From Nitzschia sp. pyKryTriq1 (lineage: Eukaryota; Bacillariophyta; Bacillariophyceae; Bacillariales; Bacillariaceae), in the NCBI GenBank assembly GCA_956465555.1, contig OY101121.1:458722-522721 (forward strand): a stretch of 64,000 bases of DNA, read 5' to 3'. Positions 1-64,000 of this stretch are shown here, piece after piece (positions within the stretch are counted from its first letter, which is position 1; every line of letters starts with the position of its first letter). Position numbers and translations under genes: made by a program. The notes beneath the pieces were generated by a model. The model saw only the letters and a list, made by a program, of their open reading frames with translations, did not search any database and had not been told where the DNA came from.

Positions 1-203
1 GTCATCCCATGACGAAACGTCACGCTCCGCCCACGATGAGACACTCATGCAGGGGGCAATGCGACAATGATGAATGAATGCGATGATGATGGCTGATGAA
101 GGATGAAGACGGAAGATGATCGATGTATGAAGCGCACAACAATCCTTCTTTCCGAGGAGTCATCGCATCTTGTCTATTTTTTCATCTCCCAAGCATCAAC
201 ACC

Positions 204-1639
204 ATGACGACGACTCGATCTTTTGGCTCTCCAACGCTGCTGCATTCCCTTTTGTTGGTCTTGGCGGCTGCCTGCTCGCCAAGCGTCTGTCACGGCTGGG
301 GCACCACAGGACACGAAATTGTTGCCAATGTAGCTTGGAGTCAGCTGTCGAATGAGACTCGTGCCTGGGTCGTCCAAGTGCTCAATGCCACAGGCGATGT
401 CAAAGAAGATGGAAAAGAAGAAGGTGATAATGATGACGATGATCCAGGATCTATCTTGGGCGCGGTGGCCGACTGGGCCGATCGAGTCCGACACTTTCTG
501 CCCTGGTCGGCGCCATTACATTACATTGATGTCAGAGACGATCTCTTCTCGAACGGTTGTCACATTGCACCTCACTTGAATCCACAGTGTAGGTTCGACT
601 ACGATCGCGATTGTCCGAACAATACGTGTGTGGCCGGTGCCATTGTCAACTACACCCATCAACTACTACGAGTTGGAGAACCGCACCAGATGCAGCAGCT
701 GCAGCAATATCTTCGAAGATCCAACAGTCGGATGAATGATCAGCAAGTGCTAGTTTCGTCCAAAGAATTATCCAACAACATTCCCAAGACCAAGGAGGCT
801 CTCATGTTTTTGACACAGTGAGTTCATATCATCTATGCTTGTTTGTTTCTTTGATTTCTGTGGAGTATCCAAGTGTTGCTCACAGCCCCCCCCCCCCCCC
901 CCCTGCGTTGATCTTTGTCCGTCCATGATCAAGTTTCATTGGAGATATTCATCAGCCCTTGCATTGTTCAAGAACGACAGATAAGGGTGGAAATGATTTC
1001 CATGTTCATTTTAATCTGGCAGCAACGACTACTGCTGCTGCTTCTTCTATTCATCATCCCCACGGCTGGAATCTTCATTCCATTTGGGATACAGGGCTGT
1101 TGGACGTCGCCTTGGCTCGCGATTACAATAATTCCCGAGTTTTGCTTGAGCAAGCCTTGTTGGCGGAACTAGTACAAGACAAATCCTCCACTACCACTTC
1201 AGCTATTATCGATGACTATCTCAGTTGCGACAAGGCTTTGGGGGCCAATCAGACCTGTACCATTCAGTGGGGACAAGAGAGCTGGGACATGGCGATTCGA
1301 TATGCCTACACACTGGACGACAATCAAACCGATGTCTCGGATGGAGCCACCTTGGATGAAGACTATTACGAGACGCGCTGGCCTATGGCCAAAGAGCGAC
1401 TGTTGGCGGGTGCAGTCCGATTGGCAGGAACTCTGGAATGGATTGTTCATGAGAACAACAACAACAACAACAGGGAGGAAGAACTCGTCCAGTCCAAATA
1501 TTCCACCAAAATCTTGGGTCGGCCTGTGTTGATGGGATCTTCCATCGTCCAACAAGAACCATCTTCATGGGCGGCATCCTTTCTTCCATGGTTTTCATGG
1601 AATGCTCGCATCATGTTCGCGGCGCGACGCAACTACTAG
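204..1639 (+). CDS. Secreted S1/P1-type zinc-dependent nuclease
   Basis: Two exons, 204-817 and 934-1639, joined by a 116-nt GTGAGT...AAG intron, give 439 aa. The ATG at 204 is chosen because it begins directly with a signal peptide whose predicted cleavage exposes Trp in WGTTGHEIVANVAW, the N-terminal zinc-binding Trp of the S1/P1 family. The splice rebuilds FLTHFIGDIHQPLH, and the other family ligands are visible: His in TGHE, Asp in ADWAD, His in PLHYID, His/Asp/His in HFIGDIHQPLH, and His/Asp in NLHSIWD. Several cysteines (SNGC, PQC, RDC, NTC) could form disulfides in the secreted protein. Family members cleave single-stranded DNA and RNA and remove 3'-phosphates, so a role in extracellular or vacuolar nucleotide scavenging is likely (inference). 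All key residues are present, so it looks functional. Confidence 0.92.
886..903 (+). repeat. C18 homopolymer inside the nuclease intron
   Basis: Eighteen consecutive cytosines lie in the only intron of the nuclease gene, ending 30 nt before the predicted 3' splice site, where a polypyrimidine tract is expected. On the opposite strand this is G18. Confidence 0.95.
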
Positions 1640-2146
1640 CTGTAGCTAGCCCACGACGAGTGCTTTTTTACCGGCATTCTATACGACTCGTATTCGTAGA
1701 GAGAAAACGACATCTCTCGGCGATTCTTTTTGGTTGCAAGAAACTTGCAATCTGTATCTTTTTTTCAGGAACGATCCTTACCGGAGTTTGACGTGCAATC
1801 CGTGCGATGCATACCAGTACCGCGGGTTGCCTTCAACAGTATCTGAAAGGTGTACGCTATGCGGTACTATTCTACTGCTCATATAGCTTTTTGTAGCCTT
1901 GATCTAGAATATTTCGATTCTACCCGTCCAAAAGATTTGTCTAATACTCGTATCATTCCTCGACAACTCTCCGACTGTGTCATTGCCGCGTACTCTACCT
2001 CTACAGTACGAAAGAGACTAATGTATGCACCGGGTGCACTTTATTACCCCGGAGTAATAAATAACCGCGGGAGAGTAAGAATCTACTGTACTCTACTCTA
2101 GAGAGAGAGAGACTGTATTTCGAAGAGATGGGTTTAGGTGATCTAG
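1640..2146. other. Intergenic, convergent gene ends
   Basis: This is the space between the nuclease stop and the stop of the lipid kinase on the other strand. No gene was recognised. It contains a small inverted repeat at 2041-2060 (TTATTAC, 6-nt centre, GTAATAA) and a GA repeat near 2101-2111. It presumably holds both 3' UTRs. Confidence 0.6.
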
Positions 2147-5100
2147 CTAGAAGCGTTTGCCAAGGGAATGAATAGCATCCACGGCAAGCCACATTCGCGA
2201 CGAACAGCTTTCTTCAATCAGCTTTTCCATGAACGAAATCGCTTCATCGGCCGTCAAATCCAATTGTAACCGTTCCCGCACACCCAGCATGGCCGTCTCC
2301 AAGGCCTGCTTGGAGTCAATATTGCTAGGGAGTGTGCAACAGTCCTCCATCAAACGGACAAACGACATCAAGTGACGGACATTTTCTGGCCTGCGAAATG
2401 TCAAAAAGGCAGCGCAAGTCAAAGACAGAAACATGGCGTAGTTGTCGCTTTCGCGACCTCCCATTCCCTCCACCATGTCTTCCGTGATCCGCAGTGGGAG
2501 ATATTTCTTTGGGTCGTGACCCAAAATAAAAGAGAAGTCGCAATGGAAAAAGTGTCCTGTGGGGTGGAGCAACAGATTGTCCAAATGACGATCGCCCACA
2601 CCCAAAATGTAAGTAATCACACTATATCCTGCACAACTCTTCACATAAGTTTCCATGACTTGTTTGCGGATCATGTAAGGATCTTTGGGGTTAAAATGAA
2701 AGGCTCGAAGATACTCCTGGATTGGATTGACCACGGGGCTGTTTTTCTTTTGCGGCTGACTACTGTTGACGCGACGGAGCGACTCGTACTTGGTCAAGCC
2801 AGCCTTGGCGACGGACGACAAAGGATCCTCTTCGGATTTATTGCTAGTCGCTCGAGGCGCATCTTTCTTGTTTCCGTCCAGGATTGAGCCAGCAAAGGGT
2901 TGGCAAATTTCACTCAGCGGCACCGAGCCATGAACCCATTCAATAAATCCCCGTCGTTTTGCTACTGGGATACATCGGAAGGTCAGAAGCTTGAGATCCA
3001 GGCCACAGGACTTCAGAATGGTATCACAGGACTTGATAAATTCAATGGCAAAGAGTTCTTGTCGGACATCGTCATCGTGTTTATAGAGGAGTGATCTCTT
3101 TTTCACCCAAAGTCCACTGCTGCCCGTCAATGGGATTCGCTGTAACGTCACGTTGATTTGAATCTCAATATCTTCCACCACTGTTTCGGGAGAATCTCCA
3201 GGCGAATCCCCGTGCTCATCAAAGTGATGGATCCCTTGTTGTGACCAGACTTTCAAGTGGTACGACTGGTTGGCCTTCGCGGCAGTGCTAATAGTATTGT
3301 CGTCGTTTTCCACGGCCTGCTGCCACAAGGTTGCCATGTCGACAAAGCAGTACCCAATCTCCTTTTCGTAGTGCAATTTGCCATTTTCATCTGAATTCAC
3401 AATGCCCTCTGTCGATTGTTGAGATACCAACAGTGTCAACGTTTCCGGTGCTCCCCAGGATGACCGACAATCAAACGTCAGTACATTCCCTTGGTCCCAT
3501 GAATGCCGATCAGAGCTATGATTGGTCGCAATACTGGACAAAGAAGAAGAAAACTAGCGTGAGTCACGACAGAAAAACAGAATCATTCCATCCATCCATC
3601 GATCGATTGATTCATCCATTCATGCATCTGGAATGCTGCTTTGTACGAACCTTGGTGCCGATTGGTTGACTGTTCCTCCGACTGATCCATGGACAGTAAA
3701 TGTCCGATTCGCACTGCTCGATGAAGATGATTCCGTTGGTTTCCGATTGGAGCCCTGGGTTAGTTCTACCAATTCCACCTTGGTACGATACATGGTTTCT
3801 CTCCCCGAAAAGTTCGTCCTCGTAAAAAATGACGAAGACGAAGCACCTGCGCCGGGGAACTCTTCTTGACAGTCAAACGTCAGAAGGAGTGGAAAGTGCG
3901 CACTCGGCAAAATGTAGGACCCTTGGGCATCTACCGACACTAGCGTTTCCGAGTCAATAATGGGATTCAATAAAGGAAACGCCGTCGGAGACAATTTGCG
4001 GAGCCGTTCTCGCATGACTTGCGTCACTTGCGCCAGTTCCGTCTCTTTGCTGGCGGACCACGGCTGCAGCGCCCAACCGGCAATCTTTTGAGAAAAGGAT
4101 CGTAGCAACGACTTTTCAATCTCCAAGCAAACCCCTTCCAACTCTTTCAAAAAGGCCAAAGTATTGGAGAAGAGGACATCTTTGGAAATGCGCTGGGGAG
4201 CAAGATGCCGATAAGTGACCGTGCTAGCACTTGGAGTCGTCGTCCCGTCGATGATTGCACGCCTGGGGGGCATGGATTGTGTCGTCGACTGTGACAATGG
4301 CGCGTTCTTGTTATTGTTGCGGGTACTATTTCTTGTCACAACAACAGTAGTGTTTAGATGAGAGGGCGACTGCTGCTGCTGCTTTTCTTCTTGTTCCGTC
4401 GAGACTACTTTCTTGTTGTTGCGACGACGACTACCCCAAGAGGGTTTTTTGTTTTTTCGAAAGAATCCAAACATCCCTTTTCGCGATTTCGACGCTTCGA
4501 TCCCAACGTCTCCACCATTCGTAGTAGTAGAGGGCGCAGTGGTGGTGGTGCCCGTCGTCGTCGTCGTCGTCGTCGTCATTGTTGTTCCAGTAGTTGCCGT
4601 GCTAGTACAGGTAGATGCGGGGACAGGATTGTGATCTGGAGCCTGTTCAATGCGAATGGGAATTTGGCGGGGTTGTCGTCGTCGTTCTTGTTGAGACGAT
4701 GATGAAGGAGTAGTACTAGTAGCAGAAGTGTTCTGTAGTAGTCGTTGATTCCGTCTCCTTTCCAATTCTTCTTTCATATCTTTCAATTCCAAGGCTTGAG
4801 CCATGCACTCCATTCGATGACACAAATCCAAATTATTAATGTTGTTGTTGTTGTTGGTGTTGGTGGTGTTATTGTTGTGGGATGCCACCATTTCCAGCAA
4901 CAAGTTGGCCAGTGGTGACGACGACGATGTGGACGGCGGATCCTCTAGCTGCTGTTGCTGACGTCGTAATAAGGCAAGAAGTGGCAAGAGAAAGGATTCC
5001 ATCGACTTTCGTGACTCCCTCGGTGACTGCTGTTTCAAAAAGGAGAGTACTCGTGATTGCGATGCCGCTGTAGCAGAATTAGTAGCAGTAGCCGTAAGAA

Positions 5101-7045
5101 TGGTGTTTCGTTCATCATAGTTGGCCTTGTCGTACTGGAGCAGATAGACCAACGCATCGTCCACGGAGAACAATTCCATGAGTGGTCGATCGAGTGGTGG
5201 ACACGATCGATAATAGTGGCGTTGAGAATAATGTCGATAGTGATGATTCTGGCGACGATGATTACGACGAAGATGTGGTGGACGGCTGTGAAAGGAAAAG
5301 AATTCTCCGGCTGCGACTCGAAATGCCAGCTGAGACAAACTGGTAGTAGTGGTGGTAGTAGCAGCAGCAGCAGTACCACCAGTGCGGGGAGGATTGGAAG
5401 AAAACGAAGAAGATGGTGGGGATCCTGGATTGGAAAACCAAAGAGGATGGACCCGAATTTCCACCCCATCCAGTTGGGCGGCAACTTGAGGTCGATGAAC
5501 TTTGGGTCGTGTGTAATAGGATGGCTTGTTCAGCTGGACCACACTGTTGGTAGTATTAGAAGTATTCGTTGCCTTGTTGTTGTTATTGTTGTTGTTGTTG
5601 CTGGTAGCCGCGGATACTGTTGGTGTTGGTGCCTGTGGATTTCCTCCTCGTTCCTGATGGGCCTCCCACAAACGTTCCCAATGTCCCGATCGTGCTTCCG
5701 ACGGTGGTATACAAAGCGTCAACTGAATGTCTCGTCGAATAGTCACGAGCGTCCGTAAACTTTCTGCTGCCATGGTATGATCCAGTTCATAGATATCCTT
5801 GGGAACAAACGGCATGGACGACTCATCACCATGATCATTAGCAGCATTGTTGTTGTTGTTGCTGTTGCTGCTGCTGCTGCTGGTGGTGGTGGTGGTGGTG
5901 GTAATATTGGCAATGATGGATCCCTTGACTACACCCGCATCGTGTGCATGAGAATAGGCCCGTTTGACCAAGGCAAAATTTCCACAGGGTGCCCAATCAA
6001 TGCCATAGGGTGGATTGGACAACAAGACGACGGAATATAATTGTCCTTGATAAATCAACGTCATGTGCACTGGTTGTCGTATGCAAGTACTCAACAATGA
6101 TGATGATGATTCGTCGGCGGCTGCTCCTGGTGCTGCTGCTGATGTGGTATTTCGGGAAGGTGTATTGGGTGTCTTACCACCAGCATTGTTATTTTGACTA
6201 CTCCCACTCTCCGATGCCACGCCTCCGCCACTGCTACTGCTACTAGTAGTAGAAGTAGTAAATCCTTCATATTGCCAAAGTCGTTCCAAGGCTTGTTTGG
6301 AGGGTTCTGCCAACAAATTCATCCCATTGATCGATACCAGTACCGAATGAGGGATAATGCCCGCACACCAAGCTTCCGAGCCAGGTGATACATGTCGCAC
6401 ATACAACCCCACGGCCAATCTCGCAATCGAAATACCAAGTAACGGTAATTGAACGTGCTGCTGCTGCTGTTGTTGTTGCTGCTGCTGCTTGCTGTTGGAA
6501 GAAGAACCCTTCTTATCATGACTCGTACTCGTCGTCATTGCAGCAGGAATGTGCACTTGATAGGACGTGTAGGGAGCAATTTGGGCGAGCCCCATGCCTT
6601 GTCGTGGTCGCTTGTTGGTATGACCACTAGTACGAGTACTGCTGCCGCTGCTGCTGCTGGCACGACCATCAGGGACAAAGTCGGCTCCAAAAACCGCATG
6701 AATCCATTCGTTGCGAACATCGTCTCGAAAGGTCGTGGCGGTAGGAATCATCATCATGTCCATAAAAGTATTAGTATTGTCCCTACTAGTCGCATCATCA
6801 TCCACGGTCGTCAAGGGATATTTTTGCTGCTGCTGCTGCTGCTGTACATGCATGTCTTCTTCTATGTCATGATCCGAGCCATCATCCTCGTGGGACGAGT
6901 CGTCACACTCACACTCACACTCCTCCACCATGATAGTATTGTTATCATTACCGGTATGATGATTATTCTTCAGTTTGGAAATATTAGTATTGTTGTTATT
7001 AGGGAGGGGTGGTGGTGGTTGCGCCTTTTTCGACAGGGGAAGCAT
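2147..7045 (-). CDS. Vps34-like phosphoinositide kinase with PDZ-like domains and an N-lobe C2 insertion
   Basis: Exons 7045-3651 and 3533-2147 (117-nt intron, phase 2, AG|GTTCGT to CAG) encode about 1,593 aa, roughly twice a normal Vps34. In order: low-complexity Asn/Gln/acidic N-terminus with poly-Q near residue 185; PDZ-like domain at about 196-260 (LGISI...GSEAWCAGI...LVSINGM); a second degenerate one at about 335-455; a possible helical segment near 620-690; basic, Ser/Thr-rich linkers; first kinase strand near 1050 (FPLLLTFDC); a C2-like block at about 1070-1270; ATP-binding Lys near 1283 (LLYKHDDDVRQE); catalytic loop GDRHLDNLL near 1446; metal-binding motif near 1464. SCAGYSVITYILGVGDRHLD and the tail EESCSSRMWLAVDAIH are class III PI3K-like. 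The expected DFG reads DFS. Likely product is PI3P on endosomal membranes, but PI4-kinase activity cannot be excluded, because the position of the N-lobe insertion resembles PI4K-III-beta. Confidence 0.8.
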
Positions 7046-7860
7046 GACGACGACGACGACTCCTCAACACGTAATCAATAGAACCAACAACCGACCTTTC
7101 TGACGACGACTCACTCCTCCTGTCTGTTTGTGGGTACAAGTACGGTAGACTACACACACACACACACACAAGTCGCTTCTTGCTGTCTACTAGACACTAC
7201 TCTAACAGTAGAAAGTAGTAATAATGTTGTCGTTGTCGTGGTTGTTTGTAGACCCCTACAAGTACAGTACTGGTACTCGGTCCAGGAGATGTTGTTGTGG
7301 ATCGTAACGAAGACGTGCTTTCTGTTGTTGGACGAAGAACGAATGAAAAAACAAAAAATAATGTTTCATTTTATAATATTTTTTTTTGAAGCATCATCAC
7401 GCGCACGCAAGCAAGCAAGCGCGCTCTTCTTCGTTGTGATAACCGCCGAGACGGCAGGACGCGCCGGCCAGGATGCATTGGGAGGCGTCGCTGCTGACCT
7501 CGAAAGGGATGTGCGAGCTTTTGGTGCGAGGTCCATTCCGGATACGGACATACATACGGACGATACCGCGATGATTCAATTATTCGTGACCGCCATCACA
7601 ATAACATCATGATGATTGATTCATGATGATGAATTGTTGCGATGATGACTGCGATGACCCTCCCTCCGAGAGAAGATAGACAACAACATCACGTACTACT
7701 CTACTCTAGTAGTAGTATTTTAAAAACACTACAACCATCATCACCATTCACAGTAGACTACTACTACTACTACTACTAGAGTCGTAGTAGTAGTAGTAGT
7801 AGTAGTAGCACCAACACCAACAACACCAGCAGTCAGTATTCCAGTAGTACTTACTTTTGT
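7046..7860. other. Divergent intergenic region between kinase and glycosyltransferase
   Basis: No gene was recognised. It holds an (AC)n run near 7150-7169, CTAG/GTAC-type short palindromes and a long CTA/TAG hairpin (separate entry). Both flanking genes start from its ends, so it should contain two promoters. Confidence 0.6.
7757..7808. repeat. CTA/TAG inverted microsatellite hairpin
   Basis: An (ACT)n run at 7757-7778 is followed by a 6-nt centre (GAGTCG) and then (TAG)8 at 7785-7808. The two arms pair perfectly over 22 bp. The structure ends about 50 nt before the glycosyltransferase ATG, so it may sit in its 5' UTR. Confidence 0.9.
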
Positions 7861-9954
7861 ATGACTGTCCGTGCTATGACTGTCCGCTTGAAAAAGGAGT
7901 TGGCCAAGAAATCGACAACTCCTGCGACGACGACGACGACGACGACGACGACGGCAATGACGCCGAGGACGAATAAAACGAGTAATAGGAGTAGAAATCA
8001 TCAGGGAGGAGGACGGCTCACCCGGTTTCTTCTCCGTGGGACGGCGGCGGTGGCCTTCCTACATTATCTCTCGCTACTTTTTATATTTCATCAAGGAATG
8101 CTGATTGGAGACCAACAACAAGGAAAAGATCAGAATAATATGATACTTCCGTTTATGGATCTTCCAATGGTGCCTCGAGAAGTCGTCCATGCACCGCAAC
8201 AACCACAACAAAAAGAACAAGTAGTAGTGCAAGAGAAGACGAATACAGCAGCAATACCTACCTTGACCCTGCCGTCCAAGCCGCTGCGCGTTCTCTGGGC
8301 CATTGAGTCGACTGCCACAGAAGACGGACGACAACGACGACAACTTCTTCGCGAAACGTACCTATCTTACAAGAAGGATCCATCATCATCATCATCATTC
8401 TCGTCGTCGTCGTCGCCGTCGCCGTCCAACTTGTTTTGTTCTCTTCAGGAACTGGAGCAGCAGCAGCAGCATCAGAAGCAGGGAAACCCATCTTTGGCTT
8501 CCCCAGAGAACAATGGATCATCCTGCCAATTCTTTTATTCCTTTATCATTCCCGAATCCTCCTCCTCCTCCTCGTCGACGACGGCGACAAAAGAAAAAGA
8601 ACAAGAAGAACCAGATACACTCAAATGGGATGATAGTGGCAAAGGACTTTCCTCGTGGTTGGAATCCATTCAACGACAAAGCCAACAGAGCGAGCCTTTC
8701 GCCTGGAACTTTATAGCCTGGGTGGATCCTCGGACTTTGATTGCGCCGCTCGAAATTCTTGATTTGCTACAAGAAGAATTACAACAACTGCCACAGCAGC
8801 GACCTCTGTTTATAGAAACACCCGAAAATAAAATTCCGTTCAGGTGCGGTGATAAATGTGCCTGGGACCACGAAAACCAACTCCGAGATGGACGGATGAT
8901 GATTGCCTCGATGCCCCTCGTATCTCTGCTGGACCTCCAAGCAAATCCCTGCCTTCGAAAGTCCGGTCAAGACACCATGAAAGTGTTGCGATCCTGTCTT
9001 GCAAACATTTCCCTCGGTAAACCTCCTGGCGGCGACGGTAGCAGCAGTAGCCAGCGAAAGGTAGTTGCCTATGATACCATCGGTCATCAATACGCGCAGA
9101 TTGACGACTGGCAGTATCGGATACTTTGGGAGCGACAGGAGCAAATGGCACAATTCTACCGACGATTCCAACGAAAACACAAGGTTCACATCATCTCCGC
9201 CAGATTCAATCGAGATCCTGATCGGTACACCAGCGAATTCCAAGATATCAAGACTGCCATGATACACTATGGTTTTGACCCAGCAAGCCAAATATTTTTG
9301 TACGATGGTGTCTTTCCCGACTTTATCCGGAACGATCATCGATGGGAACAACACCTAGAATTTTTAGACGACCCAGAGGTGAATGATTTGGGGGCGGGCT
9401 ACTGGTTCTGGAAGGCGCCGATTCTTGAGCATCATATGAATCATCTACTTGACGATGGTGATTTTGTCATTTTCAACAATCTTCAAGTTCCCTTTCAACT
9501 TCCTTGGATCAACGAGTTGCTCGAAACCATGATGTCCCGACAAGCCAATTTGGCGGCTTTCCACGTCTTTTTCCCCGAAAATCAATATTCCAAGCGTGAC
9601 CTCTATGAATCGCTTTGTTCCCAGATTCCCGATCGTTTCCTCCCCAACGATATATCTAACCAATACACGGGTCATTTTCTGATTCTACGCAAATCTCCCG
9701 GTACCATGGACTTCCTCCAACGATTTACAAGAATCGCGGCCAACTACCATATGTTGAGTGACGAAAAGGGTGTCCTGCCCGAAGATCCGGAATTCAAAGA
9801 GCATCGACGCGATCAATCCATCATCAGTCTTTTGCTCAAATGTCAATATCACGAATCGGGCAAGCAAGACTTTCCTCAACCAGCTCTCAAAGAATTGGGT
9901 TGGTTCGGTGCATCCACATTTCATCTAGAACCCATCATCGATGCCGTCAGTTAG
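7861..9954 (+). CDS. Type II membrane glycosyltransferase-like protein
   Basis: Single exon, 697 aa. A basic Ser/Thr-rich N-terminus is followed by one hydrophobic segment at about residues 61-79 (VAFLHYLSLLFIF), the layout of a Golgi type II enzyme. After a Gln/Ser-rich stem, PLRVLWAIEST and RRQLLRETYLSY (about 140-165) recall the start of GT31-type galactosyltransferases. The C-terminal half (from HKVHIISARF, about 440) has GYWFWKAPILEHHMNHL, DDGDFVIFNN and RRDQSIISLLL, motifs of nucleotide-sugar transferases in which WFWKP-like and D-x-D-like elements line the donor site and HRxDQSI is typical. The strict DXD is replaced by DDGD. Substrate and linkage cannot be told. Poly-Ser and poly-Gln runs come from TCN and CAG repeats. 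It is transcribed divergently from the lipid kinase. Confidence 0.62.
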   Translation: MTVRAMTVRLKKELAKKSTTPATTTTTTTTTAMTPRTNKTSNRSRNHQGGGRLTRFLLRGTAAVAFLHYLSLLFIFHQGMLIGDQQQGKDQNNMILPFMDLPMVPREVVHAPQQPQQKEQVVVQEKTNTAAIPTLTLPSKPLRVLWAIESTATEDGRQRRQLLRETYLSYKKDPSSSSSFSSSSSPSPSNLFCSLQELEQQQQHQKQGNPSLASPENNGSSCQFFYSFIIPESSSSSSSTTATKEKEQEEPDTLKWDDSGKGLSSWLESIQRQSQQSEPFAWNFIAWVDPRTLIAPLEILDLLQEELQQLPQQRPLFIETPENKIPFRCGDKCAWDHENQLRDGRMMIASMPLVSLLDLQANPCLRKSGQDTMKVLRSCLANISLGKPPGGDGSSSSQRKVVAYDTIGHQYAQIDDWQYRILWERQEQMAQFYRRFQRKHKVHIISARFNRDPDRYTSEFQDIKTAMIHYGFDPASQIFLYDGVFPDFIRNDHRWEQHLEFLDDPEVNDLGAGYWFWKAPILEHHMNHLLDDGDFVIFNNLQVPFQLPWINELLETMMSRQANLAAFHVFFPENQYSKRDLYESLCSQIPDRFLPNDISNQYTGHFLILRKSPGTMDFLQRFTRIAANYHMLSDEKGVLPEDPEFKEHRRDQSIISLLLKCQYHESGKQDFPQPALKELGWFGASTFHLEPIIDAVS

Positions 9955-10047
9955 GTAGGTAGCTAGCTAGGTAGGTAGTGGATGGAAAAGAGGAAAAGAA
10001 TCATCCTTTGTAATGTTGATGCTAATTGTAAAAAAACGCAAGAATTT

Positions 10048-10074
10048 CATCATCATCATCATCATCATCATCAT
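10048..10074 (+). repeat. (CAT)9 microsatellite
   Basis: Nine perfect CAT units lie in the 213-bp space between two convergent genes. Confidence 0.95.
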
Positions 10075-10167
10075 GGAGCGTGGAGCATGTGTATCCATTA
10101 CTTCTTCTCTAGCTAATAGGAGCAGGACCGTAGCTTCTTTCAATTTTATAAATGAATTGAAACTTTC

Positions 10168-10977
10168 TTACAATGATTGGATCGCACGGCACATGGAAAC
10201 ATCAATTCCAGAGAGTCCCTCCATATTCGCCCCTCTCACATATGTTTGGTATCCTAGAGCCACAATGGCGCCGAGAACCGCCAACGCACTGGACCATTCC
10301 GCGATTCGCACTTGAATTCGAGTCGATTCTGCGAGTGGAACGCCGTCATTGTTCAAGATAATACTATCTGCTGTTTCCTCGAGAGGTGCTCCACCAGTGA
10401 CGATTCGAAGAAACAATGCGATTCCTGCCGAAACTAGGACTCCTTGATAACAAATTCGTTCCAATGTGTCGGAAAAGTGCGTGGGGCCGCATCCCGTCAT
10501 GATAATACAGTACTCACTCCACAGGACTCCTAGCGAAAACGCAAAGGATATTTCGCTCATTCCTGCCACCAGATTGTCCTGAGGTCTTGTGGTTGCGTGA
10601 AGTAGTACTAGCGTCGTTGTTCTTGTTGATATCAATGATGATGAAGATGATGATGATTCTTGTTGCTGTTGTTGAGACCATCTTCCTCCTCGATCGTTCC
10701 TCAAAGAAGAAAAGGGCAGCAAGTGATGTGCCGAACATTGACCACGATTACCCTTTGCTGCTGCTGCTGCGAGCCTTGATGTGGTCGTCGCCGGTCGTAG
10801 CATGAATAGAGGGGGTATCGTCCGACTGCTGCATTCCACCGACGCGTGGCTGCTGGTGGCAACACACACCCCGGCGAATAATACCAGTATTATCGACGCC
10901 ATCATCACGTCAAAGCACCACAGGTGGAGGCTACTCCTCGTACTATTACCGGTACGGTTCCGCTGTCGCACCATCAT
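10168..10977 (-). CDS. Predicted membrane protein of unknown function
   Basis: Single exon, 269 aa, ATG at 10977. The N-terminus has a signal-peptide-like segment (MMASIILVLFAGVCVATSSHA) followed by a Ser/Thr/Arg-rich stretch that could be a transit peptide, although the diatom A|F plastid cleavage motif is not clear. The C-terminal half looks conserved and contains NLVAGMSEISFAFSLGVLWSEY, then a TGCGP motif, an LERxCYQGVL stretch, and two or three hydrophobic segments (FAFSLGVLW, GVLVSAGIALFL, ALAVLGAIVALGY). I do not recognise the family; the layout resembles small chloroplast membrane proteins with a core also found in cyanobacteria (inference). It faces the VAC14 gene across a 710-bp divergent spacer. 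Confidence 0.6.
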   Translation of the reverse strand: MMVRQRNRTGNSTRSSLHLWCFDVMMASIILVLFAGVCVATSSHASVECSSRTIPPLFMLRPATTTSRLAAAAAKGNRGQCSAHHLLPFSSLRNDRGGRWSQQQQQESSSSSSSLISTRTTTLVLLHATTRPQDNLVAGMSEISFAFSLGVLWSEYCIIMTGCGPTHFSDTLERICYQGVLVSAGIALFLRIVTGGAPLEETADSIILNNDGVPLAESTRIQVRIAEWSSALAVLGAIVALGYQTYVRGANMEGLSGIDVSMCRAIQSL

Positions 10978-11687
10978 TCGACAGCAGCGTGGTTGCAGAG
11001 GAGCGTTCCGACAGTGACAATAGTAACAATAACAATAACAATAACAAGAGCAATCGGCAGGTCAATCTCTCTTCGTCCAGTTCAATCGTATCCACTGGTC
11101 TAAGGGTACAAGTACTCAAGTAGCAAGAGCTCTACTAGAGAGTAGTAGAGAAGGGCAAAATGAGGGTGTAGGTAGTAAGAAATATAAAATTAAAGTCGCA
11201 ATCAAAGATTTCTTCTTCGATCATCAAAGATCGCGTGAACGCACGCACGGAGCGCGCGGATCCAAGCACATCCAACAAAAAATAAAATAAGATCGTGCGA
11301 CCGACCGACGGGTGTCATCAAAAAGGAAATTGGGAAACTACAGTATTCGAAATTCCGGATTCCATTGACTGCTTCGACCAACAGAGGACTACTGCAGGAA
11401 CGCATGCAGGAACGCACGGCGGGAGAGCCAAAAAAATAACACGCAACAATAAATAATATAGAGAGAGCAATGCCGCCGATGCGATGGTGATGACAATGAT
11501 ATGATTGTTGCCGTTGTCTTAGTAGACTACCTGGTACCGTACCTGTTATTCACATCCCATACCTATCTCTAGAGCAATCACTTATCCTAGAATACTCAAT
11601 CGATAGGACGGACGAATCATCATCATCATCATCATCATCAATCACTCATATTATTATTATTATTATTATTATTATTAAAATATTAGC
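10978..11687. other. Divergent intergenic region upstream of VAC14
   Basis: No gene was recognised. It includes an (AAC/AAT)-rich stretch near 11018-11050, a (CAT)n run near 11620-11640, and an (ATT)9 run at 11650-11676 that ends just before the VAC14 start codon. Confidence 0.6.
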
Positions 11688-14600
11688 ATGGAGACTACCT
11701 TGTCCATGTCGTCATCGATTGATGATGATTTGTACATTACCCCAGATAACATTTTGATTGTGGACACTACCGACTCGCAAGATCATGATGATGAAAAGGA
11801 CAAAGCAGCAGCAAGACCACCACCACCAAGCCACCGCAACACACACAACAAGAAGAACAAGAACAAGAGCAAGAAAAGCGGGTTACTGCTCAATGAGGAT
11901 GCGTTCAGTAGCAGTGGCAGTGGCAGTAGCAGCGAGGGTGGTGGCGGAGGTGGAGGTGTTGGCGAAAACCAAGAGTCGGACGAGGAGGACGACAGTGCGG
12001 CACGTGGCAGCTCGTCTGACGAGGACGATGATGTAAATGACGACGAGGAGGAGGGGGAGGGGGACGCTTCCGAAGAGGAGGAGGAGGAGGAGGATGAATT
12101 TTCGGGCAATGGTGATGAGTTGATCATCAAACCCAAGAATAATAAGAAACAAAAGAAGAAAAGTTTCACTTCTGAATTTGATAGGGCATTGCATCGAGGC
12201 AAAGGACGACCGAGTCGAGGCAATTTAGAGGCATCGGCGGCTGCTGCTTCTCCTGTTTCTGCCGCTCCTATCGCAGCTCCTCTTGCACCAGCAGCAGGAG
12301 GAGGAGCGCCTGCTGCTGCGGCTGCGGCACTGACCGCCTACAACCAGCATGCTTCATCCACAACGCCTCCGCCACCACCACCCGCGCAAGCGAAGAAAAG
12401 CAATAAGTCCTCCTCGGCGGCTATGACTGCTATGACGACGGTCATTCCCTCTATCAGCAAGTCTATGAGCAACTTGTCCGGTAGTAATGAGGGAGGAGGC
12501 GGAGGAGGACAGCAACAATCTTTTCCTCCAGCAGCAGCAAACACAACCGCGGTGGCTCCTCCTCCTTCTGCTGCCTATGGGGGGATCACGGAGGATCCAC
12601 TTTCGAGTGGAGTTTTGCCCGATGTCCTCATGACGATGCGTCAAAAGATTGAATCGCTCACACTCTTTGATAGTGATATGATGAAGCTGGCGGGGGGTTA
12701 TGAGAACAGTCCGCACAATCAGTACTATGTTCCAGACGATGCGACCGAACGAGAAACACGAGAATCGCTCAAACGCAGTAGTCAACAGAGTATCAGTGCG
12801 GCAGTGCTGGTCAGTTTGGCGCATAAACGGTACGAACGACGACGATTGGCGGCCATGGAAATTGAAAAGGTGGTTCGAAGTCTCGTACAGCAACAAGAAC
12901 TGGAGCGAGTTCGAGCCATTTTATTGCTCCTCAGTGATGACTATGTTCGAAGTACTTCGGAAGATGCCCGTAAGGGGGGTGTGGTGGCGTTGGCTGCCTC
13001 GGCAATCGGTCTCAAAAAGGCACCAGAATCCAATTACATTGCTCATGAATGTCGGGATTTGATTCTTGCCAGTGTCGTCCATGCGTGTCAAGATCATTCG
13101 CAACGTGTCCGGTACTATGCGACGGAAAGTCTGTTCAACGTCGTCAAGGTCATTCCGTCCTTGGCCGTACAGCACTTTTTTATTCTCTTTGAAATCCTGC
13201 GCAGTCTTTACGCCGATGTGGATGCAGATGTCAAAAGTGGGGCGGAATTATTGGACAAAAAACTCAAGGAAGTCATTGTGGGTGCCATGAATTCCGGACA
13301 ATTCACTGCCGATGCCTGTGTCCCTGTCTTTGCCCGGTTTGTGTACATGCGAAACAAGGCTACCAAACGATTGACGCTCACATGGTTGCAGGAATTGGCC
13401 GAAAAATTGATTGGTGCACCCATTTTGGAATTCTTACACCTTTTGTTGGGAGGAATCTTTGATATGGTCGCCGATCCGACCTTGGCAATTCGACAATCGG
13501 CATTGGCCTTTTTACAATCCGTCTTGCCCAAACTACTGACTGTAGAAGATCATGTCCAAGAAGAAGCTATTGATGATATGGGTCAAGGAGGGATGAAAGT
13601 GGACTTTGACAAGATTCTCCAATCTCTAGTGACTACCATGGAACATCCCGATCCATTTGTACGCAAAGTCGCCATGTGGTGGATGAATAAAATCGTCAAG
13701 GCCCACATTGATGGACCCGGCGGCACCACCCCTCGCAACGATCCCAAAACAACAACAGCCATCACCACGATAGAGAATGGAGGGGGGTTCCCTCAACAAC
13801 AACAACAATTGAGCGCCGCCACAATTTCGGTACGCAACTCATTACCACACGTCTTGCCAGGAATCCTTTTGAGCATTGGAGATACCTTCAAATCCAACAA
13901 TAATGCCATCAAAGACTCGTTCTTGCCGGATCAAACGACCCATGCTCTTGCGGAACAAACCAATGCCTGTCTTCAAGAAGCCGTCCGACGTGACGGTCAA
14001 GCCTACGTCCACCATTTGGATAGTTTCATTGTCGCCCTGCGCGAGGAATTGGATTCACCGGGAGGAGTGAATGCGCGGAATCCTCCCGCCGTGGAACGCA
14101 AACCGTATCGTATGGATGTCAAACATGATGGGACGGGAATCGAGAGCCAGGGGTGGTTCCGATCTTCCAATGATACGAAGCAAGAGGATGTGGATTCCAT
14201 GATGATGTCGCGACTGTGTGCTCTTCAGTGGGTGATTGTATTGTATGAAAATGTCGTTCCAGATGTGCTCAAGGCCGATGTAAGTCTTATCTATACAAAC
14301 AAGTGCACGCAACACACGTCCCATTTTGAGTGAGCGCTACGTATTGTTTGTGCATGAACACAATCTCTCACCATCATGCTCTGTCTCTGTTTTCCTGTTC
14401 AGTACGCTCGTGAATTTGTCATTCCCATTATCCATCAACTCGTCGACCATCCACCCGAGCAAATCATCTACAAGAGCCTGGAAGTCTTGGCGACTATCAC
14501 TGTTCCAGTCAAGGGAGAAGCACCCTATTCCAAGAACTGGTCTAGTACTGGTTCTGAGAACGACTCTCGCGACGATGAGTCCCCGATGATTGATGCCAGT

Positions 14601-15604
14601 GTAAACTTTGCTCTCGACATTATGGACGAAGACAGACGTCTATTGCAATCGCGTGATCGAGAAGTATTTGCCGTTTTGATTCAGCTGCATGCCTATAATT
14701 TGTACTTGATTGGTGACGTTGCCAAAGTCATCTCCTACATGTGCCGACTACAACCACCGGAATTTGTCTTTGTCTCATTTGCGGTAGAATTGGAAAGATT
14801 TGCTGTCAGGCAATTCAAGGCCACACAATCGAAAGGAACGAGGGATCAGCCCTTGTCGCGTGACTTGCAATTTGTCGCGTCTTTCATTCAGCAAATGTGC
14901 CATGTCTTGTTAAATTCGCGCGAAGCAAAGTCTTTGCGGGATCTCCTCAAAGATTGCATTGGGCATCGAATCGATTCCGAAAGGGACCGTCGGCGGACCC
15001 GACTGTTTCAAATCATCCTCTATTGCTTCTCGCACAATCTCGTCGCCAGTACAGCACTGTGTTTGTGGGGTGGGGCCTTCCGAACGGCTTCCTTGTTCCT
15101 GAGGAATATTGACCCATTGGACATAAATCTCGTGTTCTTGCTTGAGGTCGACAAGCTCGTTGAGATGATTGAACGGCCGTTGTTCCGGTGAGTTGTTGTC
15201 GAATATTCCCACTAATGAAATTTTTAATCTGCCTCGATGGATTGTTTCTCACTTTACCCGTCTCCATCATTTACAATAGTCACCTGCATGTTCGAATGTT
15301 GGAGAGTGACAAAGAGCCCTTGGCTGAGGGGAGCGGCACCATGCTCTTTCAGGTTCTCAAGTCTCTACTTATGATCGTCCCCCAGAGCACGTGCTACAAC
15401 TTACTTCGCAACCGGCTGACGAGCACCTCGAGGTTTCGGCAATCAGTCATATCATTAAAAGCTGATGACAGCAATGTTTGGTTGTCAAAAGAGACGGAGC
15501 AGCTTGTAAATCGTGTGCTGGACATCCGGCAGATGCACTGCTCTGCCCTCTGGGAAACCATCCGAGCGGAAAGTCTCGAAACGGCCATTCCTAGATCAAC
15601 ATAA
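11688..15604 (+). CDS. VAC14: VAC14, scaffold of the PIKfyve/Fab1-Fig4 complex
   Basis: Three exons (11688-14279, 14403-15187, 15280-15604; introns of 123 and 92 nt, phases 0 and 2) give 1,233 aa, longer than the usual ~780-880 because of a ~300-residue acidic, Ala- and Pro-rich N-terminal extension. The conserved N-terminal HEAT block begins near 375 (LAHKRYERRRLAAMEIEKVVR), followed by ARKGGVVALAASAIGL and RVRYYATESLFNVVKVIPSL, then YADVDADVKSGAELLDKKLKE. Exons 2 and 3 hold the C-terminal Fig4/PIKfyve-binding part; the splice rebuilds IERPLFRHLHVRMLE, matching the family's (I/L)ETPxFxYLRLQLLE, and MIVPQSTCYNLLRNRL follows. VAC14 organises the complex that makes and turns over PI(3,5)P2 from PI3P on endolysosomal or vacuolar membranes. 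A Vps34-like kinase and a UVRAG-like subunit are encoded nearby. Confidence 0.93.
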
Positions 15605-15670
15605 AATACCTTACAAATGAATGCCTCTCTAGAATAATATATTTACGCCTACGTATACCATGCCCCTCTG

Positions 15671-17836
15671 TTACCAGTCAAACCCACAAATTACGTCGCC
15701 ACCAAGATAGCATAGAGCACTGATCGGATCCAAGTTCTTGTGTGCTACAAATTCTGCGTCGTCCAACTTCGGGAACTTTTCGTATTCAAACACCTTCCCG
15801 CGTCGAACTCCAGCGGCGCAAGGGGGAGCTGGTATGATAGTTTTCTTGACCGCCACCTGCTTATCCAGGAAGGGGGTATCTTTCTTTTTCGCCAACATAT
15901 TTTCATTCCGTTGGACCAAGACATGTTCATCGAAAAGACGGCGGCGAGTCGAGGATTCGACAAGAAAACGCTCGAACATCTGGGTCTTGACGATTGATTC
16001 GACGTAAAGTCGGTTTCCGTGCGAAATTTCGGTCAACGACTGCACAAACGCCTCATGTCGGAAGGCGCCATTCTTGGAAAAATCTTTGTAGCGCATCAAC
16101 AGCGAAGAGAAGAATCGAAGAAAGCTGTAGCGCACCGTGTCGTCAAGATTTTCATCCACCTCGTAGAATCCGGTCGCAATGCTACCTTTTTCGTTTTCCA
16201 TCCGTTCATCGTATCGCCTCACCGCTGCCGCACTGAGTGAAAATTGCCCCTGCATAGCTCGGCTTTGTCGTTTCAGTGCCTTGAAAATATTCCCAGACTC
16301 CCGCCGATTCCTTGGTTTGACCGATTTGTCTTGACTTTGGTACTTCGTCTCCTCTTGCCCAACCAAGATGAAGTCATCAGACCTAAGTGCCTTGGAATGA
16401 GGAAGTAGGCTCGCTTGGGCCAAGATAAAATGCCGGTGTGTATTTGCCAACGACATTTCTCTCATTTCGATCATGTGAGCATAGGATTCTCGCATGTAAT
16501 TTTCCAACAAGCCGTGTACCGCACTTGTTATTCTACCTTTGATACCGCAAGGCGGGATTAGATACAAAATGTCTGCCGCTTCTTCCAGCTCCAATTTGAG
16601 GCTCGTAATGAGTGGCTTGGGCAGCTGGGGTAGAATACGGGATTGGTTATATTCATCAGTCCCCAAGTGGACGATGTCTTGGTCTAAATCGCAGACAACG
16701 ACTCCGGCGGGTTGGGGGCATGTTCTCCCAGCAAAGCCCACCAAAAATGGAACTGGTGCTTCCAGAATATCAATCATGGTGCTCGGGAGAACAGGCACGT
16801 ACATTCCTTGCCATGTGAGCGGGAAGAGGAAACTGGTCAATGCTTCCGCCACAGGAGTCAAGAGGGCTTGGTTCTCGGATTGCAAGACAACGCGTCCTTC
16901 TTGGAGCAGGATTCCCCACAGAGTGAGGATGTTGGATACACTCAGACAACGGAATATGGGTTGATAGGAGTAGTTCACTAATGGCAGTTCATTGACCGCG
17001 GGTCGTCGATACGACACTGTTGTGTCCTTAGTGAAGCAGTTCCAAGCGACTTTGGCTGCGCCAGGTCGAGGTAGGGGAACGTCATGTACAAAACTAGCCA
17101 CAAATCGTTCCAGGGGCAAAGGGGAGCATCCACTGCTTGCAATACGGTGGAGTTGGCTCAAGAACTTGCGTTGCACATCGTAGAAGGCATGATGTGAAAT
17201 GACCACCAAACACTTGGGAAGGTAAAACGGACTTGGGTCTTCAAGCCAAGCAGGCAACAGGCAGTCTCCTTGCCAAAAGGCCTCGCAAATATCTTCGAGA
17301 GGAACGAGTTCGTAACTTGTAAGAACTGATCCATATAGACGATTGCCGGAAGAAGATGTGAGTACAAACGTCGCGAGTGTTGGGGATCTCTTTTCGGTCG
17401 AAAGTCGACATCCATTGGGCAAACAAAACATGGGCAGTTCGGCCGGGAAGTCCACATCCGGTCGATGTTTGGGATAACAATCCAACATCTTGGGTTCCAG
17501 TTTGACATCTTTTGGCTTTGAAGCGAAATCTCGAATCATGTCGATCTCGGGCCCGACCACGCAAAAGAAATCCACCATGCGCTCCGGGACGGGAGTGATA
17601 TCCTGTTGGGAAGAGACCGAATGGTCCGCTGTTGCCACAGATGCACCACAATCGATGTGACCACCTTCACTACCGGTGATCAAATGAGAGAGAAAAGACA
17701 AATCCCAGACACCTGTAGGACTGTTGGGAGGCTCGACGCTGCCGCTTTTATTTTTATTTGCCAGCTGCTGGGGCTGGGGTTCCATCCCGCCGGAAGAAGC
17801 CATGGAGGCACTTTTCTCAAGCGTAGGGATGTTCAT
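15671..17836 (-). CDS. DENN-domain protein (putative Rab GEF)
   Basis: Single exon, 721 aa, convergent with VAC14 at a distance of 66 bp. A tripartite DENN module is visible: uDENN from about residue 68 (MVDFFCVVGPE, ... MFCLPNGCRLS ... FVLTSSSGNRLYGSVLTSYE), cDENN with YLPKCLVVISHHAFYDVQRKFLSQL, LSVSNILTLWGILLQEGRVVLQS and WQGMYVPVLPSTMIDILEAPVPFLVGF, then a dDENN-like tail with DTVRYSFLRFFSSLLMRYKDF, FVQSL and MFERFLVES. The order and motifs match human DENND-type proteins, which load GTP onto Rab GTPases in membrane traffic. The specific Rab cannot be predicted. The tail ends without a recognisable extra domain. Confidence 0.85.
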   Translation of the reverse strand: MNIPTLEKSASMASSGGMEPQPQQLANKNKSGSVEPPNSPTGVWDLSFLSHLITGSEGGHIDCGASVATADHSVSSQQDITPVPERMVDFFCVVGPEIDMIRDFASKPKDVKLEPKMLDCYPKHRPDVDFPAELPMFCLPNGCRLSTEKRSPTLATFVLTSSSGNRLYGSVLTSYELVPLEDICEAFWQGDCLLPAWLEDPSPFYLPKCLVVISHHAFYDVQRKFLSQLHRIASSGCSPLPLERFVASFVHDVPLPRPGAAKVAWNCFTKDTTVSYRRPAVNELPLVNYSYQPIFRCLSVSNILTLWGILLQEGRVVLQSENQALLTPVAEALTSFLFPLTWQGMYVPVLPSTMIDILEAPVPFLVGFAGRTCPQPAGVVVCDLDQDIVHLGTDEYNQSRILPQLPKPLITSLKLELEEAADILYLIPPCGIKGRITSAVHGLLENYMRESYAHMIEMREMSLANTHRHFILAQASLLPHSKALRSDDFILVGQEETKYQSQDKSVKPRNRRESGNIFKALKRQSRAMQGQFSLSAAAVRRYDERMENEKGSIATGFYEVDENLDDTVRYSFLRFFSSLLMRYKDFSKNGAFRHEAFVQSLTEISHGNRLYVESIVKTQMFERFLVESSTRRRLFDEHVLVQRNENMLAKKKDTPFLDKQVAVKKTIIPAPPCAAGVRRGKVFEYEKFPKLDDAEFVAHKNLDPISALCYLGGDVICGFDW

Positions 17837-18465
17837 TCTTGCCGCTCAAGCTCAAAAAATAAATCACAACCACAGCAGAGATTTTCTGCTCCTCGTTGGT
17901 CTTTACTTTCAACCTGATGTGGAAAGTTTTGGCTCTCTTATATGTTCCGACAAGAGAGCAGTGCAAATGCATGAACGCGAGTCGAAAGAAACACACAGTA
18001 AGTCAAATCCGGTGGTGTGTTGGAGTTTTGAAGGAATAGGAGATGATCGAATGAGATCTGCTCGCAACGCTCGGGAATGTGATGAATTTTTGGCTCGGCC
18101 GGCGTGTGTGCGCGCACCCCGCACTGCGCACCCCGACGACTGACCGACCGATTGACTTGAATTCAATCGAATGAATCCATTTAATCCAATGAATCATCAT
18201 CATCTTCCATCCAATGTTTCATGTCTCTTCATCATCATCGTGCAATAACCGCGGCAACTATTGCAACCGACCATGGCTGCATTTTTTGGACGACAAGCGC
18301 CAAGCGAAGCGACCCGCCGTCTGCTGCTGTTGTCTCTACCGTTTATAATGTATTGTCGTATTTCACTCTTTGTACATACAGCTAGCACCGACTGCACTAC
18401 TGTACCACATCATTATACACCAGAGAAACAGTAAAGTACCATACAGTAGTATACGAGCACAGCCA
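17837..18465. other. Divergent intergenic region between DENN and UVRAG-like genes
   Basis: The two genes start from its ends. No gene or RNA was recognised; it is AT/CAT-rich near 18180-18240. Confidence 0.6.
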
Positions 18466-19134
18466 ATGTTTCCTCATGCCCGCAATAGCCTCCGACGATG
18501 GAGTCCCGGTGAACAACATCATCCGGGTGCGGCAGCAGAGTCGTCGTCGTCGTCGTCGCCGAGGTCGTCGGGTAGCAAAAGGGTACCCATTCCCATTGGA
18601 GTCAGTTTGCACAATGTCATGATGACCACAACCACAACCACAACCACAACCACAGCAACGTCGTCGTCGTCGAAAATTCGATTTCGACCGAGATATGAAC
18701 TTCAACTCTTGCCACTGTTAAAATTGGAGGTACTGGTGGACAAAGATGCTGCCGCTGCTGCGGAACAACAGCAACAACAAGAACAACAACAAGAACAACA
18801 ACAACATGATTATACTACTTCCAGTAATAGCGAAGGAGGAATCAATGAGAATGTTGACGAGGATCCGTCGGACGAACTTCTTCCCGCCACGAGCAACTGT
18901 CGAATTGTGTATACGAGTCCGGAACTCAGACAGTCAGTGCAACCAGAGTGGGAACATTTGGATGAACGAATCGATTTGCCAGAAGGGTGGTGGCGGAGGG
19001 GAGGAGGACGGCTCTACAAAAGTATGAGATTACGAATCACGCAAATACCAAATCACCACCAGCAACAGCAACAGCAGTCATCATCGTCGTCAACGAAGGG
19101 GGGAAAGGATGATCCCGGCGCAGTAGATGAAACC

Positions 19135-19166
<32 letters not shown>

Positions 19167-20446
19167 GGAAGAAGAAGAAGTGATATTGTTCTTGGAGATT
19201 CCATTGTATCCTTCCAAACTGGAGCGTCTTCATTATAGATACGATGTCCCGGAATCCTTGCCACCCAACACTTGTTTGGTGTACTTTTCGGATGGATCAA
19301 CTCGGTGCAGTCCGGCTCTATTTTCCGTCTTGTTAAAACATCAATTGACAGAACCATCGCCGATTGAGGACTTTTCTCGATTTGAAGATGATGTCTTTCG
19401 GACGTTGGATGGCGTACCTGGAACTCCTGGTGACAATGCTAATATGGCTACTACTGATAGACGTCGTCAGCGATCCGAATCCATCTCGGCCTTGTTGGAA
19501 CCGCAAGATCTAAACAGTCAACTCATTGATGAATTCGATGGACCGGAAGAAGAAGAAGAAGAATCATTACTGGGGGGTGGTGAAATGGCATTCGACGAGT
19601 CGGAAGAAACTATAATTCAGTCAGATGTACGAAAGGAGCGAGCACGGCTACTGGCCATGATTACAAGGGAAGAAAAGCAACTAGAGGAAGAAGTCACGTG
19701 CTTGCAAGAGGTAGGTCGTGGGTGTGGGGGGAGGGGAGGGCTAATTTGTTTCTGTTCTTGTCGCTTGAGAATCTTCATCTGCTGGAATGTAATATAACAG
19801 ACGAGGGTTCAACTGTGTATTCATAGCTAACTTGGTGCTGCTTTTCACCAACCTTTTCGTCTGGCAACAGGAGCGAGAAGAATTGACATTCATGCTTCAA
19901 GAGGCAAATGACCTTGAACGACACATTCAGCTGGTGGAAACAGAGACAAAGGTACAGATGATAGAATTTCGCAAGGACGAGTTTCGAAAAGAAGCTCAAC
20001 ACATGAAGCTTCTGAGGGAATTACAAACAGTATATCCCATTACTATGGATCCCAGAAAGGGCTACCTGATCCGAAACTTGCGTCTGCCAGTGGATATATA
20101 TACCACAACCGTGCCGGAGGAAGAAATAGCGGCTGCCTTGGGCTTTTGTTGTCATTTGGTCTTTATGATGTCCAAGTATCTCTCCATTTCATTAAGGTAT
20201 CGGCTCTTTTGCAATTCTTCACGATCTGCTGTTCAGCTCGATGCGAATACCTTCCTTCCCTTGTTTACCGCCCGGTCTGTGGAGCGAGAGCATTTGGAAC
20301 GAGCCATGGGCCTGTTGGGAGCCAACGTCGACTGTATTCTCGTGACATTGGGCATTGAATTCACCCCCAAGTCGCATGTTCTTGCGCGATTGAAGCGAGT
20401 CTATGACCAGATCATTGCTGGAGAAATACCTTTAGGCGTCCATTAA
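18466..20446 (+). CDS. UVRAG/Vps38-like subunit of the class III PI3K complex
   Basis: Two exons (18466-19710 and 19871-20446; 160-nt phase-0 intron, AG|GTAGGT to CAG) give 606 aa. The first ATG in frame is at 18466. A C2-like region spans about residues 140-290 (IVYTSPELRQSVQPEWEHLDE ... VILFLEIPLYPSKLERLHY), interrupted by poly-Q and poly-N runs. The intron splits a coiled coil (LLAMITREEKQLEEEVTCLQE | EREELTFMLQEANDLERHIQL). The C-terminal domain has LLRELQTVYPI, YLIRNLRLPVDIY, EEEIAAALGFCCHLVFMMSKYLSISLRYRL, SRSAV and AMGLLGANVDCIL, the signature of the UVRAG/ATG14 fold. Presence of an N-terminal C2 favours UVRAG/Vps38 (complex II, endosomal) over ATG14. Together with Vps34, Vps15 and Vps30/Beclin it would direct PI3P synthesis. 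Confidence 0.85.
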
Positions 20447-21045
20447 TGATCTAATCATAGTAGACTGTGGTGTCTTCTACTCTAGATTCCATGGCAATCA
20501 CTCCAAATATCCAAAAAAACGAACTCGCTACTAGTAGCTAGAGAGTAGAGAGTCTACAGTACAAAATTAAAATAGTATGAAGTAGCGGGCCGCGCAACGC
20601 GCAAGCCGCTATTTTAGTCGTCAGCCCTTCCATCCGTAGAACTCGTGGACCTCGCGTCTTCGTACGCACTCGCACCCCGCCCGCCGCGGCACCATCCGCA
20701 CGTTTTAGTTTGTGCAGAAAACGGGAGTTCAAGTTGCACGCGTTGCTGCCTTCCTCCTTCCATCGTTCCTGCTGGAGGCGAAAGCAGAAAAGAGATGGAG
20801 AATGGCGACGAGACCGACGTCGACAAATAGCAGCATATTTTATCACAACCAAAGCATCAGGCGTATTGGAAATCAAGTCCACAACACATTGACGCCCTTT
20901 GCTGAACCTGGTTCATTTGTGATCTCGCTTGGAATTATCGAATTCTTTTCGTCGCTTCGTATCTCCCGTTCGTCGGCGTTTTCAGGACAGTGAGATCTGC
21001 TGTACCATTTTTGATCCATCAATCTCCGAACACCCAGCCGGCAAT
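20447..21045. other. Intergenic region upstream of anthranilate synthase
   Basis: It holds the 3' UTR of the UVRAG-like gene and the leader of TrpEG. CTAG-type palindromes lie near 20530-20565. Open frames continue upstream of the TrpEG ATG but lack conserved features. Confidence 0.55.
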
Positions 21046-24000
21046 ATGATGATGATGATGTGCACTTTGAAGCAGCGGCATAGTGTTCTGGCCTGGCTTG
21101 CACTGGCAGCTTTCTGTCAACGAGAATCTGTGGCGTTTGTACCACGAGCAGTGGAGATGAGACGGCCCTTCCTTCCTCTGCAGATGTCGACAGCAGTGCC
21201 CAACTTTAATGGGGTAGAAGTGGCAAAGACGGGCGGCCAAGGGGCTGTGAGTACGGCGCAAAGGGCTGTAGATCAAAACTTGAGTCTGGGAGCTCCCCGA
21301 GGGCGACCCACGGGTGGTCATTTCTTGACAAAGGGAGGTGTCCAGGTCACTGCCAATGTGAAACCTCTCGAGTTTTCCAAATCCTTGAATCCAGGAACAT
21401 CTGAGTCGGCGATTGAACACCTGATCGATCAATTGGATAGTCACCGAGGGGTTCTTTTGACTAGTTCGTATGAATTTCCAGGACGGTATGCTCGTTGGTC
21501 TTTGGGATTTGTCGATCCACCCGTGGAAGTTTCTGGCAAGTCGGACAAGTGCACTATCCGTGCATTGAACGAAAGAGGGAAAATCTTGCTGCCAGCTATC
21601 GAAAAGGCGATGCAAACCCTAAAGGAACAAGGGATATTGTCGGACGTCACGGTCTTCCAGGAATCTACCACCTCCAATGGTGAAGCTCCATCGACTGTTA
21701 AGATTGATGTGACCGTAGTCCCTCCCCCTGAGGTCGGAACGTTTAACGAAGAAGAACGATCGAGACAGGTACGTGGCTTAACAAAGCATTGACTTTTTTG
21801 AATGGTACGCATTCTCACAAACGGTGACTTCGCCATGACAATTATTTTCCGATAGCCTTCCTTGTTTTCGGTGGTGCGATCCTTGGTGGATCTGTTTGGA
21901 TACCAAAATGGAGACGGGCAACTTGGACTATACGGGGCCTTTGGCTATGACTTGACCTTTGCATTCGAATCCATTAATTTGGCACAAGCACGTGATCCCG
22001 AGCAGCGGGATATATTGTTGTATCTTCCAGATTCCGTGTATGTGATTGACGCTGACAAGCGAGATGCCTGGCATGTGAGCTACGATTTTTGCGTCAGCCA
22101 AAAATCGACCCAAGGCATGCCTCGTGACGGTGCGGCGGATGCATTCCAAAAGTTCCAAGAGGGGCAACCCTTTAGTGATCGCGATACTCCCAAGGGTGAA
22201 TTTGCTCTGAGTGTGGAAAAAGCGAAGCGGGAATTCGCAGTGGGAAATTTGTTCGAGGCGGTCTTGTCTCAAACCTTCAGGGAGAAACTATCCGATGATA
22301 CTCCTCCGTCCAAGATCTTTCGGCGACTTCGCAAACGCAATCCCTCCCCTTATGGATTCTTTATCAATCTCGGTGAACAAGAATACCTGGTTGGAGCGAG
22401 TCCTGAAATGTTTGTACGATGCGAAAGTATTCCCGAAAACGACTACCGTCCCAACGCCCTCCGAGTCGAGACTTGTCCTATTTCGGGAACCGTCGCAAGG
22501 GGTGCCGATGCATTGGAAGATGCCCTACGCATCAAGAGCTTGATGATGAATCAAAAGGAAGAAAGTGAATTGACAATGTGTACAGATGTTGATCGAAATG
22601 ACAAATCGCGTATCTGCGAGCCTGGCTCCGTCCAAGTCATTGGCCGTCGTCAGATTGAAATGTACAGCCGCTTGATTCACACAGTAGATCACGTCGAGGG
22701 ATACCTTCGGAAAGAGTTCGATGCCTTGGATGCCTTTTTGTGCCACACCTGGGCTGTCACAGTCACTGGTGCTCCCAAAACCTGGGCCATCCAGTTTGTG
22801 GAAGACAGCGAGCGATCGCCACGTTGCTGGTACGGAGGCGCAGTCGGAATGGTTGGCTTTGATGGTAGCTTGAATACCGGTTTGACTTTGCGAACAGTTC
22901 GTGTCAAGGATGGTATTGCGGAGATCCGGGCTGGAGCAACACTATTGTATGATTCAAACCCTCCAGCCGAGGAACTTGAAACCGAACTAAAGGCGTCTGC
23001 CATGATGGATGCTGTCACCAGGAAGGGAGGAGAAGATAATGCAGGAATCAGCTTGGAAATGGTCAAAATTCCCGCCAAGGTTGGAACTGGAAAGAGCATC
23101 GTACTGATTGACCATGAAGACTCATTTGTGCACACACTTGGAAACTACCTTCGACAGACCGGTGCGACTGTCAAGACCCTTCGAAGTGGTCCCTCTACCT
23201 TGGCGGCCATTGAGAAGATGGTTCAGACTGGAAATAAGCCGGATATGGTAGTCCTCTCTCCTGGTCCTGGCAATCCAACCGATTTTCAATTGTCCAAGTC
23301 GATTGAGCTTCTTATCAAGTACAAAATTCCTGGATTCGGAGTCTGCCTCGGACTACAGGGAATGGTCGAGCACTTTGGCGGCAAACTAGGTGTTTTGGGA
23401 TATCCGATGCACGGAAAGCCTTCTGAGATTGCCTTGACAAGGGAAGGGCTAACAGAAGGAAGGTAAGAAATCCGTTTCTCCGAAATGCTCCTTTGCCCTG
23501 TGGAGAAAGGAACCTAACCCTTTCGGATCTACCATCGTATTTTGTTTGTAGTATATTTACTGGTCTGCCCGAGACATTTGAAGTTGCAAGATATCACTCA
23601 CTGCATGGGATCAAGGAATATATGCCGGAGGAGCTTCGGGTCACAGCGTTGAGCGAAGACGGCATTGTGATGGGTATTCAACACTCGACCCTGCCCTTTG
23701 CCGCTGTCCAATTCCACCCTGAATCCATTCTAACCAGTCCTGCTCACGGCATGATGATATTGGAAAATGCGATGAAATTCCTGACATACGACGAGGACAA
23801 TCTATCACCCAAGTCGGGGGCTGAAATCGTTGGAAAGTTGGAGCAGCTTTCGGTCGAGCAATTACAGAACAAGCTTGCCGAGACGGGTATGGAAGCCTCT
23901 GGGTCAAAAAGTGAACTGGTAGTCCGGTTGGCTCTCTGGACGCACAAGAGCACAGAGGCTCGAGCAGGTAGATTGCAGCTGCGATCATTGGCGAGCGAAG

Positions 24001-24110
24001 ATCTTCAAAAGCTGAAGGACTCTCTCCTGCTAAAGGCATCGGCATCTACTCCCGATGAATTGATTGCGGCCCTGGAATCGTCCCTACTAGAAGATGTGGC
24101 ACAACCTTAA
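21046..24110 (+). CDS. Plastid anthranilate synthase, TrpE-TrpG fusion with C-terminal SAP motif
   Basis: Three exons (21046-21768, 21856-23462, 23552-24110; introns of 87 and 89 nt) give 962 aa. The start at a run of five ATGs begins a signal peptide with cleavage at ESVA|FVPR, the diatom plastid A|F motif. The TrpE part covers about 110-650 (LYGAFGYDL, LFEAVLSQTFRE, YLVGASPEMFVR, CPISGTVARG, MCTDVDRND, HVEG, TGAPK, YGGAVGM, LYDSNPPAEELETELKA). The TrpG glutaminase follows from about 654 (IVLIDHEDSFVHTLGNYLR, nucleophile Cys near 736 in FGVCLGLQG, His/Glu in AVQFHPES). It converts chorismate plus glutamine to anthranilate, the first step of tryptophan synthesis. The last ~90 residues hold an SAP-type motif (LSVEQLQNKLAETGM, SGSKSELVVRL) and a weaker second copy. 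The fused TrpE-TrpG order excludes a simple separate-subunit enzyme; a role as aminodeoxychorismate synthase is less likely. Confidence 0.92.
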
Positions 24111-24125
24111 TTTTAAAGAAATTAT

Positions 24126-24782
24126 TTAGTGAGAGTTTTTCAACGGCGATTCCCAGGTCTCGTTTCTTGGCGTCGTCTCCAAGCGACAGAGTATGTGTGC
24201 ATGGTCGATATCCGGCAGACTCTGAAGATGTGGAGGATTTATCCAATGTACCGCGTCAATCACTCTCATTTTCAATTTTAGCTCCTGTTTTGCTTTCTCA
24301 ATATCTTGGGGAGTCACGGCCTCTTTAGTCTTCCAAAGAATGTAATGCACAATGTCCTCTGCTATGTAATAAGGGAAATCATTGGGAATCAAAACTGTCC
24401 GAGTCTCAGTATATTCCTTGAGCGGTGGGTGGGCTTGCCAGCGACCGTCGTGCTCTTGTGGGTGCCATTTCTTTTCAAAGTCAAACTTGGCAATTAAAAT
24501 GTAGTCCAGTACTGATTGATATTGCTTCTTTAGAAAATATCGGAATATTTCATACTCTCGTTGCTGGTCCAAACTTCGAGATAGTTTCGCCAGATCTTTT
24601 TCCACCAAAATAATGTGTTGAAGCTGTTCCCACGTTAAAGGAGATGCAGCGAAACCGTATTTGAGCGTCGGCAAGGCAATTGTCGAAAAGTCGTCGCCAA
24701 TCTCGTCGAAAGCGGATACATCTAGCCCAAGAGTTTCCAATTGAACCCGAAGCCGAGCAGCACTCTCATCATGTGCCACCAT
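24126..24782 (-). CDS. DUF3605-family protein
   Basis: Single exon, 218 aa, ATG at 24782. The motifs PNDFPYYIAEDIVHYILWK, then VIDAVHWINPPHLQSLPDIDHAHILCR, are those of the DUF3605 family known in fungi and protists (NDFPY...HY.LW and NPP.L.SIP...HAH). The function of the family is unknown. The N-terminal third is predicted to be helical (LQHIILVEKDLAKLSRSLDQQREYEIFRYFLKK). No signal or membrane segment is seen. Its stop lies only 15 bp from the stop of the anthranilate synthase gene, so their 3' UTRs must overlap as antisense transcripts. Confidence 0.82.
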   Translation of the reverse strand: MVAHDESAARLRVQLETLGLDVSAFDEIGDDFSTIALPTLKYGFAASPLTWEQLQHIILVEKDLAKLSRSLDQQREYEIFRYFLKKQYQSVLDYILIAKFDFEKKWHPQEHDGRWQAHPPLKEYTETRTVLIPNDFPYYIAEDIVHYILWKTKEAVTPQDIEKAKQELKLKMRVIDAVHWINPPHLQSLPDIDHAHILCRLETTPRNETWESPLKNSH

Positions 24783-25758
24783 GTTTATGCTTTTTCATTC
24801 CTTGTTTGATGATGAGAGCAGCCAGCGCACTGGCTTGATGTACGGTATTCTACGTATCTCAATATTATTTTGTACACACAGACGCCGTTCATGTACTGTT
24901 CAGTACCAGGTACCCGATATCAGTGCTCTGGTACAGTACTACGGTGCTCTACTACAGCAGCTACTATGGGTGCGGCTCCTGTAGATTCCCATTGTCCATT
25001 CCACAACGATGATGAAAATGAAACATGAAACATGATCTGCGCCCACTTCCGAGTTTTACCGGTAAAATACGTGTGCTTGTAATGTACCAGGTACCGTAGT
25101 GGATTGGGGGTTGCGTCAGATGCACGATGCGCGGTCATTGCGGGTCGCGTCGCGCGCCGGACCCGTGCGCAACCCGTCAGTTCGATGATTTTTTATTTCT
25201 GCACAGCCGGGTGAAGGCACGTGCCCGCAGATGGCGTTATTTAACCATGTGAGCGACGCACCCCAAATTACTTATCAGACACGTGGAAAGCGAATGCATT
25301 CCAAAACTTCGTGCTTTAGAATAATCAATGTTTCAATGCCGACCATGGCCGGGAACTGGTGTAAAGCACAAAATGTTTTGTTCTGCCAAACAAACATCCT
25401 AACAGAACACTGATCAAGGTCGAATAAAAAAGAGTACTGTATCCGCCTGACTTTGCGCGCAAAGAATTGAACCGAACGGGCGTCGATCATTTTTGGATCC
25501 TGGATTTCCTCTGCTTTTCTGCGTCCATCTTGTGGGTACTCGTACGAGTACACTAGAAAAACTCGCAGCGTGCGGCGGGTGTCATTCCTCTCCAGATCGT
25601 CCGTTGGGCTTCGACTTATTATTACTGTATTATTGAATACTTGTACCGTAGTCCAAATCCGAGACACGGGTAAAGTTTGTGATCGTTTGACCTTTTTGTG
25701 AGTGTTTGACTTTCATAAAATCCTGGAGCCGAGGATTCATTCATCATCATTGAGTTGC
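24783..25758. other. Divergent intergenic region with GTAC palindromes
   Basis: No gene was recognised. It contains GTACC/GGTAC clusters near 24895-24955 and 25075-25100 and a perfect 16-bp palindrome at 25536-25551 (GTACTCGTACGAGTAC). Confidence 0.6.
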
Positions 25759-28700
25759 ATGACCATGTTGTGGCTTCAAAAGTCCTTGATATCCGCATTG
25801 CTGTTGCTCGGATCTGCATCGGTCGCCAAGGCTGATTTTGGCGACTATGTCGATCCGTCATTTGACTGTCCGGCGATGACGACCTGCAAGCAGGTTTGTG
25901 TCGCAAATGTCGCCGACTGTCCACCGGAGATGCTCTGCGGCGCCAACGAGACGCTCTGCGGGGATGGAACCTGTGCCCGGAGCTGCACCGGTCGAGAAGA
26001 ATCTCCCTGTGAGTTCAAGTGCGCACCCATCGCTTGTCAAAAAGTCGATGACTCTTATGACCTGTGCCAACAAAAGTACGGCCCTTTGGCTGAATTGGAA
26101 GCGGCCTGCGGTGAAGCTGAGGCTGCGGAAGAGACGAAGCTCTTTGCGTTCAACGAGCCTGGGTTCGTCGTCTACTACGTCTGGATGTGCACCGCCACCT
26201 TTCTTCTGGTCTCCTGGTGCGCTTTCAACCAACGCTTTTCTCCTGTCGAAGGATCGACTCAGTCGCTGGAGCTGAGTTTCACTACCAGCGGCGACAAGAA
26301 CTCGTCTCAAGGATTCCAGACAGGATATCAATTGCACCCTGTTGGAAGGTGCATCAATTTTGTCACTGTCATGACCTTGTTGGGGATTCAGGCGGTCTTG
26401 GCTTTTCTCACCATTGAGTACTACGTCCAACAAGAGCTCATCACTAGCTTGCGCGTCATCTTTGAAGACGAGATTCAAGTTTTGATTGCCTTTGAAATCG
26501 CCTGGGGTAAGTGGCAGACATCGCCGGTATCTACGCAGCACAACGCTATGTTTTGCCGTCCTATTTCTAACCATTGCGTCTGCAGCCATTGGCGTCGTCT
26601 GGACATTCGCGTTGAAGTTTCCTTATTCGATCAAAAGTGTTCATCTTCGCCGTTGCGTCCTTGGCGCGGCAACTCACGTCGCCATCGCTGTGACGAATCC
26701 TCAAGTGGAGGAAAACGAAGTTACTTTTGACTCCTCGTACATCCGGGGCATTCGCAGGTTCTTTTCTTCGTTCTTTCAAGCTGTACATGATGTGATGACC
26801 TTTGTGTTTTCCGACAAGAACAGCTTTGGTATTCCTCGTTCAAGCATCGGCCACTTTGTCATCGTTCCAGTGTCTACGGATCCAGATGATGGCAGCAAAT
26901 ACATTTTGTTCCGTTTCCGTCGATACAATCTCGTCGGGGATCGATTTGTGCCTGGAGTGCTCACAGACTTGAACTACGTCCAGGATATTGTCGGTGCGGA
27001 TAGCCCCGCTGGTCTATCGCAGTCTCAAATCCAAGCCAAACGCCGAGTTGTGGGAGAAAACAGCATCGCTATGCAGAAACCACACTTCTTGCGTTGCCTC
27101 AAGCGCGAAATTTCTCAGCCTTTCTACACCTACCAAACATTTATGGTGTGGGCGTGGGCCCCTCTCTGGTACTATTACATGGCCATCACTTGGTCATGCT
27201 TGATTATCACTGCTGCGCTTGTCGTAAGCTACTTTCAATACCGGAATGAAAGGAGCCTCTACAAGATCACGGAGACTGTCGGTGACGTCAAGGTTGTTCG
27301 TGACGGCGAGACCAAGACGATCCCTCACCAACAGTTGGTTCCTGGAGATATCATTCATGTGGAAGATGGAATAGCCTTTTGTGACATGGTGCTTGTCTCC
27401 TCGAACAATCTGTTGGTCGATGAAAGTGCATTGACTGGAGAAGCTAATTATGTTGGCAAAGTGGCTATTGATCCGAGCGATGGCAGCGACCAGTACGACG
27501 TCAAGAAGCACAAGCGGAACACCGTCTTTGCCGGTACCACTATTCTCGAGAGCGATGAGACCAGGGCTATTGTTACCCAGACATCGTCGTTCACTCTCAA
27601 AGGAGAAATGATTCGTGATATTTACTCCTTCAGTCGTCATCAGTTCAAGTTTGACGTGGAAGTGCCAATTGTCATTACCATTCTCTTCTTCTACGCCATT
27701 TTCGCCTTCTTCATCACCAACTTCTTTATCGGAGATCAATGGGTGTATGGATTCTTCTACGGAATGTACGTGGTCGCGTCCGCTCTTCCTCCACTCCTTC
27801 CTACCGTCTTCACCGTATCCGTCGGAGTCTCGGATGACCGTTTGGCTCGAAAGCGGGTGGCATGCACCAACTCCGAGAGCATTCTCGTCGCAGGCAAAGT
27901 GACCCGCGCGTTCTTTGATAAGACTGGTACTTTGACCAAGCAAGGCTTGGATTTCCTGTCCGTTCGAAGTGCCAGCAACTGGAAAAAAGTTCACACAGAT
28001 GACCAGAGCGAATCGTTCATGTCTGATCGAATGGCTACCGCAATGGCAGTCTGCCATACGTTGACCAAATCCAAGAGCGGAGCTCTCGTTGGAAACCCTG
28101 TGGACCGTGTCATGTTCGAAGCATCTGGTGCTTTTTCTACTGGCGAAAGTGCTACCGACAAACATGGACTCAAAATGGCTTTCGTGAAGCAATTCGATTT
28201 TGACCACCACCGGATGACCCAAACTGTCGTCGTGAACAATCCCGACGGCAGTTTCATGGTCTACTCCAAGGGAAGTGGAGAGAACATCAAGGCTATTTGC
28301 AAGGCGGACTCGATGCCTTCTGATTTCGACTCGGCACTTCGTGAGAGTGCAAAGCAGGGTATCTACCAGATCTCCATGGCCTGCAAGCCTTTGCCTTCCG
28401 GCACAGATGTCGCCACAATTTCTCGCGACACCCTGGAATCTGATTTGCTGTTCCTGGGTGTTATTAATTTCAAGAACACGATGCGGGAGGAAACGCCCGA
28501 GGTCATTCGGCATTTGGCAGAAGGAGAAGTTGAGTCTATTATGATCACCGGTGATAGCATCCTGACAGGCATCAAGATTGCTAAAGAATCAGGCATTTTG
28601 GGTCAAGAAGATACTGTCCTCGTGGGCAGTCTCACCGACAATGACACTGTGGCATGGAAGTCCGAATCTTATGAGAACTGTGAGCTCCCCTCCGTTCAGA

Positions 28701-29933
28701 GCCTGAAGACGTCGGGCACCAAATTGGCCATGTCTGGCGAGGCGTTTTCCTTCTTGCTTTCTAGGGATCGCTCTCAAGCGGTCGGCTTGCTGGACTTCAT
28801 TTGTGTCTACGGTCGCTGCACCCCCTACGACAAGGTCGCAGTGGTTTCCGAATTTGTCAAGCAGGGATATATCACAATGATGTGCGGTGACGGAGGTAAC
28901 GATTGCGGTGCCTTGAAAACAGCTCATGTCGGAATAGCTCTAAGCGATGCCGAAGCCAGCACAGTTGCTCCTTTCACTTCGTTGGATAAGACCATCACAA
29001 GTGTTGTCGACGTCTTGCTTGAAGGCAGATGCGCCCTCGCGTCCGCAATGGCATCGTACAAGTATATCATCATGTACGGCCAAGTGGAAACACTTCTTCA
29101 AATCCTCTGCGCCTACTTCGCCATCACCTTTGCGGAATGGAATTGGGTTCACATGGATGCACTCTGGACGGTTTCGCTTGCCTTTGCGTTGCCGTTGAGT
29201 CGCGCAGCCACGAAGCTGTCTCCCACTCGTCCTACTGCCTCCATCCTGGGTCTTATCACTGTGTCAAGTGCTTGTGGAATTCTCTTGATCAATTTTTGTT
29301 TCCAAATTGGGGCTCTTGGCTACCTATGGAACCAAGATTGGTTTGCCTGCCGCAAGTGGGATAGCAATGGTAGGACGACTTGGTGTTGGTTTATTTCAAG
29401 AATATTGTTTCTATCCCACTTTCCTCACATTCCCCCTTTTTTCTGCAGACCTCTCCAATGTGCTTGTGATTGGCGATAACTACGAAACTGAGGTGCTGTT
29501 CCTCGTTGGTGGATTTCAATACATCCATTCGGCCGCAGCCTTCAACTTCGGTTTCGAGTTCCGCCGCAACTGGTTTAACAACTACGTCCTGGTGACGTTG
29601 GTGACTGGATTCAGCATTATCATGATCTACATTACATTGGTGCCTGGCGATCTGTCATGCGTCTATCGTGTGAACTGTGTCAACGAGAATGTCCGCATCT
29701 CAGTGACCGATGACAAGTTTCCGATCCAGAACCCATTCAACACGACTATAATGCCAGACTACTTCCAGCGAGGACTTATCGGCCTGATGATTTCCAACGC
29801 CGTTATTAACTCGGCCTACGAGTATTTTGTAGTAAATGGCATCCGACGTCACTACGCTGCCAAGAAACGAGCGGCTCGAGCCATCAAAGCAGCTGAGGGC
29901 GAAGTCGAAAAGGCCCCCCCAGATCTAGCTTAA
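25759..29933 (+). CDS. P5B-type ATPase (ATP13A2-like) with a cysteine-rich N-terminal domain
   Basis: Three exons (25759-26506, 26586-29369, 29449-29933; two 79-nt introns, both phase 1) give 1,338 aa. A signal peptide (LWLQKSLISALLLLGSASVAKA) is followed by about 80 residues with a dozen or more Cys (CPAMTTCKQVC ... CEFKCAPIAC), presumably luminal, then a membrane segment (VVYYVWMCTATFLLVSWCAF). The P-type core is complete: DESALTGE, PPLLP in TM4 near 651, phosphorylation motif DKTGTLT near 693, TGDS, and MMCGDGGNDCGALKTAHVGIALSDAEAS near 1017, typical of P5 enzymes. PPLLP is closer to the P5B PPALP than to the P5A PPELP. P5B pumps export polyamines from late endosomes, lysosomes or vacuoles. 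The C-terminus supplies the last helices and a basic tail. Confidence 0.9.
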
Positions 29934-31139
29934 GAGTCGAGGCACGTGTTACAATTTTATGGCTCCGAGAGAAGATAGAAGAGGTATATAAGCTCCGACG
30001 CTCCGACAGAAGGCAGGGGAGCTACCACGTAACTTATATAAAGTGAGTTTTATCTTGTCATATATCTCAAAATTTTTGGTGTATGAGTGCTTTACTGTTG
30101 TTCAATTGCACGTCTGCGCGAGCTACTTTCAGATCGATCGTTTCAATCTCAGCTCTGATGGAGGGTCGTCGTCGTCGGAAATGTAAATACACCCAGAGGA
30201 AATCATTGACTAGTACTGCTATCTATTTTAGTATATTTTATTTCTCTCTCTCTCTCTCTCCTCCAGAGAAGACGACACTCTACTCTGCTACTCTACTCCA
30301 CTCTACTCCAGTACGGTACGAGAGAGAGAGAGAGATTGTTTAAAATATTCCTCCTCACTCTACGAACAACATACAGTAACAGCACGTTGCATTCATTCGT
30401 CGTTCGACGTTCGATCTCTTGCCGCCGGCAATCCGCCATGCAATCCTCACAAGTTCACACTCCCCAAAATTGCTCAGCCGATTGCGTACTGTATTTCAAT
30501 CGACCCGTGTTCTCTTCCATGCATGCATGCATGCATGGCATCCATCAACAAGCTACAGTACTGGTACAAGTACTATTGTAGCAAGGCCATTCATGCATTT
30601 ATTTTTGAAAGATCAATTCGTTTTCTTGGCACGCTGATGCTTATTTATTAAAAACAAGAGTGATCCGTCGGAACAGATCGAAGTTACGTAGTGTTGGGAA
30701 ACAATACGTTAAGTAATACTTGGCAGGATTCTTGAGGGAATCCATTAAATGGGATTTTTCGGGCTTATGTCACAACCGACACAACCTGGTGTTGTTATTG
30801 GATCCAGCGAGCATTAAGTAGTAGGGACCTGTACTAAGCAGCAAGTTGTGTTTCAATCCACGACGACGACGAACGACGACACCACGACGCGCGACACGGA
30901 TACTGCACAGAGAGGGCCATGGAAGAGCGTTCTCTAGCTAGAGTAGGTCCTCTACTCTAGAGCAGAGAGTACTGTACTTCACTGTACGTGTACTGTACTG
31001 CACACAACATAGAACGCGCATTCTGCAATCTCCAATCCGAACAACACTTTCGCGGGGACCGCCTCATTCAGCAACTCGTCGGATACCAGACATTACTCGA
31101 ACATACATTCTCAACTTTTCAAGAATACAAAAGATCATC
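29934..31139. other. Intergenic region, microsatellite rich
   Basis: No gene was recognised in 1.2 kb. It has (CT)n near 30241-30260 and (GA)n near 30320-30334 in inverted orientation, a 22-bp ATGC palindrome (separate entry) and CTAG palindromes at 30936-30970. Confidence 0.6.
30517..30538. repeat. 22-bp perfect palindrome of ATGC units
   Basis: CC, then ATGC units, then ATGG form a fully self-complementary 22-mer in intergenic DNA. Confidence 0.95.
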
Positions 31140-32474
31140 ATGGTAGCCAAGGCAATCAAGAGCAAGAAGTTCTTCTTCAGCAGTACTAGCAGCAAGAAGA
31201 ACCACCACAAGAAATCAACGACGACGATGAGAAGCAAGGAGCAGGGCGGCGAGGATACCAGCAGTGGTGCTGGGTCCGCAACCAAGATGCCCGCGTGGGA
31301 AAAGCTGTTGCTTCCGTTAGATTTTTCCCCCCTGCCTGAGAGCGTCGTGATCGGCAAGGGTAGAGAAGCCCGAGACGCCCCTGGCACACTCAAGTTTCGT
31401 GCCGATATCAACAACAATCTGGAACGATACAAAACCAGCCCTAGGCGCATGTTGAAAGCGAAAATCGTGACAGAGATCCTGAAACGACAGCAGCTGCGAT
31501 GCCCCCAAGTCGGAGCATTTGTCAAGCACGATGGGGAGCGATGGTGGGCCCTCAGTGAACATGATGCTCGTGAGAACATCACTGCTTCGTTCCGCAACCG
31601 TCTCCACGAGAAATATACCTCGAGTTCCAAGTTCAAATCAGCCAAGAGACGTCAACAAAAACAGGATGTGCTCCGCAGCAAGCCGTCGTCGAAAGGTCCG
31701 GAGCAGAAGAATAAAGTCAAGAAGAACGCCAGAGGAAAGAAGAACAAGAAGGAATCACCACCACACGCCTCATCCTCCTCGTCCTCGCAGCATGCTGCGG
31801 CTGATCATGAGCAGACGATTTTTGCCGACAAAATCTTGTCATCGCTCGTCCTACTACCGTTCGGGGATAGCACCACCAAGAAGAATATTACCGAGGGCGG
31901 TCGTACTGCTACTACTGCTACTACTGGTGCAGCACGGGAAGCCACCAGCAGGCCGACATTCTTCTTCGGGGAACCGTCCTCTACGTCACTTCTTCTAGAG
32001 GACGAGGAAAGGCTGGAAAACGATGATGCTGCTGTAGTAAGCTCCGGGGAAGACGATGATCTAGACTCGCCATCTACCAGTGATCATGGTTTCTTCCCAC
32101 TATCTGGGGGGACGACGAAATTCAGTGGTCAAGAACAACTACAAGAAGTACCAGCACTCCGCACGACGAGTTTGGGCCTTCTCAAGCAGCATCTCCCGGT
32201 AGTACACCCCCACCAGCACTTAGTACCAGCATCATCATCGATTCTCGTGGGTGACGACTCAATGTTCTGCGGTAGTCCTCCAACAAACAATAACGGGGGA
32301 GGAGCATTAGCAGGCCCGTGCTTGCCATCCGTCTTGTTAAGTTTCGATTCTCTGTTCTCGCAAAGTGGGGCAGGATGGTCTTTTGATGATCAGGGGAATC
32401 AGGAGAATGACAATCTTTTCGAGCCTGTCGATCCCAATGTGTTTGATGAAACAATATATGAAGTTGGAGTATAA
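31140..32474 (+). CDS. DUF6824-domain protein
   Basis: Single exon, 444 aa. The N-terminus is Lys-rich. The conserved domain spans about residues 60-180: DFSPLPESVVIGKGREARDA, PGTLKFRADINNNLERYK, KAKIVTEILKRQQL, VGAFVKHDGERWWALSEHDARENI and SFRNRLHEKY, matching the diatom-expanded DUF6824 pattern (GRG...G N..FR...  Y......K  IV..I  W..V.D..AREK). This copy is divergent: the usual GRGKG is GKGRE. The rest is low complexity, with basic KKxxKK stretches that could serve as nuclear localisation and acidic or Ser-rich C-terminal parts. A DNA-binding or transcriptional role has been suggested for the family but is not proven. Confidence 0.75.
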   Translation: MVAKAIKSKKFFFSSTSSKKNHHKKSTTTMRSKEQGGEDTSSGAGSATKMPAWEKLLLPLDFSPLPESVVIGKGREARDAPGTLKFRADINNNLERYKTSPRRMLKAKIVTEILKRQQLRCPQVGAFVKHDGERWWALSEHDARENITASFRNRLHEKYTSSSKFKSAKRRQQKQDVLRSKPSSKGPEQKNKVKKNARGKKNKKESPPHASSSSSSQHAAADHEQTIFADKILSSLVLLPFGDSTTKKNITEGGRTATTATTGAAREATSRPTFFFGEPSSTSLLLEDEERLENDDAAVVSSGEDDDLDSPSTSDHGFFPLSGGTTKFSGQEQLQEVPALRTTSLGLLKQHLPVVHPHQHLVPASSSILVGDDSMFCGSPPTNNNGGGALAGPCLPSVLLSFDSLFSQSGAGWSFDDQGNQENDNLFEPVDPNVFDETIYEVGV

Positions 32475-33744
32475 ATCTAGTATTACTGCTAGTGGTGGCA
32501 GCAAGAAGAAAATAACGCAAAAACATCATCAAGTTTTGATGATATTGCTACTGTGTACTACTAGTAAAATGGGATCGAGGAGGACCTTGCTTGTTTCTTC
32601 TTCACCTGCTGCCCTTGTGCTTGTTTGTTGAAGGAGAAGACGTCCTGGTGGTGGTGGTGGTACCATTACTGCTGTTCTTCTTATTACTGTGCTGGCGGCT
32701 GCTCTCGCTCCTCGGCGGCGCAAGAGACCAGCTCTTTTCCTCCTCTTCTCGTCGTCGTAGTCACCATCATCATCATCCTCGATCAGGACGAGGACGAGCG
32801 GCAAGAACAATTAGTAGATACTAGTACAACTGGCTGATAGTAGAGTACTACTACTAAGCTAAAGCAGCGTAAAAGTGCACTAGTACTAGTAGTACTACTG
32901 CTGCTAGTAGTGGAACTACTGGTAGCGGCGGCGGACTGACATCATACTTCACTTCTGAGAGGACTACAGTGCCCGCTGGTGCTTTTCACTACATTACTTG
33001 TACAATACTCGTACTCGTCCCGACAAGGAGTAGAGGAAGTACAATGACAAGGAAGAATAGGAGGAGTGCTCGTCGGCTCCTCGTAGGGCATGTAGTATTA
33101 GGATGATTAGATGACGACGACTCTCAGTCAGATGGGTCAAGGAAGAAGGATCCCATCCTTCGTCTGCATGTCGCACGTCACCAATTTCTTGAACTGTCTG
33201 TCCCGGTACCGGTTCGCGTACCGTTAAAAAATACCTACCGTGCGTGAATTGATATTGCTTTTTAAGGTTGAGCTACGAATTAATTGTGATATCTATTAAT
33301 ATACATTCTGTATCGCTTGATCTCTCTTGTCTTGCGGAGGATCATTCCGGAGGTCGAAGTGTCATAGTAGACCGCCTCGAGATGTTCATACAAGATCTTC
33401 TCCGTTCAGTGCGCGTCATGCGCGTCACGTCATTCTCGGAGATCCCATATTCTCACAGTACCGCGATAATACAGTAAGCGGTAGTATATCATCGTGACTG
33501 ACCCTCCCACCACGATTGAAACCACGTCATAGCCAAAGTCAGAGGCGATGTTTGCCTCTCGATGCTCGATCACCATGATAAGCGAGACCATGATGTGACG
33601 AAAAGAGATGGATGATGGATGCGATGGTTTACGAACGAAGCAAGCGATAGTCATCACAAAATCGCTTACCACCGGTCAACGCATTGGTACAGTGCCCATT
33701 TCGTAGTCTACTTGAATTGTTATTTATTGTCCCAAAAAAAAAGT
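32475..33744. other. Intergenic region, 1.27 kb
   Basis: No gene was recognised. It contains (GGT)n near 32648-32662, (CAT)n near 32763-32780 and ACTAGT/AGTACT palindromes near 32855-32905. A nine-A run directly precedes the COQ8 start codon. Confidence 0.55.
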
Positions 33745-35833
33745 ATGAATTCCTGGATCAAGGTGGCCAGTGGAGCCCGTTTGGTGGCATCGGCTGTCGC
33801 CAAGCAAACTGCCGAGGAAGCCGCCGTGGCAGCCCAAAGGGCCACGCACCATGGCCTCGACTTGTCCTCTCGGGCACGACAAACTGTGGCATCGTCGCAA
33901 CAAGAATTGTGGAAAACTTATGCACCGATGAAGAATGATGCGAACAATAATGATGGATTGTCGTCGTCACAGCAGTTTCTTAGAGAACAGCATGGCCCCA
34001 ATCCGTACGAGTCTCAACTAAGAAAGAAACAAGAGAAGCAGGCACAGGAGAAAAATAATGCAGCGAGCTCCGTGAATAATGATGCTTCTAGCGAACCATC
34101 CATACTACCAAACCCCTTTTTGTTACACGCTGAAACACCGACATCATCTTCAAGTTCCAAGGTGAGCAGAGAATTGAAAGCTCCGGCGGGTGAAAAGGAT
34201 TCCAATCCTTCCATAATAGTAATGGAAGAAGCGAAATCTTCATCACTTTCTTCTTCCCTCGATATTGCTTCGGATTCTGCAACCACCACGATTCGGACAC
34301 GGCCACAAGAAGAAGAAGAAGAACAGACACCCTCGCGGATGCAAGAAGGCCGGGCGGTTCCGTCATCGCGCGTGGGGCGGGCCGCCGGATTTGCCTCTTT
34401 GGGTTTGGGTTTGGCATGGGGCACGATCTCCGAAGTCGCGGGTCGATTAGTGGGTAAAAGTAATACTAACAGTGGCACGACGAGAGGAGGAAATCCCATA
34501 TCTTCCGATGCCAATGCGGATCGACTAGCAGCTACCCTATGTCGCATGCGAGGGGCCGCTCTCAAGATGGGTCAAATGCTGAGTATCCAGGATGAATCCC
34601 TTTTACCGCCCGCGCTTACCCGAGCCTTGAATCAAGTTCGACAAGGAGCCGATGCTATGCCCAACTATCAATTGGTCCAGCAGATGGAATCACAACTAGG
34701 GAAAGACTGGAGAGAAAAGTTTGAGAGTTTTGACGAACTGCCCTTGTAAGTCTAATATTGAACAGCAGGTTGTCGTCTGCTGATAGGACGACCTGATTCC
34801 AGGTCATCGACGAATTTTTCCATCTCACATCATTATTGGTTGGTTGTTATTCAGCGCGGCGGCATCCATCGGACAAGTACACCGAGCAACTATTCGCAAC
34901 GATGATGGGAGCATTCGTAAAGTAGTTGTCAAAGTACAATATCCTGGTGTTGCCAATTCGATCGAATCGGACCTTCGGAATTTGAGCATGCTAGTGAAAT
35001 TGACTGGCATGGCTCCCAAGGGTTTGTTTCTGGATAATGTCATCCGAGTGGGTCGTGACGAACTGAAGGTAGAATGCAACTACTTGAATGAACTGGCCAA
35101 CCAACAAGCTTTTCAAGAATTGGTGGCTTCCGATCCGATACTCCGAGAAAACAACTTCGTGGTCCCTGGTGTGGTGGAAGAATTGACGACAGAACAGGTG
35201 ATTGTGAGTGACTATTCCCCGGGTGGTACGATCGATATGGTGAAACACTTGGACCAGGAGGAACGGAATCGCATCGGTCGGGCTATTATGTATTTGACTA
35301 TGCGGGAACTCTTTGTCTGGCGGTTGATGCAGACCGATCCCAACTGGGGGAACTTTTTGTACGATATTGGGTCTCGGCAAACTACCCTGATTGATTTTGG
35401 TGCTACCAGGGAATTCCCGAAGGAGTTTGTGGATGGCTATTTGCGCATTGTCTGGGCCAATGCGAATCGAGACGAAGCGACTCTTATGGAACAATCACGA
35501 AAAATGGGCTTTTTGACGGGAGAAGAAAATGAGCTAATGTTGAATGCCCACAAGCTCAGTGGTTTCACCTTGGGTGAGCCCTTTGCCGCAGAGGAGCCTT
35601 TTGACTTTCAAGGGTCGAAAATTTCATCTCGTATGAGCGAGCATACCTCCGTCTTTTTGAAGCATCGACTGACACCTCCACCGGAAGAAGTCTACACGTT
35701 GCATCGCAAGCTAGCTGGGGCGTACATGTTGTGCATAAAGCTAGGTGCCGTCGTTCGATGCAGCGACATGCTGGAGGATGTCGTACGCGAGCACACTTTT
35801 GAAGACGGTCTTCCTCACCCATTGTCTCAGTAA
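33745..35833 (+). CDS. COQ8: COQ8/ADCK3-type atypical kinase
   Basis: Two exons (33745-34745 and 34855-35833; 109-nt phase-2 intron) give 659 aa. The ATG at 33745 opens a frame with an N-terminal region able to form a mitochondrial amphipathic helix (SWIKVASGARLVASAVAKQ). The diagnostic KxGQ motif lies at about 268-290 in CRMRGAALKMGQMLSIQDES, the COQ8 form. The splice rebuilds PFAAASIGQVHRA, giving the Ala-rich nucleotide loop. The catalytic lobe shows VVVKVQYPGV, LNELANQQAF, MQTDPNWGNFLYD and LIDFGATREF. COQ8 is an atypical ATPase that supports ubiquinone biosynthesis in the mitochondrial inner membrane. The linker between N-terminus and KxGQ is low complexity (Ser/Glu). It ends 157 bp from the convergent carrier gene. 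Confidence 0.92.
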
Positions 35834-35990
35834 AGCTTTTACAAATAAACTAGATTGAAAAACTAGACCAGTTGCGTCACGCAAATAAAGATTCCCCACT
35901 ATCCTAGTAAAGAAATATGGTCTTTTATTGCCGACTGCCTCCGAGAAAGTTCCCGAATATGTTTTCGTATCATGAGCATAAGTGGATGGT

Positions 35991-37134
35991 TTACATTGCA
36001 TAGGAAACGTAATAATCTCGCAGCATTTGCACAATGATAAACATGGACACTGTATGTCCACCGCAACGCAAGTAGTAGGGGAAGAATCCGTTGTACAAGG
36101 CCATAAATCCCCGTTCCGCAGTAACTTTTCTCAAAGTCTGCAAGGTTGACGTGTAAGGCAACTTGCCCGTCTTTGGATCCGGCTTTTGACTGGCCATGCG
36201 ATTCTTGGAGGCTTCCAAGGGCATGGTTGCCATACTGTAAATCAATCCCGACGTCATGGCCGCACAAAAGACGTTGGGAATGGAATTTTTCTTTTGATCC
36301 AGCCAGTTGACATACATTTCCTTGAATTGATCCAAGGTGGCGACTTGAAAGACTCCAACCATCATGGCACGAGTGACAAAGGGACCTGATCCTCTCCAAA
36401 AGGCACCAATACCTTCTTCTCTTGCGATTCGAAGGGTGGTGTCGACGACTCCCTTGTAATTGCGTCGATCCTCAACGGGTAAAGACGAATCGTTACTCAT
36501 TCGAACCACTGCGACTTCCATGGGACAGGAGAGGTAAGCCGCAATACCTCCAGTCACAGCACCGACCACGACACTGTTCAAATATTATTTCATTCACATC
36601 GTACCGTTACGAGAAACAGCAATTGGCGTGGTCGAGACATTTTTTGGAATGACCGTCGAAAAGCAAGAGTGCAAGATGAGAAGAAGAATTCGAAGCCTAG
36701 TCAAGGTTCTTTCCTTCCAAGGATCAAAGCCGCCGGCAAGAAGATACTAGAGCTACTCACCGAGACGCAAAGTCGGTGTGTCCACGATATTCATGTAACA
36801 TGTCTCGAAAGGTTTCAAAGAGTCCGAACCTCGTCGTCGCGTAAAAGACTTGTCTCATGACTCCCGCCGACAAACCATCGTACACCGACATCAAACCCTG
36901 GTTTTTCACCATTTCCTTCAAAGAAAAGGTCTGACCCGACGCACTGGCCAGGTTGGAACGAACCGCGATAGTATTGAAAGGGTGAACGATCGCCCATCCG
37001 AGCATACCACCGAGACCGGATGTCGCGAAAATCACTGATTTGGGGACCTCCGCTGTCGACGCCGCCGGGGATGTCGCCATCATCATTGAGGTGTAGTAGC
37101 CGTTCTTTTGGGAGAAGGGAGAAGTGGGAATCAT
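35991..37134 (-). CDS. Mitochondrial carrier, 2-oxoglutarate/malate type
   Basis: Two exons (37134-36761 and 36573-35991; 187-nt phase-2 intron) give 318 aa, the normal size of an SLC25 protein. The three repeats are marked by Px[DE]xx[KR]-like motifs: HPFNTIAVR, CPMEVAVVRMSND, and MPLEASKNRMASQ. Repeat 2 has RRNYKGVVDTTLRIAREEGIGAFWRGSGPFVTRAMMV, repeat 3 LRKVTAERGFMALYNGFFPYYLRCGGHTV. CPMEVAVVRM and the R-A-M after the second repeat are like oxoglutarate/malate (SLC25A11) and dicarboxylate carriers. The first signature has Phe-Asn in place of the acidic residue, which may weaken the matrix salt bridge. Exact substrate is inferred, not seen. Confidence 0.85.
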
Positions 37135-37662
37135 CGTAACAAGGAGGAGGAGCGATGATTCGTCAACGAGACTGTTAAAGTAGAGGGCTTTTGTCTATGG
37201 TGTTTGGTTGGAAGGAGGAATGAGTTGGTGATTGCTGGTGATGATGTGAATTTTGTTGGTGACGATGTGAAATGCAAGTGCGAAGTCAACGGCACGCAAC
37301 CGTCGTCCACACACAAAACACGCGAGAAAAATTAAGATCCGATCTCCTGATCCGATCCTTCGCCTTTATTGCGTTTCGTCTGTCCGGCTTCAGAGTTCTC
37401 TTTCTCATTTGAGCTCAGGACAGACTGACTGACCGCCAATTTCTCGTTTGACCCAAGACGACGACTCCTCCTCCTCCTTATCCTACTCGTATGGTATGGT
37501 ACTCACTCGCGAACCAAGAGGAAGTATCAATAGCTAATAGCTAATAGAGACAACAAGAAGTGTTGCAACAAGAAAAATATTACAAGTTGCCAATCATTTG
37601 CATTGCTAGCTCGAGTACTCCTACCGGGTACTGGTGGAGTAGGAGTGGTACCTATTACGTAG
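37135..37662. other. Intergenic region between two minus-strand genes
   Basis: No gene was recognised. GGTGATG-type near-repeats lie at 37228-37270. A GTAC-containing cluster (ACTCCTACCGGGTACTGG) is at 37616-37633, near the mTERF stop. Confidence 0.55.
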
Positions 37663-39621
37663 TTAGACTTGTATGGGACGGCCCGTCTTTAGCCATGTAT
37701 CAAATTGACTCGAGAACTTCAAGCGAGGGATGGCACTTTCTCGAAAGGCGGCATATTCGTCGCCGTCCAATCCCAGTTTTTCACAAAATACAGCATCACT
37801 CGCTTGTACTAACACGTGCAAGGGCGGTGCATTCGCCACAGGAGGCGATGCTGGGTCGGATAGGTCTTGTTCCTCCTCTTCGCTGTTTGTCTTCGTGGCC
37901 ACCGTGCTGTCCATCACCATGACCCCTTTCGAGAGACAGAAATGCCATCGTGGTAGCAATCGATTGTAGAGGGAGGCAGCCATGTATCGTCCGGGGATAC
38001 GAGTGGCACCTGGGACGAGCTCCCAGTCCTCGGTCAACCTGGTATAGCGAGTTCGATTGAAAAAGTTGAGGGTGGGCCGAATGTTACCCTCTAAGCTCAT
38101 CGTCAGAATGTTGGGGAATTCTTGCAGCCAGTGGGACAATGATACAGTGACGTCGTTGTTGTTGCTGGACGATCCTGTACCAGTGGGGACAGCACCAGTC
38201 TCCTTGCTGGACGCCGTCGATACCCCCCAAACTTTGGACAATATTGCAACCTTGGGGATAATGTTGTCAGTCAAACTCAGCGAATATACCGCCGGACATC
38301 GGCTCAGAATTCTCGAGGCTAGACTTGTTCTGGAAGAATACCCCTCCTTTGCTTCAATTTCTGAAAAATAATGAACTTTGGACTGAAGATTGCTCATCGA
38401 CAAGGTCAAGACTTGTGGATGGGATAAGAGACACTTGCGGAGGAGATCCTTAGAAGACAAGGCGGAAGAATTCTCCTTCTCATCGATGACCGAGAGCATT
38501 GTTTTCAAAAGATCCAGCGTCGGCTTGAGCTTTTCGTCCACTGACAAGCTCAGAACCGTACCTGTGGACGAATATACCATTTTTGAAATCTGGGTAGCAT
38601 TCATGTCGCATGTCGACTGAAGAAATTCTACCCGAGGCCGCAAGTTCGCTTCCACTGACAAGTTCAAGAGATGAGGGTGTGTGGCTATGATGCGTGCCAA
38701 CGTCTTTCGGACGAGCGTCTTTTGATGTTTACTGGTAATCACCGTTGTTCCTGACTTTTCGTCGGTGGCAGAAAGTAGTTCCAGCAGGTAGTTTAAAACA
38801 TACTCTACTTTCTGGGCAGATATTCCAAAGACAAAAGGCGCCGACCGTTTCAATTCTTGTACAGCCTTTGAAGAAAGCCCAGCTGTCGCGGATAGTAGCT
38901 TTGCAATTTCATCGTCGGCTTCTTCTTGGTGCTGAGTATAGCCAACACCACTAGACAATAGGAGCCGAGGATTCCGGTTGATAGCTTCTTGAAACAAACT
39001 GGGTCCCCACAAGTCCAGTAAAAAGTCCGCCGTCGGCTGCAAAAAGGTTTCCACTGGCTTGCGAAGAATCCGGGGTGCGGTTTGTAGTATTGTTCTCGCC
39101 GTCGAGGGTGGGAAGAGTGAATGCAAAAATCTCGCCACACCTTCCAACTGTTCCCAAGTCAGTCGCTCATTTGCCCGATACAAGTACATTTGAGTTTTTG
39201 TCCAGTTCGCCTTGGTAACACCATTGGTTGCATCAGGCTCGAATCTGACTTGGAGAAAGTGAAGCATCTCACGAGCTCGTCGACTATTATTGCTGTCTCG
39301 TGGTGATTTGTTTGTTTCCGAGAGGAGCGAAGTTGTGTTTGATGATGATTCGGAAGCCACATTATTATTTGCGCGCAAGACCAAACTAACGGGCTTGCTA
39401 TTAATAGCATCATCTCGTGCGCGAGAGGGACGAGAGCACCTGTAAAGCAAGGTCTTCGTTTTCTGCAGCGGCAGCGGTAGCGTTGGCCCAATAAGGAATG
39501 CTGAGCTGACCAACTCTTGGCACGCCACAAAAACCAAAACCGCGCATATCACTACTAGAGCTTGCGACGACTTGTGCCATCGAATGGGCATGGTGGGGCT
39601 TCCCTGACGACTCCTCCCCAT
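37663..39621 (-). CDS. mTERF-domain protein, probably plastid-targeted
   Basis: Single exon, 652 aa. The presequence QALVVICAVLVFVACQELVSSAFLIGP has a hydrophobic signal core and an SSA|F cleavage site, the diatom plastid import motif. Several ~31-35-residue mTERF-type helical repeats with Pro at conserved positions follow: ILRKPVETFLQPTADFLLDLW, INRNPRLLLSSGVGY, IATHPHLLNLSVEANLRPRVEFLQ, LLSHPQVLTLSMSNLQSKVHYF, ILSRCPAVYSLSLTDNIIPKV and FPNILTMSLEGNIRPTLNFF. The end AASLYNRLLPRWHFCLSKG is family-typical. mTERFs bind organellar nucleic acid and act in transcription, splicing or ribosome assembly. Which role applies here is unknown. A second possible start lies at residue 11. Confidence 0.85.
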   Translation of the reverse strand: MGRSRQGSPTMPIRWHKSSQALVVICAVLVFVACQELVSSAFLIGPTLPLPLQKTKTLLYRCSRPSRARDDAINSKPVSLVLRANNNVASESSSNTTSLLSETNKSPRDSNNSRRAREMLHFLQVRFEPDATNGVTKANWTKTQMYLYRANERLTWEQLEGVARFLHSLFPPSTARTILQTAPRILRKPVETFLQPTADFLLDLWGPSLFQEAINRNPRLLLSSGVGYTQHQEEADDEIAKLLSATAGLSSKAVQELKRSAPFVFGISAQKVEYVLNYLLELLSATDEKSGTTVITSKHQKTLVRKTLARIIATHPHLLNLSVEANLRPRVEFLQSTCDMNATQISKMVYSSTGTVLSLSVDEKLKPTLDLLKTMLSVIDEKENSSALSSKDLLRKCLLSHPQVLTLSMSNLQSKVHYFSEIEAKEGYSSRTSLASRILSRCPAVYSLSLTDNIIPKVAILSKVWGVSTASSKETGAVPTGTGSSSNNNDVTVSLSHWLQEFPNILTMSLEGNIRPTLNFFNRTRYTRLTEDWELVPGATRIPGRYMAASLYNRLLPRWHFCLSKGVMVMDSTVATKTNSEEEEQDLSDPASPPVANAPPLHVLVQASDAVFCEKLGLDGDEYAAFRESAIPRLKFSSQFDTWLKTGRPIQV

Positions 39622-40090
39622 AGCTACCGAGATAATCCCTGGAAATCTACAACATGAAAATGGGCCTGTTTGTTTCGTTACTTTCCTTTAGTCCTCATTT
39701 GTTCGAATATCTACATCGAACGTCCACGGAACGACGGACGGACGCGACCAGCGTTCGCAATTACGCACGATCACGCACAACGCACGTTTCGATCACGACC
39801 CAGAGATTCATTCTAAAACTCTCTGAGACAGTCTATGATCCTCCAAGAAACTATAAGAAGCCCACAGACTTCTATCGAAATACATGTCAGCGATTCAAGA
39901 AAAGTAGAAATGAACAAAAGTTCATTTCATCAGTTAGAGCAAGAGCTCATTAATTTAAGATAGCGCACTTCGTTATCCCACAGTCAAATTAGTCCTTTAG
40001 CCCGAATCCCTGAGCCGCTAGCCACTGCCTAGAACTCACGGATTTTAACACGCTTCCTCTGCGCTAAAGTAAAACAAACAAACATCGACC
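39622..40090. other. Intergenic region and possible 5' leader of the copia remnant
   Basis: No gene was recognised. The last ~130 nt before the remnant start (from about 39955) could be LTR/leader, but no matching 3' copy was found downstream, so LTR boundaries cannot be set. Confidence 0.45.
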
Positions 40091-41110
40091 ATGGCTGACG
40101 CCAACAACAACCCTCCTGCTGCCGCTGCAGCAACCCACTTCGCTCTGACGCCAGCCAAGGCGACAGATGACGTCATCGACTACAACACCAAGCAAGGTGC
40201 TGCGATCTGGCAAAGCGGATCCAAGAAACTCTCGGAAGAGCTCTTCGATTGTGTCCCCGAAGGGCTCCGCAACTTCCTCGAGCTAACTAAGAAGCGATCT
40301 AAGCTAATGGGATGGGACACCTCCGTCATGTCCATCCTGGATGACCCGGACGACGTAGCAGACACTTCGGTTGCCCGACGTACGTGCTCGACAGGGCGCT
40401 ACGCGGTTCTACCTACCATCAAGTTATCACAACCACGCCTAGTCCAACAAGTACTGGACGACCTCAGGCTTAACGACGACAATGTTGCAACGAAGGAAAC
40501 TCCCATGGCATCAAGCAAGCTGCTATCGCGACACCCCGATTCGAGACCTTTCGACAACCATTTCAACTACCGATCAGTCATCGGGAAACTGCATTATCTC
40601 GTCGCAGGTTCGAGAAACGAAATCGCATACGCAGTCCATCAATGTGCGCGCTTCGCCCAAGAACCAAAAATGGAGCACGCAAAAGCCGTTAAATGGATTG
40701 GCCGTTACTTAAAGGCAACGAAAGATGAGGGCACAATTCTCAAACCCGACACAACGAAATCACTGGAGGTCTACGTCGATGCAGATTTCGCAGGAAACTG
40801 GGATCCGGAGCTTGCAGGTAAAGATCGTTCCACCGCGCGATCACGACACGGTTATTTCATTTGCTACGCGGGAATTCCCATCGCATGGAAATCTACACTG
40901 CAACAAGAAATCGCCTTATCTTCGACAGAAAGCGAAATCACCGGCTTATCATACGTCGTCGTCGTCGTCGTCAGACACCAACTCTCCTTCGCCTCTCGCT
41001 CGCTCTCACCGGACAAACAATACTCGTATCATATGTATGTGGTAGCAGCGGTACCGGTATGGACCCAGTACCTGGTACTGTACTTGTGCAGGGTACATGG
41101 TGCCAGATAG
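40091..41110 (+). mobile_element. Ty1/copia retrotransposon remnant, gag joined in frame to RT/RNase H
   Basis: The open frame of 339 aa begins as a copia gag protein (about residues 1-95, Ala-rich start, then WQSGSKKLSEELFD and KKRSKLMGWDTSV). It then switches near residue 95-105 to the C-terminal part of reverse transcriptase (RLVQQVLDDLRL, NYRSVIGKLHYLVAGSRNEIAYAVHQ) and RNase H (LEVYVDADFAGNW, STARSRHGYFICYAGIPIAWKS, EIALSSTESEITGLSY). Protease, integrase and most of RT are missing. After SSTESE the frame runs into a GTC repeat and unrelated sequence, so the 3' end is cut too. It cannot move by itself. Confidence 0.85.
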
Positions 41111-41260
41111 TACTGGTACCTGGTACTGTCGTGGTAACAGGTATTCTTCGTACGTCGGCGCGTTTCATGACTTCAGTCCATCATGCCCAGTACTGTACCT
41201 GGTAGCTACCCCGGCACCAGTACGATGCCGGGGGTACGGTGCCTGGTGTACTGTGCACTT
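41037..41260. repeat. GTAC-rich palindromic cluster
   Basis: About 220 bp contain many GGTACC, GGTACTG, CAGTACC and CCGGTA elements in both orientations directly after the copia remnant. The same kind of sequence recurs in other spacers of the window. Confidence 0.85.
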
Positions 41261-41746
41261 AGCTAGAGCGAATGCGATCTCCGGCGAACCTTCATGCATA
41301 ATCGTTGATATTTTAATAGCCTATGCCCAATTACAATAGTTGCACACAGGGCACAATAATCGGGTTGAGAAGTGAATTTTTGTCACTGAGTGAATGACGT
41401 GTTTTCAATGTTCCGTAGAGAAATCGGGCATGACGACGGCTCGTTTCTCACCACGTCAAAGGAGAATTTGAAAGCAAGCACAAGTGATGACCCACCACAT
41501 CATCATGCCCATCAGGCCCAACTGTAGAATTCTACGCATTCTTTCGCACGCACGCACGCGGATGATTCATTCAAAAGATCAAAGCAAGAAGGAACCGAAA
41601 ACCGAGAAGCGCCAGGAAAACAATAGATACGCACCCTCCCAACTTCATAAACCCATCACCATTCTTTCTCGCAAAGTTCACCAAACAAACCAAAAACACT
41701 TTGTTCAGAACCCTTCTTCAGAAGTGCCTCTAGTTATCTAACCAAC
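41261..41746. other. Intergenic region upstream of the ankyrin gene
   Basis: No gene was recognised. It presumably holds the promoter and leader of the ankyrin gene. A short CGCACGCACG run is near 41548. Confidence 0.55.
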
Positions 41747-42721
41747 ATGCCGAGACCTAAACCCTCAACGAACCGCCAGTTTCAAATTGGCCTGAACATC
41801 GACACGATGCTTCAAAGGCAGGTCAATGTTCCCGGCCAAAAGCTGGGAACGGCATCCCAAACTACTGCCAAATCGGACGAGTCTTGGGATAGTGAATCCT
41901 GGGATAGTAGCGACGACGAATCCTTTGACAGTAGCGATAGCGGATCCGATATTGATGAAGGAGACTTCTACGCTGAGCTACAGTCTTGGATGAACAAGCT
42001 CACCACCACAAGGAAACCCGTGACGAGATCGAACTCGATGCAACTTCTGGGAGCAGTAAAACCCTTTCCCAAGTACAAGGAGCAAATTTCGCATCACCCA
42101 ATTGTTGCGAACAGAATCAGGAAGTGTGATGCTGAGTTCATGCAAAGTCCCGAAGAGGTGATGGTCACAAGAAAGGCGAAAGAAGATCCCTCCACAGACA
42201 AACCCGAGAGTTGTCTTATGCGGATCCTGGCTTCCGCTGGCAAGAATGACAGTAAGGGATTGGAACCTTACGAGTCTGCTTTCTTGGAAGTGACAGAGGA
42301 AAGAGTGGCCGCCCACTGCAAGGAAATGACTGATGCTGCTCGCAGCGTCAACATGAAGTTGCTCAAGCAGTTCTTGAAGGAAGGCAGAAATCTTGAATGC
42401 TGCAATAGATTCGGTGAAAGTATTGTACACATCGTGTCTCGGCGGGGTTCACTCGAAGGCCTTAGCTTTTTGGTGGAAAAGGCGAATGCTTCTCTCATGG
42501 TCCGCGATGACTTCGGGCGCAATCCCTTACATGATGCCATGTGGACCGACAAGCCATCATTCGACATGGTTAAATTCATCTTCAAGCATGCTCCTGCACT
42601 TTTGTTTGCAAAGGACAAGCGCGGTTCCACTCCGCTGGCGTACATTCCTCGTCCACGCTGGACTGAATGGAACAATTTCCTCGATGAGAACAAGGAGCTC
42701 GTTTTGGCTGTTGTCCTGTAA
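41747..42721 (+). CDS. Ankyrin-repeat protein of unknown role
   Basis: Single exon, 324 aa. The N-terminal 90 residues are Ser/Asp-rich (SWDSESWDSSDDESFDSSDS) and probably disordered. A middle part (about 95-210) contains HPIVANRIRKCDAEFMQSPEEVM and SCLMRILASAGKNDSKGLEPYESAFLEVTEERVAAHCKEMTDAARS. Ankyrin-like repeats follow from about 200 to 310: MKLLKQFLKEGRNLECCNRFGESIVHIVSRRG, LSFLVEKANASLMVRDDFGRNPLHDAMW and MVKFIFKHAPALLFAKDKRGSTPLAYIP. The short ending (WNNFLDENKELV) resembles a large group of short ankyrin proteins of diatoms whose function is not established. No targeting signal is seen. Confidence 0.78.
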   Translation: MPRPKPSTNRQFQIGLNIDTMLQRQVNVPGQKLGTASQTTAKSDESWDSESWDSSDDESFDSSDSGSDIDEGDFYAELQSWMNKLTTTRKPVTRSNSMQLLGAVKPFPKYKEQISHHPIVANRIRKCDAEFMQSPEEVMVTRKAKEDPSTDKPESCLMRILASAGKNDSKGLEPYESAFLEVTEERVAAHCKEMTDAARSVNMKLLKQFLKEGRNLECCNRFGESIVHIVSRRGSLEGLSFLVEKANASLMVRDDFGRNPLHDAMWTDKPSFDMVKFIFKHAPALLFAKDKRGSTPLAYIPRPRWTEWNNFLDENKELVLAVVL

Positions 42722-43422
42722 ATTTCGATCAACCCGCTTTCTATCATCATTATTTGTGTAACCTTCTATTCTAAAAATTAACTGAACAATCATTTTTGTG
42801 ACTTCCTCACTGCTGTGTTTCAATCACTGGCGTGTAATAATTAAAGCATATATCATAGCATCAGCAATATGCAGTGCATTGGTGGGTGATACTTCAGTAT
42901 CTTCAATCCTCTCTCGGCAGTTTCAAGGCAAGGAACTGACCATGCACTATTCTTTTGCAAACAGTGGAATAAGGCCAGAACATACATTATTGGTCATGGA
43001 TGCATAAATCAATGAGAGATTCTTTGCTGCTGGGATCGCACGGTAGTTGATGTGAGGGGAGTCGACATGGATGCATAAATTAATGAGAGATTCTTTGCTG
43101 CTGGGATCGCACGGTAGTTGATGTGAGGGGGGTCGACTAATTCGTAGGTCAAGTCGAGCACTCCTCTGAAGCACCACCAACACATCAATGATAGACAAAA
43201 TGGATTATGTATTTCTGCCATACATCTCTAGAGGTGAATATATTGGCGCAACCTTTCGCCGCCAGCCAGGGTGGGAGGTATCTACTAGTCGAGCGAGTCT
43301 CACAGCCTCCAGGTCAAGCTGAGCACATGGTATTGACATGGTACTACCATGTGTACTAGACGACTAAATTGGTCATACTAAACACTCTAGCTGCTTTCTC
43401 GGACCCAGATGTAAGTTTAGAG
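42722..43422. other. Intergenic region with a tandem duplication
   Basis: No gene was recognised. It holds the ankyrin 3' UTR, two 71-bp tandem copies (separate entry) and, near the cyclin stop, ordinary unique DNA. Confidence 0.6.
42995..43136 (+). repeat. 71-bp tandem duplication, two copies
   Basis: Copies at 42995-43065 and 43066-43136 differ at two positions. Each begins CATGGATGCATAAAT and ends GTCGA. The unit does not code for anything recognisable. Confidence 0.95.
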
Positions 43423-44376
43423 TTATTGGGGCAATCTGGCTTTAGTGCGGGTCACAGAGACAGGGCTAGTCGGAGGAGGACGAACACTTTCTTTGGCCCA
43501 CTCCTCTTCTTCTTCCTTGTCCAAGGCCTTTTCCATAGCTTTCTTGCGATCATCGCTTAGCAAATTTAGCATCAAAGTGCTCATTTTAGATTGCGCATAC
43601 TCTACCTCTTTCAAATCCATACTAGTGTACTTTTCAACCGTTCGTAAAAACTTGGATTGCACCTTGGGAGTCAACAAAATGGGATCCATCCCTTCCATAG
43701 CGTTCATGAGAGCCGCCATACCTGTGATGGACGGCTTCATCTTCACAAAAGTGTGGTCCGAGATGGCCAACTCGGTTTGGTATCGAGCATAGTCCCAGAC
43801 CGCAAGGACAACGGCGCTATGCACGCTTTGGGGGAGAAAGAGCAAATAGTGCTGCACAAAACCCAAAGCCGTAGGCCCATTTACTCGCCAGATCAAAGCT
43901 TCAAGGATTTTCTTTTCCATATTGGCAAACTCCATTTCCGTGTAGCAACCTCGGCTCAGATCCGCAAGCAACGAAGTCTCCATTTCAAGAGGTTCGTGGA
44001 GCTTGATGGCAATATAGAGGCAGGTCATCGCGACCAGCTGGTATTCCTTGCGATCTCCCAAGGCCTTCTTACCCATTTCTGAGCATAAGTATCGGTCCAG
44101 ATAGGTCATGCCGATTCCGACAGTCTCGCGGCGAAACTTACAGAAATCGACTACTTGGTAGCACCACTCGCACATTTTAACTCGACAGTCTTCATCTACC
44201 GGCTTGGCTGCCTTTTTGCGAAGCTCCGCGTTAATCTCCAGGTAGTCAACTACTTGATATTCATTCTCTTCCTGGTGCAACATGAGGGCCAACCGGTCTG
44301 GAATTTCATCGCTTTCATGGTAAGGCAGCAGCGCGTGCTCGAGAGCGGTGATGGTCAAAGTCAATGTTTTCGGCAT
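43423..44376 (-). CDS. Cyclin, diatom-specific type
   Basis: Single exon, 317 aa. The cyclin box is visible at about 60-190: RVKMCEWCYQVVDFCKFRRETVGIGMTYLDRYL, then YQLVAMTCLYIAIKLHEP and LSRGCYTEMEFANMEKKILEALIWRVNGPTALGFVQHYL. A second, weaker fold follows (VVLAVWDYARYQTELAISD ... SITGMAALMNAME). The FRRETVGIGMTYLDRYL pattern and the Met-Cys-Glu-Trp-Cys start are those of the expanded diatom-specific cyclins, which are thought to couple nutrient or light signals to the cell cycle. No destruction box is obvious. The C-terminus is short and Pro/Thr-rich. Confidence 0.88.
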   Translation of the reverse strand: MPKTLTLTITALEHALLPYHESDEIPDRLALMLHQEENEYQVVDYLEINAELRKKAAKPVDEDCRVKMCEWCYQVVDFCKFRRETVGIGMTYLDRYLCSEMGKKALGDRKEYQLVAMTCLYIAIKLHEPLEMETSLLADLSRGCYTEMEFANMEKKILEALIWRVNGPTALGFVQHYLLFLPQSVHSAVVLAVWDYARYQTELAISDHTFVKMKPSITGMAALMNAMEGMDPILLTPKVQSKFLRTVEKYTSMDLKEVEYAQSKMSTLMLNLLSDDRKKAMEKALDKEEEEEWAKESVRPPPTSPVSVTRTKARLPQ

Positions 44377-45251
44377 CTTTCTTTTTAACAGGCGCTTCTT
44401 TTTGACAGAGAATTGCGCTCTACAATATTCTCGTATTAGTACTAGAGAGCTGGTGTGTTTCTGATGGAAATAGAGTCCTGCGGCACAAATACAAACTAAA
44501 GGATGGAGGATGAGGGCACTGCCGGTATTATTTGTGTCATCTTATTGCTTGTCTATCTTCTCTTTCGCTTTCGATAAAAGTCACAGACAGCAGATGCGAC
44601 GAAAGTGCGCGTGGAGAAAAAAGTCATCCGAAGTCTTCTCGAAGGGCCTATTCTAGTCCTTTTTAACATGGCGTAGGGCAGTTTTTCTACTCGTAGTGTC
44701 CGTCGTACCTGGTACAGTACCTGTGTACCGAAGCATGCAGTTGTGGGAGTGTTCGTTTGGTTCGTACCGGTAGCTGGAGTTGCCGGGCTCTTTAGCGAGT
44801 GTATCAGTTTGTCTTGAAACCCCCCTATTCCCATTCAGTCGTTCGACCAATCGATGAACCGATCTCGGATAATATTATTGACACAAAAACTGATTCTTAA
44901 ACCCTAAATTTGATAAATCACTCTCACGATTTGGCGGTCGGAGAGGCACGCGCGCCCGCCAAAAAGCCAAAAAACGTCGCGCCACAAGACTGGATGATGA
45001 TGTGAGAACACAAGTCAAGTCGGGTGTCTCGCCCACTTCCTCATGTTTTCAATCACAACCTTTCTGTTCGGGAAAGAAGGTTCTAAAGCACGATAGTGAC
45101 AAAACCATCACAAGACCATCATCATTCGATCAACTGTTCCGATAGAATTATTCTCTACCTTCCATTCTTGGAGCAAGAGATTGTGACAACTTCCACCCCG
45201 GCGTCTTTCTTTATCACCATCTATTATCTTGTTTCTTCCACCAACATAACC
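44377..45251. other. Divergent intergenic region between cyclin and a small unknown gene
   Basis: No gene was recognised. A GTAC cluster (GTACCTGGTACAGTACCTG) is near 44705-44727. Confidence 0.55.
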
Positions 45252-45716
45252 ATGTTCAATCTCGTCAGTAGCTTTGGGTCCAAAAGAGACGACTATGGTG
45301 TTGGCGATCTGCTAGCCGAAGTCAGTAAACGAAGTTCTTCCATCTCTGCCGAGGATCGGGAAGAAATTGCCAACATTTCCAGACGGCTCCGCGAACACAA
45401 ACAAAAGAATGGTTCTAGCAACCACACTCCGATTCAAACCCCGGACAGTTCTGAGCACGATGGTAAAACTAATTACGGAAAAGACTTGTTGAAAGTGGAA
45501 AGCTTGCTTCGAGGATTCAGCCACGTCAACAGCTCTCCATTAAAATCACAAGAGGCGCCAGTCTCGCCGCCTACAAGAACTATCGATAGCACCGAAGATG
45601 GTGGTTGCGATGACGGTAGAGGTGTCATGCTTCGCGGTTTTGGACATTCCTCATCCGAAGACGACTCGTCGGCTCGTGTCGATTCCTGCGGTTTTGGGCA
45701 GGCTCGAAATCTGTAA
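45252..45716 (+). CDS. Small protein with repeated RGF(S/G)H motifs, unknown function
   Basis: Single exon, 154 aa from the ATG at 45252 (context AACCATGT). An in-frame extension upstream lacks an ATG near its beginning, so this start is preferred. The N-terminal part is charged and may be helical (DREEIANISRRLREHKQ). Three related motifs occur in the C-terminal half: LLRGFSHVNSS, MLRGFGHSSSED and SCGFGQ, spaced in Ser/Asp/Pro-rich sequence. No signal peptide, membrane segment or known domain is recognised. Codon use and frame length support a real gene, but only weakly. Confidence 0.5.
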   Translation: MFNLVSSFGSKRDDYGVGDLLAEVSKRSSSISAEDREEIANISRRLREHKQKNGSSNHTPIQTPDSSEHDGKTNYGKDLLKVESLLRGFSHVNSSPLKSQEAPVSPPTRTIDSTEDGGCDDGRGVMLRGFGHSSSEDDSSARVDSCGFGQARNL

Positions 45717-46043
45717 CGTCTACAAGTTCTGTGTTTAAAAAGCGCAATCGGAGGAACTTCATACGGCTGGCTTTCAGCACGTGAGGAAAAAGTGGCGCCT
45801 GTTGGCATCATAGTTCATAGAATATATTTGTTTAGAGTTTAGATGCATTGTTAATATTAATCATTCTACTAGATGAGTGAAGGACAATACTCGTCAAAGA
45901 ATGAATAGCACTGTATACAGGTGAAAGGAGGAAAAGGATTCTAGACATGATATTCTGAACACAACACTATCAGTGCCTCCGCCTCATTACCTTTCCACGG
46001 CAGAAATACAATGTCATCAGACCATTGGAACGAACAAACGGGT
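45717..46043. other. Convergent intergenic region
   Basis: 327 bp between the small gene and the epsin stop. Nothing was recognised apart from AT-rich sequence near 45820-45870. Confidence 0.55.
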
Positions 46044-48383
46044 TTATCGCCATTGTTGCCCTCCCATCTGACCCATATTGGGATTATTTCCTTGGAATCC
46101 ACCGAATTGGTTGCCCATCATGTTTCCTTGTGGCATATTGGCTCCACCCATCATGTTCCCTTGCATCATCTGCGGATTCATTTGCTGTTGCTGCTGCATT
46201 CCATATGGGTTGTTTTGCATCATTTGAGGATTCATTTGTTGAGCATTGCCTTGGTACATCATCTGCATTCCCTGCTGTGGCATATTCCCTTGCGGCATTT
46301 GCTGTTGTTGCTGCTGTTGACCCGATGGCACCGCTTGCATACCCATTCCTGGCACTTGTAGTCCCATCTGCGGCATGCCAACCGGAGGAGGACCCATTAA
46401 ACTGCTAATCGCGTCACGGCCACCGGCAGATACCATACCTGGGGTCGCCTGCATGTTTTGCATATTAGCCTGCATATTGGTAGCGTTGGGCGGCATTCCA
46501 GCCATGCCTCCTGCAAAATTCATGTTGTTCATGCCAGCATTTTGGTTGGCTATATCGAGGGAAACGAATAGGAGTAGTCGACAAAGCGTTGCTGTGAGTT
46601 GATGATAATGTTCGCTCCCGGTCTCATGGAACCGTATTTTTTACTTACGCATAATTTTGTTGGGGTTTTTGCTGAGACCATCCAATGACACTAGTTTGGC
46701 CATGGGATCGCCAGGATTCGAAGTCTTGACCGGAGAAGATGAGGGCGCCGCATTCGCAAAATCGCCAAAGTCATCATCGCCTCCCTGTTGGGTCTGTTGT
46801 GGCTGTCCAAGACTCATGGTACCGAATGCGTTTGCCATGGTGTTCATGCCTCCACCCATTTGATTATTGTTTTGCGGAACAGTGGTATTGCCGAAAGCGT
46901 TATTCATACCGATTCCACCACCCATCATTGGCGTATTTTGCGGCACGCCAGTGATATTGCCGAATGCATTAAACGAAGCAGCGGCAGGCTGTGGGACTGC
47001 TGGAGCCCCAAAGGGATCCGGCTGCGATGCCTTGGAAGCCACAAACGCCCCAAATTCGTCGTCGGCCGCTGGAGCGGGAGCGCCAGATGCCGGAGTCGAT
47101 TGAAAGGCCCCAAAATCATCAGTTGCAGGTGCCGCCGCTGGAGCTGGTTCCGGGGCAGGGGCATCAAAAGAAAATAGGTCGATCTCTGCAAACAGGGAAA
47201 CGAGGGGGATAAAGTCAGAACCCGCGAAAACACAAACGCGAAAAGTGAATAATCAGAAGCCAAGCCAAAAGAACGTACCGGGAGCTGGAGCTGCTGCTGG
47301 TTGAGGCGCAGCTTCAGGCTTTTTCTTTTTCTTCTTTGTCTTTTTGGGCTTGTTATCAGGGATTGAAGCAAAGGTTGGAGCTGCCGATGATGGACCGCCG
47401 CTACCGCCTCGCGATCCTGCATATCGTCCCTCATAAGGAGACGAAGAATCAATACCTCCTTGGCCGTATCCTCCTCCTCCTCTGCCGCCGCCGCCACCTC
47501 CATCGTTACCGGCGTTCCACGACTCCTGGTTTCCGTATCCTGCATATTGACCGCCACCACCGGCTGCCGTCGCTCCACTACTGCCGAATTTCTGACGCAG
47601 TTGTTTCGCCTTTTGTCGTTCTTCTCGAATCCTTTCGTCGTCCCCGAGAATGTCCACGATTTGTTTCGTCTTTTCTCTCACTCCCAGACCGCGATCGATA
47701 GTTCCTTCATAGTAATTGAATTGACCAAGCGCACGCAACGTGTGTCCGTGGTTCCTCGCGTCATCCACACATCGCTCGGCTCCATTCTTAATTAGAAACT
47801 CCAACAAAGTGAGCGCCTTGAACACAACACGCCAGGCCGCAGGTCGCTGATTTTCCATGCCTTCCCACATGAGACGAGTCACTACATGAAAACGCTCTAC
47901 ATCAAAAGTGTCTCGGGCCACTTCGTGCATGAGAGAGGAGGAGGATCCCCAATTTTTGTGGGACAAAACTTCGTACACGCGTGCCTCGACGTCGGTTTTG
48001 GGTTTTGCTTGATTGAAGCTGCATGTGGTACGTACAGTGAGAAGAGTGATAGGATAGAACAAACAAGTATGTGTGAGATCAGCCAGTGGAGCGCAAGCTA
48101 CAGAAGAATGATTGGAGTAGTCACAATGGCAATGTTTACTACAAAAGGATTCTTGCTCTCGTCTTCTAAGAGTAGCTACTAGCCGATCATCATGGTCACG
48201 GTCCTCCTCCTTTCGTCGTAGAAATCTACGGCAAACCGGTACTGCTAGATATGCCGCCAATGAGCCCGAAAATGACCCGACCACCAAGCACACATCATCA
48301 TCATCAATATCAAGCAGAAACACTTACGCATCCTCTGCCAAGTTTCGGACCTTGTCAATGCTAATGTCCTTGAGAAAATCCAT
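46044..48383 (-). CDS. Epsin-like ENTH-domain clathrin adaptor
   Basis: Four exons (48383-48328, 48018-47279, 47185-46649, 46549-46044; introns of 309, 93 and 99 nt) give 612 aa. The first exon encodes only MDFLKDISIDKVRNLAEDA, which the splice joins to FNQAKPKTDVEARVYEVLS, the normal start of an ENTH domain (about 1-150; SSSLMHEVARDTFD, VVTRLMWEGM, WRVVFKALTLLEFLIKNGAERCVDDAR, LGQFNYYEGTIDRGLGVREKTKQIVDIL). ENTH binds phosphoinositides and bends membranes. The long tail carries acidic Phe motifs (DDFGAF, DDEFGAF, DDDFGDF), one DPF and NAFGN repeats, then a Met/Gln/Asn-rich C-terminus. Such motifs contact AP/GGA ear domains and clathrin. No UIM was seen. It is closer in tail style to epsinR/Ent3-type adaptors (inference). 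Confidence 0.9.
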
Positions 48384-49143
48384 CTTGGGAAAAATGTAGA
48401 CAGGAACCTCAATCGTAACCACAACAAATGGGATGGTTGTATTGTACCGTATGGTAGTAGTCGTAGTCGTCTATTATCGAGCGACAGGCGTGCTGTTTGC
48501 AGCAACCGCAACAACCAAAACGGAGCAAGATCGCGAGAGCAAAGCGGCCACGAAAATTTCGCGCGCGTGCCGCCACCAAAAACTCGAAGAATGCTATCGA
48601 AGTACTTTTCATTGCATGCGCATGCGCGCGTGTGCTTCGACGAAGACGACGACTCATCGGAGTGATAAAAAATTGTAGTGCTGTGTGAGGGCGGGAACTT
48701 AACTCCACCAGTGCAACAGAACCTGCCTGGCTGTGGTGGGGTAGAGGAGGAAGTACTGTAGTACCATAATATTGATATTCATTCATAGTCTACCTGGTAG
48801 TGCGGTACGGGCAGGTAATAGACTCGCAGGTTTTCATCAGGTCGTTTGGCTCGACAATCAAAAATGACCTCGACTCGACTACTCGTACTCTACTAGTAGA
48901 CTACGTATGGACATGCAACATCATCAGCGGGGCGAGGCAAGAGCAGACTGTGAGTACAAATAGTACAGCAACACAGTCTAGTAGGTAACATAGCATGATG
49001 GGAGGGTTCTTCCCTCCGGAAGCATCACGATGGTATTTAAATTCTATTTCTCTTGGTCCTCAGCGGACTTCTTGGTGTGGGCGGTTGACACAAATGCTCA
49101 ATAGCACCCCGGCCCCCAACCACCAAAACTAGCAATTAGTACA
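48384..49143. other. Intergenic region between epsin and hydroxylase genes
   Basis: No gene was recognised. It contains the epsin promoter side and CTACTAG/GTAC short palindromes near 48785-48905. Confidence 0.55.
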
Positions 49144-49961
49144 TCACGACGATGATGAGGCGTGAAATCTCTTTTGTTGCGTATGGTGTGTCCCGCACAA
49201 TTTATCTAGCATCTCTACCTCGGCGTAATTCACAGTGAGGTGAGCATGGTGATGGTAGTGATACGTTCCGTCAAAAAGCGTTCCAAGAAATCCAGGCGCA
49301 CAGAAACCGGAGTGCCCTGCGGCTCCATCGTACCCATGAAAGACAAAATGGAGCAAAACAGCCCAAAATTTTGTTGGAAAGACAAGAACAGTCATAGCAA
49401 AGGAGGGAAGTTCCATGATGGCATATTCCACAAAGCTGTCCTGCCAGGCGCGACTCGCTACCAAAGTTTTGGGGTTGCAGTGGTGTTGACGATGGAATCT
49501 ATACATTGACGGGAAGTGGAGGATGTAATGCACTCCGAATGCCCAGATTTTACCAAAAAGATAGCCATTTCCCAGTTTCGTGAGAGACATCAAGATAGAA
49601 TCTTGTGATTCTGTTGAAATTTCCAGCCAGAAGTCGATGTGAGATGGTGCGTCATCGTGTGATGTAGAGCTCTAAGAAGAGGAAAGTTAAAAATCCCTGC
49701 GTACTTACCAAGAATCTCCTTCTCTCGAAAGTAGTAGCAAATGGTCATGAATGGAAGGAACAGGAGGACCAAATCGGCAATAAAACTCTTTGCACCAGCA
49801 ATATAGTCTTCGGTGGAGACGCAGCGCGTTTTGTGAAGAGTATACTTTGCCCATTTCCCCGTCAAGTCGAAGTGCATAACAATGCCACAGCACACGCCAT
49901 GGGAGATGGCCAGGGCGAGGGCCGATTGAGCAGCAAGGGAAAACGAGGATTCCAGCATCAT
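49144..49961 (-). CDS. Fatty acid hydroxylase/sterol desaturase family membrane enzyme
   Basis: Two exons (49961-49709 and 49610-49144; 98-nt phase-1 intron) give 239 aa. The ATG at 49961 is the first in the frame. Hydrophobic segments include FSLAAQSALALAISHGVCCGIVMHF and SFIADLVLLFLPFMTICYYF. After the splice, the iron-binding histidine clusters are present: HFPSMYRFHRQHH (HxxHH), HFVFHGYDGAAGHSGF and TYHYHHHAHLTVNYAE (HxxHH type). Family members use a di-iron centre with oxygen to modify sterols, fatty acids or sphingoid bases in the ER; which substrate is used here cannot be told. The protein is a little shorter than most sterol C-4 methyl oxidases (~260-300 aa), mainly at the N-terminus. 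Confidence 0.82.
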
Positions 49962-50773
49962 TGTTGCCGCGGAAGTGTTAGCGATTGCGAAAGAATTTTT
50001 TGGGGCTTGTCGGAAATGACGAGAAGAAAAGAAAAATCGCGGATTTCGTTCGCATCGCTCTCTAGTGTAGAGAGATTTCGAGGAGACGAGTGCCGCGATC
50101 GACACATTCCCAAATTTCGTCGATCGGAGATCGCAGATTTCCTAGTTTACCATTGCCTCTTGTATTTTGTCTCTCTGGCAACATGTGTGATTACCGTGCC
50201 CTGTTCAGCCACGGATCAGTCCTGAATTCACGGACTAGTGACTGCGTACCCGGGTGTACCGACGATTATCCAAGATTCGTGGTTCTCATGAGTTTGTGAG
50301 CGGATGCAGGTCGTCGTCGGGCCACCTCACTTTCCGTTGAAACAAGCGCTCCTAATTCCCAGTTCGGATTTTTCTCTAAATAAAGTTATGGTTTATATGC
50401 CCTCATTGGCATCCTCGCCTTCCTATTGGCATTGAGAAACGGCGGGAGTATCCATTCGTTGTCACATTTTTCATTTTGCTCCAACGGCAAACAGATTCTC
50501 AACAGACAAGAAGGCGATACTGAGAAAAAACATCGAGGTGGGAAACGGGCGAAATCGTCAGGAAAAGGTTCCTACTGTATTAGTCGTGCCCTGTCGTGCA
50601 CTCAACTCCGCCAAAAGACTAAGGCAGTCGGCGCATGACAAGTACAGTGTAAGTAGACTACCCGCTCTTGTCACCCATATCGAAAGTCGCATATCGTCGG
50701 AAGACGAGGTTTTCATTTCACTCACGGTATTCTGTGCAGCCGGGCAACAAGGTCTTGAAAAAGCTACGTCAGA
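49962..50773. other. Divergent intergenic region upstream of transporter copy 1
   Basis: No gene was recognised. The last ~50 nt before the transporter start resemble the leaders of copies 2 and 3 (CAACAAG/CTTGAA and CTACxxCA blocks), consistent with duplication including the 5' flank. Confidence 0.5.
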
Positions 50774-52081
50774 ATGATCACATTGTCCGTAGGCACGTGG
50801 AAGACTCTATTTGGGGATTACTTCCCGACATCACGAGAAGCCTTGGGAGCAAAATGGAAATTTGTATGGGGTTTCTTTATGATTTTCATGCAATGTATCA
50901 TTTTGGTGGCAAATGCGATGTTAACTCAATACATCTTCCAAGAGCACAACTTGGAGTCGCCTTTCATTATGTCTTATATCGGCATTTCCTCCATGTCGAT
51001 CACCTTGCCCATCCATTGGTTAGTGGAACGACGACGAGCTGCGGTGAGGGCTAAAGAGGAGCAACAAGGTCCCACGCTCGAGACAGAATCTTTTGATAGC
51101 TATGTCGAGGATATAAAGCGATATAGGAGCTACACTGATCTCGTCGACATCGCCGCGAGGCGTACAAAAAGTCTCGTGAGTGATCACGAGCGTCGCTGGA
51201 ATCATCGGAAGCATTTCCTGGCCGCCCTTTTGATCACGCCAGCAATGTTTCTTGCAGACTGGGCGTTCAACGCGGCTTTGTTGAGCACATCTGTTGCATC
51301 TGCGACTGTCCTGATTTCCATCCAAAGCATTTTTGTATACGTCTTGGCCGTGGTGTTGAGCCTTGAGTTCTACAGCAACTGGAAACTTGTCGGCATTTTG
51401 GCCGGCATTGCTGGAACTGCCCTTACTGCCATCCACGACGGTAACAACGATGACTTGGCGACGGACACGGGCTATGTTTACTCGGACGTAATTACATATT
51501 CCTACAATGCGACGGCTCCCCCGTCGGAATTTGAATTTCCAACTACAAACACTTGGGGAGATACGTTAGCTGTACTGGCGGCCGTAGCATATGCTACCTA
51601 CACCATTCAAGTGCGGTTGTTTTGCCCTGAGAATGAAGATCTGTACAGCGTGAATCTGCTTCTTGGCTACATCGGGATCATCTCGATGGTTCCCTTTTTT
51701 CCAGTCGCTGTTTGGCTGTTCATGTCGGGTCAAATTCACATGTCCTGGTTTGTGTTTTTCCTGGTTGTTCTCAAAGGTATATTTGACTTCCTCATCACCG
51801 ACTATCTGCTGTTCCGCTCCATCATCTTGACGGGGCCAACGGTAGCAACAGTTGGTCTGGGTATGTCGATTCCCCTTGCATTTATTGGTGACCTCATTAG
51901 CGGAAGGGAGGGTGTCTTCTCGTGGTTCTCGACCGTCGGCGCCTTGGCGTGCACTAGTGGCTTTTTGATTGTGAATCTGGCCCCGTCCACTGAAGGGATC
52001 GAGACGTCCAAGGAGTCATCATTTGCCGACGAAGGATCCAACGAATTGCCAAAATTTGGCGGTGAACACGTCCTAGTTTAG
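50774..52081 (+). CDS. SLC35F5/THI74-like drug-metabolite transporter, copy 1
   Basis: Single exon, 435 aa. About ten membrane segments are seen, including FFMIFMQCIILVANAMLTQYIF, FLAALLITPAMFLADWAFNAALL, ILISIQSIFVYVLAVVLSLEFY, LVGILAGIAGTALTAI, TLAVLAAVAYATYTI, LLLGYIGIISMVPFFPVAVWLFM and SWFVFFLVVLKGIFDFLITDYLLFRSIIL. The LADWAFNAALLSTSVASATVL block followed by SLEFYSNWKLVGI is the EamA pattern of SLC35F5/yeast THI74, nucleotide-sugar-transporter relatives of uncertain substrate found in vacuolar or Golgi membranes. A ~75-residue charged loop (ETESFDSYVEDIKRY) lies between segments 2 and 3. It is the first of three head-to-tail paralogs. Confidence 0.85.
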   Translation: MITLSVGTWKTLFGDYFPTSREALGAKWKFVWGFFMIFMQCIILVANAMLTQYIFQEHNLESPFIMSYIGISSMSITLPIHWLVERRRAAVRAKEEQQGPTLETESFDSYVEDIKRYRSYTDLVDIAARRTKSLVSDHERRWNHRKHFLAALLITPAMFLADWAFNAALLSTSVASATVLISIQSIFVYVLAVVLSLEFYSNWKLVGILAGIAGTALTAIHDGNNDDLATDTGYVYSDVITYSYNATAPPSEFEFPTTNTWGDTLAVLAAVAYATYTIQVRLFCPENEDLYSVNLLLGYIGIISMVPFFPVAVWLFMSGQIHMSWFVFFLVVLKGIFDFLITDYLLFRSIILTGPTVATVGLGMSIPLAFIGDLISGREGVFSWFSTVGALACTSGFLIVNLAPSTEGIETSKESSFADEGSNELPKFGGEHVLV

Positions 52082-53130
52082 TCTCGAATCTGCAATATCA
52101 TGTCTGATGCATGATATTGAAAAGTGACACGACGTCTTTACCACAATTCTTAGGTTTATATGGCTACATACTTATAATACACATCATAGATCCTGCTACG
52201 AGCACTTGTCTAAGTCCCCGTAGAGAGTTGCTAGTTCCTTACCACCTTCTCCATTCCATTCGAGGGTACGAAGTCCTTTCAAGTATCGTTTCGCCGATCG
52301 AGATCTAACTAGTACATCTTCCGACCGGTCACTCCATAAAAAATTCACGAATCAGCAAAACAAAAGGTTCCTGTATCTAATGGGGCAGCTAGATTGACCT
52401 ATAATACATTAGCTCCCTCTTCCAACATGTCCTCCTTCGAGATCTCATGATGCTGCTGCTCCTCGCTCGCCTGCTGAAGGATTGCAGATACTGCTGGGGC
52501 GACGAACAACCTGTGCATTTTCGCACAACTTTCGGGAGTTCAGAGCTGCGTTACCTTGGCTTTGAGTATAATGCAACATACTGTAGACTCAATCTACAAG
52601 TACTAGCTAATCTGAGAATTCTACTAAGTACAGGCTACTACAGTACTACAGTTATGAATGATGGTGAGACGGAAAGTGGTGGGACATGGACAGGACACGG
52701 GGACAGCGCCTTTTGCATGGCCTTTTGTAGACCGCAAGAAGTCGTTTTAGTCGGTTATGGCGGGAAGGTGCCGCGCGCCTGGCGAGCCGGGCGATATTTT
52801 TTCACGAGCAAGCGAGTTTTTGATCGGCACGACGTCGCAAAAGTTATCATTGCGTTTTTCCGTTGAGAGGAAACAGGAGACGCCATTTGCTTGTCGTCGC
52901 GCACGCCGAAGAGAACCAAGGCGCACGCTTTCCACTCCACTTCGTCTGCATTCGTACTTGTACTCGTAGAGACTAAAGCGAAGATAGCATGAGGTAGAAG
53001 TCAAATATTCGTACCACACTTGCTTCCGGTAAGTCACACTAACGCCAAAAGTCACATTTTTCATTTTGAGGGATCTATTCCAATTCATCAGTGCAAGCGG
53101 CCAACAAGCTCCTGAAACTACACCGTCAAA
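52082..53130. other. Intergenic region between transporter copies 1 and 2
   Basis: About 1.05 kb with no gene recognised. An open frame near 52447-52866 has no conserved features. The last stretch before copy 2 carries the shared leader-like sequence. Confidence 0.55.
52093..52119 (+). promoter_or_regulatory. Potential 3' UTR stem-loop after transporter copy 1
   Basis: Starting 12 nt after the stop, CAATATCATG and CATGATATTG form a perfect 10-bp stem with a 7-nt loop (TCTGATG). Confidence 0.45.
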
Positions 53131-54539
53131 ATGATTGAACTGTCACTTGGGTCATGGAAGGCCCTGTTTGGGGATGTCTTTCCGACAACGGAAGAAGCGT
53201 ACACAAAGGAAGGAAAATTTGCATTTGGGTTCTTCCTTATTTTCTTGCAATGCATCATCCTGGTTGCCAACGCAATGATGACTCAATACATCTTCGAAGA
53301 GAACGAGTTGGAGTCGCCTTTCATTATGACGTACATCGGCATCGCTTCTCTGACGATCGCCTTCCCCATCCATGTTTGGCTGGAAAAACAACGAATTGCA
53401 TTGGCGGCAAAAAAGGAACAGCACGAAGCCTCGCTCGAGGCAGAATCTTTTGATAGCTATGCTGAGGACCTCCAGCGATACCAATGCTATGGGGATCTCG
53501 TGGATATTGCTGCGAGACGTACACTCGGACTTGTTAACGATCATGAAAGCACCTGGAATCATCGGAAGCATATCATGGCCGCACTATTGATCACGCCAGC
53601 AATGTTCCTTGGGGACTGGGCATTCAATGCGTCGTTGTTGAGCACATCCGTTGCATCTTCAACCGTCCTGGCTTCCGTCCAAAGCATTTTTGTGTACGTC
53701 TTGGCCGTGGTGTTGAGCCTTGAGTTCTACAGCAACTGGAAACTTGTCGGCATTTTGGCCGGCATTGCTGGAACTGCCCTTACTGCCATGCACGACGGTA
53801 ACAATGATGACTTGGCGATGGCTTCGCAGTCTGTTTACTCGGACGTAATTACATACTCCTACAATGCGACCGCAAGCCCCGAGGAATTTGAATTTCCAAC
53901 TTCCAACACTTGGGGGGACACACTTGCCATCCTTGTAAGTTTCGCCCGAAGAAGGAATGAACCGTATTTAGTGCTTTCGTCACGGAACAAATACTCATTC
54001 GATCTTGCTTTTGTGTGATATTTCTGTAGGCCGCTGTATGCTTTGCCACCTACACCATCCAAGTGCGATTGTTTTGTCCGGAGAACGAAGAGCTGTATAG
54101 TGTGAATCTGCTACTTGGCTACATCGGGCTTGTCTCAACAGTTCCCCTGGCACCAGTCGCCATTTGGCTGTTTCTATCGGAGCAAATTCGCATTTCCTTT
54201 TGGTGTTTTTTCCTGGTTGTTGTGAAAGGAATATTTGATTTCTTGGTCACGGACTATTTGCTGTTCCGCTCCATCATCTTGACGGGGCCTACGGTAACAA
54301 CGGTCGGTCTCGGTATGTCGATTCCGCTAGCATTTTTGGCTGACCTCGCGACGGGACGGGAAGGTGTCTTCTCCTTGTATTCGACTGTCGGTGCAGGGGC
54401 GTGTACTCTTGGCTTTCTGATTGTGAATCTGGCGCCGTCAACTGAAGGGGCCGAAAAGCCCAAGAAGGAGGAGCCCCCATCGGGCGACAGCGATTCCAAG
54501 AAAACGCCAATATTTGAGGGTGATCATGTTGTTCTCTAG
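53131..54539 (+). CDS. SLC35F5/THI74-like transporter, copy 2 (with a private intron)
   Basis: Two exons (53131-53934 and 54030-54539; 95-nt phase-0 intron, CTT|GTAAGT to GTAG|GCC) give 437 aa that align with copy 1 along the whole length. The intron interrupts TLAIL|AAVCFATYTIQVRLFCPE; copies 1 and 3 read straight through the same place (TLAVLAAVAYATxTIQV). Without splicing the frame stops after ~30 codons, so splicing is needed. Membrane layout and the ADW/GDWAFNASLLSTSVASSTVL block are the same as in copy 1. The 5' third and exon 2 are nearer copy 3, whereas 53695-53789 is identical to copy 1. The C-terminal tail (KPKKEEPPSGDSD) is more acidic and Pro-rich. Confidence 0.87.
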
Positions 54540-54562
54540 TCTCCATTCCACATTGTGTCTGC

Positions 54563-54578
54563 AGAATCACTCGATTCT
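54563..54578 (+). promoter_or_regulatory. Potential 3' UTR stem-loop after transporter copy 2
   Basis: 23 nt after the stop, AGAATC and GATTCT form a 6-bp stem with a 4-nt loop (ACTC). It is weaker than those behind copies 1 and 3. Confidence 0.25.
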
Positions 54579-54998
54579 ACAGTACTTGGATCTATGGCTT
54601 TATGACTAAGAGTACCGTACTCTAACACCCACCGCAACATTGTACTCCTTCGGCACTACATAACTATTTCTGTTCGAACTGTTTCCTGGCTGAGAAGAAT
54701 CATACTAATTTTAATTTGGTAAAAGTTCCATTTTTATCTCCTTCGTTCTACCCGAGGAATATCTTTGAATCGATGCTATATTATGATCCAAACGAGATGC
54801 TGTAGTACCGGTGTGACCACTCCGCCACACACACACTTTTTGTCATCCTGGGTTTGCCGAATAGGAACAAAGGACCAGCAAGCAAAGAAGATGTGCTCGT
54901 AGAATGTCTACCACGCTCTCTGGACCAGGAAAAGGTCATGAAGGGTGGAGTTTTCGACTGTCTAGTTTGCTAGGCTCTCTACTAGTTGTTGTTGATGT

Positions 54999-55037
54999 TA
55001 CTGGTACTGGTACTGGTACTGGTACTGGTACTGGTAC
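54999..55037 (+). repeat. (TACTGG)n microsatellite, 6.5 units
   Basis: A hexanucleotide array TACTGG runs for 39 nt and merges into ACCGGTACCGG-type sequence at about 55065-55082. Confidence 0.95.
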
Positions 55038-55459
55038 ACTATTCTACTATCTACCCTCTAGTAGTACCGGTACCGGTAGTGGTAGAGCGAGAGGGAGATG
55101 AGAGAGCGAGGGAGATGAGGGAGAGGTTTTAGCGTGCGGCGACTTCGGGCAAGAGGTACAAGCAGTCGTTTTAGTCGTTTTTAGGTGTAATGGCGGCGGG
55201 GTGGCGTACCGGTACCTGGTACCAGTACCGGGTACAGCAGTACAGTACTTGTACAGTACCGGTAATTCTTGTATCGGGCGCGCACGGAAGGAGACCCACT
55301 CTCTACGCCGCTTGTACCCCGGTACTTGTACTGTGTACTGTAGCTGGTACTGTAGAGTGAGGAGGAATATTATACAACGGTTGTATAACATGACTCAAGA
55401 CTCGTCACACGACTGCCGACTCTCACGACGTTTGACTACGGAGGGCTGAGACATAATTA

Positions 55460-55693
55460 CGCGTGCTTTTCCCGTGCTTCACAATAATAACAAAATATCG
55501 CGTACTTTTCCCGTGCTTCAGAACATGAACATGACATAATAATAACAAAATATCGCGTGCTTTTCCCGTGCTTTAGAACATGAACATTACATAATAATAA
55601 CAAAATAACGCGCGCTTTTCCCGTGCTTCAGAACATGAACATGACATAATAATAACAAAATAACGCGTACTTTTCTCGTGCTCCGCATGATAA
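55460..55693 (+). repeat. 55-bp tandem repeat array
   Basis: Units start CGCG(T/C)(G/A)CTTTTCCCGTGCTT and end AATAATAACAAAATA(T/A). Three full 55-bp units (55499-55553, 55554-55608, 55609-55663) are flanked by truncated ones (55460-55498 and 55664-55693). There are no unique spacers, so this is not a CRISPR. Confidence 0.95.
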
Positions 55694-55946
55694 CGCGTGA
55701 TTTTCGTTCATCGTCGCGCCATTTTAGTTCGAAACGACGCCCTCTTCCGTATTAACCATAAGAGATATAGCAACACTACTACTACATAATACTACTCTTT
55801 TATATCCTCTACGAATTAGTGCTGTAAAGTATCCGGATTCGTGGCGTCAAGAATAAAATATTCGAGACGCCAAATGGCCAAAATCACGCGATACTGCTAG
55901 TAGTGGCACGAATATTTGCATTTTATATTTCGTAATTCCGCGACGG

Positions 55947-56369
55947 CTCTAGAGCTCCAAATAAAAAACCACCCGGGCAATCTTTAGTTCGTATATCGAT
56001 ATTGACGCTTGAATTACGGCGGCGTCCAACTCGTCCCCTGGGATGAGCAATACGGGACGCCCCAAGAGGCAAGTTGAGTTTGTGAAAATGTGAGGCGCGC
56101 ATCACAAAAATTATCGCGCGATTTTACTAGCGTTTTGAAAATTTGTTCAATTTTGTCTGTCTATGTGTAGCAATCCCGAGGCTGCTACAGAGCTCCAAAT
56201 AAAAAACCGCCCGGGAAATCATTAGTTCGTATATTGATAGTGACGCTCGAATTACGGCGGCCTCCAACTCATCCCCTGGAACGAGCAATACGGGACGCCC
56301 CAAGTGGCAAGTTGAGGTTGTGAAAATGTGAGGCGCGCATCACAAAAACATTATCGCGCGATTTTACTA
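55947..56369 (+). repeat. Pair of diverged ~184-bp direct repeats
   Basis: Copy A (55947-56129) and copy B (56185-56369) are about 238 bp apart start to start. Both contain AGAGCTCCAAATAAAAAACC, ATTACGGCGG, GAGCAATACGGGACGCCCCA and GTGAGGCGCGCATCACAAAAA and end CGCGCGATTTTACTA. They differ by scattered substitutions, so the duplication is not recent. No coding potential was seen. Confidence 0.9.
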
Positions 56370-56443
56370 CGGCCGGCTGATTGTTGTAAAAAATAATGAC
56401 TTCCTCGCGTGATATGCAAATCGTTTACTCTAATATTAATTAC

Positions 56444-56956
56444 TCACATACACTTTGGGCACGTCACGAATGCTACCTCATCCGTTTCTTTCCCGCAAGG
56501 AGCATGGATGTGCTTCCTGCACTTCTTGCATTTATGGGTGGAATCTGCCATGCCACCGAACAGGCAGTTGGGGTTGGCACAGGGCTGCAAACGGCTAGTA
56601 CTACTACTACCGGTAGTAGCGGTACGGGTAGTAGCGGTACCTGCAGTAGTACCGGTAGTAGTACTAATGGTAGCGAAGCAGCTGTTGCATTCCCAGTGCT
56701 CACTGTCTTCACCTTGCCGATTGCGTCCTCCGCAGGGGGCATGAAAATGCACCTTGCACTTTCTGCAGGCAGAGCCAAAGGCGGCAACCCTGCCCCCAAA
56801 TAAGCATGTGGTCCCCGCGCCACATGCTACAAAATTATGTTCGTCGTTCTCGTTCTCGTTCTCATTCATGTCGGTCTCCTCATCATTGTTGTTGTTGTTT
56901 TCGTTCTCATTGTTGTTGTTGTTTTCATTCTCATTGTTGTTGTTGTTAGTAGTCAC
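56444..56956 (-). CDS. Reading frame with two PHD/RING-like zinc fingers
   Basis: The frame covers ~170 codons; the first ATG lies in MNENENENDEHNF, so a stand-alone protein would be about 140 aa. It has an Asn/Glu-repeat head and two related Cys/His modules: CGAGTTCLFGG ... CRKCKVHFHAPCG ... CNSC and CANPNCLFGG ... CKKCRKHIHAPCG ... CPKC. Both follow C-x(4)-C, C-x2-C, H-x-H-A-P-C-G, C-x2-C, a PHD-like cross-brace pattern. The linker between them is Thr/Ser/Gly-rich and derived from GTACC/TAG repeats. The frame overlaps the end of the upstream recombinase-like gene by 11 nt in the +1 frame and might be its lost or shifted C-terminal part. Confidence 0.5.
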   Translation of the reverse strand: MTTNNNNNENENNNNNENENNNNNDEETDMNENENENDEHNFVACGAGTTCLFGGRVAAFGSACRKCKVHFHAPCGGRNRQGEDSEHWECNSCFATISTTTGTTAGTATTRTATTGSSSTSRLQPCANPNCLFGGMADSTHKCKKCRKHIHAPCGKETDEVAFVTCPKCM

Positions 56957-57938
56957 GCATATGATTTTTCAATGTCTCAATGTGTGGTGCAACGACGCCC
57001 ATAACTTGCTCGCAATACTTTTTTGCCGCAACACCATACATAACGCCCTTCTCCAAAAAGAAACGAGCGTTGCCTTTGAGCTGTTCACCGCGGAGAGCCA
57101 GCCAAACCCCGAGACCTGTCCAGAAACACTGTCGCCAATCGAAGGGGTTGGCATAAATGTTCTTTTCCGACAACCGCTCACCCGCCTGGTCGGCCTTCGA
57201 TAGGTCGTATTTCCCGACAATGGAATCTGATCCAAGTGTGAAATTCCAAAAGGCCAAAGGATCAATGGAGGCACATCGTGCCATGAAATTCCATTGCGCC
57301 AACGACCAAAACCAAACGAAAATATTGTTTGAGTTTATGGCCCACTGTAGCAACAGCCTGTATAAGGACACAGGAATCGGATCAGCAGCTGTTTCATCGA
57401 CATTGCCGTCTTTTTTTGCTTTTGTATATTCCTTTTTATACCCCGACAGGAAGTTGTCGAACATTGTGTAGAATTTGGTGGGCAGAAGTACACCTGCCCG
57501 TTTAGCCCCCCACATAATAGCATCTTTGTACTTGCGAAGGTCGTCAACGGTCTTTAATTTCCCAGTATCCTTGCGCTTCGTGCATACTAGGAAATGGAGG
57601 ACGAACTGATCATTGAGGCCCTCGTACCGTAGGTCCTTGTCATACTGGCCAAAATAATACTTTGATGAATCTGCTAGCTCTGTAGCAGAAACATCGTGCA
57701 CTCCCACCTGGTAATACTCAGGCGACTCATCCTGCCAGAACCGAATGATCCGTGCAATCCTTTGCCGGTAGTTCCTGCGGCACTTGTCGTCCGTTGACTG
57801 TCGTTCGGTCTCATTGTAGCGCTCTGCTAAATCAGACGGTGGCGCAAGATCTGCTCCAATCGTGGCAACAGCATCATTCGTTTCTCGTTGTTGGGGGTGA
57901 ATGCGGCCACCACGATGTCCTCCTCGTTGTGCCGACAT
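56946..57938 (-). CDS. Tyrosine-recombinase-like protein, apparently lacking the catalytic C-terminus
   Basis: Single exon, 330 aa, from a start at 57938. The N-terminal helical part (RRNYRQRIARIIRFWQDESPEYY, FVLHFLVCTKRKDTGKLKTVDDLRKYKDAI) resembles the DNA-binding core domain of eukaryotic tyrosine recombinases (Crypton-like). FWSLAQWNFMARCASIDPLAFWNFTLGSDSIVGKYDLSKADQAGERL followed by KNIYANP recalls the catalytic-domain start, with the first Arg in MARCAS. The expected HxxR and nucleophilic Tyr further downstream are not visible before the stop. This may be a decayed or domesticated mobile-element gene. It lies among tandem and direct repeats between transporter copies 2 and 3, which suggests insertion into that array. 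Confidence 0.55.
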   Translation of the reverse strand: MSAQRGGHRGGRIHPQQRETNDAVATIGADLAPPSDLAERYNETERQSTDDKCRRNYRQRIARIIRFWQDESPEYYQVGVHDVSATELADSSKYYFGQYDKDLRYEGLNDQFVLHFLVCTKRKDTGKLKTVDDLRKYKDAIMWGAKRAGVLLPTKFYTMFDNFLSGYKKEYTKAKKDGNVDETAADPIPVSLYRLLLQWAINSNNIFVWFWSLAQWNFMARCASIDPLAFWNFTLGSDSIVGKYDLSKADQAGERLSEKNIYANPFDWRQCFWTGLGVWLALRGEQLKGNARFFLEKGVMYGVAAKKYCEQVMGVVAPHIETLKNHMRDY

Positions 57939-58622
57939 GATGCTGTAGTACTAATAGTAGTACTGCAGGAAAATGAGGTACTGCGGATGATTATACAGCC
58001 AGATGTATAATCTTCCGAAAGTACTGGCAGGGATGGCCCATTGAAGTAGAATTTACACGAGCAAATACTTCCAGTACTTTCGGAAAAATATACAAATCTT
58101 GTATAACAGAGAAAACCACGTGTCCACGACTCATCGGACTTGTATAACTTTCCGCAAGACTGTACAGTACCACGTACATTGTAAGTTATCACGGGTACAG
58201 TACGAATTTTCTTCCTAAAGTCCGAGCCCCGTACCAGGTACTGTACCGTATTATGGCGCGCGCATACTCGTACCGCAAAATTTCAGATTTCCGTTTGTGG
58301 TCTTCCGTGAAAAAGGGTCTCTATTCTACATACTAAAATATCGCGCACCAAGATCGCAACAAAAAACCTATGTGCGATGACAATAATCGCCGAGCGTTGA
58401 GATGCGTTTTGCATTCTTGTGTCTTTCTTTTTCGGCCTTTTCGACTTTTGAAATCTGGCTTTAGGTTTCAGAGCCAAGACATTCTAGCAATCCTTCTGTC
58501 TTATATCTCTAGAACCTGGTTTGTTTCAATCGAAGAAGCACAGCAAGCGAATCAGGGCAGCTGTTCATTCAATTATCTGAACTCGTCGGCCCCCATCAGG
58601 GGCTTGAAGCAGCTACGACACA
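57939..58622. other. Intergenic region upstream of transporter copy 3
   Basis: No gene was recognised. It holds a 15-bp inverted repeat (separate entry), TTGTATAAC motifs near 58095 and 58140, a GTAC cluster near 58160-58260, and the copy-3 leader. Confidence 0.55.
58013..58085. repeat. 15-bp perfect inverted repeat, 43-nt spacer
   Basis: TTCCGAAAGTACTGG at 58013-58027 and its reverse complement at 58071-58085 lie about 75 bp upstream of the recombinase-like gene start. Confidence 0.9.
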
Positions 58623-59930
58623 ATGATTGAAAGGTCGCTTGGGGCGTGGAAGACCCTATTTGGGTATCTCTTTCCGACAACGGAAGAAGCGTACAGGAAG
58701 GAAGGGAAATTTGCATTGGGGTTCTTCCTTATTTTCTTGCAATGCATCATCTTGATGGCCAACGCGATGTTGACTCAATACATCTTCGAGGAGCACCAGT
58801 TGGAGTCGCCTTTCATCATGACATACATCGGTATCGCTTCCATGTCGATCACCCTGCCGATCCATGTGTTTCTTGAAAGACAACGAGCTGCGAGGAAAGC
58901 AAAAGAGGAGCAACAAGGCGAAAAGCTTGAGACAGTCTCTATTGATAGCTTAGCTGAGGATATCCAGGGATGCCAGTGCTATGGGGATTTCATGGGTATT
59001 GCCGTGAGGCGTGCACTAGGTCTCGTTCAGGATCACGAGCGCCCCTGGAATCACCGCAAACATATTATGGCCGCGATATTGATTACCCCGGCGATGTTCC
59101 TTGCTGATTGGGCATTCAATGCGTCACTGTTGAGCACATCGGTCGCATCGTCGACCGTGCTGGTATCCGTTGATTGCATTTTTGTATATGCATTGGCCGT
59201 CGTGCTGAGTCTTGAGTCCTACAGTGTCTGGAAACTTGTCGGCATTTTGGTAGGCATTGCCGGGATTGCCCTGACGGCCATCCACGACTGTAACAATGAT
59301 GACTTGGATTCGGGCCACTACGCCTACTCGGATGTTATTACTTACGCCTACAATGCGACGGCACCCCCCGATCAATTTGCTTTTCCAGAATCCAACATTT
59401 GGGGAGATACTTTAGCCGTATTGGCAGCGGTAGCCTATGCTACCAAAACCATTCAAGTGCAATTGTTTTGCCCTGGGAATGAAGATCTTTATAGTGTGAA
59501 TCTACTGCTTGGATACATTGCGATCGTCGCAATGGTTCCCTTGGCACCGGTCGCCATTTGGCTGTTTCTATCGGAGCAAATTCACATGTCTTGGTGGGTA
59601 TTTTTCCTGGTTGTTGTGAAAGGAATATTTGATTTCTTGATCACAGACTATTTGTTGTTCCGCTCTATCATCCTGACGGGACCTACGGTGGCAACAGTCG
59701 GTCTCGGTATGGCGATTCCCCTAGCATTTTTGGCTGACGTTGTGATGGGGAGGGAGGGTATCTTCTCGTGGTATTCGACCGTCGGTGCCTTTGCTTGTTC
59801 TCTTGGCTTTCTGATTGTGAATCTTGCTCCGTCGACTCAAGGGGTCGAAAACTTCAAGGGATCATCATCGGCCGACGACGAAGACTCCAAGGAAACACCG
59901 ATTCTCTGTGGCGAGCATGTTGTACTGTAG
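58623..59930 (+). CDS. SLC35F5/THI74-like transporter, copy 3
   Basis: Single exon, 435 aa, colinear with copies 1 and 2 and without the copy-2 intron (TLAVLAAVAYATKTIQVQLFCPG). It shares with copy 2 the N-terminal LFPTTEEAYRKEGKFALGFFLIFLQCIIL and the C-terminal LAPVAIWLFLSEQI. Differences that may matter are in the third to fifth segments: VSVDCIFVYALAVVLSLESYSVW instead of SIQSIFVYVLAVVLSLEFYSNW, and HDCNND for HDGNND. The charged loop reads VSIDSLAEDIQGCQCYGDFMGIAVRRAL. It is separated from copy 2 by 4.1 kb of repeats and the recombinase-like gene, so the array was probably contiguous before that insertion (inference). Confidence 0.85.
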   Translation: MIERSLGAWKTLFGYLFPTTEEAYRKEGKFALGFFLIFLQCIILMANAMLTQYIFEEHQLESPFIMTYIGIASMSITLPIHVFLERQRAARKAKEEQQGEKLETVSIDSLAEDIQGCQCYGDFMGIAVRRALGLVQDHERPWNHRKHIMAAILITPAMFLADWAFNASLLSTSVASSTVLVSVDCIFVYALAVVLSLESYSVWKLVGILVGIAGIALTAIHDCNNDDLDSGHYAYSDVITYAYNATAPPDQFAFPESNIWGDTLAVLAAVAYATKTIQVQLFCPGNEDLYSVNLLLGYIAIVAMVPLAPVAIWLFLSEQIHMSWWVFFLVVVKGIFDFLITDYLLFRSIILTGPTVATVGLGMAIPLAFLADVVMGREGIFSWYSTVGAFACSLGFLIVNLAPSTQGVENFKGSSSADDEDSKETPILCGEHVVL

Positions 59931-59948
59931 TCTCACCAGGTAGGGTGT

Positions 59949-59973
59949 CTGCTGCCTAGTACACAGGCAGCAG
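59949..59973 (+). promoter_or_regulatory. Potential 3' UTR stem-loop after transporter copy 3
   Basis: 18 nt after the stop, CTGCTGCCT and AGGCAGCAG form a perfect 9-bp stem with a 7-nt loop (AGTACAC). Confidence 0.45.
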
Positions 59974-60304
59974 CAACCTACTACTAGTAGTCAATCATAT
60001 TTATAATGATAATAATAGTATTTTTGTCTATGGCTACTGCATGATTCTTGTAATTCAGCATTTTCCTTGCGTTGGAATACTGAGCTGGGAGTGGACGGTG
60101 AAGATGAAGAAGGATGATATCGACCACCCCTGGATTAGATCCTCGTTCTTCCTCGAAATATACTACAATAGTAGCACCTACAAGATGCGAATCTTTGTAT
60201 TAATGATGATGTGCTCTTATTTGAACTACAGTGCTACCACTCTACTTCTCTAATCATCATACCGTCTATTGTCAGGCAGTACCAGAAAGTAGTCTACTAG
60301 TACT

Positions 60305-60333
60305 AGAGTCCACTGAGTCAATCAGTGGACTCT
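60305..60333. repeat. 12-bp stem, 5-nt loop hairpin
   Basis: AGAGTCCACTGA (60305-60316), loop GTCAA, TCAGTGGACTCT (60322-60333) pair perfectly. Confidence 0.9.
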
Positions 60334-61425
60334 CTGGCGTGGCTACTATCGTTGTTCCAGCCGAAGAGAGATATTGCTCTCGACCGTCATGGTAGTAACT
60401 AAATTAGACAGTGCACTTTTTCGCTGCTTTACGATAGTCGTAGTACTACTAGCTAGCAGTACTAGCTAGTAGAGACCTGAGTATTAGCAACCAAAATACG
60501 AATATGTGAGCGGGTCGAGACAAGAACTCAGAACCCTCGTTCGTGTGCACACCACCATCTATCTATCCGTCAATAATGATAATTAATGGGTCTACTATTC
60601 GTAATCGTGATCTAGTGATATTTCTTCTGTATATGTGCCTGTGCTCGATTGCTCCAGATAACAATGACTGTATTCCTTAAGTAAAGAAGTCATCATGATA
60701 GTCATTAATTCGACGAAAGCTTCCTTCTATCCGATTCAATATCGACCTTTCTTACTTACGAGTACCAGGGTACTGTACGAGTAGTAGTAGGCAGGTAGGA
60801 GTGTGAGAATGCAAATATATTATAGTAAAGCCCCAAATGGGCCCAACAAGAACAGAACAACAGTGACTCCTTTGGTGACTGTGCTTCTATTGTACTCCGT
60901 ATTTTCAATTTAGTTAGGAGCAACGCAATAAGATAGACGACGACGGACGTGCTCTCACAACGACGGAGGGAAATAACAAAGAAAAGGCATCCGGCGAAAC
61001 CGACCACATCAAGACGTTCAATGTGAGAGAAGTAGCAGAACTGTTGAGAACCCAGCATCATGCAGCAGCGCGTCCCCGCCCGCTAATATCCCCGCCCGCC
61101 ATACCAGTACCTATCGTACAGTAACACGCCCACACCGCACCGCACGCTGTCTAATATGTAGACATCGTACTTCTGAACTCCACGCTAATAATATCTCTCT
61201 CTCTCTCATCGGCGGGGGGAACCGGGAAATTCTGCACTCTTATTATTTGACAAGAGAGAGGCGATCCGCAGGAGTCCGCAGTTCGAGAAGCTGTTGATTG
61301 CTGTCTCACTACTAACGCTAAATAGTCCTCATCAGCTTACAAGAGGAGGATAATACTTGTTGAAATAATTATAACCTATAGTAGAGGCACCGGATTTGAC
61401 GACGAGGAGACGAGACAGAACAAAT

Positions 61426-64000
61426 ATGGCCATCATTAAAAACGTATTTCGGAGGAAGAAAAAGCTTGCCGATACAGACGGAAATCAACAGAGTCCCGAT
61501 GAGGAAGCTTTTGGCGACGAAGTAAAACGCCAGGTAAGTGATGTCTCGTTGTATTGAAAGTGAATTTCCTAAAATGAAATTGGATTGTCAAGCCCTGATC
61601 AGTTTCCCCTTTTTATTGATTTAAAGGACGAGGAAGAGGAGGCTCGAAAGACCGATAATTCCTCCACATCTGACAATTTAGCAGACAGTGAACTCAACAA
61701 TTCTCAGTCATCTTTTGGGCGAGGATCGGCTGGTGGTGGGCATCCCGGAATCGGTAGGATGGCCCGACCAAGTAGACGCGACTTGCGCGCCGGTATGGCA
61801 GAGGATTTGGAGGCTGAAAGACTGCAGCAGACGGGGGCTGTATTGCTGGCTGGAAATAAACGCGATACAACTGTGGTCCGCGCTCCCAAAGCCGATCAAT
61901 CGAAGCAGGGTGGCGAAGACGAAGGGATTGGTTTTGAGATCGAGATCACAATTCAACCTGAACCTCCCCGGGAAGCCCGGAGGAGAGCAACGAGCAGGGA
62001 CAGGGGAAGTCGGAATCGAGCTCGAAGCTCCAGCAGGGACGCGCTTCGTGCCGTTCGAGCACGATCACAGGAACGCCGAACGAAGCGCGGGGGGAAGGAC
62101 GCTCTTGCTTCGTCGCGGCATGATAGTCTTGCTACGTCTCGTCACTCGACGGAGGGTCTTGATACTTCGGGAAGCGGTTTGAAGGAGGCGCCATCTACAT
62201 CTGAAGTGTCAGAGACGTCAGCCGATAAGACGGACCAAGCCGCTATGAACACCTCCAATCTGTCAACTTCAAGGCACAGAAGTGCTGCTATGAGCACCTC
62301 CAAACATAATGATGGTCTGGCAACTTCCCGACACAGCAAGGGCGACGCGGCTCCCCGAAATGAGGATGGTCACAAACAAACTGGGGAGCTACGAAGATCT
62401 AGACACAGAAGCCGTGATCCTACTGCGAGATCTAGCAGTAAAATGAGAAGCCGTAGCTCGGATAAATTGACAAGTACCAGTTCGAGTGGTGATCGCGTTC
62501 GCAGTGCGAGCAGAGAACGTCGGAGACGTCGTCGCGAGGAAAGGGGAAGTTCCGCCAAGGTAGAAGGAGACGGAACCAATAACAGCGAGCCGGCTGAAAA
62601 GGAGGTTGTCGAATCGGCTGACAAGGTGGCAGTTCAACCAGCTGAAACGGTGGTACTTTCACCGGCTGAAAAGGCGGAAGTTCAACCAGCTGAAACGGTG
62701 GCACTTCCACCGGCTGAAAAGGCGGAAGTTCAACCAGCTGAAACGGTGGCACTTCCATCGGCTGAAAGTGCGGCAGTTGAACCAGTTGAAAAGGGGGTAA
62801 ATCATGGAAAAGAAACGGCCGAGCCCCAAAAATTCGAGGAAGCGAAGAAAGTACAACCGTCTAGTGACGCTCCTGCGAAAGAGACTGAAAGACGCCGGGC
62901 CCGCAGAAGCTCTAGCAGGGATGCTACCCGGTCAAGACGAAGCGACAGCAAAGAACGCTCTGGAAGTACTGGTAGAAGAAGTTCCAGCAGAGATGGACGG
63001 CGACCAAGAACCTCCCATGGTGACTCTGCTCCCTCCGAAAGTGCTGAGAAAACAGCAGAAAATGCACAAGCAAGAAGAAGTTCCAGTAGAGATGGACGAC
63101 GACCAAGAACCTCCCATGGTGACTCTGCTCCCTCCGAAAGTGCTGAGAAAACAGCAGAGAATGCACCAGCAAGAAGAAGTTCCAGCAGAGATGGACGGCG
63201 ACCAAGAACCTCCCATGGTGACTCTACTCCCTCCGAAAGTGCGGAGAAAACAGCAGAAAATGCACCAGCAAGAAGAAGTTCCAGCAGAGATGGACGACGT
63301 CCAAGATCTTCCCATGGCGACTCTACTCCCTCGGAAAGTGCCGAGAAAACAGCAGAAAATACACCAGCAAGGAGAAGCAGCAGTCGAGATCGACGGCCTC
63401 GGAGATCGGGAAGAAAACCTGTTGACGAAAATGGTGTCGAGCCAGGAAAGCCAGATGGAAGTTTGCAGGCGGTCGAGAATACCAGTACTCCTGCCGTCGT
63501 AAGTTCAGCTGAAGGGGGCACAGATACCATTACGAAGGCAAATACTTCAGACTCGAAGGATGCTGAATCCGAGCCGAACACAACGGGTGTGCAGAAGAAA
63601 CTGAAGGTCAAAGAGGAGGAGCAACTACAAAATCAAGGACGAAAAGCGCAGGTGGTGTTCCATGAAGACGAAGAGAAAAAGGCAATCGATGCTAAGAAAG
63701 CCCAAGAAGTAAAGGAATTTGTTGTGGAGATTAACCCAGCCCATGCACTTTTGAGTCTCCTGGGGGGCGGCGACAGTGGAGATCAAACCAAGAAATCTGG
63801 CTCTGATCCAAGTGCTGAAGCGTTAAAGTCTTCGTTTGACGAAGGCCAACAAATCAGCGTCGCTGAAAGTGCTTCCATTAAAAGTCAAGTTCAAGATGAT
63901 GATAAATGCGGATCTGCAGCTGACGAAGCATCGGACATCGAGAGCATAAAAGAAGCTCCCTCGTCGTCACCTCGGGATGTCCCAAACCCAGCGGTAAAGG
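61426..64000 (+). CDS. RS- and AE-repeat protein, 3' end outside window
   Basis: Exon 1 (61426-61533) encodes MAIIKNVFRRKKKLADTDG...; a 93-nt phase-0 intron (GTAAGT...AAAG) leads to exon 2 from 61627, which stays open to the window end (at least 827 aa). The protein is highly charged. Arg/Ser stretches (RSSSRD, RRSSSRDGRRPR) alternate with acidic parts. Two tandem repeat sets are present: a 16-aa unit VQPAETVALPPAEKAE (three copies, 62632-62775) and a 33-aa unit starting RRSSSRDGRR (four copies, 62974-63369, then a partial fifth). After the repeats come mixed-charge helices (KVKEEEQLQ, EDEEKKAIDAKKAQEVKEF). No known domain is recognised. RS dipeptides suggest phosphorylation by SR kinases and nuclear or RNA-linked roles, but cytoskeletal or structural roles are equally possible. 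Confidence 0.75.
62632..62775 (+). repeat. 48-bp coding tandem repeat, three units
   Basis: Units start at 62632, 62680 and 62728 (GTTCAACCAGCTGAAACGGT...), with a diverged start of a fourth at 62776. Each codes for 16 residues in the RS/AE protein. Confidence 0.95.
62974..63369 (+). repeat. 99-bp coding tandem repeat, four units
   Basis: Units begin at 62974, 63073, 63172 and 63271 (AGAAGAAGTTCCAG...), and a degenerate fifth begins at 63370. Each codes for 33 residues. Because 99 is a multiple of 3, alternative frames also stay open and mimic genes on both strands. Confidence 0.95.

Follow-up and report, generated by a model that had tools for sequence, protein, structure and literature searches.

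Gene structure and genomic context

The window analyzed in this work, which is the whole stretch of 64,000 nucleotides from Nitzschia sp. pyKryTriq1 (host genome of 40.65 Mb in 20 contigs), carries a kinase gene on its minus strand at 7045..2147. The gene consists of two exons with a stop codon at 2147, and the spliced protein has 1593 amino acids. The splice model and the homologue alignment place a PDZ-PDZ-helical-kinase protein with a C2 domain in the kinase N-lobe over the entire gene (2147..7045); all of its features given below are on the minus strand. It is flanked by a convergent S1/P1 nuclease gene of two exons (120-1639, plus strand; Pfam E values of 3e-18 and 1e-28) and a divergent open frame of 697 amino acids (7861-9951, plus strand) that has no Pfam match at an E value of 0.01. 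At about 20027-20308 of the plus strand (G000 C7:478748-479029) there is also a weak Beclin/ATG6 match (E 3e-4), which is under the cut-off and may reflect a coiled coil only.

Homologues were searched with residues 930-1593 as the query; the 7979 candidates sharing most words were scored, and 516 proteins were found. The homologue statistics reported here refer to the first 108 aligned sequences out of the best 120 of these 516 matches.

The intron (3534..3650; 117 nt, GT-AG, phase 2, AAG/GTTCGT ... TTTGTCCAG/T) is located inside the N-lobe insert described below and contains two in-frame stops. Four GT-AG choices keep the frame, of which the one with usual-looking splice sites was chosen; this is the one that was compared with the homologues, and its junction leaves no extra residues in the alignment with the 108 sequences. 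When the intron codons are read through in the insert model, they mostly have pLDDT values <50. Four proteins whose names point to transcriptome sets (P0082, P0086, P0099, and P0100) have inserts of 178-225 residues, and the transcript-derived P0086 has the PDZ and kinase parts in one frame. A gene-model artefact, or two separate genes, as transcripts might have revealed, was rejected on the basis of the clean junction, these four proteins and the single frame of P0086.

A class III-like kinase core with an altered DFG motif

The second exon matches the PI3_PI4_kinase family at an E value of 2e-40 and Vps34 structures at E values of up to 3e-53. Structural models were made of the whole homologue P0031 and of the window's insert, the latter with the intron read through, and the best structural alignment of the whole P0031 model is with Vps34. 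The homologue alignment locates the catalytic loop GVGDRHLDNLLL at 2567..2602 (residues 1443-1454) and the start of the activation segment, HCDFSFILGHDPKK, at 2504..2545 (residues 1462-1475). K1283, the ATP-binding lysine, is on the kinase strand RSLLYKHDDDVRQE at 3056..3097 and is conserved in 108/108 homologues. Each of D1446, H1448, D1450, and N1451 is found in 107/108; for the catalytic Asp, His, and Asn and the activation-segment Asp, the remaining row has a Glu or a gap.

The third position of the DFG motif, a Ser in the window's kinase, is a Ser in 103 homologues, a Thr in 3, and a Gln in 1, with one gap, so that Gly occurs in 0/107; this absence could alter catalysis. The Gly is kept in five sister proteins, which are presented below. 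It is conceivable that the kinase is catalytically altered or dead and acts as a scaffold, a reading to which the loss of the DFG glycine throughout the family and its retention in the sister proteins would lend themselves. However, the conservation of the ATP lysine and of the catalytic and activation-segment residues argues against it, and we regard it as very improbable. The activation loop reads GHDPKK and lacks the basic box that class I kinases have there, which fits phosphatidylinositol (PI) as the substrate and PI3P as the product.

The kinase also has an extended loop of 55 amino acids following PLSEICQPF (2729..2893; residues 1346-1400), which has 18-105 residues in the homologues and is partly of low confidence in the P0031 model. 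We take this loop to be near the membrane-contacting loop of p110-alpha.

A folded C2-like insert in the N-lobe hairpin

The first kinase strand and its lead-in, GSYILPSAHFPLLLTFDC, were located by homologue alignment and the P0031 model at 3869..3922 (residues 1042-1059). A reading of this DNA from sequence only had placed this strand and that of the ATP-binding lysine about 230 residues apart, compared with about 15 in Vps34. The large gap is confirmed and measures 220 residues, with FPLLLTFDC at residues 1051-1059 and LLYKHDDDVRQE beginning at residue 1280; the corresponding figure for class III rows is 12 residues in seven (those with names being plant or animal proteins) and 24-57 in a further four. 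The gap is of 14-17 residues in four class I/II-type rows. This comparison comprised 19 rows, from which four that were misplaced by the pattern were left out.

The full insert corresponds to residues 1058-1279 (3092..3874, a span that includes the intron), and the AlphaFold2 (AF2) model and fold searches delimit its C2 core to residues 1086-1263 (3140..3790). A long insert is present in 108/108 homologues, with a length of 117-239 residues (median 197) and conserved strand motifs, which places it beyond chance; an earlier count with strict motif patterns, which detected it in 64/110 sequences, is superseded by this alignment-based count.

In the models the insert is folded, all-beta except for one helix, and located between two kinase strands. 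A structure search with the AF2 model of the isolated insert matched C2 domains almost exclusively, and the five C2-like strands proposed from the sequence are on, or overlap with, predicted strands. The insert is thus predicted to adopt the beta-sandwich fold of C2 domains, in agreement with the sequence-only reading, for which disorder of residues 1070-1270 or their belonging to a normal PI3K helical domain would have been fatal. A disordered insert was rejected because it is folded in the models, and an assignment to the helical domain was rejected because of the all-beta fold and the position between the two kinase strands.

Sequence-based searches did not detect this relationship: 0/5 inserts had any Pfam match, and C2 families were absent among 38 family members scanned with Pfam at E values of up to 0.5. 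The insert profile matched neither the insert of the sister proteins nor known C2 sets, in a comparison in which a control pair of known C2 sets was also silent. As for calcium-binding aspartates, inspection of the homologue alignment by eye identified no outstanding acidic position in the loop that follows strand one.

N-terminal PDZ pair and reduced helical region

The N-terminal part contains two PDZ domains, placed by Pfam, PDB match, and the P0031 model with boundaries set by eye. The first part of domain 1 is at 6263..6457 (residues 197-261), and its last strands, placed by eye on the P0031 model, are at 6020..6079 (residues 323-342), preceded by a low-complexity loop. Domain 2, which also has such a loop, is at 5705..6013 (residues 345-447). 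In the window's first exon, which is broken up by low-complexity loops, PDZ scores 14.2 bits (E 0.057), under the Pfam cut-off, and the domains were placed by alignment. The PDZ-like N-terminus proposed earlier is nevertheless well founded for the family: at E values of up to 0.5, 32 of the 38 scanned members, four of which are sister proteins, have a PDZ_6 match (best E 1.8e-11) and 29 have a PDZ match, and precomputed PDZ domains are available for 30/108 homologues. In P0031, a solved PDZ domain was matched by the N-terminal part (E 3e-4), and for a second stretch the matches to other ones all have E values above 0.01; confident strands are modelled across the PDZ-matching part. A structure search with the whole P0031 model returned no PDZ chain among its best 50 rows, all of which were taken up by kinases.

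About half of the homologues (55/108) have a very hydrophobic stretch of nine residues within the first 49 residues, and 12/108 start with MVLVLAALY. This type of N-terminus is too short for a normal membrane span and is absent from the window's gene; inspection by eye of the 1.9-kb stretch upstream identified no exon encoding it.

Between the second PDZ domain and the kinase, the P0031 model has helices at residues 358-506. Based on these helices and on hhalign, a reduced region resembling the PIK accessory domain was placed at 4739..5206 of the window (residues 614-769, boundaries by eye). The homologues' region matches class III helical domains weakly (hhalign probability 22.9, E 9e-4), that of the sister proteins somewhat better (probability 49, E 2e-4), and the two show no mutual match (probability 0.55). 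PF00613 was detected by Pfam in 1/38 members, at an E value of 0.12 only. The class III helical domain appears to be reduced in the PDZ-bearing kinase, rather than clearly absent.

Distribution, phylogeny, and origin of the insert

All 11 full-length matches that carry a species name are from diatoms, namely, the pennate genera Nitzschia (two), Cylindrotheca, Amphora, Seminavis, Epithemia, and Fistulifera and the centric genera Cyclotella, Thalassiosira (two), and Proboscia; the tree rows nearest to the window's kinase are Nitzschia and Cylindrotheca proteins. The arrangement, which had been called unusual for a PI3K-family enzyme, is real; it is not the oddity of one gene but characterizes a family in eleven named diatom species. 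The window's genome also has a Vps34-type gene on contig C1, with a helical domain (E 1.5e-39) and kinase exons. At this locus, tblastn with five Vps34-type proteins gave matches only from about residue 240 onward and hence no N-terminal C2 domain; a search of the genome with PF00792 yielded no match, and its control was silent everywhere. Diatoms have, beside the Vps34-type gene, a second Vps34-like kinase with a PDZ pair in front and a C2 domain inside the ATP-binding lobe.

A careful tree of 55 kinase rows and 289 columns united the homologues with the five sister proteins P0117, P0118, P0121, P0122, and P0123 in one clade (100/99). This clade groups with the class III rows (98/95), beside which it forms a separate clade; FYVE-bearing, class I/II, and PI4K rows fall outside this grouping. 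The eight class I/II-type rows cluster together (99/97) without the window's family, and the window's kinase was not found to be nearest to PI4K. The same picture was obtained in a quick tree built on more columns (99 for the clade and 92 for its union with class III). A FYVE domain (PF01363) was observed in fourteen proteins with a PI3/4-kinase domain (P0179-P0184, P0186-P0188, P0190, P0208, P0210, P0213, and P0219), and the five of these that were included in the tree cluster as a separate group near class III.

The PDZ tandem is homologous in P0117, P0118, P0122, and P0123 (hhalign probability 98.7, E 2.5e-16), and P0121 starts further in. The N-lobe hairpin that bears the insert in the homologues has 231-237 residues in P0117, P0118, and P0121, but P0122 and P0123 have only 9 and 19, respectively. 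The insert is thus not required for such a kinase as such. The insert of the sister proteins has no Pfam match and no PDB sequence match. On the tree, the insert state must have changed twice, and a gain followed or accompanied by a loss fits as well as two separate gains. Constraining all insert-bearing rows to a single clade is disfavoured (p-AU 0.012, for a group chosen after seeing the tree).

The hairpin lengths in P0122 and P0123, together with the 12-57 residues in class III rows, would be compatible with a C2 domain that passively decorates a permissive loop, in a structural or protein-binding role, and has no part in regulating catalysis. The insert also evolves fast, with a mean identity to the window of 28% compared with 60% for the kinase part that follows it. 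On the other hand, it has been kept in all 108 aligned homologues, with motifs such as SsWGaPqTLSLRl, and we consider a purely decorative role unlikely.

Comparison with known systems

The closest solved structures and sequences, the catalytic loop, an activation loop that is class III-like by eye, and the helical region before the kinase link this protein to Vps34/PIK3C3. Vps34 differs from it in the order C2-helical-kinase, with the C2 domain at the N-terminus, where the window's protein has its PDZ pair and carries its C2 domain in the N-lobe hairpin. Further differences are the change of the DFG Gly to Ser, the reduced helical region, and the existence of a separate gene for a Vps34 helical domain and kinase in the same genome. 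Since the domain order and the DFG motif that define Vps34 were looked for and differ here, the protein is a class III-like PI3K and not Vps34 itself. As described in PMC6358306, Vps34 is the one class III PI3K of mammals and always forms part of larger assemblies, within which its N-terminal C2 domain provides key contacts to the partner subunits. Class II PI3Ks resemble the present family in having C2 domains beyond the core, but theirs is in a C-terminal PX-C2 extension (PMC6358306), and the tree separates the class I/II rows from this family. The sister proteins are similar in kinase clade, in the PDZ tandem of four of them, and in the long hairpin of three, and they differ in the conserved DFG motif and in the short hairpins of P0122 and P0123.

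Insertions into this N-lobe have precedents in the linker of PI4K-III-beta and the FRB domain of mTOR. FRB sits before the first N-lobe strand and is helical, and mTOR is a protein kinase, all of which sets it apart from the present case. The PI4K-III-beta linker is presumably at the same hairpin as the window's insert, in line with the earlier comparison. The literature describes a long, dynamic linker, residues 408-507, inside the kinase domain of PI4K-III-beta (PMC4832280), and FRB is a folded domain inserted into the N-lobe of a PI3K-superfamily kinase (PMC7619004). A PDZ-bearing or C2-inserted PI3K was not found described in searches of open-licence PMC papers or in passages of PMC4617754, PMC11449223, PMC7058042, and PMC3019232, and a term search of PMC3024228 gave no occurrence. 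For a Vps34-type kinase that combines a folded C2 domain in the N-lobe hairpin with preceding PDZ domains, no earlier description was found in these searches.

Proposed function

The computation shows that a PDZ pair at the N-terminus and a reduced helical region precede a Vps34-type kinase with a C2 domain on the N-lobe hairpin. Given this architecture, we consider it reasonably likely that the protein is a second Vps34-like PI 3-kinase of diatoms, with the working name PDZ-PI3K, that makes PI3P, is recruited via its PDZ domains and is switched on by docking of its C2 domain. As judged from its sequence, PDZ-PI3K would make PI3P from PI. The PDZ pair would recruit it to the C-terminal tails of membrane proteins, replacing the Vps15/Beclin hub, and the inserted C2 domain may bind a membrane lipid or protein partner beside the active site. 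Such docking would position or shift the ATP-binding lobe and turn the kinase on where it is wanted. An N-lobe shift is the lever by which activators of the PI3K superfamily act (PMC7619004).

The kinase core is class III-like and there are Beclin/ATG6-family matches in the genome, so that one may also think of the protein as another catalytic subunit of the complex formed with Vps15 and Beclin-type partners. However, Vps34 reaches its partners via the N-terminal C2 domain (PMC6358306), and in the P0031 model the stretch from the second PDZ domain to the helical region consists only of a short helix and low-confidence sequence. Moreover, that complex can draw on the product of the separate Vps34-type gene, and we consider such a subunit quite improbable. 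Because Vps34's subunit contacts are made by a domain that the P0031 model does not have at this place, PDZ-PI3K probably works outside the Vps15/Beclin complex. A more far-reaching version, which we put forward only tentatively, is that PDZ-PI3K represents a separate PI3K lineage across diatoms, in which the C2 hub bound by Vps15/Beclin has been exchanged for a PDZ pair and the hairpin C2 domain is a built-in sensor that, on contact with a membrane or partner, directly moves the ATP lobe, so that recruitment and allostery are combined in one kinase with no regulatory subunit needed.

If true, many diatoms would offer, in a second Vps34-like kinase with exchanged recruitment domains and a C2 domain in its catalytic lobe, a natural experiment on the tasks of the PI3K regulatory shell. 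P0122 and P0123, in which the insert is missing, would provide a natural comparison, with and without, for the entry of a folded domain into a kinase hairpin. This finding would also point to PI3P signalling in diatoms that may be tested by removal of the gene.
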